The notes under the pieces: model-generated
Told to the model about the DNA's origin: nothing
Seen by the model: only the letters and a program-made list of their open reading frames with translations
Database searches by the model: none
Translations under genes and position numbers: made by a program
Shown here: one piece after another, positions 1 through 64,000 of the stretch
How positions within the stretch are numbered: position 1 is the stretch's first letter
Layout: the number at the start of each line of letters is the position of its first letter
Assembly (NCBI RefSeq): GCF_013401555.1
Contig: NZ_CP058552.1
Coordinates: 2,046,001 to 2,110,000 of the forward strand
Direction: 5' to 3'
DNA from: Paenibacillus sp. E222
GTDB taxonomy: Bacteria; Bacillota; Bacilli; Paenibacillales; Paenibacillaceae
DNA length: 64,000 bases

Positions 1-997
1 TCGTAGTGGCATTACCATGACGGAGTGCATTGGTCACGGCCTCTTTGGCATTTTTGTACAAGACAATCTGCATACTGGGATAAAGTACATGTGAATGCCC
101 ACGAACTTTGTAACTCGTCTTCACACCCGTTTCCCTTCCAACGTCTTCAAGCAGACGATCTAATGCGTAGGCATCGGATATATAAGAGTCAGGCCGCAAC
201 TTGTGAAGCGTGGTCCGCATGTCATCCATACTGGCGGCCAATTGATCCCGAATCTGTCTCACCATTTCCGTGCCCTGTTCTGGATGTATAGGGAGGGTGA
301 GGAGGGCTGCCTCAGACATCATTTTGGTGCGAATCAGGCGATGACCAATATCATCATGAAGCTGCCGGGATATCCGGGTACGTTCCTCAACCTGTGCCGC
401 TCCTTCAAGCTGCTTCGTGAATTGCAGCAATTGTTCGCGTGTCTCCTGAAGCTCGTAATGTTTACTTCGCAGCTCATCGTACACCTGTTCAAGCTGCCCA
501 CGGCTGCTCGCGCTTTTAGACCCCTGCCATGAGAGTGTTGCGGTGATGAGCAGGAGCAAGTTACCTGCAACCCGAGCCATTGTCTCTTGGGTGAAGCTAA
601 AAGGAATGGCTGTATTTGTGTGAAATGTAAGCCATGCATGAAGCTCCTGTGGCGGGGCGTAATACCAATGTAGCGCAATATTGCTGGCGATAAGCTGAAT
701 GGCGAGCATTAACCAACGCTGGGTCCTGTCCAGTCTGTACATATATACATAAAGCGCAGATAAGGAGAGGAAAAACATAAATGGGCCGTATAGAGCGATC
801 AACCAGCAGCTGAAGAGGATTTCGGCTGCGAGAAGAAAACTCTGCATACCTGAACGGGTGAAGTCTTTCCACACCGCGAGTCCTAGCGCAATGATAATAT
901 ACAGAGTATAGCGATCTTCTTGTTCCTGTGGTAGCACCAGAATGTACAGGACCGCGGGAACTATGAGTAAACCGTATTGCAGCAACCGCATCGGCAT
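1..997 (-). CDS. Sensor histidine kinase, NarL/DesK type (C-terminus cut by window edge)
   Basis: The reverse strand reads open from an ATG at 997 to the window edge, about 332 residues, with an in-frame TGA two codons upstream of that ATG. Residues 1-160 hold about five hydrophobic membrane segments. A charged, coiled-coil-like linker follows (about 165-205), then the HisKA_3 phosphoacceptor motif RISRQLHDDIGHRL with the predicted phosphorylated His near residue 214. The start of an ATPase N-box (KNAKEAVTNALRHGNA) is reached just before the edge, so most of the HATPase domain and any response regulator lie outside. It is divergent from an exporter of LnrLMN architecture, and in Bacillus LnrJ is a kinase of this family that controls such an exporter. 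The signal sensed is not visible. Family assignment is firm; the link to the exporter is inferred from position. Confidence 0.88.
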   Translation of the reverse strand, partial: MPMRLLQYGLLIVPAVLYILVLPQEQEDRYTLYIIIALGLAVWKDFTRSGMQSFLLAAEILFSCWLIALYGPFMFFLSLSALYVYMYRLDRTQRWLMLAIQLIASNIALHWYYAPPQELHAWLTFHTNTAIPFSFTQETMARVAGNLLLLITATLSWQGSKSASSRGQLEQVYDELRSKHYELQETREQLLQFTKQLEGAAQVEERTRISRQLHDDIGHRLIRTKMMSEAALLTLPIHPEQGTEMVRQIRDQLAASMDDMRTTLHKLRPDSYISDAYALDRLLEDVGRETGVKTSYKVRGHSHVLYPSMQIVLYKNAKEAVTNALRHGNATT

Positions 998-1027
998 ATG
1001 TCAGAGACATCCTTTATTTTTAGAAGT

Positions 1028-1041
1028 GAAGGTATACCTTC
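1028..1041. promoter_or_regulatory. 14-bp perfect palindrome, candidate operator
   Basis: GAAGGTATACCTTC is a perfect inverted repeat. It lies just downstream of the likely -10 box of the sensor kinase gene (1057-1062, minus strand) and about 30 bp before its start codon, a typical position for a repressor or autoregulation site. The binding protein is unknown. Confidence 0.45.
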
Positions 1042-1056
1042 CGGTAATGTATGTCG

Positions 1057-1062
1057 ATTATA
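1057..1062 (-). promoter_or_regulatory. Extended -10 promoter for the sensor kinase gene
   Basis: On the minus strand the sequence reads TATGATATAAT, an extended -10 (TG-N-TATAAT), about 60 bases before the kinase start. No convincing -35 hexamer is visible, which is common for extended -10 promoters. Confidence 0.45.
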
Positions 1063-1088
1063 TCATAGGCAGTTTTCCCAACCGAAGA

Positions 1089-1100
1089 TGACTTAAGTCA
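1089..1100. promoter_or_regulatory. 12-bp perfect palindrome upstream of the ABC exporter promoter
   Basis: TGACTTAAGTCA is a perfect inverted repeat ending 35 bp upstream of the -35 box of the exporter promoter. This is where an activating response regulator would be expected to bind. Assignment to the partner regulator of the divergent kinase is inference. Confidence 0.45.
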
Positions 1101-1135
1101 CCTTTGTTTCATGACCTTTCGTACCTTCGCAGAAG

Positions 1136-1164
1136 TTCACAATTCGTTACAATACAAATATAAA
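1136..1164 (+). promoter_or_regulatory. SigmaA-type promoter of the ABC exporter operon
   Basis: TTCACA (1136-1141) and TATAAA (1159-1164) are separated by exactly 17 bp, 52 bp upstream of the ATPase start codon. The hexamers are close to consensus; the spacing is ideal. Confidence 0.5.
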
Positions 1165-1215
1165 ATCCAGTCGCAGGAGCAGGGGATAGCTGGACGGAAG
1201 AGGAGTGTATAATCT

Positions 1216-2151
1216 ATGGCTATGCTTGAAGTGGATCATGTGGTGAAACGATACGGTAGCAAGCTGTCAGTGGATCATTTGAATCTGAGTGTAGGTAAAG
1301 GTGAAATTTTTGGATTGCTTGGACCCAATGGAGCAGGGAAAAGTACCACCATTAGCATGATTGCCGGTCTTTTAAATATGGATCAGGGTGAAATTCGGTT
1401 GGATGGCATATCGGTTCGGGAACGGCCGCTTGAGGTGAAACGCAAAATCGGGCTGGTACCACAGGATCTGGCTTTATACGAAACGATGACCGCTGCGGAG
1501 AATGTAACTTTTTTTGCCAGACTATATGGACTCCGTGGAAAAATGCTGAAAGAAAGAGTGCAGGAATCTCTTGAATTTGTAGGTTTGCAGGACAAAGCGA
1601 AGGATGCCCCGTCCACTTTCTCCGGTGGTATGAAACGTAGGCTGAACATTGCGTGTGCCATTATGCATCGACCGGATTTAATCATTATGGATGAACCAAC
1701 AGTGGGCATTGACCCGCAATCGCGGAATCATATTTTGGAGTCGGTCCGTACGCTTAATCAGATGGGGTCAACCATCATTTATACAAGTCATTATATGGAG
1801 GAAGTTGCTGCAATCAGTCACCGGGTAGCGATTATGGATCAGGGACATATCATTGCCTGCGGCACCGAAGCAGAGCTGAGAGAACGAGTTGCATCTGATG
1901 AAAAAATAGTGCTCACCACTTCGGGCATTGGTCCCGATGTTGTGGAGGAGTTAAAGCTTCACCCCCGTGTGCGGGCGGTAGACGTATCAGACGATACATT
2001 GATCGTTACGCTGCCTTCTGCGCAGCAGGATCTACAGGATATGCTCTTCATTTGCAGCAAACATGAAATCTCCATTCAATCGCTCAAGGTTGAAGAGCCT
2101 GATCTGGAAACGCTCTTCCTCAATCTGACCGGACGTACGCTTCGGGACTAG
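1216..2151 (+). CDS. ABC transporter ATP-binding protein (LnrL-like)
   Basis: This is the 311-residue ATPase of an ABC-2 type exporter. Visible motifs are Walker A GPNGAGKST (about residues 36-44), the signature FSGGMKRR (about 136-143), Walker B LIIMDEP and the H-loop TSH. A C-terminal domain of about 90 residues follows the ABC core, as in drug and lantibiotic exporters. The ATG is preceded by AGAGGAG. The next two genes encode ABC-2 permeases, 11 bp downstream and then overlapping. The size and order (311, 396, about 392 aa) match the linearmycin-resistance exporter LnrLMN of Bacillus, so export of an amphipathic antibiotic or lipid-active compound is likely but unproven. Confidence 0.9.
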   Translation: MAMLEVDHVVKRYGSKLSVDHLNLSVGKGEIFGLLGPNGAGKSTTISMIAGLLNMDQGEIRLDGISVRERPLEVKRKIGLVPQDLALYETMTAAENVTFFARLYGLRGKMLKERVQESLEFVGLQDKAKDAPSTFSGGMKRRLNIACAIMHRPDLIIMDEPTVGIDPQSRNHILESVRTLNQMGSTIIYTSHYMEEVAAISHRVAIMDQGHIIACGTEAELRERVASDEKIVLTTSGIGPDVVEELKLHPRVRAVDVSDDTLIVTLPSAQQDLQDMLFICSKHEISIQSLKVEEPDLETLFLNLTGRTLRD

Positions 2152-2162
2152 GAGGAGCTCAG

Positions 2163-3353
2163 ATGAACATATGGCATATTTGCATCTTTGAGTTAAGGCG
2201 GATTCTGAAAATTCGCTCCGTTCTGCTGAATCTGTTTATTCTACCGCTGCTGCTCATCTTTATATTGGGTACTGCACTTTCCAGTACAATGGGTACGGCA
2301 AAAGAAGCCATTCCTGACCCGGTGAGAGTAGGGATCATTCAAACAGAAGAGAATTCCGGTTCGGGAGCGATCAGTAAAGCTTTAAATGCATTTGTGACAT
2401 CCCCGGCGGTAGCCGACATGATGAAGGTACAGAGCATACCTACGGAAGAAGAGGCTGTAAGTGCAATGCGAGGTGGTGATTTGGATTTTGCCGTAATCGT
2501 CCCATCAGATCTGGAGGAGCAGATCATGAAAGGGGAAGAGGCAAGGTTACAATGGATACTGGGGAAAGACGGAACACTCAATGTTATAGGTGAAACTTTG
2601 TTTACGCGGTTCACGGATGAACTGAACAGACAGGTCGCTGCGGCGAAAGTGTTAGGTCCTGATGCAGCAGCTGCAATGGCTGAGCATTCGCAGACCCATA
2701 GTGCGAGCTCTTCATATATAGCCGTCAGCAGTCCCGGAGAAGTGGGCACCTCTTATAGTGCTTCACAATATTATGCGGCTTCCATGCTCGCCATGTTCAT
2801 GCTTTACTCAGGCATGACAACTAGCAACAGTCTGTTTGGTGAGAGAGACAAAAAAACGCTAACTCGCTTACAGGCAGCTCCAATCGGCAATGGGGTCATT
2901 TTTGCAGGGAAAATTGCAGGCAACAGCCTGATTGCTTTCTCGCAGGCCATCATCATCGTATTGATGACACATTGGTTATATGGTGTGAACTGGGGCACAC
3001 ATCCCTGGCTGATTGTTCTGATCTGTGTGCTAATTACGCTGGCTTCCATGACTCTCGGTGTGATCGTTGCCCTACTTTTCAAGAATGCCGCATCCGCAAG
3101 CGCCGCTCTTCAAGGCATCATTATTGCCATGACGTTTATTAGCGGTGGATTTACACCCATTGCCGTTGGTTTTGTACAGCGAATAAGCGAATTTACGGTG
3201 AATCACTGGGCTCTGCAAAGTTTTCTGCGAATGATGCTGAACGCTCCCGTAAGTGAGATTATGTATAGCATCATGATGCTTGGTGCGGTATGTACGGTAA
3301 TGGTGGCGGCAGCGGGACTGATCTATAGAAAGGCGGGATATCGGTATGAATAG
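2163..3353 (+). CDS. ABC-2 type permease (LnrM-like)
   Basis: This is a 396-residue membrane protein with the ABC-2/DUF3533-like layout: one N-terminal membrane helix (about residues 20-42), a large extracytoplasmic domain (about 45-220) and five or more C-terminal helices. The sequence SMLAMFMLYSGMTTSNSLF starts the C-terminal membrane part, followed by the typical cytoplasmic stretch GERDKKTLTRLQAAP. An AGGAGG site immediately precedes the ATG, and its stop overlaps the start of the next permease by 8 bp (ATGAATAG), indicating translational coupling. It should form the transmembrane half of the exporter with the downstream permease. Confidence 0.88.
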   Translation: MNIWHICIFELRRILKIRSVLLNLFILPLLLIFILGTALSSTMGTAKEAIPDPVRVGIIQTEENSGSGAISKALNAFVTSPAVADMMKVQSIPTEEEAVSAMRGGDLDFAVIVPSDLEEQIMKGEEARLQWILGKDGTLNVIGETLFTRFTDELNRQVAAAKVLGPDAAAAMAEHSQTHSASSSYIAVSSPGEVGTSYSASQYYAASMLAMFMLYSGMTTSNSLFGERDKKTLTRLQAAPIGNGVIFAGKIAGNSLIAFSQAIIIVLMTHWLYGVNWGTHPWLIVLICVLITLASMTLGVIVALLFKNAASASAALQGIIIAMTFISGGFTPIAVGFVQRISEFTVNHWALQSFLRMMLNAPVSEIMYSIMMLGAVCTVMVAAAGLIYRKAGYRYE

Positions 3354-4523
3354 CCTCAATATTGCCTTGCTGATGATCAGGCGCACGATATTGCGCAAAC
3401 GCGGCTTTATCACGTTTTTTCTTCTTCCTTGCCTTGTCGTCACAGGAACAATTGCGCTGTTTGGGAGCGAGGAGGGAACGCGTGCGGTCATTCCTTATGT
3501 AAACGAGGATCAGGGTCCAGCAGGAGCATGGATCTTGAATGAGCTTGGCCGCAAAGAGGAATATCTGCTCAAACCCATGAAAACCGTTGTGGAAGTTAAT
3601 GAAGCCATCGCGCAGCAAACGGGGAGTTCAGGACTCGTTATCCCGACGCATTACACGGACGATCTACTGCAAGACAAACAGCCTGAAGTCCAACTGGTAG
3701 AACTTCGTGTCAGAGAAAGCTCTTATACGCTGAGAGCTGCGGTTGAAGGTTTGGCGGCGGGATTGAATCAATCTGCTTCGGCAGTACTGGCAGCAACAGA
3801 TGCGGCATCGGGTGAGATTCCTGATCCAGCTCTGGCAGAAGCAAAATTGAAAGAGTTGTTACTTGAACTTGGCAAACATCAAATTTCGGGTGAAGCAACG
3901 GAGCTTCAGATGTATCCCAAACCGGGTCTGAACAATGTCACAGGTTTTACGATCATGTTCATGATGGGGCTGCTGACCAGTACAGTTGCTGTTATTATGG
4001 AAGACCGCAGGCAGCGGACGATGGCAAGAGTCTACACGGCGCCAGTCCGGGCTTATGAAATTGCACTGGGCAATTTTTTGGGGAGTTTTGCAATCGGTTT
4101 GATCCAAATTGTTTGGTGCTGGGGATTAGCAGATGGGTGCTTCATTATGATGCGGGGATCCCATTTGGCATTCACCTTCTCATTCTGGCCGCATTTATGC
4201 TGGTCTCCATGGGGATTGCAAGTACGGTTGCCGGCTTGATTCGTGAATCGAAAAATGCAACCATGCTGAATTCACTGATTATTACACCGACGTGTATGAT
4301 TGGCGGCTGCTTCTGGCCGCTGTCGATCATGCCGGATTATATGCAAAAACTCGCCAATTTTGTTCCGCAGAAATGGGCGATTCAAGCGGTGGAAACGATC
4401 TCTGCAGGTGGTACGCTGTCGGATATTACACTGCCGCTGCTGATATTATTTGGCATGGCAGCCATTTTGCTGACGGTGGGTTCTGCGATTCTTCGTCCCA
4501 GCCAGCCGGGGGTGAATGCATAA
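3346..4523 (+). pseudogene. Second ABC-2 type permease (LnrN-like), split by a -1 frameshift
   Basis: Frame 1 runs from the ATG at 3346 and loses homology after GLIQIV near 4111, ending at 4239. The true continuation (VLGISRW, then helices to the end) is in another frame from 4113 to the stop at 4521-4523. Joining the frames near GTTTGG at 4111-4116 by restoring one missing base gives about 392 residues, the same size and topology as the partner permease: an N-terminal helix, an external domain, then PVRAYEIALGNFLGS and five C-terminal helices including the conserved CFWPLSIMP region. Either the exporter is inactivated in this strain or a base was lost from the short T run in sequencing or assembly. 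The rest of the operon looks intact, which favours a recent or artefactual change. Confidence 0.8.
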
Positions 4524-4549
4524 CTTACAGGAGTAACGCTTAATAAATG

Positions 4550-4582
4550 AGCCGGATGCACAATTATGCATCCGGCTTTTTG
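4550..4582 (+). terminator. Rho-independent terminator of the ABC exporter operon
   Basis: AGCCGGATGCA and TGCATCCGGCT form an 11-bp perfect stem with a 6-nt loop, followed by TTTTT. It lies 27 bp after the permease stop. Confidence 0.88.
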
Positions 4583-4733
4583 AGCTGCCATAAGGCATGG
4601 AGCGTGCCGATTTCTGTTTCGTGTAATTGCTGGGGAAGAATCAGTGAAGTTATACCTATGTCCTGGTGCTACTCATATGTGATAAATTGATCGTTAGAAC
4701 TATAGAAAGATTGAGATTTCAAAGATTGGCCTA

Positions 4734-4762
4734 ACATGCCATCACATAACAACAAGGCATGT
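4734..4762. promoter_or_regulatory. Inverted repeat upstream of the hscC-like operon
   Basis: ACATGCC (4734-4740) and GGCATGT (4756-4762) form a perfect 7-bp inverted repeat with a 15-nt spacer, about 50 bp before the chaperone start. It has no T-run, so it is more likely an operator or an RNA hairpin than a terminator. It does not resemble a CIRCE or CtsR site. Nothing else stands out in this 290-bp gap. Confidence 0.3.
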
Positions 4763-4813
4763 GGATTTATTCTATGCATGATTAGATTGTAATTAGAAAG
4801 AAGGTATACGTTA

Positions 4814-6511
4814 ATGACAATTATTGGTATTGATTTGGGGACAACGAACAGCCTTGTATCTTGCTGGATGAATGGAGAATCGGTTATTATTCCGAATGCC
4901 CTGGGTAATCGTTTGACGCCTTCAGTTGTCAGCGTGGATGACAATGGAGAGGTACTGGTAGGAGAAGTGGCCAAGGAGCGAATGATCACGCATCCTGAGC
5001 GTACAGCATCCGTTTTCAAAAGATACATGGGTACTGGAAGAACCTTTAGTTTGGGTACATATCGATTTTTACCGGAGGAACTTTCGGCGTTTGTTTTGAA
5101 ATCACTCAAAGCGGATGCAGAAGCTTTTCTGGGAGAAGTAGTGACAGAAGCTGTCATCAGCGTGCCAGCATATTTCAATGATGCTCAACGAAAGGCAACT
5201 CAGCGTGCAGGTGAGCTTGCCGGCATTAAGGTGGAACGCCTTCTTAGTGAACCGACTGCGGCAGCCATTGCTTATGGTTTGCATCAACAGCAATCTGAAA
5301 CCAAGTTTTTGGTATTTGATCTGGGTGGAGGTACATTTGATGTATCCGTCTTGGAGCTGTTTGATCAGATTATGGAAGTAAAATCGGTTGCTGGGGATAA
5401 CTTTCTGGGTGGTGAAGATTTCACACGTCTGCTCGCGGATTTGTTTGCGTTGGAGCATCAGATTCAGCAAGATACCTTGTCAGCCAAAGAGCAGTCGGCA
5501 TTATGGAAGCAGGCAGAGTTGTGTAAGCGGGCATTAAGCGATGGACGTGAGGGTGCAATGTCCCTGACTTTTGAAAAAGGGTTGAAAGAGTTTGGTATAG
5601 ATCGTTCCAGTTTCGATCAGGCGGCGAAGCCATTGCTGGCACGTCTGCAAAAACCGGTTGAACGGGCACTGCGTGATGCTTCAGTTAAACTAAGTGAATT
5701 GGATGCAGTAATCCTCGTGGGAGGAGCTACTCGCATGCCACTTATTTATTCATTTACTGGCAAGCTGTTTGGTAGATTGCCTGCCAATCACTTGCATCCC
5801 GATGAAGCTGTTGCGCTAGGTGTCGGCATTCAGGCGGCAATGAAATCGCGCCATGAAGATTTACAGGAAGTCATCCTGACGGATGTATGTCCATATACAT
5901 TGGGGACTTCGGTTTCCGTATCACTCGGAAATGGACGATACGAATCCGGGATGTTTTCCCCAATTATCGAACGAAATACAGTGATTCCGGTCAGTAGAGT
6001 GGAACGTTACTACACGATAGACGATAATCAGACCTCTCTTACTGCGGACATTTACCAAGGTGAGAGCCGCGTGGCCAAAAACAACGTGAAGCTTGGGGAT
6101 CTGGCCATCTCAATACCTCCAGCTCCTGGAGGAGAGCAAGCTGTGGATATCCGGTTCACGTATGACATTAACGGCATCCTTGAAGTGGAAGTCACAGCGG
6201 TTGGAACGGGAGAGAAGAAGGTAGCGATCATTCAGGCGAAGGAAACTGAGTTGTCCAAGGAGGAGATTATCGAACGTTTCAAAGCGTTGGAGGCTATCAA
6301 GATTCATCCCCGGGAACGGATGGAGAATCGCTTGCTTTTGGCTCGGGGAGAACGAATGTATGAAGAATCGCTGTCTGAGCATCGGGAAATCATCGCCAAG
6401 GCCATGCTTGGATATGAAGAGACCCTTAAACGTCAGGATGACAAGGAAATCAAGAAAGAAGCTGAGAAGTTGAAGGAAGTGCTGGATCAAATCGAAAAAG
6501 TTTGGGGGTGA
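4814..6511 (+). CDS. hscC: Hsp70-family chaperone, HscC type
   Basis: This is a 565-residue Hsp70, shorter than DnaK (about 610) and close to E. coli HscC (about 556). The ATPase domain shows the phosphate-1 loop GIDLGTTNSLVS (about residues 5-16), phosphate-2 loop FDLGGGTFDVSVLEL (about 170-184) and the adenosine motif ILVGGATRMP (about 301-310). The substrate-binding domain begins near DVCPYTLGTSV (about 360) and ends in a short charged helical lid. The C-terminus lacks the DnaK EEVD-like or long Gly-rich tail. It has GAAGG before the ATG. A J-domain protein follows after 7 bp, then a DUF1266 protein, which is the company HscC keeps in enterobacteria. It is not the housekeeping DnaK: there is no grpE or hrcA here. 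Substrates are unknown. Confidence 0.87.
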   Translation: MTIIGIDLGTTNSLVSCWMNGESVIIPNALGNRLTPSVVSVDDNGEVLVGEVAKERMITHPERTASVFKRYMGTGRTFSLGTYRFLPEELSAFVLKSLKADAEAFLGEVVTEAVISVPAYFNDAQRKATQRAGELAGIKVERLLSEPTAAAIAYGLHQQQSETKFLVFDLGGGTFDVSVLELFDQIMEVKSVAGDNFLGGEDFTRLLADLFALEHQIQQDTLSAKEQSALWKQAELCKRALSDGREGAMSLTFEKGLKEFGIDRSSFDQAAKPLLARLQKPVERALRDASVKLSELDAVILVGGATRMPLIYSFTGKLFGRLPANHLHPDEAVALGVGIQAAMKSRHEDLQEVILTDVCPYTLGTSVSVSLGNGRYESGMFSPIIERNTVIPVSRVERYYTIDDNQTSLTADIYQGESRVAKNNVKLGDLAISIPPAPGGEQAVDIRFTYDINGILEVEVTAVGTGEKKVAIIQAKETELSKEEIIERFKALEAIKIHPRERMENRLLLARGERMYEESLSEHREIIAKAMLGYEETLKRQDDKEIKKEAEKLKEVLDQIEKVWG

Positions 6512-6518
6512 TTCGTGA

Positions 6519-9308
6519 ATGGACTTCTGGGCGCGATTAGAACTCGAGCCGACGCAGGATGTGAGGGTTATCAAACGAGCTTATGCCAAGCAACTTCGGA
6601 TGACTCATCCGGAAGATGATCCGGACGGTTTTCAGTTACTTCGATCCGCTTATGAACAAGCACTCAAGGCTGCTAAAGAGCTTGAGAAAGAGGGCTTTCT
6701 GTTAAGTGATCGAGATCAGATTGAACTGAGACCCGTGCATAGGCAGGAAATAAGACATGATGAGGATAGACAAACTGAACAACTAAATAACTTGGATCGG
6801 GAGACTTTGATCGAAGTTGATGCCAAGCATGATATTGAAAATCAGGAATGGTTGCAGGAGAATGAGGCTGATGTTAAACCAGTGTATCCCTCCATAGAAC
6901 AAGAGCACTGGGTGCCTCCGTCTTGGATTGAAGTCTCTGCTCCTGCAGAAGATCTAAGTGCTACTGTTTTACCGCTGAATAGAGCGAATTGGGTATCTCC
7001 ATCGTGGATGGAGGCATTATCGCTTGAAGGTTCCAGAGACCTGAGCGATTCAGTGTTGCTGCTGGCTCAGGCACGAGGTATTCTGGAGGATATTTTTAGG
7101 CGCCCAGAAATCACTGTTTGGGAAGAATGGACACAGAGAGAGGAGCTATGGCGGCTCGATGTGAAATATCACACCGGAACTGAATTGCTGCAGATTCTGG
7201 TGGAATATCCTTATATGCCGAAAGCAATCTGGCGCATATTAAATGAATTCTTCGGATGGACGGAGCGTCAGGATGAATTAAGAGCGTTGTTATCGGATGA
7301 AATTGCTGATCGTCCTACTCTAGAGCTGGAACGTGCTTGGGAATTGCGTTACGACACGTTTGATCCTGAACAAGAAGTGGATTATGAAACGTTCATACGG
7401 TACCGGGATACTGTATTTCAAAGGATGTTACAGGGGGAGTGGAGACAAGTCAGTCCCCATATTGACGCTGCGATGGAGTTATATGCAGACGATCCCGATA
7501 TGCTTCTGTTGGCAGGCAAATTTCGTCTGTGGAATCGAGAGGAAATGGCTGCAGAGATGTTGTTTGAACGACTGATTGAACTGGTTCCTGAATCTATAGA
7601 CGGATTGCTTCACCGTGCAAGATTGTTGGAAAATGCGGGACATCTTGAGCTGTCCGTCAATTTGTACAATAAGATTCTGGAGCTTCATCCCAATCATCTG
7701 GATGCCTTAAATGGACTTGCGAGATATCATCAACATCACGGAGATGACGCCAAGGCAATCCATCTATTGCAACGGATTGTCTCCATTCATCCGTTTGATT
7801 TTGAAGCACAGATTGCTTTGATAGAATTAAATCTGGCTTTAGTTGAGGCGCAGAAGAAAACGGCAGAGGATGAGAAGGATTGGAGTGCTCGCAAAGAGCT
7901 TCAACGTCTGGTTGCCCTAAGTTATGTCGAAATGGATGAAGATGAACAGCTTCTTCGATATATGGCCGAAATTCACATGGCGGATAAGCTCGATGAAGGT
8001 TTATATGTATTGTGGGCGCAGGCATGCATTCGGATGGAGAAAAATGAGGAAGCGCTGGAGATCCTAAAAAATGCGGAAATGGCAGCAATCGAAGCGGAAG
8101 GCGATATTTTTGCAATCCTTTTTGAACGCGGTCAGTTGCATCTCGAAATGGGAAACAGCCCAGAGGCAATACTTGATCTGGATAAATCGACCCAGTTGAA
8201 TCCTTCCCATGCAGGGGCGTGGCACTCTCTTGCGATTGCACATCATCGCCAGGAACAAAACATGAAATGTATTTATTTTTCAGATAAGGCCATTGAACTT
8301 GATCCTCACGTATATGCATACCGATCATTAAGGGCATTTTGTTACTATATTAACGGAAGATATGAAGAAGCGTTGGTTGACTATGAGCATGTTACACTTG
8401 ATGATTCGGATCACACGATGGACTGGTTTCGCAAGGGCTTCTCACATCTGAAAAGGCAGCAATATGCCGAAGCGCTCCAATCACTTAAAGTATCACAAAC
8501 ATTTGGGTGCTCTACAAACACACCCTATTATTTGGCGGTTGCTCATGCAAGATTGGGGGAGGGCGTTCAGGCGCTGGAGGAAGTTAGAACATTTCGCAGG
8601 GAAAATCCTGAAGATCCGGACGGTCCTCTGCTTGAAGGGGATATTTTGCGTGAGCAAGGAAGGGTTAACGAGGCACTGAATGTGTACAGGAATGGCCTGA
8701 ACGAAAACCCCGGCACATATGAACTGATCAGAATGGTAATTGTTTGCGTCATGGAGTCCGATGTTCAAAAACGAGATGATATATTGAATCGGCTGGCTGA
8801 AGAGATGTCTAACTTCGATTCGATTCAGCTGTGGGGAATACTCTTCATAACACGCTATCATGTGGAAAGTCATTCTTGGGAGCGAGCCCTTTCTTGGGTT
8901 GAGGTTTATATAGACGGAGAACCATCAGAGAATATTGATCCTCATATTTGGTTGTACGCGGGGATTGCTGCTTACCGTATGGGGGATTTGAATCAGGCGC
9001 TGCTTGATCTCGACAAAGCGTATCGTGGAGGGCTTGAAGGTGATGTATGCAGTTACCTGAGCATGGTCTATTACGATATCGGAAATATGGATCGTGCGCG
9101 TATTTATGCCGAAAAAGCAGTTCGTGAACAGCCGGAACATCCAGACTACGTTCTGAGATGGGAAGCTATCGTTGCCCGTGCAGAACAGCGAGGACTTCCA
9201 TTTTGGAGAAGATTGAGAAAATCAAAACCGGCGTATGAACTGTGGCCATCCAGGTTACCGCTTCAACATCTGATGCCTGATGACGTCGTGAGTTTACATT
9301 TTGTATAA
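6519..9308 (+). CDS. J-domain/TPR protein, putative HscC co-chaperone
   Basis: This is a 929-residue soluble protein. Residues 1-55 form a divergent J-domain: FWARLELEPTQDVRVIKRAYAKQLRMTHPE, then DDPDGFQLLRSAYEQAL. The catalytic HPD tripeptide reads HPE (residues 30-32), followed by DD. A charged, low-complexity linker follows (about 60-190), with a duplicated W-V-x-PSW motif at HWVPPSWIEV and NWVSPSWMEA. From about residue 310 to the C-terminus there are many TPR-like repeats (for example ALNGLARYHQHHGDDAKAI). The family resembles enterobacterial DjlB/DjlC, J proteins that work with HscC. The GGGGGTG site overlaps the hscC stop, so the two are translationally coupled. The likely role is recruiting protein clients through the TPRs and stimulating the HscC ATPase; the missing HPD Asp makes stimulation uncertain. 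Confidence 0.83.
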   Translation: MDFWARLELEPTQDVRVIKRAYAKQLRMTHPEDDPDGFQLLRSAYEQALKAAKELEKEGFLLSDRDQIELRPVHRQEIRHDEDRQTEQLNNLDRETLIEVDAKHDIENQEWLQENEADVKPVYPSIEQEHWVPPSWIEVSAPAEDLSATVLPLNRANWVSPSWMEALSLEGSRDLSDSVLLLAQARGILEDIFRRPEITVWEEWTQREELWRLDVKYHTGTELLQILVEYPYMPKAIWRILNEFFGWTERQDELRALLSDEIADRPTLELERAWELRYDTFDPEQEVDYETFIRYRDTVFQRMLQGEWRQVSPHIDAAMELYADDPDMLLLAGKFRLWNREEMAAEMLFERLIELVPESIDGLLHRARLLENAGHLELSVNLYNKILELHPNHLDALNGLARYHQHHGDDAKAIHLLQRIVSIHPFDFEAQIALIELNLALVEAQKKTAEDEKDWSARKELQRLVALSYVEMDEDEQLLRYMAEIHMADKLDEGLYVLWAQACIRMEKNEEALEILKNAEMAAIEAEGDIFAILFERGQLHLEMGNSPEAILDLDKSTQLNPSHAGAWHSLAIAHHRQEQNMKCIYFSDKAIELDPHVYAYRSLRAFCYYINGRYEEALVDYEHVTLDDSDHTMDWFRKGFSHLKRQQYAEALQSLKVSQTFGCSTNTPYYLAVAHARLGEGVQALEEVRTFRRENPEDPDGPLLEGDILREQGRVNEALNVYRNGLNENPGTYELIRMVIVCVMESDVQKRDDILNRLAEEMSNFDSIQLWGILFITRYHVESHSWERALSWVEVYIDGEPSENIDPHIWLYAGIAAYRMGDLNQALLDLDKAYRGGLEGDVCSYLSMVYYDIGNMDRARIYAEKAVREQPEHPDYVLRWEAIVARAEQRGLPFWRRLRKSKPAYELWPSRLPLQHLMPDDVVSLHFV

Positions 9309-9320
9309 GGAGGCACTGCG

Positions 9321-10004
9321 TTGAGAGGACACCATGCGACAGAATCCTCGTCTATACATCGTGTTACGGACAAAGAACTTTGGTTTCGTGGCATGGCTGC
9401 TATACTTAACGAAATCATCGATCTGGATATTAACAATGATTATGAGTATCATGCAGATGAAGAACAACGAGAAAAATTTTGCACCAAATTAGAGGAAAAC
9501 TGGGAAATTCATGACAGGAAGAGTTTGATGTCTTCACTGGATTGGATTCGGAACGAAGGATATCGTATATCATTTGATGAGAAGCGGACTTTCTTGAGTA
9601 CAATGTCTGAAAAGGATCAGGGGAATTATATGAACTCACTGGATCCAGATACAGGGAAATATCACGAATATCTGGTGGTTAAAACATATATGCACAAATT
9701 ACCAGCCGAAGGAGTTGCAGCGTGGGACTGGGGATGTTATGCGAACCTGTGTCGACAAAGCGCCCATGTGGGTTATATAACTGAAACTGAATCAGAACAG
9801 CTGGTTTTACAGGCGGCATTAGACGCACAATCCGCGTATACGTCCTGGAAGGCCTACACGGTGGCTTTTATGGCAGGGAGGCTATACTGGCTTGAAAAAA
9901 CCGATGAATCGGTTGTAAAGCGGCAAATGAATTATCTACAGAATCTGTTTGTTCATCCAAACAGCATCTATAAAAAGATAGATTGGAATCTTTCGTTACA
10001 ATAG
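9321..10004 (+). CDS. DUF1266 domain protein
   Basis: This is a 227-residue protein with no signal peptide or membrane segment. It starts at TTG, chosen because AAGGAGG lies 7 bases upstream. The second half carries the DUF1266 signature: AWDWGCYANLCRQSAHVGYITETESEQL (split here: AWDWGCYANLCRQ, then SAHVGYITETESEQL, about residues 135-163), then a W-rich region, SWKAYTVAFMAGRLYW. It is last in the hscC operon. In E. coli two DUF1266 genes (ybeR, ybeU) flank the djlB/djlC/hscC cluster, so the association is seen in two distant phyla. Function is unknown; being a client or adaptor of the HscC-J pair is inference. Confidence 0.72.
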   Translation: MRGHHATESSSIHRVTDKELWFRGMAAILNEIIDLDINNDYEYHADEEQREKFCTKLEENWEIHDRKSLMSSLDWIRNEGYRISFDEKRTFLSTMSEKDQGNYMNSLDPDTGKYHEYLVVKTYMHKLPAEGVAAWDWGCYANLCRQSAHVGYITETESEQLVLQAALDAQSAYTSWKAYTVAFMAGRLYWLEKTDESVVKRQMNYLQNLFVHPNSIYKKIDWNLSLQ

Positions 10005-10045
10005 CCTTCTGTTATGAAATTGATATTCATACGTTGGAAAAAGAA

Positions 10046-10090
10046 AAGCACGATCTTGCTCAGGTTCTGAGACAGATCGTGCTTCTTTTA
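10046..10090. terminator. Bidirectional terminator between DUF1266 gene and motB
   Basis: AAGCACGATC (10046-10055) and GATCGTGCTT (10075-10084) form a perfect 10-bp stem. It is followed by TCTTTTAT on the plus strand and preceded by an A-rich run that gives T's on the minus strand, so it can serve both converging operons. Confidence 0.8.
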
Positions 10091-10137
10091 TAAAAATATG
10101 AAGTGATGAACTAATCCTGGATTGGAAATTACAGTTA

Positions 10138-10980
10138 TTATGGCTGGAGTTGCCGCAACACGGTAATTTCTACACGGCGGTTCTTTTGCCGTCCAGCCGC
10201 CGTGGTATTGTCACTGGTTGGGCGGGTATCCGCGTATCCGGCATATTGAAAACCGTCAGGATCAAGCTTTTCTTTATCGAGAAAAAATCGCAATACAGAC
10301 AGTGCACGTGCACCGGAAAGCTCCCAATTGTCTTTATAGGTAGCGTTTGCCCCGACAGGAACGTTGTCCGTATGTCCTTCAATGCTGACAACTGTGCTCA
10401 GGTCACGGAACAGGCTTGCCAATTTGCTTAGTGTGGGTGAAGCATCACTTTTGAGTGCAGCTTTTCCCTGATCAAACAGGAAGCGGTCACTGAGTGTGAT
10501 AGAGATGCCTTGCGGCTTGTCTGCAACAAAAATCTGATTTTCCAGTTTATTGTCCTCGATATACTGGGTAATCACATTGAACAGATTTTGCAGCTCCTGC
10601 TCCTGTGATCTGAATTGCTCTTCCCGCTCCGTAAGTGGCTGATCTTCATCATCTGGCTTGCCTGTTTCGGAGTCGGAAGAGGATCCTTCGCCTTCTCCAG
10701 GGTCTTCGCCCTGAATCTGGGAAGGTGGATTTTTGGTAATGGCTTGTCCAGCTGTACCACCAATGCCTTCACCTTGATCAAGCAGGGAGTTGGATTGGTT
10801 GAAAGTATTTTGCAACGATTGAGTAACCACATCGTATTTGCCAGAATCCAGATTGCTCATGGCATACATGATCACAAAAAAGATCAGCAGCAGGGTAATG
10901 AGATCGGCATAGGTAATCATCCAGCGATCTCGATGATCTCCAGGTTCACGTTTTCCGCGCCGTTTACTGCGCCGACTCAT
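10138..10980 (-). CDS. motB: Flagellar motor stator protein MotB
   Basis: This is a 280-residue stator subunit. After a basic N-terminus, the single membrane helix WMITYADLITLLLIFFVIMY carries the ion-binding Asp (YADLIT, about residue 26). A plug/linker segment rich in Gly, Ser, Asp and Pro follows (about 70-120), then an OmpA-like peptidoglycan-binding domain with IEGHTDNVPVG, NWELSGARA and GRQKNRRVEI. The gene overlaps motA by 17 bp. The ion (proton or sodium) cannot be settled by eye; motB and the sodium-type motS share this core. No other flagellar genes are in the window. Confidence 0.92.
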   Translation of the reverse strand: MSRRSKRRGKREPGDHRDRWMITYADLITLLLIFFVIMYAMSNLDSGKYDVVTQSLQNTFNQSNSLLDQGEGIGGTAGQAITKNPPSQIQGEDPGEGEGSSSDSETGKPDDEDQPLTEREEQFRSQEQELQNLFNVITQYIEDNKLENQIFVADKPQGISITLSDRFLFDQGKAALKSDASPTLSKLASLFRDLSTVVSIEGHTDNVPVGANATYKDNWELSGARALSVLRFFLDKEKLDPDGFQYAGYADTRPTSDNTTAAGRQKNRRVEITVLRQLQP

Positions 10981-11761
10981 CCAATCCCTCCTTCACTACA
11001 GGACGTGTGATCTGGCGGTGAGAGAGTGTGAAGGACTCCAGCCGTTTACGCACAAGCTGAGGGTTCTCCCCGTTCTGAATGGATAGTACGCCCTCGAGCA
11101 GCATTTCCATCGTCTGAATTTCGTCTGCTCCACGGGATTTGATTTTGGAAGCAATGGGTAAAAAGATAAGATTGGCACTGGCGACCCCGTAAAGGGTTGC
11201 GGTAAAAGCAACAGCAATGGCTGGTCCGAGTCCGGTAGGATCGGTCAGACTGCCAAGTACCTGAATAAGTCCCATCACGGTACCAATGATACCCATCGTT
11301 GGAGCATAACCGCCTGCTGATTCAAAAATTTTGGCATAACCTTCATATTTTTGTTCGACGGAATCAATTTCCATCTCCATGATCTGGCGAACAACATCCT
11401 GATCTGTGCCATCGACAACCATCTGAATACCATCTTGTAAAAATGGATGCGGATGGTACATCACTTTTCGTTCCAGTGCAAGCACGCCTGAGCGGCGAGC
11501 AATTGAAGACATATCTACAAGTTCTTCAACCCACTGGCTTGAGTCATTGTTGTTACGCCCAAAGGCCATGCGGAGGGCAGCAGGAATCGTACGCAGCCGA
11601 TGTGCAGGGAAACTGGCAACAACTGCGGCAATTGTTCCACCAAATACAATTAGAGCAGCGGTCTTTTGCATCAGACCGGATAATTGGCCACCTTCCCATA
11701 AAAAACCACTAATGACTGCGGCAATCCCGGCAATAATGCCGATAAGTGTCGCAATATCCAT
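10964..11761 (-). CDS. motA: Flagellar motor stator protein MotA
   Basis: This is a 265-residue MotA/ExbB-like stator subunit with four membrane helices: two near the N-terminus (about residues 2-22 and 32-52) and two after residue 140 (YAPTMGIIGTVMGLIQVLGS and the AIAVAFTATLYGVASANLIF region). The large cytoplasmic loop between helices 2 and 3 carries the charged residues that contact the rotor. AGGAGTGGG precedes the ATG. The gene is divergent from uvrB and cotranscribed with motB. Confidence 0.93.
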   Translation of the reverse strand: MDIATLIGIIAGIAAVISGFLWEGGQLSGLMQKTAALIVFGGTIAAVVASFPAHRLRTIPAALRMAFGRNNNDSSQWVEELVDMSSIARRSGVLALERKVMYHPHPFLQDGIQMVVDGTDQDVVRQIMEMEIDSVEQKYEGYAKIFESAGGYAPTMGIIGTVMGLIQVLGSLTDPTGLGPAIAVAFTATLYGVASANLIFLPIASKIKSRGADEIQTMEMLLEGVLSIQNGENPQLVRKRLESFTLSHRQITRPVVKEGLDESAQ

Positions 11762-11792
11762 AAATTAACCCACTCCTATCTTTAGTTCGCGA

Positions 11793-11821
11793 TTGCATCA
11801 CTTGCACAGACGAGGTATAAT
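11793..11821 (+). promoter_or_regulatory. SigmaA-type promoter of uvrB
   Basis: TTGCAT (11793-11798) and TATAAT (11816-11821) have a 17-bp spacer, about 110 bp before the uvrB start. This is a strong consensus-like promoter. Confidence 0.65.
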
Positions 11822-11828
11822 TAAACGG

Positions 11829-11840
11829 GAACAAATATTC
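11829..11840. promoter_or_regulatory. Candidate LexA (DinR) SOS box
   Basis: GAACAAATATTC closely matches the Gram-positive SOS box GAAC-N4-GTTC with one change (ATTC instead of GTTC). It lies 7 bp after the -10 box, over the expected transcription start, where LexA would block initiation. uvrB is an SOS gene in Bacillus. Confidence 0.6.
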
Positions 11841-11930
11841 CTATTACTATAAGTTTTCCCATATGTAAATTCGGGGAACTTCGACAATATATAGTGACTA
11901 TTATTTTAGACGATAGGGTGAGATACGGCA

Positions 11931-13922
11931 ATGAGCGATATTATAATGAGCGACAAAACGTTCGAAATCGAGTCAGAGTTTTCTCCCCAAGGTGATCAGC
12001 CTGTAGCCATTGAAGAATTGGTGAAGGGTGTTCAGGAGGGGAAGAGATATCAGACGCTACTGGGTGCAACCGGTACGGGTAAGACGTTTACCATTGCACA
12101 GACGATTGCCAAGCTGCAACGTCCCACGCTGATTATTGCCCACAATAAAACGCTGGCAGCACAGCTTGCAAGTGAGTTCAAAGACTTTTTTCCAAATAAT
12201 ATGGTTGAGTATTTTGTCAGTTACTACGATTACTTTCAGCCAGAAGCCTATATTCCTTCCTCGGATACGTATATCGAGAAGGATTCAAGTATCAATGAAG
12301 AGATCGATAAATTGCGCCATGCGGCTACGAGTTCATTGTTCGAACGCAGAGATGTCATTATTGTAGCGAGTGTATCCTGCATCTATGGTTTGGGTTCGCC
12401 GCATTCGTATTCGAGCATGCTTCTGTCCCTGCGGGTAGGAATGGAGAAACCACGCAATCAGATTTTGTCTCGTCTGGTAGAGATTCAGTATCAGCGCAAT
12501 GATATTAACTTTGTGCGTGGCACGTTCCGCGTTCGCGGAGACGTTATCGAAATTTTCCCGGCATCAAAGGGTGAACATGCGATTCGGGTGGAATTGTTCG
12601 GTGATGAGATTGAGAAAATTACGGAGATTGACGTGTTAACCGGAGAACTGGTTGGCGAACGTGAACATATCGCCATATTCCCGGCATCTCACTTCGTAAC
12701 CCAAGAAGAGACGATGCGCGTCGCGTTGGTGAACATTGAGCGTGAACTGGAAGAGCGTCTTGAAGTGCTGAGAGAACAGGGGAAATTGCTGGAGGCTCAG
12801 CGACTGGAGCAACGTACACGTTACGATATCGAGATGATGAAGGAAGTCGGGTTCTGTTCAGGGATTGAGAACTATTCCGGACCACTGACGTTCCGTGAAC
12901 GTGGCGATACACCTTACACACTGATGGACTATTTCCCGGATGACATGTTGATTGTGGTCGATGAGTCCCACGTGACGCTGCCACAGATCCGTGCAATGTA
13001 TAACGGTGACCAAGCACGGAAGACTGTACTGGTTGACCACGGATTCCGTCTGCCATCTGCGTTGGATAACCGTCCGCTCAAATTCGAAGAGTTCGAAGAA
13101 AAGATGAATCAGATCATCTATGTATCCGCGACACCGGGTCCTTACGAAATAGAGCATACGGATACGATGGTACAACAGATCATTCGTCCAACCGGTCTGC
13201 TTGATCCAATTATTGAACTGCGCCCAACGAAGGGACAGATCGATGATCTGATCGGTGAGATTAACGACCGGATTGCGAAAGACGAGCGGGTCCTGATCAC
13301 AACATTAACGAAGAAGATGTCCGAGGATTTAACAGATTATCTGAAGGAGATTGGAATCAAGGTACGTTATTTGCACTCCGAGATCAAGACGTTGGAGCGT
13401 ATGGCGATCCTGCGTGATCTAAGGCTGGGTACGTTCCATGTGCTGATCGGAATCAACTTACTCCGGGAAGGTCTCGATCTTCCTGAAGTTTCTCTGGTAG
13501 CCATTTTGGATGCCGACAAAGAAGGCTTCCTGCGCTCGGAACGCTCACTGATCCAAACGATTGGTCGGGCAGCGCGGAACAGCGAAGGTAGAGTCATTCT
13601 GTATGGTGACAAAGTGACGGATTCCATGGATAAGGCGATTAAGGAAACAGAACGCCGTCGTGCAATCCAGATTGAATATAACGAAAAACATGGCATTACA
13701 CCACAGACGATTCGTAAAAAAGTGCGTGATGTGATTGAAGCAACCAAAGTTGCCGAATCCAAGAAAGATTATCTTACAGGCGCTGCCGAGAAGATGTCGA
13801 AGAAGGAACGTCAGTCACTTATTCAGCGCCTAGAGGCAGAGATGAAAGACGCAGCCAAAAACCTGCAGTTTGAGCGTGCTGCTGAACTTCGTGATGCATT
13901 GCTGGAACTGCGCGCAGAATAG
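11931..13922 (+). CDS. uvrB: UvrABC excinuclease subunit B
   Basis: This is the 663-residue helicase-like damage verification subunit of nucleotide excision repair. Visible are Walker A GATGTGKT (about residues 45-52), the beta-hairpin region [20 protein letters not shown], the DESH box (VVDESHVT), helicase motif VI ([13 protein letters not shown]) and the C-terminal UVR motif [13 protein letters not shown] that binds UvrC. Two starts are possible, ATG 11931 and ATG 11946 ([10 protein letters not shown]); neither has a strong site, and the upstream one has GGGTGAG 12 bases away. Transcription appears SOS-controlled. uvrA lies downstream, separated by an unusual 595-bp gap. Confidence 0.97.
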
Positions 13923-13994
13923 CTTATTAAGTAGACTGTAGAGATATAAGATAAAGGCACAGTTAATGAAGTGTCGCAACAAGGATAGATCTGC

Positions 13995-14028
13995 AACAAG
14001 AGAACGGCCGGGTGGCCGTTCTCTTGTT
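13995..14028 (+). terminator. Long hairpin after uvrB
   Basis: AACAAGAGAACGGCC and GGCCGTTCTCTTGTT form a perfect 15-bp stem with a GGGT loop. The stem ends in TTGTT but there is no long T-run after it, so termination may be partial. Confidence 0.6.
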
Positions 14029-14156
14029 GAGTCAGGAAATCAGTGATATCTACCGATAATTAGATATGTTGAAAACGTAAAATCAGGTCTATACTGATAG
14101 AAAAGTTGAAATTGGTTAAAAGGTTTATAGGGAAAACATTTGGAAGTCGTGTACCC

Positions 14157-14294
14157 GGGAGCCGAGCCGAAGGGAATGGCGACCATCGCGAGCGATGCAA
14201 AGCCGTGAGCATCCCGGTGTTCAAAGGGAGCCGAGCCAAAGGCAATGGCGACCTTCGCGAACGAGGCGAAGCTGTGAGCGCCCTCTCGTGGTAG
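14157..14294. repeat. Two tandem 69-bp repeat units between uvrB and uvrA
   Basis: Unit 1 begins at 14157 and unit 2 at 14226, both with GGGAGCCGAGCC. About 46 of the first 54 positions match (for example AATGGCGACC and GTGAGC at equivalent places); the last 15 bases diverge. The units are GC-rich compared with the AT-rich flank at 14041-14150. They can be translated into a repeated peptide on either strand, but no ribosome site or family supports a gene. Confidence 0.75.
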
Positions 14295-14300
14295 AGCGGC

Positions 14301-14453
14301 CGTCCAAGAGACCGGCGATCGGCCGGGATCTTGGACGAAGCTGCGGGCACACGACAACCTTCACATAGCAAGACCCGACCATTCACCATTGCACCGCTTG
14401 TTTCGGGTGTCCAGAGGGCTGCGCCCTTTGGGGCCCTCCCTTGGAAGGGAGGG
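14301..14453. repeat. Hairpin cluster (REP/BIME-like) upstream of uvrA
   Basis: Three hairpins follow the tandem repeat: CGTCCAAGA/TCTTGGACG (14301-14337, with an inner CCGG-rich stem), AGGGC-TGC-GCCCT (14415-14427) and CCCTCCCTT-GG-AAGGGAGGG (14434-14453, a perfect 9-bp stem with a 2-nt loop). The last ends 64 bp before uvrA. Without T-runs they look like extragenic palindromic repeats rather than terminators. They may hinder read-through from uvrB to uvrA. Confidence 0.6.
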
Positions 14454-14517
14454 TTTGGGAGGGATTGAAAAGCCTTTAAAAAAGGTTGGAATTTCAACAT
14501 TGAAAGGATGAAACCCA

Positions 14518-17376
14518 TTGGCGAGCGAGAACATTGTCATCAAAGGCGCGCGAGCGCATAACCTCAAAAACATTGATATCACCATCCCGCGTGACCGTTT
14601 TGTTGTATTAACCGGTCTGAGTGGCTCAGGCAAGTCCTCGCTGGCTTTTGACACGATATATGCCGAAGGACAGCGACGTTACGTTGAATCATTATCGGCT
14701 TATGCACGGCAGTTTCTGGGGCAGATGGAGAAACCGGACGTTGATTCCATTGAAGGATTGTCTCCGGCCATCTCCATAGATCAGAAAACGACAAGTCGTA
14801 ACCCGCGTTCTACCGTGGGAACCGTTACGGAAATCTATGATTACCTGCGTCTGTTGTTTGCACGTGTGGGACATCCTCATTGTCCGGATCATGGCGTGGA
14901 AATTAGCTCCCAGACCGTAGAACAAATGGTTGACCGCATCATGCAATATCCTGAACGGACCCGATTGCAGATTCTGGCACCGATTGTCTCGGGACGCAAG
15001 GGTGAACACAAAAGTGTGTTTTCCGATATCTCCAAACAAGGTTTTGTCCGTGTTCGGGTGAACGGGGAATTACGTGATCTGTCCGAAGATATTCAATTGG
15101 AGAAGAACAAAAAGCATACGATTGAAGTTGTGGTTGACCGGATAGTAATCAAGGAAGATGTGCAATCACGTTTGGCCGATTCTATTGAGACTGCACTTAA
15201 TCTGTCCGGTGGACAACTGCTGGTAGATATTATGGGTGAAGAAGAACTGCGTTTCAGTTCCAACTTTGCCTGCCCGGTGTGTGGATTCAGTATTGAAGAG
15301 CTTGCGCCGCGCATGTTTTCGTTCAACAGCCCATTTGGAGCCTGCCCGGATTGTGATGGATTAGGTGTCAAAATGATTGTTGACCCGGACCTGTTGGTAC
15401 CGGATCGCAGCAAAACCATTGAAGAGGGTGCGTTTGATGCCTGGACAGGTGGTACATCCACCTATTATCCGCAGTTCCTCAAATCGGTATGCGAACACTT
15501 TAACATTCCGCAAAACGTACCTGTAGAAGACCTGCCTGCTGAACAAATGAACAAGCTTTTGCAGGGTACAGGTACGGAGAAAATTCGTTTCCGGTACGAG
15601 AATGATTTTGGACAACGGAAAGAAGCATTGGTTACCTTTGAAGGTATTGTGAATAATCTGGAGCGTCGTTACCGTGAGACAGCATCCGAAGGTATCCGTG
15701 AATTCATTGAAGGTTATATGAGTGCTAAGCCTTGTGGAACATGTAAAGGACAGCGACTGAAACGTGAAAGCCTTGCAGTTACGATTAACGATCACAACAT
15801 GGCGTATGTGACAAGTTTGTCCATTGGAGAAGCTGGTCGTTTCTTCGACTCGCTGCAATTGAGTGAGAAAGAAGAAATAATCGCTAAACTTATTTTAAAA
15901 GAAATCAACAGCCGTCTCGGCTTCCTGGTAAACGTAGGACTGGATTACTTGACCCTGAGCCGTGCTGCAGGAACGTTGTCCGGTGGTGAAGCCCAGCGGA
16001 TCAGACTGGCGACACAGATTGGTTCCAGCCTGATGGGCGTGCTGTATATTCTGGATGAGCCGAGTATCGGCCTGCATCAACGGGATAACGATCGTCTGAT
16101 CTCCACACTCGCTCACATGCGGGATATCGGTAACACACTGATCGTGGTTGAACATGATGAGGATACGATGATGGCCGCCGATTATATTATCGATATTGGT
16201 CCGGGGGCAGGTATCCACGGTGGTACCATCATGTCTCAGGGCACACCGGAAGAAATCATGAATGACGAGAACTCGCTAACGGGTCAATATCTCAGTGGGC
16301 GCAAGTTTATTCCGGTACGTACCGAACGCCGTAGTGTCGGGGACCGCTGGTTGGAAGTACGTGGAGCGAAGGAAAATAACCTGAAAAACCTGAATGTAAA
16401 AATTCCAGTGGGTGTATTCACCGCAGTAACGGGTGTATCCGGCTCGGGTAAATCAACGCTAATTAATGAGATTTTGTATAAAACGCTGGCTCGTGATTTG
16501 AACCGCGCACGGGTACGCCCTGGTCAGCACAAAGAGATTCGGGGTCTGGAACATATCGATAAAGTTATTGATATTGACCAGTCGCCAATCGGACGGACAC
16601 CACGTTCCAACCCGGCTACCTATACAGGCGTCTTTGATGACATCCGTGATCTGTTTGCACAGACCAATGAAGCCAAAGTGCGTGGATACAAAAAAGGCAG
16701 ATTTAGTTTCAATATTAAAGGTGGTCGTTGTGAAGCATGTCGTGGGGACGGCATTATCAAAATTGAGATGCACTTCCTGCCAGATGTCTACGTGCCTTGT
16801 GAGGTCTGCAAAGGCAAACGGTATAATCGCGAAACCCTTGAAGTCAAATACAAAAACAGAAATATTGCAGATGTGCTGGAAATGACGGTAGAGGATGCAA
16901 CGCAGTTCTTCGAGAACATTCCGAAAATTCATCGCAAAATGCAAACCTTACTTGACGTAGGGTTGGGCTATATTAACCTGGGTCAGCCTGCAACAACGTT
17001 GTCTGGCGGTGAAGCACAACGCGTGAAGCTCGCTTCCGAGTTGTATCGTCGCAGTACGGGTAAAACAATATATATTCTGGATGAGCCAACGACCGGTCTT
17101 CATGTCGATGATATTGATCGTCTGCTGAACGTCCTGCACCGTCTGGTGGATTCCGGAGAATCGGTACTGGTTATCGAGCATAACCTGGATGTTATCAAAA
17201 CAGCCGATTATATTGTTGATCTGGGTCCAGAAGGTGGAAGTGGTGGCGGAACTATTGTTGCGACAGGTACACCAGAGGATATTATTAAAGTGGAAGCTTC
17301 CTATACTGGTAAGTACTTGAAGCCAGTATTGGAGCGGGATACGGAACGAAGCAAGACGTTACAATTGACGGAATAA
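14518..17376 (+). CDS. uvrA: UvrABC excinuclease subunit A
   Basis: This is the 952-residue damage sensor ATPase, with two ABC modules. Module 1 has Walker [13 protein letters not shown] (about residues 31-42) and signature [13 protein letters not shown]; module 2 has [12 protein letters not shown] (about 640) and [13 protein letters not shown]. Zinc-binding cysteine pairs are CPVCGFS..CPDC, CGTC and [14 protein letters not shown]. The start is TTG at 14518, since AAAGGATG lies upstream and the nearby ATG at 14508 is out of frame. No SOS box or promoter is evident immediately before it, so expression may come from the uvrB promoter through the repeat region or from a promoter masked within it. 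Confidence 0.97.
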
Positions 17377-17409
17377 ATGCTCCAGTTTACAGCTTGTTTG
17401 TGAATATCT

Positions 17410-17480
17410 AACCCTTCTTTTCATGAAGTAGGCGGCATCGGTGTATGATATGATGTCCTCTTCTTCCGAGGAGAAGGGTT
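17410..17480. repeat. Inverted repeat in the 322-bp gap after uvrA
   Basis: AACCCTTCT (17410-17418) and AGAAGGGTT (17472-17480) are perfect complements around a 53-nt interior that itself has CCTC/GAGG complementarity. TTTTCTG follows. It may act as the uvrA terminator or be a small structured element. The rest of the gap (17481-17600) shows nothing recognisable. Confidence 0.4.
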
Positions 17481-17608
17481 TTCTGATATTTTGCCGTTGT
17501 GCCAATCTTAATATGACATCGGTGAAAGTGTTTACATATGCGGTAGAGCAAGCATTCCAACAATCGACTGCCAAACTGGATTTTTTTCATTTTTCTGGAT
17601 GATAGGGC

Positions 17609-17637
17609 TTGCATTACAAGCAGGGTACAGATAACAT
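17609..17637 (+). promoter_or_regulatory. Promoter of the small membrane protein gene
   Basis: TTGCAT (17609-17614) and TAACAT (17632-17637) with a 17-bp spacer, 61 bp before the ATG. Confidence 0.4.
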
Positions 17638-17698
17638 AGAGGAAGATATTAGGGTATGCGTTTAGCTGTTCAACTATGGTGAGGAGGTCTGTCTATCC

Positions 17699-17911
17699 AT
17701 GCTGTTTGCAGAAGCTGCCGCGGCGAGTACTTCAAATTTTAATGCGTTTGATATTTTTGTCATCTTATTTACGATCCTGATTTTCATCGGAGTGGTCCGT
17801 CTGATTCGCGCGCCGAAGAAGAATTTGTTTGCTATCGGATTTGCAGTGGTTAGTCTGTTGGTATTTCTTTTGACGGACTATGCCATGATTACCGGTTGGT
17901 TTGGTTCGTAG
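17699..17911 (+). CDS. Small two-helix membrane protein (possibly DUF2759)
   Basis: This is a 70-residue protein with two hydrophobic helices (about residues 18-36 and 44-61) separated by a short basic loop RAPKKN, giving a likely N-out or N-in hairpin topology. GAGGAGGT precedes the ATG, and a promoter and terminator bracket it, which supports a real monocistronic gene. It resembles the short DUF2759-type proteins of Bacilli, but this is recognition by layout only. No function can be given. Confidence 0.7.
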   Translation: MLFAEAAAASTSNFNAFDIFVILFTILIFIGVVRLIRAPKKNLFAIGFAVVSLLVFLLTDYAMITGWFGS

Positions 17912-17957
17912 AGACAAGGCTGGACTTATTTGAAAGCAGCAAGTAGAAGAACAGACA

Positions 17958-17993
17958 AACACTTTCCAGGGAATGAAGGAGGGTGTTTTTTTG
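17958..17993 (+). terminator. Terminator of the small membrane protein gene
   Basis: AACACTTTCC pairs with GGAGGGTGTT (two G-U pairs), followed by seven T's. It ends about 80 bp after the stop codon. The remaining sequence up to 18183 shows no gene. Confidence 0.75.
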
Positions 17994-18183
17994 TGTTTTG
18001 CAGAGTGGTTCGAACAATACGGTCTTCTCTATTGAAATTAGGTCTTAAAGCGATTGTATAGGAATAATTTGTATGTTAAATTTGAGGATACCGGTATTGC
18101 AGATAATAGAGAAAGAGATTCAGTCATGGATCATATGGTTCGGTTGCATAACGGAGGATATATAGAGAGGGTTAGGTGAGAGA

Positions 18184-19354
18184 ATGAGAGTGTTGGGGAA
18201 AAAGGGTGTAGCCATACTAATGGCTGCTGTACTCTCGATCAGTGTTGCAGCAACTGCTGGAGCAGCGGAGTCTTCATCAGGTATGCAAGCCAAAGTGGTA
18301 GATGGACAAGTCTATGTTAGTTCAACGGATTTGGTCAAAGCGCTTGGAGGAAGTGGGCAATATGACGCCAAATCTGGAACGTTTCAGTATAAGGGCAGTG
18401 AAGCAGTTCCAAAAGTAATTGAAAAAGTATCTCCTTCTGTTGTAGGCATTATCGGCAAATCTACTGAATCACAGGATGGCGTCACATCGGATCGCTATAA
18501 CCTGGCTCATGGCACTGGCGTGATCATCCGCTCCAACGGCTGGATTGTAACGAATGCCCATGTAGTTGATGGATTAATCAATCCTTTGGTCGTGACGACG
18601 GATGGCAATACATATAAAATCACCAAAACATACAGTGACCCGTTAAGCGATATCGCTCTAATCAAAATTAATGCTAAATCTCTTAAACCGGCGACCTTTG
18701 CCAAAGCTTCACAAACAACCGTTGGAGAAACCGTCATTGCTATCGGCACACCGATTTCCTTCTCTTTGCGTAACTCGGCGACAGTGGGCGTAATCAGTGG
18801 TCTTAATCGGGGAGTGGAGGCAACATATCGGTTGATTCAAACAGATACGGCCATTAACCCGGGTAACAGCGGCGGACCGCTGGTCAACCTGAAAGGTGAA
18901 GTTGTGGGTATTAACTCTATCTATGAAATTTTCAGCAGTAGGTATCGAGAGCATGGGATTTTCGATTCCAGTAGATACCGTCCAATATATTATTAATCAG
19001 TTCTTTGAATACGGAAAAATCAAGCGTGCAAGCCTCGGCTTGCAACTGGAAGAGAGCTGGTCAGCGATTGTGGGCCTGCCTACAGATGATCCTTTGACGA
19101 TTACGGGCGTGCTGTCTGCTCAAGCGAAGAAAGCCAAAATCAAAGAGGGAGATGTGTTATACAGTGTGGCAGGCACACGTGTGTCCTCTGTGGTGGATAT
19201 CAATGAGTTGCTCAAAACGTATCTGCCAGGACAGAAGGTCAAACTGTTAATGCAAACGGACGGCGATATTATCACTCGTACGGTGGTCCTTGCTGATCGA
19301 GCGGATATCCAAGAAGAGGAAGATGAGCAGTTCCCTGTAGAAGAAGATCAATAA
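18184..19354 (+). pseudogene. HtrA/DegP-like secreted serine protease, split by a CTAT duplication
   Basis: The N-terminus has a signal peptide (MRVLGKKG, hydrophobic core, ATAGAAES) and a short stalk-like segment (VDGQVYVSSTDLVKALGG). A trypsin-like domain follows with His in NAHVVDG, Asp in SDIALIKI and Ser in NPGNSGGPLVN. The reading frame then breaks: after GINS, sequence CTATCTAT (18917-18924) is a 4-bp tandem duplication. As written, the protein ends at 18996 with 26 unrelated residues (270 aa). Removing one CTAT restores SMKFSAVGIESMGFSIPVDT and a C-terminal PDZ domain (about 285-375) to the stop at 19354, 388 aa in total. The triad is intact, so the short form lacks the end of the protease fold and the PDZ. 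It could be a pseudogene, a slipped-strand variant or an assembly error. Confidence 0.82.
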
Positions 19355-19388
19355 AGCCCGGCGAGCCATCCGGATCCAGAGAGGACGA

Positions 19389-21296
19389 ATGAACGGAATG
19401 AAAAAAACATTTTTACGTGTGCTGAACACAGGTGTGTTAGCCGGGATGCTGAGCATTGGAGCGGCATTGCCTGCGTGGGCATCCGATCTTACAACGAGTG
19501 AGCTGCGGATCACAGCAGGTAGCACGAGCGCCTACATCAACGGCAGCAAACAGACAATCGTGAAACCATATAAGTTCAAAGGGGTTACGATGGTCCCTGT
19601 CGGTGTATTCAAGAAAGCTTTTGGCAGCGAGATCCGACTGGAGAAGAATGATGTGGTCAAAGTGAAGGAAGGTCCGCATACAGTCACCTTAACGATTGGC
19701 AGTTCGATTGCCTGGGTGGATGGAGTCAAAAAAGAGATGGGCGCTGCTCCAAAAATGGTGAATGGCGTGCTCATGGTACCACTTCGCCCAATAGCTGCGG
19801 GGATAGGCGCTACACTCGCCCCAAGCAGCTCAGGAGAAATGGTCATTCGATTATTGCAAACGGATGAATCGACGGATGAGGACGAGGGCGGCATTAATCT
19901 GGACGAAGGCAAAACGAGAATTGGTAACAGTTATTACGGCTGGTCCATTAATTACCCATCCGACCTCATGATTTTGCAAACGGGTGAGCAGGAGCGCATG
20001 ATGACATTTGGCGCGGAGGACAGCAGTTATTATCTTGAAGTGTACGTGAGTGACCAGGATGTGAGTCTGGATTCGGATGATTTGTTACAGCAGCTTGTTC
20101 AGGAAGCAAAAGAAACCGGAGATACGGTGCTCGATCGGGAATCGATTGCCAAAGGGAAAACCCCTTATGCCCGGATTGTGGTTAAAGATGCGGACGGGGT
20201 GTTATGGGAAATGCGCCAATATATCCATGATGGTCGCCAATATGACGTATACCTCGCGGACTATGAAGCTCTGAATTACAAGGATCTGGGCAAGCGTGCA
20301 GCACTGCTCAATTCATTCCAGCCTACGTATGTTCAGTCCGATCGTACAATTAAGGATCTTTCAACCGTGGATGAGGGTATGCGCTCTACCTGGAATGACG
20401 ATTATGGCATTGAACTGAAGATTCCAGCAGGCTGGTCTATGGACAACAACCAGATGATATACGAAGCCAAGGATGGTGCATATCTGCAGCTGCGTGTTAC
20501 ATCTGCACCGAAAGGTGCGACGGTCAAAGAGTGGAGCGGCCAACTGGACAAGTGGATGCGCGAGACGTTCACGCCGGATAGTTATGAACCGATAGGTTCG
20601 TATACGATGGATGTATCAGGCGAGACTGCTGAGGTGAATGAGTTCCGTTATAACTTTGGAGATGGATGGCAGACGGAGTTCGATGTTCTTTTGCAAAAAA
20701 ACGGTTATCGCTATTATGCAGAGTATACGTTCCCTGAGGAGCAGACAAAGGACCGTGAATGGTTTAAGAGTATCATGAAGAGTGTCGTGATTGATTTTGA
20801 TACCGTATCCGATAATTTCGGCCAGCTGGATGAAGACCCGTATTTGACGGATAAAACAAAAGCTGTGACACGAACGTCCAAACGTTATCATTACAGTGTT
20901 GATATTCCGCGTTACTGGACGCCGTACAATGATCGGTTTGAGTATTCTCCTGTTGTGTATACCTTCACAGGTGGTCAATTCTCCATTGCCGCGAGTGAGG
21001 ACAAATCCATTGAAATGACCGTCAGTCAACTTAGAGAGGCATATACGGAAGCAACCAAAACGCGTAAAAACTTCAAGTTGCTTAGCAGTGAGGAGTTGAC
21101 GTTTGCGGGTGTGCCTGCGTTTTCCTTTATCTATCATGAAGTGGACAATGGTGTGCCGTATACCGGACGTCAGATCGTGTTTGAACAGAATGGAACGACT
21201 TATACGATTACGAGCGGGCTGAATGATGCCAACAAGACGGAAGTGCAGGCAGCAGCGCTGGAAAAAGCCGTGAACTCATTTACTTTTATTAAATAA
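19389..21296 (+). CDS. Secreted stalk-domain (copper amine oxidase N-like) protein with threefold repeat
   Basis: This 635-residue protein has a signal peptide (MKKTFLRVLNTG, then ending near PAWASD). Residues about 35-165 form a Cu_amine_oxidN1-type stalk domain (YINGSKQTIVKPYKFKGVTM; VNGVLMVPLRPIAAGIGATL). An acidic linker (DESTDEDEGG) leads to three related segments of about 150 residues, each opening with an aromatic-rich strand and a P-x-x-W or similar pattern: YYGWSINYPSDL, DYGIELKIPAGWS and RYHYSVDIPRYW. Each continues with a predicted beta-rich body resembling PsbP/Mog1-like folds. Start at 19389 has AGAGGA upstream; ATG 19398 is an alternative. It follows the protease gene by 34 bp and may share its transcript. 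A cell-surface role is likely; substrate unknown. Confidence 0.75.
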   Translation: MNGMKKTFLRVLNTGVLAGMLSIGAALPAWASDLTTSELRITAGSTSAYINGSKQTIVKPYKFKGVTMVPVGVFKKAFGSEIRLEKNDVVKVKEGPHTVTLTIGSSIAWVDGVKKEMGAAPKMVNGVLMVPLRPIAAGIGATLAPSSSGEMVIRLLQTDESTDEDEGGINLDEGKTRIGNSYYGWSINYPSDLMILQTGEQERMMTFGAEDSSYYLEVYVSDQDVSLDSDDLLQQLVQEAKETGDTVLDRESIAKGKTPYARIVVKDADGVLWEMRQYIHDGRQYDVYLADYEALNYKDLGKRAALLNSFQPTYVQSDRTIKDLSTVDEGMRSTWNDDYGIELKIPAGWSMDNNQMIYEAKDGAYLQLRVTSAPKGATVKEWSGQLDKWMRETFTPDSYEPIGSYTMDVSGETAEVNEFRYNFGDGWQTEFDVLLQKNGYRYYAEYTFPEEQTKDREWFKSIMKSVVIDFDTVSDNFGQLDEDPYLTDKTKAVTRTSKRYHYSVDIPRYWTPYNDRFEYSPVVYTFTGGQFSIAASEDKSIEMTVSQLREAYTEATKTRKNFKLLSSEELTFAGVPAFSFIYHEVDNGVPYTGRQIVFEQNGTTYTITSGLNDANKTEVQAAALEKAVNSFTFIK

Positions 21297-21329
21297 TGCA
21301 AAATGCTGAAACAACAGAGATGCAATTTG

Positions 21330-21363
21330 CCGGAGGGTCGAGAGACCTTCCGGTTTATTTGGT
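21330..21363 (+). terminator. Terminator after the stalk-domain gene
   Basis: CCGGAGGGTC and GACCTTCCGG (one G-U pair) with a GAGA loop, followed by TTTATTTGGTTT. Confidence 0.8.
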
Positions 21364-21384
21364 TTCTATATAAAAAAATGGACA

Positions 21385-21527
21385 TTTACACTGGAACGAA
21401 GAGTGCAGAACCGATCTGAAGAAGCGAAAGCTACAAGCTTTCTGAAGGAAAGCTGCATCGGAAGCATATGCTACGTGTTTATCGAGCGATCGGAAGATGG
21501 TACTGCAATCGGAGTGTCTAGTGTAAA
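21385..21527. repeat. MITE-like repeat, copy A (143 bp)
   Basis: The ends are TTTACACT and AGTGTAAA. Inside each end lies TGCAGAACC or its counterpart (TGCAGTACC read from the other side), giving imperfect terminal inverted repeats of about 30 bp. Copy B at 33904-34048 shares GATCTGAAGAAGCGAA-like and GATCGGAAGATGGTACTGC blocks. Copy A has an internal hairpin GCTTTC-TGAA-GGAAAGC. No transposase gene or target duplication is seen. A short open frame runs across it but lacks any support. Confidence 0.7.
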
Positions 21528-21800
21528 GTTTAATGGAAATGAAAATGATAAACGGTTTTTTCAGGAAAGCGTAGAAGAGTCGTTGCAGAAGTGGTACACT
21601 ATACTAGTTCAGGAGTTATGACTGCTGTTCTGAAAAATAAGAATGACTGTAGGCTTGGGAATCAGGCAATACAGACATAATGTATAGATATAGCGATACA
21701 GTGACAATGCAGGCGTATGGATCAAGGTACAGGATGTTAGCGTACAGGGTACAGGGCACAGGGATGAAATCCGGCTATGCCGGTTATGGGGAGGATACAC
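21528..21800. other. Non-coding gap before the U32 gene, with short GTACAGG repeats
   Basis: Between 21725 and 21763 the heptamer-like unit (G)TACAGG occurs three to four times (GGTACAGG, GTACAGGG, TACAGGG, CACAGGG). CCGGC-TAT-GCCGG (21771-21783) is a small hairpin next to the ribosome site. No convincing promoter was found. Confidence 0.35.
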
Positions 21801-24314
21801 ATGAAAACAGCAACAATACGAAGAGAAGACGTTGAGCTTCTGGCACCCGCAGGTGACTGGGATTGTATGCGTTCGGCGGTAGCCAACGGCGCGGATGCGA
21901 TTTTCTTCGGAGTCGAAAAATTTAATGCACGGGCACGGGCGAACAATTTCCGTATGGACGAGCTGCCGGAGATTATGGCGTTTTTGCACAGTTATGGCGT
22001 AAAAGGTTTTTTGACCTTTAATATATTGATTTTTGAAAATGAATTGACGGATGCCAAAGAACTGATTGATGCTTGTGTCGATGCAGGTGTGGATGCCGTA
22101 ATTGTACAGGATTTGGGTCTGGTCAAAATGATTCGCGAGATCTCGCCTGATTTCCCGATTCACGGTTCCACCCAAATGACGATTACGTCACCGGAAGCGG
22201 TGGAGTTTACGAAGCCGTTTGATATGGAACGTGTCGTGCTTGGACGGGAGAACAACCTGAAGCAGATCCAGAAGATCGGAGAACAGGCGAAGTTGCCGAT
22301 GGAAGTATTTGTTCACGGTGCGTTGTGTGTATCTTATTCTGGGCAATGTTTGACATCTGAAATGTGGGGTGGACGCTCCGCCAACCGTGGGGAATGTGCA
22401 CAGGCTTGTCGTCTGCCGTACGACCTGATGGTAGATGGCGAGCATAAACCAATGGGCGATGTGGCGTATCTGCTGTCTCCGAAGGATCTGGCTGCGATTG
22501 ACTTGATGCCGGAACTGATCGAAGCGGGCGTAACTTCCTTCAAAATCGAAGGACGTCTCAAAACGCCGGAATACGTGGCCAACGTGGTTAGTAAATACCG
22601 CAAAGCAATCGACCGTTACTTTGATGGAGATAACACTCCTCCAAGTAAGGAAGAAGTTCGTGAATTGCAGCAGAGCTTCTCTCGTGGATTCACGCACGGT
22701 TTCCTGGACGGAACGAACAATAAACAACTCGTTGACGGTACGTTCCCGAAAAGCCGTGGCGTCTATCTGGGTCGTGTAGACCAGGTATTGCGTGATGGTG
22801 TCGTCCTGAAGCTGGATGCACCAGTGAAACGTGGAGACGGAATCGTATTTGATGCCGGAGATCCAACGAAGAAGGAAGAAGGCGGACGTGTCTACGATGT
22901 ACGTCGCAAAGGCGTGAAGCTTGAAGGAGAAGCCGAGGAAGGCTGGATCGTGGACGTTGTACCCGGCCGTAGTGATGTGGACCTGCGCCGCGTGAAAGTT
23001 GGCGACAAAGTATGGAAAACGAATGATCCGGCGCTGGACAAACGTCTGCGTCAGAGCTTTGAAACCGAGAAGCCTTATCGTATCTTCCCGGTAAACGTAA
23101 AAGTTATCGGCAGCCCAGGGCAGCCACTTAGTACATGGTGGACGGACGTGCAGAAGGGCACGACGGTCCGTGTGAATTCCGAGATGGAACTGGATATTGC
23201 CCAGAAGCGTCCAATGACGCACGAACTGCTCGAAGAGCAATTCGGACGTCTGGGCGGCACTGTGTTCCAGCTGGAAGAATTGGACGTCAACCTGCACGGT
23301 GACGTCATCATCCCGATGCGCGAGTTGAATAACATTCGCCGTCAGGCGGTGGAACAACTCGCGGGCGAGCGCCCTAAACCGCCCGTCTACGTGAAACGGG
23401 CGGTGGAAGTCTACGGCGATGCGGTTAAACCGGCAGCGCCAGTTGCTCGCGGTCATGCGGAGCTGACCGCGCTCTGCCGCAGCCTGCCACAAGTGGAGGC
23501 AGCGCTGGAAGCGGGTGTCGGCATGATCTATGCCGACTTCGAGTTTATCAAGCAGTTCCCGGCAGCGGTGGAAGCTGTTCGTGCCGCAGGCCGCAAGATT
23601 GCGTTGGCAACACCACGCATTCATATGCCTGGCGAGAACGGGTATCACAACAACATCCTGCGTTTGCAGCCGGATGCTGTGCTTGTACGTAATACGGGTG
23701 CATTGTACTTCTACTTGCGCCATCGGATGGAGAACCCGGATGCGAAGCATCCTGAATTGATCGGTGACTTCTCACTGAACATTGCCAATCACAAAGCAGT
23801 GGAACTGTTCCTGGAAGCAGGTTGTGACTGGATTACACCTTCTTATGACCTGAACATTCAGCAAATGGTTGATTTGCTGGGACACTCCCGTACAAGTCAG
23901 ACAGAAGTCGTTATTCATCAGCATCTGCCGATGTTCCATACCGAGCACTGTGTGTACTGTACGTTTATGAGTGAAGGAACGGACTATACGAACTGTGGAC
24001 GTCCATGTGAAGATCACCGGGCTTCCTTGCAAGACCGGATCGGTATGTCCCACCCGGTACGTGTGGACGAAGGCTGCCGTAATACCGTGTATAATGCAGT
24101 GGAACAATCCGGTGCTGAATACCTGACCAACTTCATGGATCTGGGTGTATCCCGTTACCGTGTGGAATTCCTGGAGGAAACTCCAGAGCAAGTGCGCGAG
24201 GTTATTGATCTGTACAACCGTGCTCTGCGTGGCGAGATCAGTGGTACACAAGTTTGGAAAACACTGAAAGCAACAAACCAGCTTGGCGTAACACGTGGTC
24301 AACTGGTGAAATAA
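21801..24314 (+). CDS. U32-family peptidase/hydroxylase-like protein with DUF3656 (RlhA-like)
   Basis: The start is ATG 21801 because GGGGAGG lies 6 bases upstream; an upstream in-frame ATG (21777) has no site. The protein has 837 residues. The N-terminal U32 domain shows ELLAPAGDWDCMRSAVANGA (about 11-30) and the family signature around GRSANRGECAQACRLPY (about 192-208) with three of the cysteines that bind a cluster or metal. KIEGRLKTPEYVANVV follows. The middle part corresponds to DUF3656, and the C-terminal part repeats a U32-like barrel with CVYCTFM and NCGRPCEDHR. In E. coli the U32-DUF3656 protein RlhA is needed for hydroxylation of a 23S rRNA cytidine; a similar tRNA/rRNA modification role is plausible. 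Classical peptidase activity is doubtful. Confidence 0.88.
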   Translation: MKTATIRREDVELLAPAGDWDCMRSAVANGADAIFFGVEKFNARARANNFRMDELPEIMAFLHSYGVKGFLTFNILIFENELTDAKELIDACVDAGVDAVIVQDLGLVKMIREISPDFPIHGSTQMTITSPEAVEFTKPFDMERVVLGRENNLKQIQKIGEQAKLPMEVFVHGALCVSYSGQCLTSEMWGGRSANRGECAQACRLPYDLMVDGEHKPMGDVAYLLSPKDLAAIDLMPELIEAGVTSFKIEGRLKTPEYVANVVSKYRKAIDRYFDGDNTPPSKEEVRELQQSFSRGFTHGFLDGTNNKQLVDGTFPKSRGVYLGRVDQVLRDGVVLKLDAPVKRGDGIVFDAGDPTKKEEGGRVYDVRRKGVKLEGEAEEGWIVDVVPGRSDVDLRRVKVGDKVWKTNDPALDKRLRQSFETEKPYRIFPVNVKVIGSPGQPLSTWWTDVQKGTTVRVNSEMELDIAQKRPMTHELLEEQFGRLGGTVFQLEELDVNLHGDVIIPMRELNNIRRQAVEQLAGERPKPPVYVKRAVEVYGDAVKPAAPVARGHAELTALCRSLPQVEAALEAGVGMIYADFEFIKQFPAAVEAVRAAGRKIALATPRIHMPGENGYHNNILRLQPDAVLVRNTGALYFYLRHRMENPDAKHPELIGDFSLNIANHKAVELFLEAGCDWITPSYDLNIQQMVDLLGHSRTSQTEVVIHQHLPMFHTEHCVYCTFMSEGTDYTNCGRPCEDHRASLQDRIGMSHPVRVDEGCRNTVYNAVEQSGAEYLTNFMDLGVSRYRVEFLEETPEQVREVIDLYNRALRGEISGTQVWKTLKATNQLGVTRGQLVK

Positions 24315-24365
24315 TAGATCGAAACTGGAACAATCAGCAACGCAACAGGCATGAAAGTTTGAAGC

Positions 24366-24406
24366 AACCCCAATCTCTGCTTTACGGAGCTCTTGGGGTT
24401 TTTTCT
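24366..24406 (+). terminator. Terminator after the U32 gene
   Basis: AACCCCAA (24366-24373) and TTGGGGTT (24393-24400) with inner TC/GA pairs, followed by TTTT. Confidence 0.8.
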
Positions 24407-24487
24407 ATAAAAGAGACTTGAATTATACCGATACTAAATTCGTATGTGGTATCTTGTTTGTCAGAGTAATATAGGAGGCGAAGAACC

Positions 24488-27400
24488 GTGGCGCCATTCA
24501 CGATGATGGATATCAAATTGCTGTGCGGGGTCACGGCATTCAAACGGGGAGAAGCGTATAACCAATCTGGCAGGGTGACCAACCTGGTCGCCAGTCACGA
24601 TGAACGCCATTACGAAGCTGTGGTTCGAGGTACAGAACGATACAAAGTAACGGTTGATCTGGATGATGCAGGTGAGGTGGTTGCCGGATGCAGCTGTCCG
24701 GGCGATGGGAGATATTATGACTATTGCAAACATGTGGCTGCCGTTTTGCTGGCGATCCATGAATGGGGAGAACAGCGTGACACGGGCTCTCAAACATCGT
24801 CGAAGCTGGTGTCTAAACCTGATCGTGGCTCCGCTTCCAGAGTAGGAACGCTGGTGGAGGAGAAGGAGTGGGAGCGTCCAAACTCCATTTCAAATACCGA
24901 CTCAGTAATGAATGTGGGATCTCATTCAACTTCATCTGCTCAGGCCTTTGCAGCCGAGCCATTGCCTTCCGATTCCAAGCTTGATGACCATGCGGATAGG
25001 GATCGTCCGTCTGTGCATTTCGCTCAAGCAGGTCGTCCAAGCTCTGCTCCTGGATGGGGCAGATCAGCAGATAAACCTTCGTACCGAACAGCCGATCAGA
25101 TTCTTTCCATGTTTGCCAAAGAACGCAGCCCTTTGCATGCAAATGATCGTAAATACACTGCGCCTGTAACCCGGTCTTCATTGCGGGAGGAGCTGCAGCT
25201 CCAATTTATATGCAAGCTTGTGCAAGTTCACAAAGGCGGAGCCAAGCTCGCACTCGAACTGAAGGTCGGAAATAAACGCCTGTATGTCGTTCAGAAAGTG
25301 AAGCAATTCCTGAACTGCATTGAGAATGGTGAGCCGATGTCGTTTACCAAGCTATTTTTCTATGACCCTTCAATGCATTATTTTAGTCCCCAGGATCAGG
25401 CGATCCTGTCTATGCTTATCCGGATGAGGCAGAGTGAGGAAGCTTACCGCGAATCCATCTCCGGTTACTTGGGTGCTTCAGACGGAAGAGATATATTGAT
25501 TGCTCCTCTGGTCTGGAAGCCTCTTCTGGATTTGCTGCTTCAGGCAGATAGCCGGATGGAGGGAACAGGGTTGGCGAATGGTCCGCTCACTTTGGGTGAG
25601 GGGGCACTGCCTTTATTTTACCGTATTGCGCAGGGGACTAATGAAGGATATCAGCTGGAGATCTCCGGATTGCGTGAGTTGATTCTTCTTCCAGCCTATG
25701 ATGCTGCCGTAGTGGAAGGGCAATTGCATATGTTGGAGCCGATGCAGATGCGAAGTCTGGAGGATTTGAGCAGAGCGCTCACTTCTTATGGAATCAAGGA
25801 AAGTATCGATATTTCAGCTCAGCAGGTGGATGAATTTGTGCAGCATGTAGTGCCGGAACTACGTACACTTGGACATCTGTCCATCGACTCACAGGTGAGA
25901 GAACGAATCGCAGAACCGGAGCTTGCGCCAAAGTTGTATATCGATTTCTACCGAGAACGGATTACTGCGCGTCTGGAGTTTGATTATGGTGTAATGGTGA
26001 TTAATCCGCTGGCCGAATATTTGATCGATGAGGAAGAGAAAAAGGTGATTTTGGTACGTGACCGTCATGCGGAGCGTAACCTGATCGACCGACTAGATCG
26101 CTCTTTCCTGGAACGGGATGGCAGTGTATGGGCAAGTGAACGAGAAGATGCGGTATACGATGTGATGTACCATCTGCTGCCAGAGCTTGAGAAGCAGGTA
26201 GATATCTATATTCCGAATGCGGTGAAGGCCATGGTGCAATCTTATCCGACACCGCCCAAAGTTCGTGCAGATCTGGGCAAAGGCTTGGATTGGCTGGAGA
26301 TCTCATTCGAGATGGAAGGTGTAGATGAGCTGGAGCTTCAGGAAATTATGCGCAGCATTGTAGAAAAGAAACCGTATTTCCGCTTGCGCAGCGGTGTGTT
26401 TGTCTCTCTCGAAAACGAAGGAGCGGACAGCTTCGCACACATGGCGGATTCGCTTGGACTTGCGTCGGGTGACATCAAGGGCAGTCATATTCGGATGCCG
26501 GCAGTTCGAGCGTTGCAGCTTCCTGGCCGGGACGAGGTTTCGGGCCATGTGAAGTGGGGAGGTTCCCTGAAACGTTTCCTGGATGATCTTCGTGATCCCG
26601 AGCGGATGGATTTTGCACTGCCGGATACGCTTGCTCCTGTGCTGCGTGATTATCAGGCGAGTGGATACCAGTGGCTGCGTACACTCGCATTTTACCGATT
26701 TGGCGGCATTCTGGCAGATGATATGGGACTTGGTAAAACGCTGCAAAGTATCGCCTATATCGCGGCAGAACTGAAAGAAAAGCCGAAACTGCACATTAGC
26801 AATCCAGGTGATGCTGATTACACTGTCGATGAGGGAACTTTCGAGAGTAACATCCCAGATGAAGTGCAGGCCGGAATGTTAGACCAACAACCTGCTCATC
26901 CCCCGGTACTCGTCGTTGCACCCGCTTCATTAACGTACAACTGGGCGAATGAATTTGCCCGTTTTGCACCGCATTTGCGAGTACTGATTGCAGCAGGTCA
27001 AAAAGACGAACGAGCCAGTATGCTCGAAGGTATGGATGACGCAGATGTCATTGTGACGTCCTACCCGCTATTGCGCCGCGATCTGGACACATATCTCGGA
27101 AGAACGTTTCATACGCTTATTTTGGATGAAGCCCAGGCGATCAAGAATGCTTCTTCCCAGACGGCTCAGGCTGTTAAACAGATTCAGGCGCCACGTCGCT
27201 TCGCTCTTACAGGAACACCCGTGGAAAACTCATTGGATGAGTTGTGGTCAATCTTTGAAGCCGTCTTCCCGGGTTTGTTTCCAAGTTATCGCAGATTCCG
27301 GGATCTGCCTCCTGAACGGATCGCGCGAATGGTCCGTCCGTTTATTCTCCGCCGTCTGAAGAAAGATGTGCTGGAGGAATTGCCGGATCGTATTGAAACC

Positions 27401-28108
27401 GTACAACGCTCCGAGCTGAAGGACGAACAGAAGAAACTGTATGCCGCGTACCTGTCACAGCTTCAGGATGAGACATCAAAGGATATGGAAGAGAACGGTT
27501 TTCAGAAGAACCGCATTAAAATTCTGGCTGGTATTACACGCCTGCGCCAGTTGTGCTGTCATCCGGCTCTCTTTGTGGAGGGGTATCAAGGGGATTCCGG
27601 GAAAATGGAACAGCTGCTGGAGACGGTGCAGGATTGTCTGGCTGCTGGCAAGCGAATTCTCATCTTCTCCCAGTTCGCTAGCATGCTGAATCTGATTCGA
27701 CAGACGCTCGCTGCACAGGGGAGAGATTTGTTCTACCTGGATGGTCAGACACCTGCCCAGAGTCGGGTAGAAATGTGCCGCAGATTCAATGAGGGCGAAG
27801 CCGAACTGTTCCTGATCTCGTTGAAGGCTGGCGGTACCGGATTGAATTTAACGGGTGCAGATACTGTTATTTTATATGATTTGTGGTGGAACCCCGCAGT
27901 TGAAGAACAGGCCATTGGACGTGCCCATCGTATGGGACAGAAACAAGTCGTACAGGTTATCCGCCTCGTTACGGAAGGTACGATTGAGGAGAAGATTCTG
28001 GAACTGCAGCAGCGCAAAAAAGATTTGATTGCCGAAGTCATTGAACCCGGAGATCGAGGATCGACTACCTTATCCGAGCAGGATATCCGGGAACTGCTGA
28101 TGGTATAA
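24488..28108 (+). CDS. SWIM-domain SNF2/Swi2 family helicase
   Basis: This is a 1206-residue DNA translocase. The start is GTG, 8 bases after AGGAGGCG. A SWIM zinc motif sits near the N-terminus (C68-x-C70 ... C80-x-H82, in GCSCPGDGRYYDYCKH). A low-complexity, Ser-rich linker (about 95-215) is followed by an SNF2-associated region (about 230-690). The helicase core has LADDMGLGKTLQS (about 740), LILDEAQAIKN (about 878), LTGTPVENSLDELWS and the C-terminal lobe with SLKAGGTGLNLTGADTVI and QAIGRAHRMGQ. The family remodels protein-DNA complexes, often RNA polymerase or repair intermediates. It stands alone between terminator and galU. Confidence 0.92.
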   Translation: MAPFTMMDIKLLCGVTAFKRGEAYNQSGRVTNLVASHDERHYEAVVRGTERYKVTVDLDDAGEVVAGCSCPGDGRYYDYCKHVAAVLLAIHEWGEQRDTGSQTSSKLVSKPDRGSASRVGTLVEEKEWERPNSISNTDSVMNVGSHSTSSAQAFAAEPLPSDSKLDDHADRDRPSVHFAQAGRPSSAPGWGRSADKPSYRTADQILSMFAKERSPLHANDRKYTAPVTRSSLREELQLQFICKLVQVHKGGAKLALELKVGNKRLYVVQKVKQFLNCIENGEPMSFTKLFFYDPSMHYFSPQDQAILSMLIRMRQSEEAYRESISGYLGASDGRDILIAPLVWKPLLDLLLQADSRMEGTGLANGPLTLGEGALPLFYRIAQGTNEGYQLEISGLRELILLPAYDAAVVEGQLHMLEPMQMRSLEDLSRALTSYGIKESIDISAQQVDEFVQHVVPELRTLGHLSIDSQVRERIAEPELAPKLYIDFYRERITARLEFDYGVMVINPLAEYLIDEEEKKVILVRDRHAERNLIDRLDRSFLERDGSVWASEREDAVYDVMYHLLPELEKQVDIYIPNAVKAMVQSYPTPPKVRADLGKGLDWLEISFEMEGVDELELQEIMRSIVEKKPYFRLRSGVFVSLENEGADSFAHMADSLGLASGDIKGSHIRMPAVRALQLPGRDEVSGHVKWGGSLKRFLDDLRDPERMDFALPDTLAPVLRDYQASGYQWLRTLAFYRFGGILADDMGLGKTLQSIAYIAAELKEKPKLHISNPGDADYTVDEGTFESNIPDEVQAGMLDQQPAHPPVLVVAPASLTYNWANEFARFAPHLRVLIAAGQKDERASMLEGMDDADVIVTSYPLLRRDLDTYLGRTFHTLILDEAQAIKNASSQTAQAVKQIQAPRRFALTGTPVENSLDELWSIFEAVFPGLFPSYRRFRDLPPERIARMVRPFILRRLKKDVLEELPDRIETVQRSELKDEQKKLYAAYLSQLQDETSKDMEENGFQKNRIKILAGITRLRQLCCHPALFVEGYQGDSGKMEQLLETVQDCLAAGKRILIFSQFASMLNLIRQTLAAQGRDLFYLDGQTPAQSRVEMCRRFNEGEAELFLISLKAGGTGLNLTGADTVILYDLWWNPAVEEQAIGRAHRMGQKQVVQVIRLVTEGTIEEKILELQQRKKDLIAEVIEPGDRGSTTLSEQDIRELLMV

Positions 28109-28189
28109 TGAAGTCCAATCGCATTGGAGTTTGCCATCATTTAATATATTTAAATATGACTCTAGCAAAAAAAAGGAGTGGGGCTCAGC

Positions 28190-29068
28190 ATGCACATCCG
28201 TAAAGCAATTATTCCAGCAGCCGGGCTCGGTACCCGGTTTCTGCCTGCCACGAAGGCGATGCCCAAGGAAATGCTGCCCATCGTCGATAAGCCGACGATT
28301 CAGTACATTATTGAAGAAGCTGTGGCTTCAGGCATTGAGGATATCATTATCGTGACAGGTAAAGGTAAACGGGCCATCGAGGATCATTTTGACTATTCAT
28401 TCGAACTGGAACAGAACCTGGCTGGTAAACAGAAATGGGATCTGCTGAATGAAGTTCGCAAACCCTCCGAGATGGCAGACATCCATTATATCCGTCAAAA
28501 GGAACCGAAAGGTCTTGGACACGCCATCTGGTGTGCCCGCAAGTTTATCGGAAATGAACCATTTGCTGTCTTGCTAGGAGATGACATTGTGGAGTCCAAT
28601 CATCCCTGTCTTCAGCAAATGATCGAAGTCTATGATGAATTGCAATCTCCGATCGTAGGTGTACAGCCTGTTGATTGGAGCGAAGTGTCACGTTACGGCA
28701 TTGTGGATGGGGAATTGCTCTCTCGCACCGAAGATCGTGTGTACCGCGCGCGTCGTTTGATCGAGAAACCGAAGACGGATGAATCACCTTCCAATCTGGC
28801 GATTATGGGACGTTATATTCTGACGCCAGATATCTTCGATATCCTAGGTCAGCAGTCTGCTGGCGTGGGTGGAGAAATCCAATTAACGGATGCCTTGTCC
28901 CGTCTGAATGACCAACGACAGATTCTTGCCTATCACTTTGATGGCCTACGTCATGATGTTGGGGAGAAACTTGGTTTTATTGAAACCACGATTCATTATG
29001 CACTTCAGCGCCCGGATTTGCGGGAGGATTTGTTGAAGTATTTGGAGCAGATAGTACAGAACAAATAG
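28190..29068 (+). CDS. galU: UTP-glucose-1-phosphate uridylyltransferase
   Basis: This 292-residue enzyme makes UDP-glucose from UTP and glucose-1-phosphate, for teichoic acid glucosylation, glycolipids and exopolysaccharide. The start is ATG 28190, 8 bases after AAAAGGAG; a GTG at 28178 overlaps that site. The nucleotide-binding motif [20 protein letters not shown] lies at about residues 8-27, with VDKPTIQYI next and a sugar-binding [12 protein letters not shown] at about 222-233. Called gtaB in Bacillus. It is followed by its own terminator, so it is separate from the rml genes. Confidence 0.94.
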
Positions 29069-29084
29069 AGAAATAGCTATGATT

Positions 29085-29127
29085 AAACCCAGCCGAAAGT
29101 TAGACACCGGCTGGGTTTTTATTCTTT
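29085..29127 (+). terminator. Terminator of galU
   Basis: AAACCCAGCCG and CGGCTGGGTTT form an 11-bp stem, then TTATTCTTTT. Confidence 0.88.
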
Positions 29128-29178
29128 TATGGAACAGTATTGAAATATCATGATTTAACCAGGCCAATGAACGATCAC

Positions 29179-29207
29179 TTGCCCGACGCCTTACATATAC
29201 ATAGATT
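29179..29207 (+). promoter_or_regulatory. Promoter of the rmlCBD operon
   Basis: TTGCCC (29179-29184) and TAGATT (29202-29207) with a 17-bp spacer, about 40 bp before the rmlC start. Moderate match. Confidence 0.4.
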
Positions 29208-29249
29208 AATATGAAGAAATGCTGTTAATAGCAATAACGGAGGGATAAC

Positions 29250-29798
29250 ATGAAGGTGATTCCGCTGTTTATGGATGGCGCAGCTATATTGGAACCTAAG
29301 GTTTATGGCGATCATCGGGGATATTTCATGGAAAGTTATAATGAACGTGTTCTGTATGAAAATGGTATACATCATGTATTCGTTCAGGACAATCAATCCC
29401 TGTCCGCAGAAGCTGGAGTTCTTCGTGGACTTCATTACCAGCTTCAGCCCAGAGCACAGACCAAGTTGGTCAGAGTTATATCTGGAGCCATTTATGATGT
29501 TATTGTAGATATTCGTACCACTTCACCAACCTTCGGACAGTGGAAAAGTGTCATTCTCAGTGAGTATAATCAGCGGCAGTTGCTTGTCCCTCAAGGTTTC
29601 GCTCATGGATTCTGTACACTGGTGCCACATACACAGGTGACATACAAGGTGGATGCATACTATTCGCCTGAACATGACAGGGGTATTTTGTGGAACGATC
29701 CAGCGCTCGGAATTGATTGGCCTGTGTCGGATCCCATTCTCTCCGAGAAAGATCAGAAGCATCCTTTACTTCAAGGAGCGGAACTGAATTTTGGGTAA
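29250..29798 (+). CDS. rfbC: dTDP-4-dehydrorhamnose 3,5-epimerase
   Basis: This is the 182-residue cupin-fold epimerase RmlC, third step of dTDP-L-rhamnose synthesis. Visible family motifs are GDHRGYFMESYN (about 23-34), QDNQSLS (about 50), the catalytic His region VLRGLHYQLQP (about 58-68) and PQGFAHGFCTL (about 119-129). CGGAGGG precedes the ATG. First gene of rmlC-B-D. Confidence 0.94.
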   Translation: MKVIPLFMDGAAILEPKVYGDHRGYFMESYNERVLYENGIHHVFVQDNQSLSAEAGVLRGLHYQLQPRAQTKLVRVISGAIYDVIVDIRTTSPTFGQWKSVILSEYNQRQLLVPQGFAHGFCTLVPHTQVTYKVDAYYSPEHDRGILWNDPALGIDWPVSDPILSEKDQKHPLLQGAELNFG

Positions 29799-29853
29799 CT
29801 AAAACAAGCTTCTCGGATCGTACAGTATCTGGGGGCAGAAGGAGAGAGATAAC

Positions 29854-30879
29854 ATGAAACTGCTCGTTACTGGAGGGGCTGGATTTATTGGCAGCAACTT
29901 TGTGATGTATATGCTTCGTGAACATCCTGATTATGAAATTGTTAACGTGGATTCCTTAACGTATGCGGGCAACCTTGAGAATTTGCAATCGGTAGAATCG
30001 AATTCTCAATATACGTTTATCCGAGCGGATATCACTGACGTACAACAGATGGAACAAATTATCTCCCAAGGGATCGATGTAATCGTCAATTTTGCGGCTG
30101 AGTCTCATGTGGATCGCAGCATTCTGTCCCCGGATATTTTTGTGCGCACCAATGTACTTGGAACTCAAGTGTTGCTGGATGCCGCGAAAAAATATCAGGT
30201 TACCAAATATGTTCAGGTGTCTACGGATGAAGTATATGGCTCGCTTGGTCCAACAGGTTTGTTTACAGAAGAGACGCCTCTAATGCCGAACAGTCCTTAC
30301 TCTGCCAGTAAAGCGGGTGGGGATTTGCTTGTAAGAGCGTATCATGAAACCTTTGGTTTGCCTGTAAACATTACACGTTGTTCGAACAATTATGGACCTT
30401 TCCAATTTCCAGAGAAGCTTATACCGCTTATTATATCTCGTGCATTAAATGATGAGGCTATTCCTGTCTATGGGGATGGGCTTAATATTCGTGATTGGCT
30501 CTATGTAGAAGATCACTGTAGTGCTATCGATCTGGTCATTCATAATGGCAAGATTGGAGAGGTATATAACATCGGGGGAAATAATGAACGTACTAATATA
30601 TATATTGTTGAAAAGATTCTAGAACATCTAGGCAAACCTGCAAGTTTGATTCAATATGTAAAGGATCGACTGGGCCACGACCGACGTTATGGGATTGACC
30701 CGACCAAATTGCATACCGAACTTGGCTGGAAGCCCGTGCACAATTTTGAGACAGGGATCAAGGAAACCATCCAGTGGTATCTGAACCATCAGGAATGGTG
30801 GACACGAATTCAATCGGGTACGTATCAAGATTATGTAAAGCTTCAGTATGGTAATCGAATGGGTGATCCTGCAGAATGA
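29854..30879 (+). CDS. rfbB: dTDP-glucose 4,6-dehydratase
   Basis: This is a 341-residue SDR enzyme, RmlB, second step of dTDP-rhamnose synthesis. The NAD-binding motif VTGGAGFIGSNFV is at residues 5-17. The catalytic Tyr/Lys pair is in SPYSASKAGGD (about 149-159), the active Ser/Thr-Asp-Glu in VSTDEVYGSLG (about 122-132), and VDRSILSPDIF is a further family signature. AGGAGAG precedes the ATG. Its stop overlaps the rmlD start (ATGA). Confidence 0.96.
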   Translation: MKLLVTGGAGFIGSNFVMYMLREHPDYEIVNVDSLTYAGNLENLQSVESNSQYTFIRADITDVQQMEQIISQGIDVIVNFAAESHVDRSILSPDIFVRTNVLGTQVLLDAAKKYQVTKYVQVSTDEVYGSLGPTGLFTEETPLMPNSPYSASKAGGDLLVRAYHETFGLPVNITRCSNNYGPFQFPEKLIPLIISRALNDEAIPVYGDGLNIRDWLYVEDHCSAIDLVIHNGKIGEVYNIGGNNERTNIYIVEKILEHLGKPASLIQYVKDRLGHDRRYGIDPTKLHTELGWKPVHNFETGIKETIQWYLNHQEWWTRIQSGTYQDYVKLQYGNRMGDPAE

Positions 30880-31757
30880 AGTATAGAGTGATGGTTACAG
30901 GGGCTGCGGGACAGCTCGGATACGACGTTGTAAAGACCTTTCAAGCAGGTGGTCATGATGTCATGGCCTGTGACAGGGATCAATTGGACATTACAGACCA
31001 ACAGCAATGCAGAGATACCATTAACGCTTTTCAGCCTCACATCATCGTTCATTGTGCTGCCTATACAGCCGTTGATAAGGCCGAGTCAGATGAGGATATG
31101 GCGTACACAGTCAATGTAACAGGCACTAGAAATATAGCCGTTGCTGCAGAGAAAGTGAAAGCCAAACTGATCTATATTAGTACCGATTACGTATTTGATG
31201 GCACCGCAACGAGACCTTATCAGGAATTTGATTTGACGAACCCGCAGACCGTGTATGGCAAGTCAAAGCTTGCCGGAGAGAGATTGGTCGAGAGTCTCTG
31301 CACGCGATGGTTTATTATACGAACATCATGGGTGTTTGGAGTACGCGGCAGTAATTTTGTCAAAACCATGCTGGAACTTCTGGAGAAGCGTCCCCGACTG
31401 CAGGTGGTTCATGATCAACAAGGGTCGCCCACATATACTGTGGATTTAGCCAGACTCGTGAGTAACCTTTCATTAACTGAGAAATATGGTATCTACCATG
31501 CCTCTAATTCTGGAACATGCACCTGGTATGAATTTGCACAGGCGATTGCAGAAGAAGCATCCAAGCAATCCAGATTCAAACAGAATGCTGTTCTCGAGCC
31601 GTGCACCACCGGACAATTCCCACGTCCTGCTCCTCGACCTCAATATTCCGTAATGGATCATCTCGCTATTCGTACAAACGGTCTGCCACCCATGAGAGCT
31701 TGGCGTGAAGCTTTGATCGCATTTCTGAATGAATTGAGTATACAACAAGCCGAATAG
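30876..31757 (+). CDS. rfbD: dTDP-4-dehydrorhamnose reductase
   Basis: This is the 293-residue SDR reductase RmlD, last step of dTDP-L-rhamnose. NAD(P) motif VTGAAGQLGYDVV (about 6-18), CAAYTAVDKAESD (about 60-72), YISTDYVFDG and the YGKSKLAGE catalytic motif (about 127-135) are visible. It overlaps rmlB by 4 bp. The first pathway enzyme, RmlA, is not in this window. Confidence 0.95.
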   Translation: MKYRVMVTGAAGQLGYDVVKTFQAGGHDVMACDRDQLDITDQQQCRDTINAFQPHIIVHCAAYTAVDKAESDEDMAYTVNVTGTRNIAVAAEKVKAKLIYISTDYVFDGTATRPYQEFDLTNPQTVYGKSKLAGERLVESLCTRWFIIRTSWVFGVRGSNFVKTMLELLEKRPRLQVVHDQQGSPTYTVDLARLVSNLSLTEKYGIYHASNSGTCTWYEFAQAIAEEASKQSRFKQNAVLEPCTTGQFPRPAPRPQYSVMDHLAIRTNGLPPMRAWREALIAFLNELSIQQAE

Positions 31758-31802
31758 ATGCTGCTTCTTATCCATCCGAAATACTGCACCCCTAGATTTA
31801 AC

Positions 31803-31830
31803 AGCCGCCTTCGGGCGGCTTTTTGTTTTA
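31803..31830 (+). terminator. Terminator of the rml operon
   Basis: AGCCGCC-TTCG-GGCGGCT followed by TTTTGTTTT, a classic tetraloop terminator. Confidence 0.92.
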
Positions 31831-31947
31831 CACCTCTCCAATCAGGGTAGTTAGCTATCAAAAAGGAAATACCGCACATGCTTCGTCATATCATAATTAT
31901 CATACTTTCTTTCTTCCCTACCACCTTACTAAGGATGTGAACGCCAT

Positions 31948-32823
31948 ATGAAACGAATTGCCGCCGTCATTATACTACTCATCGTAACCGTGGGCACACT
32001 CTTTTTTGCCTATGACAGTCAAAGTGAGGAGCAGCATGATGGGTTTACGGCCTATCGACTGATTGCTCATGCGATGGGCAGTATCCGTGAGCAGCCTTAC
32101 ACCAACGCCTATGAGGCGATGATTGCCAACTATGAGAAGGGTACACGGGTGTTTGAGATTGACTTTATGCTGACCTCGGACCGCAAAGCAGTAGCCAGAC
32201 ATGAATGGACCGCCAACATGAGCAAAATGCTGGGACAGGACGAGGAGTTACCCGAAGACAAACAGGCTGGAGCATTGACACATGATGAATTTATGAATAC
32301 GCCCATTCTGGGCATGTACCAACCGATGGATGCCGAAGGCATTATGGATGTACTGGCCAAGTACCCGGATATGTATATCGTGACTGATACCAAAGAACAG
32401 AAGGACGAGGATATTCAGCAGGTGCTGAAATCACTCGTGGACGCAGCCAAGAAACATGACCCTTCAATCCTTAATCGGGTTGTAGTTCAGATCTATAACG
32501 AGCCAATGCTCGAAACCGTGAAAGAAATCTATGCGTTTCCTTCTATTATCTATACTCTTTACGCTACGCAGGATACTGAAGCTCAGGTGGTTGATTTTGT
32601 ACAAAAGAATGACATCGATGCCGTAACCATGCCGGAATATAAAGTAAACCAGAATTTTGTTGCCAAGCTGAAGCAGGCAGGAGCCGTCACCTACGTGCAT
32701 ACCATTAATGACACCGACCAGGTAGCGAACTATGAGAAATGGGGCGTGTACGGCGTGTATTCGGATGTATTAACCGAGCAGGAACTGGATGAGATGAACA
32801 CACGTTTTGCCTGGAAGCCTTAA
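31948..32823 (+). CDS. PLC/GDPD-superfamily phosphodiesterase, membrane-anchored or secreted
   Basis: This 291-residue protein has an N-terminal hydrophobic helix (residues 4-21) that is an uncleaved anchor or signal peptide. The barrel carries GDPD-type residues: LIAHAMG (metal-site His), RVFEIDFML (Glu-x-Asp), VARHEW where HD is usual, and MYIVTDTKE. Later strands include DIDAVTMPEY and VYGVYSDVL. It is most like the extracellular PI-PLC/glycerophosphodiester phosphodiesterase family and may act on phospholipid headgroups or lipoteichoic acid. A stand-alone gene between two terminators. The HE in place of HD leaves the substrate unclear. Confidence 0.8.
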   Translation: MKRIAAVIILLIVTVGTLFFAYDSQSEEQHDGFTAYRLIAHAMGSIREQPYTNAYEAMIANYEKGTRVFEIDFMLTSDRKAVARHEWTANMSKMLGQDEELPEDKQAGALTHDEFMNTPILGMYQPMDAEGIMDVLAKYPDMYIVTDTKEQKDEDIQQVLKSLVDAAKKHDPSILNRVVVQIYNEPMLETVKEIYAFPSIIYTLYATQDTEAQVVDFVQKNDIDAVTMPEYKVNQNFVAKLKQAGAVTYVHTINDTDQVANYEKWGVYGVYSDVLTEQELDEMNTRFAWKP

Positions 32824-32957
32824 GTATTAAATAGTGCTTCAAATCATGCAGTTGCTCCTACTTGAGACTGTTTAACCCCACCTAAGATATGCATGTTCGT
32901 GTTCGTAGTAACACCAGGCGCTGACTTAAATTTTGTTGCATTACACCCCTGCCATCT

Positions 32958-33010
32958 AAAATTACAGGCTTCTCCTGCAATTCCAGGGAAAAGTCTGTGA
33001 TTTTTTGTTC
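32958..33010 (+). terminator. Terminator after the GDPD-like gene
   Basis: AAAATTACAGGCTT (32958-32971) pairs with AAGTCTGTGATTTT (32991-33004) with two G-U pairs and an inner CCTG/CAGG stem, followed by TT and GTTCCCC. It lies 135 bp after the stop; the sequence in between shows nothing else. Confidence 0.65.
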
Positions 33011-33027
33011 CCCTTTTTATACGAACA

Positions 33028-33056
33028 TTGACACTCACTCCCTGCTGACTTAGACT
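33028..33056 (+). promoter_or_regulatory. Promoter of pcrB
   Basis: TTGACA (33028-33033), a perfect -35, and TAGACT (33051-33056) with a 17-bp spacer, 49 bp before the pcrB start. Confidence 0.6.
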
Positions 33057-33105
33057 TAGTTTACAAGCTTTTTAGGATGCAGAAGAACCTCTGGAGGAAT
33101 GTTCG

Positions 33106-33801
33106 TTGATAGACATGATTAAGCAGTGGAGACATGTACTTAAGCTAGACCCGGACCGGGAAATAACGGATGAAGCACTCGACCTGATCTGCATGTCGGG
33201 AACCGATGCCATTATTGTTGGCGGGTCTTCGGGAATTACCTATGACAACACGGTGGACCTGATGTCCAGAGTACGTCGCTACGAGCTGCCCTGCGTGCTT
33301 GAAGTATCCGAGCTGGAGGCAGTTGTGCCTGGTTTTGACGGATATCTGATTCCGATTGTGCTGAATGCAACGGATAGCAAATGGATGATCGGACAGCACC
33401 AGCAAGCCATCGAGCGTTACGGATATCTGATTCCATGGGATTTGCTTATTGCAGAAGGCTATATTGTCCTCAATGCCGAATCCACTGTTGCCCGAATGAC
33501 CGGAGCGGATACGGAATTAACGACGGATGCTGCAGTTGCTTACGCCCAGGCTGCGGAACGTCTGCTGAACCTGCCTATCGTATATATGGAGTACAGCGGA
33601 ACGTTTGGAGATATGGAGCTGGTTGGAGAGACACACAGACAACTCACCAAGGCGCATCTCATCTATGGCGGCGGGATTGATAGTCCGGAGAAAGCTGGAC
33701 AAGCCGCACAGGTCGCAGACACCGTAGTGGTTGGCAACATTGTGTACAGTGATTTGAACAAGGCGTTGGAGACGGTCCAAGCTGTGAAACAATCCGTTTA
33801 A
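33106..33801 (+). CDS. pcrB: Heptaprenylglyceryl phosphate synthase
   Basis: This is a 231-residue TIM-barrel prenyltransferase that joins heptaprenyl diphosphate to glycerol-1-phosphate, giving archaeal-type ether lipids in Bacilli. Start is TTG at 33106, since GGAGGAA is 8 bases upstream; ATG 33115 is too far. Motifs: IVGGSSGITYDN (about 36-47), YLIPIVLNATDS, the Tyr/Glu pair in PIVYMEYSGTFGD (about 162-174) and the phosphate site LIYGGGIDSPEKA (about 187-199). Located directly before pcrA as in Bacillus. Confidence 0.93.
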   Translation: MIDMIKQWRHVLKLDPDREITDEALDLICMSGTDAIIVGGSSGITYDNTVDLMSRVRRYELPCVLEVSELEAVVPGFDGYLIPIVLNATDSKWMIGQHQQAIERYGYLIPWDLLIAEGYIVLNAESTVARMTGADTELTTDAAVAYAQAAERLLNLPIVYMEYSGTFGDMELVGETHRQLTKAHLIYGGGIDSPEKAGQAAQVADTVVVGNIVYSDLNKALETVQAVKQSV

Positions 33802-33903
33802 TCGGTTTAGTTTACCATTCCCCCAATTTCCCCTCTTGATCTGTTAAAATAGAACTTTGACCTTACTGATTAAGCAAATAAGTTGTATAAACGGAATGTT
33901 GTA

Positions 33904-34048
33904 TACACTACAACGGAGACTGCAGGACCAATCTGAAGAAACGAAGTGGTCGTGTTTATCACCGGATTTTCCCTTTGAAGAAGGGGATCAAAAAATCTGG
34001 GGATAACAACGATCGGAAGATGGTACTGCCATCGGAGTGACAAGTGTA
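33904..34048. repeat. MITE-like repeat, copy B (145 bp)
   Basis: The ends are TACACT and AGTGTA, with TGCAGGACC near the left end and its partner (GGCAGTACC from the other side) near the right. Blocks AATCTGAAGAAACGAAG, TCGTGTTTATC and GATCGGAAGATGGTACTGC match copy A at 21385-21527. The interior holds a long imperfect stem between GTTTATC and GATAAC, topped by CCCTT-TGAA-GAAGGG. It fills most of the gap between pcrB and pcrA. Confidence 0.7.
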
Positions 34049-34097
34049 ACCTTCTGATTTTGCTTAACCGATTAACCAACGAAAGGAGCATGCATGC

Positions 34098-36461
34098 ATG
34101 CAACCTGTAAATATACATGATGCCGTTGCACGGCTTAACCCCCCTCAACGGCAAGCCGTCGAGGCGACGGATGGACCGCTATTGATTATGGCCGGAGCGG
34201 GCAGTGGCAAGACCCGGGTGCTCACACACCGGATTGCCTATCTTATTGCAACACGCAAAGCACCCCCGTGGGGCATTTTGGCTATTACGTTTACGAACAA
34301 AGCAGCACGCGAGATGCAAGACCGGGTATCCCAACTGGTTGGCGGCTCTCAGGGTCGTGACATCTGGGTATCAACGTTCCACTCCATGTGCGTGCGTATT
34401 CTGCGCCGTGACATTGAACGCATCGGCTTCACCTCCAATTTCAGCATTTTGGATTCATCTGATCAATTATCTGTAATCCGTAGCTGTATGAAAGACCAGA
34501 ACATCGACACCAAGAAATTTGAACCAAAAGCTGTTCAATCGATGATGAGTACCGCGAAGAATGAATTGATCAGTCCGGAGCAATATGAGAAGCAGGCTGC
34601 TGACTATTTTGAAGGCATTGTGGCGAAAGTGTATAAGATGTACCAGAAACGGCTCCGTGCTAACAACTCGCTCGACTTTGACGATCTCATCATGGCGACT
34701 ATTCAACTTTTCAAAGAGGTACCGGAAGTTCTCGACTTTTACCAAAAGAAATTCCAGTACATTCACGTGGATGAGTACCAGGATACCAACCGTGCGCAGT
34801 ACATGCTGTGCCGTATGCTCGCTGATAGTCATCACCGCATTTGCGTCGTAGGGGATAGTGACCAATCAATCTACCGCTGGCGTGGAGCGGATATCAGCAA
34901 CATCCTGAATTTTGAGAAAGACTACCCTGAAGCCAATACGATTTTGCTCGAGCAGAACTATCGTTCCACTTCGAATATCCTGAATGCAGCGAATGAGGTA
35001 ATCGGCCTGAATACTGGGCGCAAACCGAAGAAACTGTGGACGGACAAAGAGGGTGGCTCCAAGATCAAGGTGTACCGTGCGGATTCCGAACATGATGAGG
35101 GGTATTTTGTAACTTCCGAGATTAGTAAAAATGTGAAGAACGGCAAATCCTATCAGAATCACGCTGTTTTGTACCGTACCAATGCCCAGTCCCGGGTTAT
35201 AGAGGAAATTCTGATCAAGTCTGATATTCCGTATCAGATCGTTGGCGGCATCAAGTTCTATGATCGTAAAGAGATCAAGGACATTCTGGCGTATCTGCGC
35301 CTGCTTTCCAACCCTGATGATGACATCAGCCTTACCCGGATTATTAATGTACCGAAACGCAGCATTGGTGATACAACGGTAGCGAAGCTGGCAGCTGCAG
35401 CAGGAGAACGAGGGATTTCAATATACCGTGTGCTTCAGGTCGTGGATGATCTCGGTTTTGCCGGTCGAACGCGGAATGCGCTGGTGGAGTTCTATGACAT
35501 GATCGCCGCGCTGCATCAGATGGTAGAATACTTGTCTGTGACCGAATTGACCGAGAAGATTCTCGAGATGAGCCAGTACCGACTTGAGATGCAAAATGAA
35601 AACACACTTGAATCCCGTGCACGGCTCGAGAACATCGATGAGTTTCTGTCCGTTACCATGGAATTTGAGAAAAATAATGAAGACAAAACACTTGTTTCGT
35701 TCCTCACCGATCTCGCACTGATTGCGGATATCGACAGCATGAACGATGATGAAGAAGATCAGAGTGACGCGGTTACTCTGATGACGATGCACAGTGCCAA
35801 AGGTCTGGAATTCCCTGTCGTCTTTATCGTTGGTATGGAGGAGGGAGTTTTCCCGCACAGCCGGGCCTTTATGGATAACGAGGAGCTGGAGGAAGAACGC
35901 AGACTGGCTTATGTGGGCATTACGCGTGCGGAAGAACAACTCTTCCTGTCTTGCGCACAAATGCGGACCTTGTTCGGACGCACAACGGCGAACCCGCCTT
36001 CACGCTTCCTGGATGAAATTCCGGATGAGCTCAAAGAAGATACCTCCATCGCTCGTGACCGCTATCGTCGTGGTAGCAGCGCAGGTGGATCATATGGTGG
36101 CCGTGGACTTGGTGCAAGTGGAGGGAGCAATTTTGGTGGCGGAGCAAGCAAGCTGTTTGATCGTCAGAGCCAAAGCGGTTCTTCCGCTTCGTCAGTTACT
36201 TCCTCACGGGTTACCATGAGTACGTCGTCCAGCACATCCAGCACGCCTGCCCCGTCGTCGGCATCTAAACCGGTTGCTGCCGGAGCTGGTTCTGATGGTT
36301 TCAAAGCAGGAGATAAAGTACAACACGGAAAATGGGGAACAGGTACCATTGTTGGGGTGAAAGGCTCGGGTAATGACACAGAGCTTCAGATCGCATTCCC
36401 GGCCCCGGTTGGCCTAAAACGTCTGCTTGCAGGCTTTGCCCCAATCACCAAAGTGGAATAG
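34098..36461 (+). CDS. pcrA: ATP-dependent DNA helicase PcrA (UvrD/Rep family)
   Basis: This 787-residue SF1A 3'-5' helicase acts in repair and rolling-circle replication. Motifs: Q-motif LNPPQRQAV (about 14-22), Walker [13 protein letters not shown] (about 31-42), DEYQDTN (about 225-231), [20 protein letters not shown] and [18 protein letters not shown] (about 558-575). The C-terminus is a Ser/Gly-rich linker followed by a Tudor-like domain ([17 protein letters not shown]) that in Bacillus binds RNA polymerase. AAAGGAG is 9 bases before this ATG, the third of three overlapping ATGs. Confidence 0.96.
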
Positions 36462-36469
36462 ATATTCAT

Positions 36470-36504
36470 GAACGAACGTAGAGATTGCTCTAACGTTCGT
36501 TCTA
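36470..36504. repeat. Inverted repeat between pcrA and ligA
   Basis: GAACGAACGT and ACGTTCGTTC flank AGAG..CTCT, forming a 14-bp stem with one bulged base. No T-run, so it may be an attenuating hairpin or RNA-processing site between two cotranscribed genes. Confidence 0.5.
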
Positions 36505-36509
36505 CATAG

Positions 36510-38561
<2,052 letters not shown>

Positions 38562-38625
38562 ATTCTGAATGTGGAGTAGGCTTTGATTAAATCGCAGCGT
38601 AACTCGAATAAGTAATAGATAACTT

Positions 38626-38672
38626 AAAGACCCCTGTACCACGATAAGTGGAACGGGGGTCTTTGGTTTGCA
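38626..38672 (+). terminator. Terminator after ligA
   Basis: AAAGACCCC and GGGGTCTTT with inner GT/AC and CCAC/GTGG pairs; followed by GGTTTG. The reverse complement could also serve the converging minus-strand gene. Confidence 0.72.
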
Positions 38673-38712
38673 CATTTATTTAAACTCAACTGTATATCGA
38701 CAGTAACTCCAA

Positions 38713-40065
38713 TCAGGAACGCGCCTGAGAAGCGCCAGTAAGCCATGCATCCTTGTCGTAACCTCGTTCTTCCCAGTATCCGATATGTTCGCTGTCAATC
38801 AGTTCAATACGATTCAGCCACTTGACGGACTTATAGGCATACATCTGGGGAATGACCAATCGTACCGGACCGCCCAGATCTGCTGGAATCGGTTTACCAT
38901 CATGCATGACAGCTACCATAATATCCTCCATCTGAGCTTGATCCATCGTAATGGCGTCCGTATATACACCATCGCCGGAGTAGAACTTAACGCTGTGCGC
39001 TTCGGGTTTTACGCCGGCTTGGTTCAATAGTTGCTTAAGAGATATGCCTTCCCAGGTGTTCTTATATACAGACCAGCCTGTAACGCAATGAAAGTCACTG
39101 ACCTGAACGGTACGTGCAAGCTTCACAAACTGCTCCCAGTTCCATACTTGCGCCCGTTCAACGAGCCCATCAATCCGGAATGACCAGTTTGCATTGGAAA
39201 AGGAAGGTATCGGTGTTACGGTGTATACGCGAAAATGTCCTTCAGCCCCGCCTCCGACGGGCGGTGAGGAAGCTGGCAGTGCTTGTGGCAAAGGCACCAT
39301 GTGATTGGGATCGTTCTCCAGCATGCTATCTATACTGTTGTCTAGTTTGAGGTTTCGTCCAACCCATGATATAAAAGTAGGCCCTAAAGTCACAGCTAGG
39401 CTCACGCCTACAGCAGACCGAATAAAGGCCCGCCGTGTATACACGGGTTGAGGTTTCTCTGGTTGATGGACAGGACTCTCCTTAATGGTACGTATAGATT
39501 CGGTGGAAACTAACGCAGCTGGCGTCGTATTTTCATCAGGAGCATCAGCTGGATGCACCATATTTCTACCCTCTGCTACAACTGTCGTTGCTTTTACTGC
39601 ACGGCGTGCAGGATCTTTTAACCATTTCGTTCGCGTGATGGAGTGGTAGATAATATAAGGCAGGCCAAACCATGTCAGCAAATCATGAACCAGAAGCGCG
39701 GTATTCGACAATCTCGGCCCAGCGAGCTTGAACTGCCATAACACAATTCCTGATAACAGCCACCCTACCAGCAGTATAAGAACAACGATTGTATTTGCTC
39801 TTTGCCAAGGCCGATTACGAAGTTGTTTCCAATGCTTTCCGGCCAAAAGTAAGTAATACACCACGGGTGCCAGCATAGCTAGCCCGACGACAATATGTAG
39901 CCACTTTAACCATACGCGTCCAATCCCAAGTAACTCGCGCCAGAAACCACCGACCAACATAAGGCCTGTTACCGCGAGGATGACAACAATCCAGGCATTC
40001 CAGGCATGAATGGAAACGAGCTTTTTACCATAACCCTTTCGAATGTTCTTCAGCCATTGCAGCAT
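38713..40065 (-). CDS. Fused cytochrome b-like membrane / molybdopterin oxidoreductase (sulfite oxidase family)
   Basis: This 450-residue protein joins two parts. Residues 1-160 hold four membrane helices with His residues placed as heme ligands (VSIHAWNAW, WLHIVVGLAM, LVHDLLTWF, IIYHSITR). A linker of about 60 residues leads to an internal Tat-like element, RRAFIRSAVGVSLAV (about residues 211-225). From about 280 to 440 follows an oxidoreductase molybdopterin-binding domain with the Mo-ligand Cys in DFHCVTGWSVYKNTWEG and GGPVRLVIPQMYAYKSVKW. The two halves resemble MsrQ-like or b561-like and MsrP/YedY-like proteins, normally separate. The likely role is an extracytoplasmic reductase or oxidase linked to the quinone pool. 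GGGGTGA precedes the ATG. Confidence 0.83.
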   Translation of the reverse strand: MLQWLKNIRKGYGKKLVSIHAWNAWIVVILAVTGLMLVGGFWRELLGIGRVWLKWLHIVVGLAMLAPVVYYLLLAGKHWKQLRNRPWQRANTIVVLILLVGWLLSGIVLWQFKLAGPRLSNTALLVHDLLTWFGLPYIIYHSITRTKWLKDPARRAVKATTVVAEGRNMVHPADAPDENTTPAALVSTESIRTIKESPVHQPEKPQPVYTRRAFIRSAVGVSLAVTLGPTFISWVGRNLKLDNSIDSMLENDPNHMVPLPQALPASSPPVGGGAEGHFRVYTVTPIPSFSNANWSFRIDGLVERAQVWNWEQFVKLARTVQVSDFHCVTGWSVYKNTWEGISLKQLLNQAGVKPEAHSVKFYSGDGVYTDAITMDQAQMEDIMVAVMHDGKPIPADLGGPVRLVIPQMYAYKSVKWLNRIELIDSEHIGYWEERGYDKDAWLTGASQARS

Positions 40066-40512
40066 TTGCGTTCACCCCATATAGGTTATTCATCAGAGCA
40101 TCTTTGATATAAATGAAGTCTTATTGTGATTAGAGAGAGGGTTCTGAATTTAGTATTATTGAGTATTGTGTCAGTGACTACTTGAGGGAGTATCATATTC
40201 ATTCCTTATTCTATATTATATATACCTTATTATAGAGCGTTTGGATCACTTGCATCAAAAGGGGAGGGGAAACACCTCTTATATAAAAGTATCCTCTAAG
40301 TGGTTATCTAAATACTATTTGTTCACAAGTAGATGTGTTCATCTATTTTTAGTAAATAGAATTCATTTATTCAGTAACCCGAAGTATCTTTATGTAAATA
40401 GAGTTGATCCTTCTGCATTCATATAATCTGTCGAATGATGTAGTTGAGAGTCTCTTGAGTTAGCGGGAGTTGTGGATTATAAATCATTTATATAAAGGTT
40501 ATTAAAAAGTGC

Positions 40513-40541
40513 TTGCTAAATAAATTAGATCATGATATATT
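40513..40541 (+). promoter_or_regulatory. rrn promoter P1
   Basis: TTGCTA (40513-40518) and TATATT (40536-40541) with a 17-bp spacer. It lies exactly 90 bp upstream of P2, matching the tandem promoter layout of Bacillus rrn operons. The preceding 400 bp (40085-40512) is AT-rich and shows no gene. Confidence 0.6.
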
Positions 40542-40602
40542 ATTTCTTGTCGCCTCAAACGAATGATTGTCGAAACGCTTTGAACGCTGACGAAAAAAAG
40601 AG

Positions 40603-40632
40603 TTGACAGTTAGTTAGTCAACATGATAAGAT
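40603..40632 (+). promoter_or_regulatory. rrn promoter P2
   Basis: TTGACA (40603-40608, perfect) and TAAGAT (40627-40632) with an 18-bp spacer, about 135 bp before 16S. The leader contains CTTGAAAACTGAACAAATGG, similar to the antitermination (boxA-like) leader of Bacilli. Confidence 0.75.
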
Positions 40633-40765
40633 AAGATTCCTGTCCGGTTGACAAGCATTAACACGAACGGACAACAAGTTCCTTGAAAACTGAACAAATG
40701 GATAGTAACTTTTGATTCATAATGAATCGTCAGTTTCAAAATGAGCTTATCGCTCTTTTCAATAC

Positions 40766-42321
<1,556 letters not shown>

Positions 42322-42471
42322 TGGAGAATCGTTTCCTGCGTGGAAACATTCAAATACGCAGGTTCTTAGAACCTGCGGCAGCGATTCATTTCGGTCCATC
42401 ACATTAGTGTGGATGAAATGAAGAGCAAAACACAGTTACTTATCCATTTGTTCAGTTTTGATGGAATTTGA

Positions 42472-42547
42472 GGGGCCATAGCTCAGCTGGGAGAGCGCCT
42501 GCCTTGCAAGCAGGAGGTCAGCGGTTCGATCCCGCTTGGCTCCACCA
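42472..42547 (+). tRNA. tRNA-Ala (anticodon TGC) in the rrn spacer
   Basis: 76 nt including encoded CCA. The acceptor GGGGCCA pairs with TGGCTCC (G-C, G-U pairs), D-arm GCTC-AGCTGGGA-GAGC, anticodon TGC at 42505-42507 within stem CCTGC/GCAGG, and T-loop GGTTCGATC. The rest of the 16S-23S spacer (42320-42471, 42548-42756) has no second tRNA. Confidence 0.97.
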
Positions 42548-42756
42548 AAGAATTTCGTCTATTTAGCTTGTTCTTTGAAAACTAGATATCGAAACGAAAA
42601 TTGCGAATTAGAACATTCCTTTTTAAGCTGAACTTGTGTTAAAACAAGTTTCAATAAAAACGGTAGATTGCATGAGCGAGTGATCGAAATGGAGCGACTT
42701 TTGGCTTTGGACGCAGTCCAAAACAAGCGGAGCGACAGCTCGAACACGAGCGGAAT

Positions 42757-45681
<2,925 letters not shown>

Positions 45682-45828
45682 AGATATGCAGGTTGTAAGT
45701 TGCAAATTTCGTTTCGGATCTAGTTTTCAGAGAATAATCTCTGAAATGAAAATTGGTACATCACAGAATGTGCGTATGATTTTCAGTTCCATATTGGATT
45801 TCAAGAAGCTATGCTTCGACAAATCGCG

Positions 45829-45945
45829 TTTGGTGGCGATGGCGGAGGGGTTCCACACGTACCCATCCCGAACACGACCGTTAAGCCCTCTAGCGCCGAT
45901 GGTACTTGGACCGCAGGGTCCTGGGAGAGTAGGACGCCGCCAAGC
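45829..45945 (+). rRNA. rrf: 5S ribosomal RNA
   Basis: 117 nt from TTTGGTGGCGATGGCGGAGG to GACGCCGCCAAGC; the two ends pair (TTGGCGGCG / TGGTGGCGA type helix) and CCCGAACACG is the conserved loop. Last gene of the rrn operon. Confidence 0.95.
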
Positions 45946-45949
45946 GAAG

Positions 45950-45984
45950 AACCACTGCCGATGTTATTCGGTGGTGGTTTTTAT
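45950..45984 (+). terminator. rrn operon terminator
   Basis: AACCACTGCCG pairs with CGGTGGTGGTT (G-U at one position), followed by TTTATTTG and later a second T-rich tract (GTTTTTTT). A further hairpin AGAGATGC/GCATCTCT lies at 46047-46066. Confidence 0.85.
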
Positions 45985-46176
45985 TTGCGTTTTTTTACTA
46001 TAGATCACAGGTGGAACAATTATTATACACGAAAAAAATATTCCCGAGAGATGCCCACGCATCTCTTGTTTGACTTTGTCCCGTTCCTCTGACACACTCA
46101 TAAATAGATACATACATCACGTATCAGGCCATGATTTGAAAGATATCATAACTTAGAGAACGGGGTGCAGGACGAC

Positions 46177-47352
46177 ATGGAAATTCAGAAATTAACCGTA
46201 GATGATTTTGAGCCAGCTATGGCACTCTCCGAGTATGCTTTTCAAGTGGTAATGAGTGAAGAACAAACGGAGAAGCGACGGAGTCAATTTGATTCACAGG
46301 ATATATGGGGTGTATTTGAGGAAGGACAATTGGGTGCCAAACTTCACATTATTCCTTTTCAAACTTATATTCACGGAAGATCGTTCGAGATGGGCGGTAT
46401 TGCGGGAGTAGCCACATGGCCAGAATATAGACGCAAAGGCTGGGTAGCCGGGCTATTGAAGCATGCGCTGGAGGAAATGAACCGTAACAAACAAAGTATA
46501 TCGTTTTTGCATCCGTTCTCTTTTGCATTTTATCGGAGATATGGATGGGAGACGTATGTTGAGTTTAAACGATATAAAGTGCCTACAGCTCATCTGCCTG
46601 CAAAAAAGGCAACCCCTGGAACAATTCGGCGTGGCGATCCGGGAATCAGCGTATTAAAGGAAGTATACAGTGCGTATGCTGAGCGCTATAACGGAACCTT
46701 AATCCGAGATGATGCGAGATGGGAGAATTCAGTTCTCACTAATGGAGCCAGCCAGAAGGCTGTATATTATGATGAAGCTGGTAAAGCACAAGGCTATGTT
46801 TTATATGAGGTTAAGGAAAGAAAGTTTACCATTAAAGAGATCATTTATCTGAATGAAGAGGCAAGACAAGGTTTGTGGACCTTTATAGCCAACCATGATT
46901 CCATGATTGAGGAAGTCACTTTACAGGCACCAGCCAGTGATATGCTTGCTTTTCAATTAGATAATCCGCGGATTCAGCAGGAAATTGTACCTTTCTTCAT
47001 GGCACGTATTGTGAGTGTCGAACAATTTATTTCCCAGTATCCTTTTGCGAGCCCAGACTCACCAGTACAGATTAATCTCCAGGTAGAGGATGCATACGCA
47101 CCATGGAATGAAGGGGTATGGCAATTAAATGTGGCGATGAACGGTACAGCTTCAATATGGAAAACATCTGAGCCTGCTGCTAAAGATCAGACTGTTAAAG
47201 TAGACATTCAGACGCTTACCGCTATGCTGATGGGGTATCGTAGGCCCACAGAGATGGCTCAGATAGGTAGAATGGAAGGACCAAATGAAGCAATAAAAGC
47301 TCTGGAACAAGCAATTCCTGATCGGGAAACGTATTTACTTGATTTTTTCTGA
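46177..47352 (+). CDS. GNAT acetyltransferase with SCP2-like C-terminal domain (Eis-like)
   Basis: The chosen start is ATG 46177 (MEIQKLTVDDFEPAMAL) with AGGA just upstream; a GTG at 46165 is possible. The 391-residue protein has a GNAT fold with IAGVATWPEYRRKGWVAGLL (acetyl-CoA loop, about 74-93) and SISFLHPFSFAFYRRYGWE (about 108-126). A second, degenerate GNAT-like domain and a C-terminal sterol-carrier-like domain follow (VQINLQVEDAYAPWNEG onwards). This three-part layout is that of Eis-like acetyltransferases, some of which acetylate aminoglycosides or small amines. The substrate here is unknown. Confidence 0.85.
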   Translation: MEIQKLTVDDFEPAMALSEYAFQVVMSEEQTEKRRSQFDSQDIWGVFEEGQLGAKLHIIPFQTYIHGRSFEMGGIAGVATWPEYRRKGWVAGLLKHALEEMNRNKQSISFLHPFSFAFYRRYGWETYVEFKRYKVPTAHLPAKKATPGTIRRGDPGISVLKEVYSAYAERYNGTLIRDDARWENSVLTNGASQKAVYYDEAGKAQGYVLYEVKERKFTIKEIIYLNEEARQGLWTFIANHDSMIEEVTLQAPASDMLAFQLDNPRIQQEIVPFFMARIVSVEQFISQYPFASPDSPVQINLQVEDAYAPWNEGVWQLNVAMNGTASIWKTSEPAAKDQTVKVDIQTLTAMLMGYRRPTEMAQIGRMEGPNEAIKALEQAIPDRETYLLDFF

Positions 47353-47435
47353 TCCTCATAGAGTAAAGAGTTTTCTAGGATCAATTTCATAGATTTAACG
47401 TGTATAGCATTACGTTGCTAGTGTGAGACAAATGG

Positions 47436-47467
47436 ACTTCTCCAGTTATTTTGGAGAGGTTTTTTTG
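47436..47467 (+). terminator. Terminator after the acetyltransferase gene
   Basis: ACTTCTCCA and TGGAGAGGT (one G-U) with a short loop, followed by seven T's. Confidence 0.85.
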
Positions 47468-47518
47468 TGTCAGCCGAATATTTCGTGTAAAATCGTAAAA
47501 AATGAATAGTGCTCCCTC

Positions 47519-47546
47519 TTGGCAAAACCACAAAATATGCTATAAT
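47519..47546 (+). promoter_or_regulatory. SigmaA-type promoter of the ctsR operon
   Basis: TTGGCA (47519-47524) and TATAAT (47541-47546) with a 16-bp spacer. The transcript would have a leader of about 270 nt before ctsR (47553-47824), which holds small hairpins such as GAGCG-TCCTT-CGCTC (47681-47695) and no gene. Confidence 0.7.
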
Positions 47547-47554
47547 GTATATAA

Positions 47555-47571
47555 AGTCAAAGAAAGTCAAA
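47555..47571. promoter_or_regulatory. CtsR operator
   Basis: AGTCAAA-GAA-AGTCAAA is a direct repeat of the CtsR heptad with the conserved 3-nt spacer (N-A-N). It starts 8 bp after the -10 box, over the transcription start, which allows CtsR to repress its own operon. A third partial heptad (AGTCAAC) follows. Confidence 0.9.
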
Positions 47572-47824
47572 GTCAACTAAAGGTTAAATACTTACGTAGC
47601 TTTCTTTCTGCAATCCGGTGGTGGGAGCCATTTTAAAGGTAGTACACATCAGCGGATAAAGGCAATATTAAAGGACCTTCGAGCGTCCTTCGCTCTCCTG
47701 TTAAAGACCGTTGAAGATCAGTTTCGCTGTTTCCTTGATTGGTTAAATGGGTGGAGAAGGTGTACTCTGTAGGGGCGTGTGGGTCCTTATTGACTTAACG
47801 TTTCAGACAGTGGAGGATGAGTCG

Positions 47825-48286
47825 ATGCGTAATATCTCTGATATTATCGAACAATATCTGAAGAGTATTTTGCATGAAAGTCCCGAAGGAATGGTCGAAA
47901 TTCAACGTAATGATCTGGCTGACCAATTTTCATGTGTGCCTTCCCAGATCAATTATGTCATCAGCACCCGATTTACACTCGAAAAAGGTTACCTTGTAGA
48001 GAGTAAACGTGGAGGCGGCGGTTATGTTCGCATACAGCGAATCGAATTGCCAGCTCACTCGGCTCTGCATAACCATTTGCACCATAGTATTGGAGATGAG
48101 ATCGGGCAGACAGCTGCCGAAGGTCTGATCTACCAACTGGAAGAAGCACGTTTCTTGAGCAAAAGGGAAGCCGGGTTGATGCGGGCAGCTGTATCGAGAG
48201 AGATTATATTGGTCAAACTTCCTTACCGGGATCAAATTCGTGCCAGAATGTTAAAGGCGATGTTAATATCTTTGCTCGGTAAATGA
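47825..48286 (+). CDS. ctsR: Transcriptional repressor CtsR
   Basis: This 153-residue repressor controls class III heat-shock genes. The start is ATG 47825 after GGAGGATGA; longer readings from 47747 lack a site. The winged helix-turn-helix spans about residues 1-73 (NDLADQFSCVPSQINYVIST) with the heat-sensing glycine-rich loop KRGGGGYVRI (about 61-70). The C-terminal four-helix domain mediates dimerisation and McsB targeting. It heads the operon ctsR-mcsA-mcsB-clpC and is autoregulated through the operator at 47555-47571. Confidence 0.96.
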   Translation: MRNISDIIEQYLKSILHESPEGMVEIQRNDLADQFSCVPSQINYVISTRFTLEKGYLVESKRGGGGYVRIQRIELPAHSALHNHLHHSIGDEIGQTAAEGLIYQLEEARFLSKREAGLMRAAVSREIILVKLPYRDQIRARMLKAMLISLLGK

Positions 48287-48316
48287 AAACTATCGGGATC
48301 AAGGGGGTACATCATT

Positions 48317-48841
48317 GTGCTGTGCCAAGAATGCAACAAACGACCGGCAACACTCCATTTCACGAAGATCGTGAACGGAGAGAAGACGGAATTCCATATT
48401 TGTGAGTCATGTGCTCGTGAAAAAGGGGAAATGATTCCCGGAACATCCAACGGATTTTCTATTCACAACTTATTGTCCGGGTTGCTTGATTTTGAACCCT
48501 CAGGCAAGAATGGCAATACGGGAGCAACACCTGCACAATCCCTTCGTTGTGAAGAATGCGGCATGACCTATTCACAGTTTAGCAAAATCGGCCGCTTTGG
48601 CTGTAGTTCTTGTTATAAATATTTTGACAGTCGTTTGGACCCGCTATTCAAACGGGTTCATGGCAGCACTTCCCACGTGGGGAAAGTGCCTGCACGAGCT
48701 GGTGGCCGCATCAAGGTCAAAAGACAGATTGCTGATCTGAAACGGGATCTTCAGGAGAGCATAACGCAAGAGGAGTTTGAAGAAGCTGCTCAAATTCGTG
48801 ATCAGATCAGGGAACTTGAAAAAGAAATAGCTCAGGAGTAA
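48317..48841 (+). CDS. mcsA: McsA, zinc-finger activator of arginine kinase McsB
   Basis: This 174-residue protein has two zinc-finger units of CxxC pairs: CQEC..CESC (residues 3-34) and CEEC..CSSC (about 76-100). A C-terminal UVR-like coiled segment follows (ITQEEFEEAAQIRDQIRELEKEI). It activates McsB kinase and binds ClpC. The start is GTG at 48317, about 10 bases after GGGGG. It lies 30 bp after ctsR and 28 bp before mcsB. Confidence 0.95.
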   Translation: MLCQECNKRPATLHFTKIVNGEKTEFHICESCAREKGEMIPGTSNGFSIHNLLSGLLDFEPSGKNGNTGATPAQSLRCEECGMTYSQFSKIGRFGCSSCYKYFDSRLDPLFKRVHGSTSHVGKVPARAGGRIKVKRQIADLKRDLQESITQEEFEEAAQIRDQIRELEKEIAQE

Positions 48842-48869
48842 AGTTTGTGATGAGTAGGAGGGATGCGTA

Positions 48870-49940
48870 ATGCCTAATCTTCGTTTTACAGAGAAGGCGC
48901 TCAGCGACTGGATGCGTAGTGATGCGGCTGATTCCGAGATCGTCATTAGCAGCCGGGTCCGGATCGCACGCAACCTGCAGCATTATCCGTTTCCGATGCT
49001 GGCTTCCAATGAGCAATCGGAAGAAGTGCTGAATAAGCTGAGCGAAGTACTTCAATACGATGACGTTCATGCCTTTGGAGATTTTCATACTCTGGATCTG
49101 ATTGATATCGATGACCTTGACAAACGGGTGCTGGTGGAGAAACATCTGATCAGTCCCAGTCTTGCGAACGAATCCAGAAATGGTGCTGTTATTCTCAGTG
49201 AGGATGAATCTGTAAGTATTATGATTAATGAAGAGGATCATCTTCGTATCCAGTGCCTCTATCCGGGGTTCCAGGTGAAAGAAGCCTGGGAGAAAGCTTC
49301 CGCCATAGATGATGCTTTTGAAGCGCATGTGGATTATGCTTTTGATGACCGCAGAGGATATTTAACCAGTTGCCCTACAAATGTAGGTACAGGTGTAAGA
49401 GCATCTGTCATGATGCATCTGCCCGCTCTGGTGATGACACAGCAGATCGGCCGCATTCTAACCGCAGTCTCCCAAGTCGGACTGACTGTACGGGGAATTT
49501 ACGGTGAAGGCAGTGAGGCGATGGGTAACCTGTTCCAAATCTCGAACCAGATCACACTGGGGCAGACGGAACAAGAAGTCATTGATAACCTGCATAGCGT
49601 TGTGTTACAGATGATTGGGCATGAACGTACCGCCAGAGAACGGTTAATTACCGACTCCAGACTGCGTATTACCGACAGGGTTATGCGGTCATATGGCATT
49701 CTGTCCCATGCTGCAATTGTCGATTCGAAGGAAGCTGCACAGCGTTTGTCTGATGTTCGACTTGGTGTGGATCTCGGCTTGTTGGACGGCTTGTCCATAA
49801 CCGTGATGAACGAGTTGAATGTGATGACGCAGCCGGGCTTTTTGCAGAAAACATTTGGGGAAGACATGCGGACAGATGAGCGTGACATATATCGGGCTCA
49901 GTTGATTCGTGATACGATCAGTGCAGCCAATCAATCTTAG
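48870..49940 (+). CDS. mcsB: Protein arginine kinase McsB
   Basis: This 356-residue protein is a guanidino-kinase-fold enzyme that phosphorylates arginines to mark proteins for ClpCP degradation. Motifs: VISSRVRIARNL (about 25-36, ATP site), MINEEDHLRIQ (about 118-128, catalytic Glu region), YLTSCPTNVGTGVRASVMMH (about 165-184, Cys loop) and RARE-type residues near RTARERLITDSRLRITDRV. The conserved phosphoarginine-binding segments appear intact. AGGAGGGATG precedes the ATG. Confidence 0.96.
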   Translation: MPNLRFTEKALSDWMRSDAADSEIVISSRVRIARNLQHYPFPMLASNEQSEEVLNKLSEVLQYDDVHAFGDFHTLDLIDIDDLDKRVLVEKHLISPSLANESRNGAVILSEDESVSIMINEEDHLRIQCLYPGFQVKEAWEKASAIDDAFEAHVDYAFDDRRGYLTSCPTNVGTGVRASVMMHLPALVMTQQIGRILTAVSQVGLTVRGIYGEGSEAMGNLFQISNQITLGQTEQEVIDNLHSVVLQMIGHERTARERLITDSRLRITDRVMRSYGILSHAAIVDSKEAAQRLSDVRLGVDLGLLDGLSITVMNELNVMTQPGFLQKTFGEDMRTDERDIYRAQLIRDTISAANQS

Positions 49941-50124
49941 GTTCAAGCGTTGTTTATAAAGGTTTCACGCCGCATCTGCGGCTTCTATATAATAGAGCAT
50001 TTTCTATAACTGAATGCTGAATGATTTTATTCGCAGCACGGCTGCAAAAAAAATGATATGAAGAATACGGTGGGATCCTTTTAACAGCCCCCGTTTTATC
50101 CAAAACCATGGAGGTGCAGGAGAT

Positions 50125-52587
50125 ATGATGTTTGGAAGATTTACGGAACGGGCCCAAAAGGTGCTCGCATTGGCGCAGGAAGAAGCTGTCCGTCTTGGTC
50201 ATAATAACATCGGTACAGAGCACATTTTGCTCGGCCTCATTCGTGAAGGCGAAGGCATCGCAGCCAAAGCGCTGATCGGCCTGGGACTCGGATTGGAAAA
50301 AATTCAAGATGAAGTAGAAACGCTGATTGGCCGCGGTCAAGAGCAACCTACGAACATTGCATATACGCCTCGAGCGAAAAAAGTAATTGAACTGTCTATG
50401 GATGAAGCGCGCAAATTGGGCCATACCTATGTAGGCACAGAGCATATCCTGCTCGGATTGATCCGAGAAGGCGAAGGGGTTGCGGCACGTGTGCTGAACA
50501 ACCTGGGTATTAGTTTGAACAAGGCACGTCAACAAGTATTGCAACTGCTTGGCAGCAGTGAAGCTGTATCCAGTCATAACGGTACACCTGCCAATGTCAG
50601 CACACCAACACTGGACAGTCTGGCACGTGACCTCACGGCGTATGCCAGAGAGAACAACCTGGACCCCGTGATTGGACGTAGTAAAGAAATTGAACGTGTT
50701 ATTCAGGTACTGAGCCGTCGTACCAAGAATAACCCGGTACTGATCGGTGAACCAGGTGTAGGTAAAACAGCCATTGCTGAAGGACTTGCACAAAAAATCA
50801 TCGCGAATGAAATTCCGGAGACTTTGCGTGACAAACGTGTCATGACATTGGATATGGGTTCGGTTGTTGCAGGTACAAAATATCGTGGTGAATTCGAAGA
50901 TCGTCTGAAAAAAATTATGGATGAGATTCGTCAAGCGGGTAACATCGTCCTGTTCATTGACGAATTGCATACCCTGATTGGTGCAGGTGGAGCGGAAGGT
51001 GCAATTGATGCTTCGAACATTTTGAAACCGGCGTTGGCCCGTGGAGAATTACAGTGCATCGGTGCAACAACACTGGATGAATACCGCAAATATATCGAGA
51101 AGGATGCTGCCCTGGAGCGTCGTTTCCAACCGATCACTGTGGATCAACCTTCTCCAGAAGAAGCAATTCAGATTTTACACGGCTTGCGTGATCGTTACGA
51201 AGCGCATCACCGGGTGAAAATTACGGATGAAGCGATTGTACAGGCGGTTAAACTGTCTGACCGGTACATTACAGACCGCTTCCTGCCGGACAAAGCAATT
51301 GACCTGATTGATGAGGCGGGTTCCAAAGTCAGATTGAACTCTTACACGATCCCACCAAACCTCAAACAACTGGAAAGCCGTCTTGAAGATATCCGTAAGG
51401 AAAAAGACGCAGCGGTTCAAAGTCAGGAGTTCGAAAAAGCAGCAGCTCTGCGTGACACGGAACAAAAAATTCGTGAAGAGCTGGATGTAACGAAGAACCA
51501 ATGGAAAGAAAAACAAGGTCGCACGGATTCTGAAGTAACGCCTGAGGATATCGCGCAAGTGGTAGCCAACTGGACTGGAATTCCGGTGAACAAGCTGAAA
51601 GAAGAAGAAACACAACGCTTGATGAACCTGGAATCTATTCTTCATGAACGTGTCATCGGTCAAGATGAGGCTGTGAAGTCCGTCAGCCGTGCAGTTCGTC
51701 GTGCTCGGGCCGGATTGAAAGATCCGAAACGTCCGATGGGTTCATTTATCTTCCTGGGTCCTACCGGGGTAGGTAAAACCGAGCTGGCTCGTGCACTTGC
51801 AGAAGCCATGTTCGGCGATGAAAATGCAGTCATCCGGATTGATATGTCCGAGTATGGTGAGAAGCATTCCACTTCAAGACTCGTCGGAGCGCCTCCGGGA
51901 TATGTGGGATATGAAGAAGGTGGACAGCTGACTGAGAAAGTTCGTCGTAAACCTTACTCCGTTGTCCTGCTCGATGAGATCGAGAAAGCACATCCGGAAG
52001 TATTCAACATCTTGCTGCAAGTGCTTGAGGATGGTCGTCTGACCGACTCCAAAGGACGCGTCGTAGACTTCCGGAATACGTTGATCATTTTGACATCCAA
52101 TGTGGGTGCAGAAGCGATCAAACGTAATTCTACACTGGGCTTTACGGCAGTAGTGGATGCAGGTGCGGATTACGATAACATGAAGGGTAAAGTGATGGAT
52201 GAGCTGAAGAAAAGCTTCCGTCCTGAGTTCCTTAACCGGATTGATGAAATTATCGTGTTCCACTCTCTTGAAGAGAAACATATCGCGGAGATTGTTACAC
52301 TGATGAGCGAAGAGCTTCGCAAACGGCTGCGTGAGTATGAGGTCGACTTTGAACTCACCGACAATGCCAAGGCATTCCTTGCCAAAGCAGGCTTCGATCC
52401 AGCCTATGGTGCTCGTCCGCTTCGTCGGGCGATCCAGAAGCATATTGAAGACAAATTGTCTGAAGAGTTGCTCACGGGTAATGTGATCAAAGGTGATTCG
52501 TTACTCATCGATGAAGAGAATGGAGCATTGTCGGTAACGAAAAAAGAAGTTGTTGTTCCTTCTACTGAGGAAATCGAAACGAAATAA
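50125..52587 (+). CDS. clpC: AAA+ chaperone ClpC
   Basis: This is an 820-residue Hsp100 unfoldase, partner of ClpP. It has two N-terminal Clp repeats (residues 1-145; [21 protein letters not shown] and [21 protein letters not shown], each just over the usual motif), a first AAA domain with [13 protein letters not shown], the middle domain (about 410-475) that binds McsB/MecA, and a second AAA domain with [13 protein letters not shown]. The gene follows mcsB after 184 bp containing a GCCGCA-TC-TGCGGC hairpin (49969-49982). GGAGGTG precedes the ATG. Confidence 0.97.
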
Positions 52588-52635
52588 GTGACACATAGCT
52601 AGTGAATAGCTGGTGCTACTGAGTCTGATGTATAA

Positions 52636-52682
52636 AACAAAAATCCTTCCTGGCTTTTGTCGGGAAGGATTTTTGTTGTTTT
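52636..52682 (+). terminator. Terminator of the ctsR-clpC operon
   Basis: AACAAAAATCCTTCC and GGGAAGGATTTTTGTT form a stem of about 14 bp with an 11-nt loop, followed by GTTTT. Confidence 0.9.
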
Positions 52683-52886
52683 AGTGCCAGTCAGAGCCCC
52701 AAAGCTGTTGTTTATCAGGAAACAAACGTTGAACTGGCTGCGAACATGTGTAAAGTTTGCGATAATCCTTTACGAAAAATCTCAAACAATGGTAAACTTT
52801 TATTAACCCTGCACGTCAGGGAGTTTAGGCAAAATTCGTCGAAAAATGCAAAATGCTGTTATAAAATAAATCCTAGGAGTGCTGAA

Positions 52887-54254
52887 GTGGCCAAAGTTAA
52901 AACCAAGTTTCAGTGTACGGAATGCGGCTATGAAGCCCCCAAATGGTACGGCAAATGTCCGGGTTGTCAGTCTTGGAATTCAATGGTGGAAGAAACCGAA
53001 ACAGTGGTCAAAACACAAGGGAGAAATTCCCCTCTTTTTGAGAGTAAAGATAAGCCACTTCCCATCATAGATATAGATAGCGGTCAGGAACCGCGTGTAC
53101 AGACTGGAATTGAAGAGCTAAACCGGGTTTTGGGCGGCGGAATTGTTCCAGGATCTCTCGTTCTGGTGGGCGGAGACCCCGGAATCGGAAAATCAACGTT
53201 AATGTTGCAAACATCTCATGCATTGACTCATTCAGGTTTGCGCGTGTTATATGTCTCAGGCGAGGAATCCGTTAAGCAAACGAAATTGCGGGCTGACCGT
53301 CTGGGTGCGCTGTCTCCTGAGTTATATGTACTATGTGAGACCAATATGGAGCGGGTTGAGGAAGCGGTGGAGCAGATCCAACCGCATTTTCTAGTCATCG
53401 ACTCCATTCAGACCGTATATCTGCCAGAAGTCACCAGTGCTCCCGGTAGTGTAGCTCAGGTAAGGGAATGTACGTCACGGTTCATGCGGATCGCCAAAGG
53501 GCGAGGCATTGCAACCGTACTTGTGGGGCATGTTACGAAAGAAGGTGCTATTGCCGGTCCCCGTATGTTGGAGCATATGGTGGACTGTGTTCTTTATTTT
53601 GAAGGAGAGCGGCATCATACGTATCGCCTTTTACGTGCGGTCAAGAACCGTTTTGGTTCGACCAATGAGATCGGTATTTTTGAAATGGGCGAAGATGGAC
53701 TTCGTGAAGTAGGCAACCCTTCTGAGCTCTTTTTGTCAGAACGTCCACTGGGTGTGGCTGGTTCTACCGTAGTGGCCAGCATGGAGGGCACACGTCCTCT
53801 GCTTGTGGAATTGCAGGCATTGATTTCTACCACACATTTCCCTTCTCCCCGACGTATGGCAACTGGGGTAGATCTCCATCGATTAAATTTGATTATTGCG
53901 GTACTGGAGAAACGGATGGGCATGTTCCTGCAAACACAGGATGCTTATCTGAACGTAGCTGGTGGTGTGAGATTAGATGAGCCGGCAGTGGACTTGGCGG
54001 TTGCTATAAGTATCGCATCCAGCTTGAGAGATGTGCCTACCAAGCCAGATGACGTCATCTTTGGGGAAATCGGCTTGACGGGTGAGGTTCGGGCCGTTTC
54101 GCGGGCTGAACAACGTGTGAAAGAAGCTCAGAAATTGGGCTTCAAGCGTGTCATTTTACCAGAAAAAAGCTTAAAGGGCTGGAAACATCCTCGCGGGATA
54201 CAACTGATCGGTGTGAATACCGTGGCAGATGCACTAGCGGTTGCTTTAGATTAG
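52887..54254 (+). CDS. radA: DNA repair protein RadA
   Basis: The start is GTG 52887 ([20 protein letters not shown]) with TAGGAGTG upstream; a longer reading from 52746 has no site and a non-conserved N-terminus. The 455-residue protein has a C4 zinc finger (CTEC..CPGC), a RecA-like ATPase with [11 protein letters not shown] (about 93-103), the RadA-specific KNRFGST motif (about 255) and a Lon-protease-like C-terminal domain. It promotes branch migration in recombination. In Bacillus radA is followed by disA, whose activity it modulates; the same order is seen here. Confidence 0.95.
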
Positions 54255-54267
54255 GGGGCATAACAAG

Positions 54268-55344
54268 ATGAAAGATTCGAGCCAACTGGATAATATGAAC
54301 GAATTGTTAAGGCTGATCGCACCAGGTACACCTTTCCGCGAAGGTCTGGAGAACGTGCTGCGTGCCAAGACGGGTGCACTGCTGGTTGTAGGATACAGCC
54401 CTGAAGTGATGGAAGTAGTGGATGGAGGATTCTCGATTAATTGTGATTTCTCCCCGAACTATCTGTATGAACTCGCCAAGATGGATGGTGCCATCATCCT
54501 TAGCGAGGATTTAAAGCGTATTTTATACGCCAACACACAGCTCATTCCTGACTCATCCATCTCTTCATCTGAGACGGGGATCCGTCACCGGACGGCTGAG
54601 CGTGTCGCAAAACAAACAGGCAAATTAGTCGTATCCATATCGCAGCGCCGGAATATTATCACCTTATATCAAGGAACACTACGGTATTCCCTCAAAGAAA
54701 TTGGGGTTATTTTGACCAAGGCGAATCAAGCGATTCAAACCTTGGAAAAATACAAAGCTGTATTGACACAGTCCCTTACGAATCTGAGTGCCTCCGAGTT
54801 CGAGGAACTGGTAACGATTCCTGAGGTGGTTAATGTCATTCAGCGTACGGAAATGGTTATGCGGATCAAAACGGAAATCAAGCGTTATATTCATGAACTC
54901 GGCAACGAGGGACGTCTGATCTCCATGCAGATGGAGGAACTCGTCGGTACTACGGAAGAAGAAGCCTGGTTGCTGTATAAGGACTATGCCCGTGATGACA
55001 GTGATGACAAAATCCGTGAGATTATCGTTGGTCTGAAAAGATTATCGGACGATGAATTGCTGGATGCACATCATATCGTACGTCTGCTGGGATACCCTTC
55101 GTCAGCAGCTACGTCCGAAGATTCGGTTGCACCTCGCGGATATCGGGTATTAAATAAGATCCCCCGCTTGCCGAATGTCATCATCCATAACCTGGTGGAT
55201 CAGTTCGAACAATTGCCTCATGTCATCATGGCTACAATTGAAGAGCTGGACGAAGTGGACGGGATTGGAGAGGTACGCGCCCGAACCATTAAGGAAGGTC
55301 TCAAGCGTTTGCAGGAGCAGATGTTTATTGACAGACAAATGTAA
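54268..55344 (+). CDS. disA: DNA integrity scanning diadenylate cyclase DisA
   Basis: This 358-residue protein makes cyclic di-AMP from two ATP and pauses on branched DNA. The DAC domain has the catalytic DGA ([10 protein letters not shown], about 72-81) and RHRTAER (about 106-112). A helical spine (about 150-290) joins a C-terminal helix-hairpin-helix DNA-binding domain ([19 protein letters not shown]). It lies 13 bp after radA, with GGGGGCA before the ATG. Confidence 0.96.
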
Positions 55345-55387
55345 GGGTTTGCCTATAACGGCTTGAAAATAATGAGGTGAAACAACG

Positions 55388-56119
55388 ATGTTAACCAGAT
55401 TCATTCCGAATCTCTTTACCTTGGGTAATCTGTTTCTTGGAATGATGGCAATCCTGCTTGCAATTGATGGGAATTATAGTTTGGCTGCGATTTTGGTCAT
55501 TATTGCGATGTTGCTGGATGGTCTGGATGGCCGTGTGGCACGTGCACTTAATGCCCAGAGTGAGTTTGGTAAAGAGCTGGATTCTTTGTCTGACATGGTT
55601 TCATTTGGTGCAGCTCCAGCTCTGATTATATTCATGGTCTCGTTTCAGGATGCAACAACGGTTCTTGCCTGGATCGCAACCGCAAGCTTTCCCATTTGTG
55701 GGGCTATCCGGCTTGCCCGGTTTAACGTTCGCCCCGGCATCCCCGGGTACTTTACAGGTTTACCGATTCCAGCGGCCGGAGGGGTACTGGCTACACTGTC
55801 CCTGTTTAATAAGGATATCGGTCCCGTGAGTATGATGATTGCCACGTTGCTGTTATCGTATCTGATGGTAAGTTCGCTGAAATACCCCAATTTCAAAAAG
55901 GTTGGTCTGCCGCGCAAAGCGATTTGGATTGCACCTTGGGTTATCGTCTTCGCGGTAGTGGTGGCGGTCATGTTTCCAGAACAATTGTCCAAATTGATCT
56001 TTATTCCACTTGTGTTATACGCTCTTTATGGGATGAAGCATAATATGCGGACGGCAGCCTCACGTAACCGGGCCAAAAAGCGTAAAGAAGAGAAGTCTTC
56101 CCGTCCATCCGATCGCTAG
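55388..56119 (+). CDS. pssA: CDP-diacylglycerol-serine O-phosphatidyltransferase
   Basis: This 243-residue membrane enzyme makes phosphatidylserine. The CDP-alcohol phosphotransferase motif DG-x2-DGRVAR-x8-G-x3-D-x3-D is present at DGLDGRVARALNAQSEFG and KELDSLSDMVSFG (about 44-74). Six or more hydrophobic segments and a basic C-terminal tail (RAKKRKEEKSSR) are seen. GAGGTG precedes the ATG, 43 bp after disA. In Bacillus, pss lies elsewhere, so this is a local insertion relative to that order. Confidence 0.92.
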   Translation: MLTRFIPNLFTLGNLFLGMMAILLAIDGNYSLAAILVIIAMLLDGLDGRVARALNAQSEFGKELDSLSDMVSFGAAPALIIFMVSFQDATTVLAWIATASFPICGAIRLARFNVRPGIPGYFTGLPIPAAGGVLATLSLFNKDIGPVSMMIATLLLSYLMVSSLKYPNFKKVGLPRKAIWIAPWVIVFAVVVAVMFPEQLSKLIFIPLVLYALYGMKHNMRTAASRNRAKKRKEEKSSRPSDR

Positions 56120-56171
56120 GCAATCCAGTATGGTGTAAATCGGTTGGTCCGTGTTCCTAACCAATACAAAA

Positions 56172-56220
56172 AAGCACGTACGCTCCTGAACAGGAGCATG
56201 CGTGCTTATTTTTTGTTTTT
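56172..56220. terminator. Terminator after pssA
   Basis: AAGCACG and CGTGCTT flank a CGCTCCTG/CAGGAGC stem, followed by ATTTTTTGTTTTT. It separates pssA from the converging minus-strand gene. Confidence 0.9.
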
Positions 56221-56266
56221 CAAATCTATAAGGTAACTTAACCATTTGCAACGAAATACGTATTGT

Positions 56267-56662
56267 TTACGACAAATTGAACATCCCTAACGTCGAACAT
56301 TTCTGTGACTCGTGATTTACGACCTCTTCCATGTTGATGTCCAGCAGATTGCAGAGAGCCGACATATAAAACAGGTTCCGCCCCAGTTCAGAGCTGATAA
56401 CCTCTTTGCAATTCTCGCACAATTCACCTTCCACATGCGTTTCCAGCAGGCCTTTTGATTGAGCAATATCGCTCTCTGGGGCATATTTCTGCTTGGTGGC
56501 GTGCAGCTCAATGCAGCCGCATTCGGTAATGGCCTTTGACACGGCACGGTTGACAGAGGCGCCGGCTTGTCCTGTTTTGGACAGTACATCAATCAGGCTG
56601 CGATGACGCAGCAACAGCTCGGAAACTTGATCCTGAAAAGCCTGTAAACTTAGCGTACTCAT
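56267..56662 (-). CDS. Conserved hypothetical cysteine-containing protein
   Basis: The start is the ATG at 56662 (MSTLSLQAFQDQV) because GAGGTGAG lies 8 bases upstream. The 131-residue soluble protein is mostly alpha-helical, with an N-terminal helical segment (SELLLRHRSLIDVLSKTGQA), a CGC motif (TECGCIEL), a CxxC pair (GELCENCKEVI) and a late Cys (KCSTLGMFNLS). The spaced cysteines suggest metal binding. I do not recognise the family with certainty; the helical core faintly recalls MazG-like folds, but no metal-binding ExxE motif is evident. It sits between pssA and the PIN/TRAM gene on the opposite strand. Confidence 0.7.
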   Translation of the reverse strand: MSTLSLQAFQDQVSELLLRHRSLIDVLSKTGQAGASVNRAVSKAITECGCIELHATKQKYAPESDIAQSKGLLETHVEGELCENCKEVISSELGRNLFYMSALCNLLDINMEEVVNHESQKCSTLGMFNLS

Positions 56663-56836
56663 TTTGCTACTCACCTCGGGATATGAATTGAATTCATTAT
56701 ATGCCAATAATTTACCTTCTTTCAACTGACGATTGCAACATTTCCAAAAAGTTCTTCAAAAGCGGGATTAGCAATCAGGGAATTGGATCATACTGGATAT
56801 AAAGATGAAGATATATTGAAGGAGGTGCAGGGACTT

Positions 56837-57922
56837 ATGTGGAAAAAAGGCATTTTAACTTTTACAGGATTGTGCGGTGCATGGTTCGGTTACACGGCAT
56901 ATCATCTGGCAGGAAAATCCGTCCCTTGGATGGCAGAATGGATTCAATCAGCGGGATTGTTGGGGGCTGGGGTATCAACCCTACTAGGTGCCGTATTGTT
57001 TATGTCCGTGTGTAACATCGGTGGGACATTAATGGCAACCAGACTGCATAATAGTATTGATTCTTTGGCCAAAGTACCGATGAATGAATTGGCTGCAGGT
57101 GCAGCGGGTACAGTTGCAGGACTATTGGTGGCCTTGCTGTTATATCCTTGTGTGGCATGGCTCGGGACGGCCGGAGAGGTGCTTCAGGTGGCGCTGACGG
57201 TCGTAAGTAGCTATACAGGCTATATGCTTGCCATGGCGAAGAAAGACGATCTGGCGGCCTTCTGGATGTCAGGACGTTGGGGGCATCCCGAGGTGGATGA
57301 AGACAGACGACTGGAAGAGCACAAAATTTTGGATACCAGTGTAATTATCGATGGTCGCATCGCAGATATATGCAAAACCGGATTTATCGAGGGCACGATT
57401 GTAATCCCGGAATTTGTTCTGGAGGAATTGCAGCACATTGCCGATTCATCGGACTTGCTCAAGCGGAACAGAGGACGGCGCGGGCTTGATATCCTGAATA
57501 AAATTCAGAAGGAATTGGACGTCAAAGTTCTCATTTACGAAGGTGATTTCGAGGAAATTTCCGAAGTGGACAGCAAGCTGGTCAAGCTCGCCAAGGTTCT
57601 TCAGGGCAAAGTTGTCACCAACGACTTCAACTTGAACAAGGTCTGTGAATTGCAAGGTGTATCCGTGCTAAATATCAATGATCTCGCCAATGCGGTTAAG
57701 CCCGTGGTATTACCAGGTGAGGAGATTATGGTGCAGATTATCAAAGATGGTAAGGAACACGGTCAAGGTGTAGCCTATCTGGATGATGGCACGATGATTG
57801 TTGTGGAAGGCGGACGCGAGTATATCGGCATGATGATGGAAGTGCTGGTGACCAGTGTGCTGCAGACGTCAGCAGGACGAATGATTTTTGCCAAGCCGAA
57901 ACTGTTGGAAAAAGCCCAATAA
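56837..57922 (+). CDS. yacL: PIN/TRAM-domain membrane protein (YacL)
   Basis: The start is ATG 56837 after AAGGAGGTG; a reading from 56783 has no site. The 361-residue protein has four hydrophobic segments in residues 1-135, then a PIN nuclease-like domain with acidic residues in ILDTSVIIDGRIADI (about 165-179), EFVLEEL and VVTNDFNLNKV, and a C-terminal TRAM domain (about 290-345). It is the YacL family, which sits between disA and ispD in Bacillus. Nuclease activity has been suggested for the PIN fold; its target is unknown. Confidence 0.92.
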   Translation: MWKKGILTFTGLCGAWFGYTAYHLAGKSVPWMAEWIQSAGLLGAGVSTLLGAVLFMSVCNIGGTLMATRLHNSIDSLAKVPMNELAAGAAGTVAGLLVALLLYPCVAWLGTAGEVLQVALTVVSSYTGYMLAMAKKDDLAAFWMSGRWGHPEVDEDRRLEEHKILDTSVIIDGRIADICKTGFIEGTIVIPEFVLEELQHIADSSDLLKRNRGRRGLDILNKIQKELDVKVLIYEGDFEEISEVDSKLVKLAKVLQGKVVTNDFNLNKVCELQGVSVLNINDLANAVKPVVLPGEEIMVQIIKDGKEHGQGVAYLDDGTMIVVEGGREYIGMMMEVLVTSVLQTSAGRMIFAKPKLLEKAQ

Positions 57923-58015
57923 AGCGGTATGATGGGTAGTGTATCGTTAGAGTTTATAATATAACTGTATTATATCTCCGAACGGTAAACTGACAGACAA
58001 GGCAGGGATTGCGGC

Positions 58016-58708
58016 ATGGATAAAGGGTGGGGTGTTGTCATTGTGGCGGCAGGTCGGGGGACCCGGATGGGAACAACCGAGAGTAAGCAGTTTCTGCTGC
58101 TGCAGGACAAGCCCGTTTTCATACATACGCTTGAAGTGTTTGCGGCTATGGACGAGGTCAGCGAAATGGTGCTGGTCACGGGAGCTACCGATGTTGAACG
58201 CTGCCAGGAATGGGTAAAAGAATACCGACTGGAATCACATGTCCGTGTCATCCCCGGAGGGAAAGAGAGACAGCATTCGGTCCACGAAGGCCTTAAGGCA
58301 CTAGGGACAGACTGGGTCCTCGTTCACGACGGGGTACGTCCTTTTATAAACCGTGAGCAGATTATGGGATGTATGAAGGCCGCCATGTCGGGTGGAGCAG
58401 CTGTATTGGCCGTTCCAGTGAAGGACACGATCAAACAAGTAAATGCGGATGGAATCGTTACGGCGACGCCGGACCGCAGCAGTCTGTGGAGCATTCAAAC
58501 CCCGCAGGCTTTTCGTCTTTCTTCCCTGATACTTGCTTACGAATCGGCGGACCGGGACGGATTTCTAGGAACGGATGACGCAATGCTGGCTGAACGCCAG
58601 GGAATGTCGGTCAAGGTTGTGGAAGGCAGTTATACGAATATCAAATTAACGACGCCGGAAGATTTGGAATACGCCGCGTTTTTGCTCAAGGGAGAGAAGA
58701 AGCGATGA
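58016..58708 (+). CDS. ispD: 2-C-methyl-D-erythritol 4-phosphate cytidylyltransferase
   Basis: This 230-residue enzyme performs the third step of the MEP isoprenoid pathway. The CTP-binding motif [17 protein letters not shown] (about 10-26) and [11 protein letters not shown] (about 101-111) are visible. Its stop overlaps the ispF start by 4 bp (ATGA), as in many genomes. Confidence 0.95.
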
Positions 58709-59181
58709 TACGTGTAGGACAGGGATTCGATGTACATCAACTGGTAGAGGGACGCCCATGCATTATTGGCGGGGTCACGATCCCTTATGAAAAAGGACTG
58801 CTGGGTCACTCGGACGCAGACGTGCTGCTGCATGCCATCAGTGATGCCATTCTTGGTGCGCTTGCACTTGGGGATATTGGCAAACACTTCCCGGATACCG
58901 ATCCGGAGTTCAAGGATGCGGATAGCCTGAAACTGCTGGAGCATGTGTGGCAGTTGGTGAAGGATCGTGGATACCGTCTGGGGAACATCGATTCAACCAT
59001 TATTGCACAGAAACCGAAGATGGCACCTTACGTTCCGCAGATGGCCGAGGTTATTGCCAAGGCACTTGAAGCGGATGTAACTCAGGTGAATGTCAAAGCG
59101 ACAACAACAGAGCAACTCGGATTCCCCGGACGGGGAGAGGGGATAGCTGCCCAATCGGTTGTTTGCCTTGTTCGCGTGTGA
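58705..59181 (+). CDS. ispF: 2-C-methyl-D-erythritol 2,4-cyclodiphosphate synthase
   Basis: This 158-residue trimeric enzyme performs the fifth MEP step. Metal ligands are in [10 protein letters not shown] (Asp8, His10) and [17 protein letters not shown] (His42 region); [13 protein letters not shown] is a further signature. Overlaps ispD. Confidence 0.96.
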
Positions 59182-59214
59182 TATCATCAACCAATTAGAG
59201 ACGGAGGGGATATT

Positions 59215-60678
59215 ATGAGCACCGAAGTTCGCGTGCGCTACGCGCCGAGTCCAACGGGACACCTGCATATCGGGAATGCCCGTACGGCGCTGTTTAACTA
59301 TTTGTATGCCAAACATAATAACGGCAAATTCATTATTCGTATTGAGGATACGGACGTGAAACGCAATATTGCCGGTGGTGAGGAAAGTCAGCTGAAATAT
59401 TTGAAATGGCTCGGAATCGAGTGGGACGAAAGTATTGATGTCGGCGGCGAGTACGGACCATACCGCCAGACGGAACGTCTGGACATCTATCGCAAATATA
59501 CGCAGGAACTGCTGGACAAAGGTCTGGCTTATCGTTGTTATTGCACAGAAGAAGAGCTGGAGCAAGAACGCGAAGAACAGACAGCACGTGGAGAAACCCC
59601 GCGTTATTCGGGCAAACACCGTGATCTGACACCGGAGCAGCAGAGTGCATTTGAAGTAGAAGGCCGTGTGGCGAGTATTCGTTTTCGTGTACCGGAAGAA
59701 CGCATTTATACGTTTGATGACATGGTCAAAGGAACAATTTCTTTTAACAGCAAGGAATCAGGCGACTTCGTTATTGTGAAAAAAGACGGCATTCCCACGT
59801 ACAACTATGCAGTTGCTGTGGATGATCACCTGATGAAGATCTCTCACGTTCTGCGTGGCGAGGATCACATCTCTAACACACCGCGTCAACTGATGATTTA
59901 TGAAGCGCTTGGCTGGGAGCCGCCGGTATTCGGTCATATGACGTTGATCGTGAATGAAAACCACAAAAAGCTGAGTAAACGTGACGAGTCCGTTATTCAG
60001 TTTATTGAACAATATGATCAGCTCGGCTATCTGCCAGAAGCGATGTTTAACTTCATCTCCCTGCTTGGCTGGTCCCCTGAAGGAGAAGAAGAGATCTTCT
60101 CGCAGGAGCAGTTAATCTCCATTTTTGATACGAAGCGACTGTCCAAGAGCCCGGCGGTATTTGATACCCACAAGCTGGCTCACTTGAACAACCACTACAT
60201 TAAAAATGCGGACCCGGATCGCATTGCCGAAATGGCAATTCCACATCTGCAAAAGGCGGGACGTATTGCTGCTGAGCTCTCACCTGAACAGAAAGAATGG
60301 GCATATACGCTTGTTCATCTCTACCAGGAGCAAATGAATTCTGCCTCCGATATCGTGGAATTGTCGGAAGTGTTCTTCCGTTCCCATCTGGAGCTGGAAA
60401 GTGAAGGAGCTGCTGTACTCGCTGAGGAGCAGGTACCAACCGTTCTGAAGGCATTTGCTGATAAAGTACAGGCTAGCGATGAATTTACACCGAGCAAGAT
60501 GGCTGCGCTGATCAAAGAAGTTCAGAAAGAGACCGGATTTAAGGGTAAACAGCTGTTCATGCCGATCCGTGTAGCTCTGACAGGACAGACTCATGGCCGC
60601 GATCTGAATCAAACGATTGTACTGCTTGGCCGCGATAAAGTGATCGATCGACTGCATGCTCAGGTAAAAGGCGCGTAA
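59215..60678 (+). CDS. gltX: Glutamyl-tRNA synthetase
   Basis: This 487-residue class I synthetase charges tRNA-Glu and, in Bacilli, tRNA-Gln. The HIGH-type motif is [15 protein letters not shown] (about 11-25) and the KMSKS-type motif is KKLSKRDES (about 253-261). The C-terminal anticodon domain ends in [15 protein letters not shown] and [22 protein letters not shown] precedes the ATG, 33 bp after ispF, so it is probably in the same transcript. Confidence 0.96.
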
Positions 60679-60749
60679 GTAACGCCCTTGTATAGTCTAC
60701 TTTGGACTTAAGGATGGAACTTCGTTTATACCGTTATGAAGGAAGATTG

Positions 60750-60778
60750 TTGTCAGTCCATAACCTTTTCGCTATAAT
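60750..60778 (+). promoter_or_regulatory. Promoter of the cysE-cysS T-box transcript
   Basis: TTGTCA (60750-60755) and TATAAT (60773-60778) with a 17-bp spacer; the T-box leader starts about 7 bp later. Confidence 0.75.
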
Positions 60779-60784
60779 AGCAAC

Positions 60785-61190
60785 ACAAAGGTTAAATGGT
60801 ATGATTTTATCATTCATCATAAAAACAGCAAAGACCGGGAGAAGTAGGCTGAACCGGACAGATTCAGAGAGGATGGTCCCGCAGTAAAGAATGAGATTCT
60901 TTGCTGAGGTGGCTGTGAGCCATCCGCTGTCCGCCAGTCGAAATGCACCCGTGAGCTGCATAGCCGAATCCGGCCCCGCCTCTTGTTTTGTAGGAGAGAG
61001 GAAAACGTCAGGATAGGTTGTGACGGTTGGTTCCCGTTACGGAACTGTTGAGGGTTCATTCTTGTGCAAGGACATGAGGCGGCTATAACAGGCAGCCTAG
61101 TTCTTGTATGTTAAGGCATGAACCGAGCAGAGTGGGACCGCGATAAACGCCTCTGCAGCTTACATAGCTGCAGGGGCGTTTTCTGTTTAG
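60785..61190 (+). ncRNA. T-box riboswitch (cysteine) upstream of cysE-cysS
   Basis: The leader starts near AGCAAAGACCGGGAGAAGTAGG, a typical stem I opening. The likely specifier is TGC (Cys) in GAAATGCACCC near 60940-60950. The T-box motif AGTGGGACCGCG is at 61131-61142. The terminator stem AAACGCCTCTGCAGCT (61145-61160) pairs with AGCTGCAGGGGCGTTT (61166-61181), followed by TCTGTTT. Uncharged tRNA-Cys would favour read-through. The T-box bulge is TGGG; with tRNA-Cys, whose discriminator is normally U, this gives a G-U pair. Confidence 0.9.
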
Positions 61191-61272
61191 GTCGAGTCGG
61201 AAGTACACTACCATGAGGGCCGCGCCGTCCGGTAAGCCGGAGGACGAAGACCTGAACAAGAGGGGAACGAGC

Positions 61273-61938
61273 ATGTTCAAGAAGATCAGATCAGATATCC
61301 AGGCGGTGTTTGAAAACGATCCGGCGGCCCGGGGATGGTTTGAAGTTGTATTTACCTACTCGGGGCTGCATGCGATATGGGCGCACCGGGTGGCACACTT
61401 TTTATACAAGCGGAAATGGTTTTCTTTTGCCCGGTTCATTTCACAAGTCAGCCGTTTTATGACAGGCATCGAAATCCACCCCGGAGCTACGATCGGCAAT
61501 CGGTTGTTTATTGACCATGGCATGGGCGTTGTGATTGGGGAAACATGTGAAATTGGCGACGATGTTGTCATCTATCAGGGGGTCACACTTGGCGGAACGG
61601 GTAAAGAAAAAGGGAAGAGACATCCGACAATTGGCAATAATGTGGTTATCTCATCCGGAGCGAAGGTGCTAGGCTCCTTCAGCGTGGGGGATCAATGTAA
61701 TATTGGTGCAAACTCGGTTGTGCTGAAGGAAGTTCCTCCAAACAGCACCGTTGTAGGCATACCGGGCAGAATCGTGAAGCAGGATGGCCGCCGGGTGGAC
61801 CGTCTGAATCAGCAGCTTCCCGATCCGGTCATCGATTCCCTGCGCAATATGCAGCAAGAAATCGAACGATTGCGTGAAGAAGTGCGTACTCTGCAGAGTA
61901 CGCGTGAAAGTGAGTTTTCCCGTGGTACAATAGAATAA
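61273..61938 (+). CDS. cysE: Serine O-acetyltransferase
   Basis: The start is ATG 61273 after AGAGGGGAAC; a longer reading begins inside the leader. The 221-residue enzyme makes O-acetylserine for cysteine synthesis. The left-handed beta-helix repeats are seen in [20 protein letters not shown] and [18 protein letters not shown], with catalytic His residues in IDHGMG and KRHPTIG. The C-terminus is an extended helical tail ([14 protein letters not shown]). Controlled by the T-box. Stop is 29 bp before cysS. Confidence 0.94.
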
Positions 61939-61967
61939 TGATGGAAACGGATGAAAGGAAAGTGACT

Positions 61968-63368
61968 ATGACGCTTCAAATTTACAATACGATGAGTCGT
62001 ACCAAAGAGAATTTTGTTCCTCAAGAGCCGGGGAAAGTGAAAATGTATGTGTGCGGGCCGACGGTATATGATTACATTCATATCGGGAATGCACGTCCAG
62101 TTATCTTTTTCGACACGGTTCGCGGATACCTGGAACAGACCGGTCTTGAAGTGAACTACGTCGTGAACTTCACAGATGTCGATGACAAACTCATTCGCAA
62201 GGCCGAGCAGCTTGGCACGGATGTTCCTCATGTTGCAGAGAAGTTTATTGCAGCGTATTACGAGGATCTCGAAGGGTTGGGTATTCCGAAGGCAAGCAGT
62301 AACCCAAGAGTGACGGAAAACATGCCGCTCATTATTGATTTTATCCGTGAGTTGGTTGAAAAGGACTTCGCCTATGAAAATGGCGGTGACGTATATTATC
62401 GCACAGGCAAGTTCGCGGAGTACGGCAAACTGTCGAAGCAAAACCTTCAGGAATTACAGTTCGGAATTCGTATTGGTGTAGATGAGCGCAAAGAGCATCC
62501 GGAAGATTTCGTACTCTGGAAAGCTGCAAAACCGGGTGAGATCTTCTGGTCCAGTCCATGGGGCGATGGTCGTCCGGGCTGGCATATTGAGTGTTCAGCG
62601 ATGGCACGGGAGTACCTGGGCGACACGCTGGATATTCACGGTGGAGGACAGGATTTGCAGTTCCCGCACCATGAATGCGAATGCGCTCAATCCGAGGTAC
62701 TGACTGGAAAACCTCTGGCAAACTACTGGATGCATAACGGATTTATCCGTATTGATAACGAAAAAATGTCGAAATCACTCGGTAACGGCGTGCTTGTTAA
62801 AGACCTCCGCAATCAATATAAACGCGAAGCCATTCGTTATTTTATGTTGTCTACTCACTATCGTAATCCATTGAACTTTACGGAAGATACGATGGAACAG
62901 GCACAGAATAGTGTAGACCGGATCGCCAATGCCGTAGGCAACCTTAATCATCGCTTGCAAGCTGTGAGTGTGGATCAGGCTGTGTCAGCAGAGTTCGCAG
63001 CGAGACTGGAGCAGATTCGTCAGCAATATCATGAGAAAATGCAGGACGACTTCAATACGCCAGATGCGATTACGGCACTGTTTGAATGGGCTGGGGAAGC
63101 TAACCAACTGTTGCAGCAAGATGTGGTAAACGCTGCGGACATTCGCGCTCTGCTGGAATTGTTCAATGAGCTGAATGCGGTGCTTCGCATCTATACGGAG
63201 GCTGAACCGGAGCTTTTGGACGAAGAAATCGAACGTCTAATTGAAGAACGTAACGAAGCGCGCAAGTCCAAAAACTGGGCGCGGGCTGATGAAATTCGGG
63301 ATGAACTGTCTGCGCAGGGCATCTTGCTTGAGGATACGGCTCAAGGAATGAGATGGCGGCGCAAATGA
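61968..63368 (+). CDS. cysS: Cysteinyl-tRNA synthetase
   Basis: The start is ATG 61968 after AAAGGAAAG; ATG 61938 overlaps the cysE stop and has no site. The 466-residue class I enzyme has YVCGPTVYDYIHIGNARP (about 26-43, zinc Cys and HIGH-type motif), the zinc ligands ECSAMAREYLG and HHECECAQSE, and KMSKSLGN (about 266-273). Bacillus CysS is also 466 aa. Cotranscribed with cysE under the T-box. Confidence 0.96.
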   Translation: MTLQIYNTMSRTKENFVPQEPGKVKMYVCGPTVYDYIHIGNARPVIFFDTVRGYLEQTGLEVNYVVNFTDVDDKLIRKAEQLGTDVPHVAEKFIAAYYEDLEGLGIPKASSNPRVTENMPLIIDFIRELVEKDFAYENGGDVYYRTGKFAEYGKLSKQNLQELQFGIRIGVDERKEHPEDFVLWKAAKPGEIFWSSPWGDGRPGWHIECSAMAREYLGDTLDIHGGGQDLQFPHHECECAQSEVLTGKPLANYWMHNGFIRIDNEKMSKSLGNGVLVKDLRNQYKREAIRYFMLSTHYRNPLNFTEDTMEQAQNSVDRIANAVGNLNHRLQAVSVDQAVSAEFAARLEQIRQQYHEKMQDDFNTPDAITALFEWAGEANQLLQQDVVNAADIRALLELFNELNAVLRIYTEAEPELLDEEIERLIEERNEARKSKNWARADEIRDELSAQGILLEDTAQGMRWRRK

Positions 63369-63889
63369 GTGATGAACAACTGGAAAAGTTGTCTGAATCC
63401 GTCGAACATGCCGAGCAACGGGAGGAACAACAGACAGATGAACAATCTCTGAGCGTTGAGCAGGGAGGATGGTTTCCTTATCCTCCCTCTCGGCCTGCAA
63501 GGTTGATTCCTCCCATCGCTCTCGCCTATATTGGTGATGCGGTATATGAGGTAGCCGTACGGCAGTATCTGTTGTCCAAAGCCAATATGCGTCCCAACCA
63601 TCTGCACCGTAGTGCAACGGGTTTGGTATCGGCGAAGGCGCAGAGCCGTATCCTCACAGGTATTGAGGCTGAGCTGACCGAGGAGGAACGTGACATTGTC
63701 AGACAAGGTCGTAATGCCAAGTCTGGCAGTATTCCCAAAAACGCAGATGTTTTGGAATATAGACATGCCACAGCTCTGGAGTGTCTGTTCGGTTACCTGT
63801 ATAGCAGTGGTCGACATGACCGCATGATTGAACTAATTCGCCGGGGCATCGAGCATGCGGAGCAACATTCGCAATCACCGACAAAATAA
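63353..63889 (+). CDS. mrnC: Mini-ribonuclease 3
   Basis: This 178-residue enzyme matures 23S rRNA ends in Bacilli. It has an RNase III catalytic core without a dsRNA-binding domain: LAYIGDAVYEVAVRQYLL (Asp in the signature, about 58-75) and HATALECLFGYLYSSGR (about 138-154). The N-terminus carries an extra acidic, Gln-rich segment (about 5-40) longer than usual. It overlaps cysS by 16 bp; AAGGAATGAG precedes the ATG. Confidence 0.94.
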   Translation: MAAQMSDEQLEKLSESVEHAEQREEQQTDEQSLSVEQGGWFPYPPSRPARLIPPIALAYIGDAVYEVAVRQYLLSKANMRPNHLHRSATGLVSAKAQSRILTGIEAELTEEERDIVRQGRNAKSGSIPKNADVLEYRHATALECLFGYLYSSGRHDRMIELIRRGIEHAEQHSQSPTK

Positions 63890-63975
63890 TATAAATTACA
63901 ACAAAGCCGCTTCTGTAAGATGTGCCGAATAGGGTGCAGTGTAACACAGGGCGTTATAGAGAGGATCGAACAAAG

Positions 63976-64000
63976 ATGGAAGAAGAATGGATTGCCGGTA
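63976..64000 (+). CDS. rlmB: Start of 23S rRNA 2'-O-methyltransferase RlmB (cut by window edge)
   Basis: ATG 63976 begins MEEEWIAG, matching the RlmB/TrmH N-terminus (…IAGKH). GAGAGGATCG precedes it. In Bacillus rlmB directly follows mrnC. Only eight codons are visible. Confidence 0.65.

Follow-up and report, generated by a model that had tools for sequence, protein, structure and literature searches.

The window, the whole stretch of 64,000 nucleotides analysed here from the 7.5 Mb single-contig genome of Paenibacillus sp. E222, carries three open reading frames on the forward strand that encode an HscC-type Hsp70 of 565 amino acids (hscC, 4814–6511; assigned by ORF, Pfam, alignment and tree), a J-domain/TPR protein of 929 amino acids (6519–9308; ORF and Pfam) and a DUF1266 protein of 227 amino acids (9321–10004). 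The intergenic gaps are 7 and 12 bases, and the three closely coupled genes that a sequence-only reading had placed at 4814–10004 are found there. The cassette, in the order HscC-J-DUF1266, is set between an ABC-transporter operon and motB, in a housekeeping neighbourhood (ABC transporter, motBA and uvrBA).

Two candidates exist for the inverted repeat claimed upstream of the cassette. The stronger, a hairpin at 4550–4577 (folding z −5.6) close to the left edge of the exchanged tract described below, immediately follows the upstream ABC-transporter genes and most likely serves as the terminator of that neighbouring operon; among 12 aligned hscC upstream regions, only those of the window and of P. 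pabuli (G001) have the shorter repeat at 4734–4762 (ACATGCC-N15-GGCATGT) intact. All 12 of these regions share a box with many invariant columns, found in the window at 4645–4688 on the cassette strand (AGTTATACCTATGTCCT ... TGATAAATTG) and present also where the J and DUF1266 genes lie elsewhere in the genome. A sigma-70 scan had no entry at 4645–4688 on that strand, and the box may be a promoter or an operator. Downstream, folding backs the expected terminator, a likely intrinsic one for the three-gene unit on the same strand at about 10040–10090 (z −3.9), which the consensus terminator scan does not list.

The first protein matches the Pfam HSP70 family (3e-138) and shares 46% identity with E. 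coli HscC, against 36% with E. coli DnaK and 40% with the genome's own DnaK, which is a separate gene. In the Hsp70 tree it groups with E. coli HscC, and 24 HscC rows are split from DnaK and HscA at 100/100, HscA being a long branch, in agreement with the assignment made from the letters. Its length falls inside the 550–580 amino acids given for HscC in the part of a review cited here (PMC8215388), which also names as defining features the GrpE loop, helix B and the L1,2 insertion. The GrpE signature loop is deleted, as a six-column gap (298–303) of the alignment in the HscCs that is filled in both DnaKs, nine residues of lid helix B are missing, as a nine-column gap before IHPR, and loop L1,2 of the beta domain carries 9 residues more than in both DnaKs, one above the 4–8 described in that part of the review, E. 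coli HscC having 4. The long C-terminal tail is also absent. An NBD deletion matching DnaK 76–101 is present (24-column gap), but the DnaK of the same genome has it too and it is therefore not diagnostic of HscC. By these sequence features, the window Hsp70 is HscC-type.

The large J-domain/TPR protein that had been proposed is likewise borne out. Pfam identifies the repeats clearly (TPR_2, 2e-34; solenoid at about residues 303–880, 7425–9158) and the J domain weakly (DnaJ, 0.0021, under the Pfam cut-off), yet the J domain (residues 1–54, 6519–6680) is backed by an AlphaFold2 model (pLDDT 79), since the ten best Foldseek matches of this model all contain J domains (best 2och, probability 1.00, E 0.074). 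The HPD motif is replaced by HPE at residues 30–32, as in all 14 aligned J rows, 12 from the genus or order that were found via DUF1266 or HscC, together with E. coli DjlB and DjlC. In the cited part of a 2026 review (PMC13254874), HPE, which occurs in DjlB and DjlC, is described as seemingly the sole tolerated replacement of HPD; by analogy with DjlC, the HPE J domain would function like an HPD one. HPE is not universal, as HscC-adjacent J proteins of two genomes in our phylum sample, G310 and G483, have NPE; such NPE proteins lie beside HscC at L198 6354–9428 and L199 4908–8930. A further HscC-adjacent J-like protein, from G399 (L154 10468–11745), has a weak J match of 27 bits and no HPD/HPE-type motif. 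Between the J domain and the TPRs lies a linker (6909–7007) with WV(P/S)PSW repeats of no wider conservation, present in two copies here and three in G001 within an otherwise near-identical cassette.

TPR_14 matches were found in 34 of 39 chosen J proteins from loci with DUF1266, and TPR_2 or TPR_19, considered separately, in 5 of 19 proteins of the other J set, which comprises 17 from loci without DUF1266 and two E. coli proteins and was scored per set, not per member. At this set level a strong TPR sign is not seen for DjlB and DjlC, yet DUF1266 genes adjoin them. Membrane-like segments after residue 60, not always terminal, occur in 59 of 90 other J rows; none was predicted in the window J protein, and its clients are therefore probably cytosolic, judging from the sequence.

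The third gene, with a TTG start preceded by AGGAGG, encodes a DUF1266 protein as had been claimed: it matches Pfam PF06889 over nearly its full length (6e-37, 128 bits against a curated cut-off of 27). Its model is all-helical (pLDDT 94.6), and comparison with solved structures gave no clear match. The most conserved residues, G131, A134, D136, W176 and G186, suggest a structural role rather than an enzyme active site.

We examined whether the three families occur together within the genus. In 75 congeneric genomes, HscC (called at matches above 600 bits, DnaK staying below 390) was found in 15 and DUF1266 in 16, and every one of the 15 HscC genomes has DUF1266, as a conserved grouping would predict (Fisher p 7e-15, inflated by relatedness); the sole HscC-less DUF1266 genome, G008, has DUF1266 and J. 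On a UvrB tree of 73 of the 75 genomes (G083 and G073 left out), we count at least 8 changes for HscC and at least 9 for DUF1266. There are 7 supported independent pairs; across 200 random pairings, DUF1266 follows HscC in all 7 in 192 cases and in six of the 7 in the remaining 8 (sign test, median p 0.016); the unlinked genomes alone give 2 such pairs, below test size. The site between the ABC permease and motB, inspected in 73 genomes, holds the full cassette in 7 (about 5.9 kb), HscC alone in 6 (about 2.4 kb) and is empty in 37 (about 0.5–0.65 kb), the ABC match being absent in 23. Among the 37 are G008, G017 and G051, where DUF1266 or HscC is present at another place. The 6 HscC-alone genomes have unchanged flanking genes and neither J nor DUF1266 at the site; the upstream box is retained in all 5 that were aligned. 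All 6 hold a divergent J/DUF1266 pair elsewhere, with long matches only 20–29% identical to the window's, and HscC and the pair thus persist together even when unlinked.

Searching named genomes with the J alignment gave 269 relatives, of which we took the best 80 loci; they come from related species, some genomes being represented more than once, and by record titles fall in Bacillota, Pseudomonadota and one Collinsella. Within 10 kb of the J gene, 50 of these best 80 have both an Hsp70 and DUF1266, 17 an Hsp70 only, 13 DUF1266 only and none neither, Hsp70 here meaning any phmmer match to the window protein. We estimate that, with about two Hsp70 genes per 7.5 Mb, fewer than 1% of random 20-kb stretches would contain an Hsp70. 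Among the 67 Hsp70 loci, L122 is a weak match (363 bits), L094 is truncated at the contig end and L124 is in two pieces. Judged by record titles, the 50 complete loci are from Bacillota and Gammaproteobacteria; DUF1266 is absent from the Collinsella locus. The cassette is found in at least two bacterial phyla. The 13 Hsp70-less loci come from 12 genomes (L067 being counted with L062 from the record prefix; P. tundrae and Root52 are G013 and G061 of the genus survey), 11 of which have HscC elsewhere, 57–84% identical to the window's, and one, G494, with J and DUF1266, only DnaK. At least four more of the 12 genomes hold a second, complete locus (L072, L078, L096 and L107), so that their HscC already has a neighbouring pair. 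The absence of DUF1266 from 17 of the 80 loci places it outside the core.

In a phylum sample of 398 genomes, HscC was found in 9, DUF1266 in 14 and both in 6 (p 5e-8; 3e-4 without the three positives from Paenibacillus itself), and a J match adjoins HscC in 8 of the 9 (weakly in G399), lying elsewhere in G062. One genome counted as HscC-less, G295, carries on another contig (L201 2642–6425) a J match (489 amino acids, 54 bits) with an adjoining Hsp70 of 655 amino acids that scores 361 bits against the window HscC, below the cut-off used. Scattering of DUF1266 without HscC partners, which the sequence-only reading had set against its own proposal, was found in part: of the genomes with DUF1266, 8 of 14 in the phylum sample and 1 of 16 in the genus have no HscC. 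The claim of a conserved functional module is nevertheless supported as a grouping in sequence, both co-occurrence tests favouring it.

The eight HscC-less DUF1266 genomes of the phylum sample gave two fusions to a copper-amine-oxidase N-terminal domain (L145 8258–9331 and L152 8847–10490), two proteins with TPRs, one that matches TPRs weakly and three in which DUF1266 is the sole domain recognised, and in none of the eight did the fetched stretch around DUF1266 contain an Hsp70 or J profile match. Corynebacterium glutamicum, among 14 control genomes, also has DUF1266 without HscC. HscC/J thus accounts for one part of a broader DUF1266 family, other members of which are proteins of HscC-less genomes. 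In G017 (L047 6781–7647) and G051 (L050 7943–8809), two genomes that in addition carry HscC with DUF1266 genes close by, orphan DUF1266 genes were also seen, around which the sequence fetched gave neither a J nor an Hsp70 match. The L047 protein has a lipoprotein-like N-terminus, which together with the copper-amine-oxidase-N fusions suggests that extracytoplasmic DUF1266 proteins exist.

Comparison with P. pabuli (G001) revealed a tract from about 4500 to about 10230 that is 97–100% identical per 250 bases, whereas the left (1001–4500) and right (10251–15000) flanks are 74–90% and 82–97% identical, respectively. The dS between the two is 0.01–0.02 in the three cassette genes and 0.53–0.54 in uvrB and motA. 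G078 has flanks nearer to the window (90–100%, with one partly aligned block at 85%), yet its site is empty. With a near-identical cassette between diverged neighbours, the whole cassette was apparently exchanged as one unit by recombination in the flanks, which would be the simplest account of these alignments. Among G072, G003, G088 and G054, dN/dS is 0.10–0.19 for the J tail, 0.04–0.09 for DUF1266 and 0.02–0.03 for HscC; for G000–G001 the values are 0.52, 1.28 and 0.20, respectively, on a dS of only 0.01–0.02. No clear sign of positive selection was found by dN/dS in the genomes compared, and the quick change of the J tail and DUF1266 may reflect weak constraint.

To characterize how the three proteins have diverged, we analysed 63 triplets, in which two-pair loci enter one HscC twice. 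Mean identity is 59% for HscC, 57% for the J domain, 21% for the J tail and 24% for DUF1266. The J tail and DUF1266 correlate at 0.91, and at 0.82 as a partial r given HscC (reached in 0 of 999 permutations), while the partial r of HscC and DUF1266 given the J tail is −0.23. Given DUF1266, the partial r with HscC is 0.53 for the J domain and 0.65 for the J tail. Eight loci, that of E. coli among them, carry two J/DUF1266 pairs; when partners were swapped within these loci, only 4 of 255 alternatives beat the true pairing, with species controlled for. The signal comes from five of the eight loci (L046, L064, L078, L096 and L112), which represent few related species, and swapping E. coli (L053), L088 or L111 alone hardly alters r. 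A J-TPR-DUF1266 fusion of 672 amino acids adjoins HscC in Bacillus sp. REN10, and points the same way as the tail–DUF1266 pairing. The sequence comparisons thus link DUF1266 with the J tail more than with HscC, with the J protein as a putative hinge whose J domain goes with HscC and whose tail goes with DUF1266.

Linkage, joint presence and absence even where unlinked, co-divergence, pair duplication, fusion and the near-identical cassette all support a reading in which the three proteins form one dedicated Hsp70 machine, towards which we lean slightly. HscC would be its conserved motor and the HPE J domain would start HscC by triggering its ATPase, by analogy with E. coli, where DjlC stimulates the ATPase of HscC (cited part of PMC8215388). 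The TPR tail would bind DUF1266, and the two together would form a variable arm that selects clients; they are read as the recognition arm because the tail goes with DUF1266 and the J domain with HscC. A bolder version, which we put forward tentatively and at somewhat less than even likelihood, is that HscC may be a programmable Hsp70, a fixed motor working with exchangeable J-tail/DUF1266 cassettes that become duplicated, take each other's place and pass between species as whole units; DUF1266 would then represent a novel class of targeting subunit for Hsp70, at work from Paenibacillus to E. coli.

A serious rival, which we nonetheless judge rather unlikely, is that DUF1266 is the dedicated client, folded, assembled or remodelled by HscC and the J-TPR protein, and itself does the cellular work. 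Its close pairing with the J tail, with which it co-diverges, would fit a J protein with one client, as for HscB and IscU, the occurrence of DUF1266 in other architectures with no Hsp70 or J nearby means that it may act in its own right, and its absence from 17 of the best 80 loci is in keeping with a client; the J-TPR-DUF1266 fusion, however, would be easier to accept for a subunit than for a client, and the conserved residues look structural and do not suggest an enzyme active site. That the same absence, together with DUF1266 standing without HscC in 8 of 14 phylum-sample genomes, marks it as a passenger that is merely co-transcribed with an HscC–J machine seems to us highly improbable, given the joint gain and loss on the UvrB tree, the persistence of an unlinked J/DUF1266 pair with HscC in six genomes, and the fusion, pair duplication and swap test.

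The patchiness of HscC, with its at least 8 changes in one genus, the apparent block swap of the cassette between species and the fast-changing J tail and DUF1266 could also be those of a conflict or defence island against phages or competitors, in which the chaperone matures or releases an effector. This we regard as improbable: PADLOC, which covers known systems only, had no match to HscC or DUF1266 and matched the J-TPR protein only to PrimPol in the TPR region (E 0.01), the window DUF1266 is unmatched at E 1e-5 in 72,556 plasmid and 50,697 phage records, the neighbourhood is one of ABC-transporter, motBA and uvrBA genes, and positive selection left no clear sign.

In the cited part of the 2021 review (PMC8215388), the Cd2+ and UV effects of HscC are still termed unexplained. 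If DUF1266 fixes specificity, a family of unknown function would gain a role and the clients could be traced through it, and the twofold J/DUF1266 pairs beside a single hscC in E. coli and several Paenibacillus make the idea testable. The literature passages covered here that name DUF1266 give it no function and contain no link to HscC function; by term count, DUF1266, ybeR and ybeU are absent from the HscC review (PMC8215388), and in the cited part of a study of Dickeya (PMC6329079) three consecutive entries among tabulated species-specific genes are hscC, a YbeS-like J gene and a DUF1266 gene, given without comment. HscC with DjlB and DjlC is known from E. coli; what would be new, on these comparisons, is DUF1266 as the third partner.

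As the sequence-only reading had stated, E. coli K-12 carries the three families in one cluster, ybeR (DUF1266)-djlB, ybeU (DUF1266)-djlC and hscC, and its HscC (Hsc62), DjlC (Hsc56) and DjlB share with the window the HscC clade, the HPE J domain, a J gene beside hscC and adjacent DUF1266 genes. The two systems differ in that DjlB and DjlC are 475 and 483 amino acids long (ORFs) with one membrane segment near the C-terminus, whereas the window J protein has 929, is rich in TPRs and has no predicted segment, and in that the window genes run HscC-J-DUF1266 on one strand, whereas in E. coli two DUF1266-J units are accompanied by hscC on the opposite strand. With DnaK-DnaJ-GrpE the cassette shares the logic of an Hsp70 and a J domain, but compared with DnaK the window HscC has no GrpE loop, a helix B nine residues shorter and no long C-terminal tail. 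The DUF1266 protein, at 128 bits, is a nearly full-length member of PF06889, the family of YbeR, YbeU and YnjI. HscA and HscB form an Hsp70/J pair devoted to few clients, HscB recognising IscU, and the HscA-HscB-IscU system is the model for the client rival; the window Hsp70, however, groups apart from HscA, and its neighbours are ABC-transporter, mot and uvr genes.
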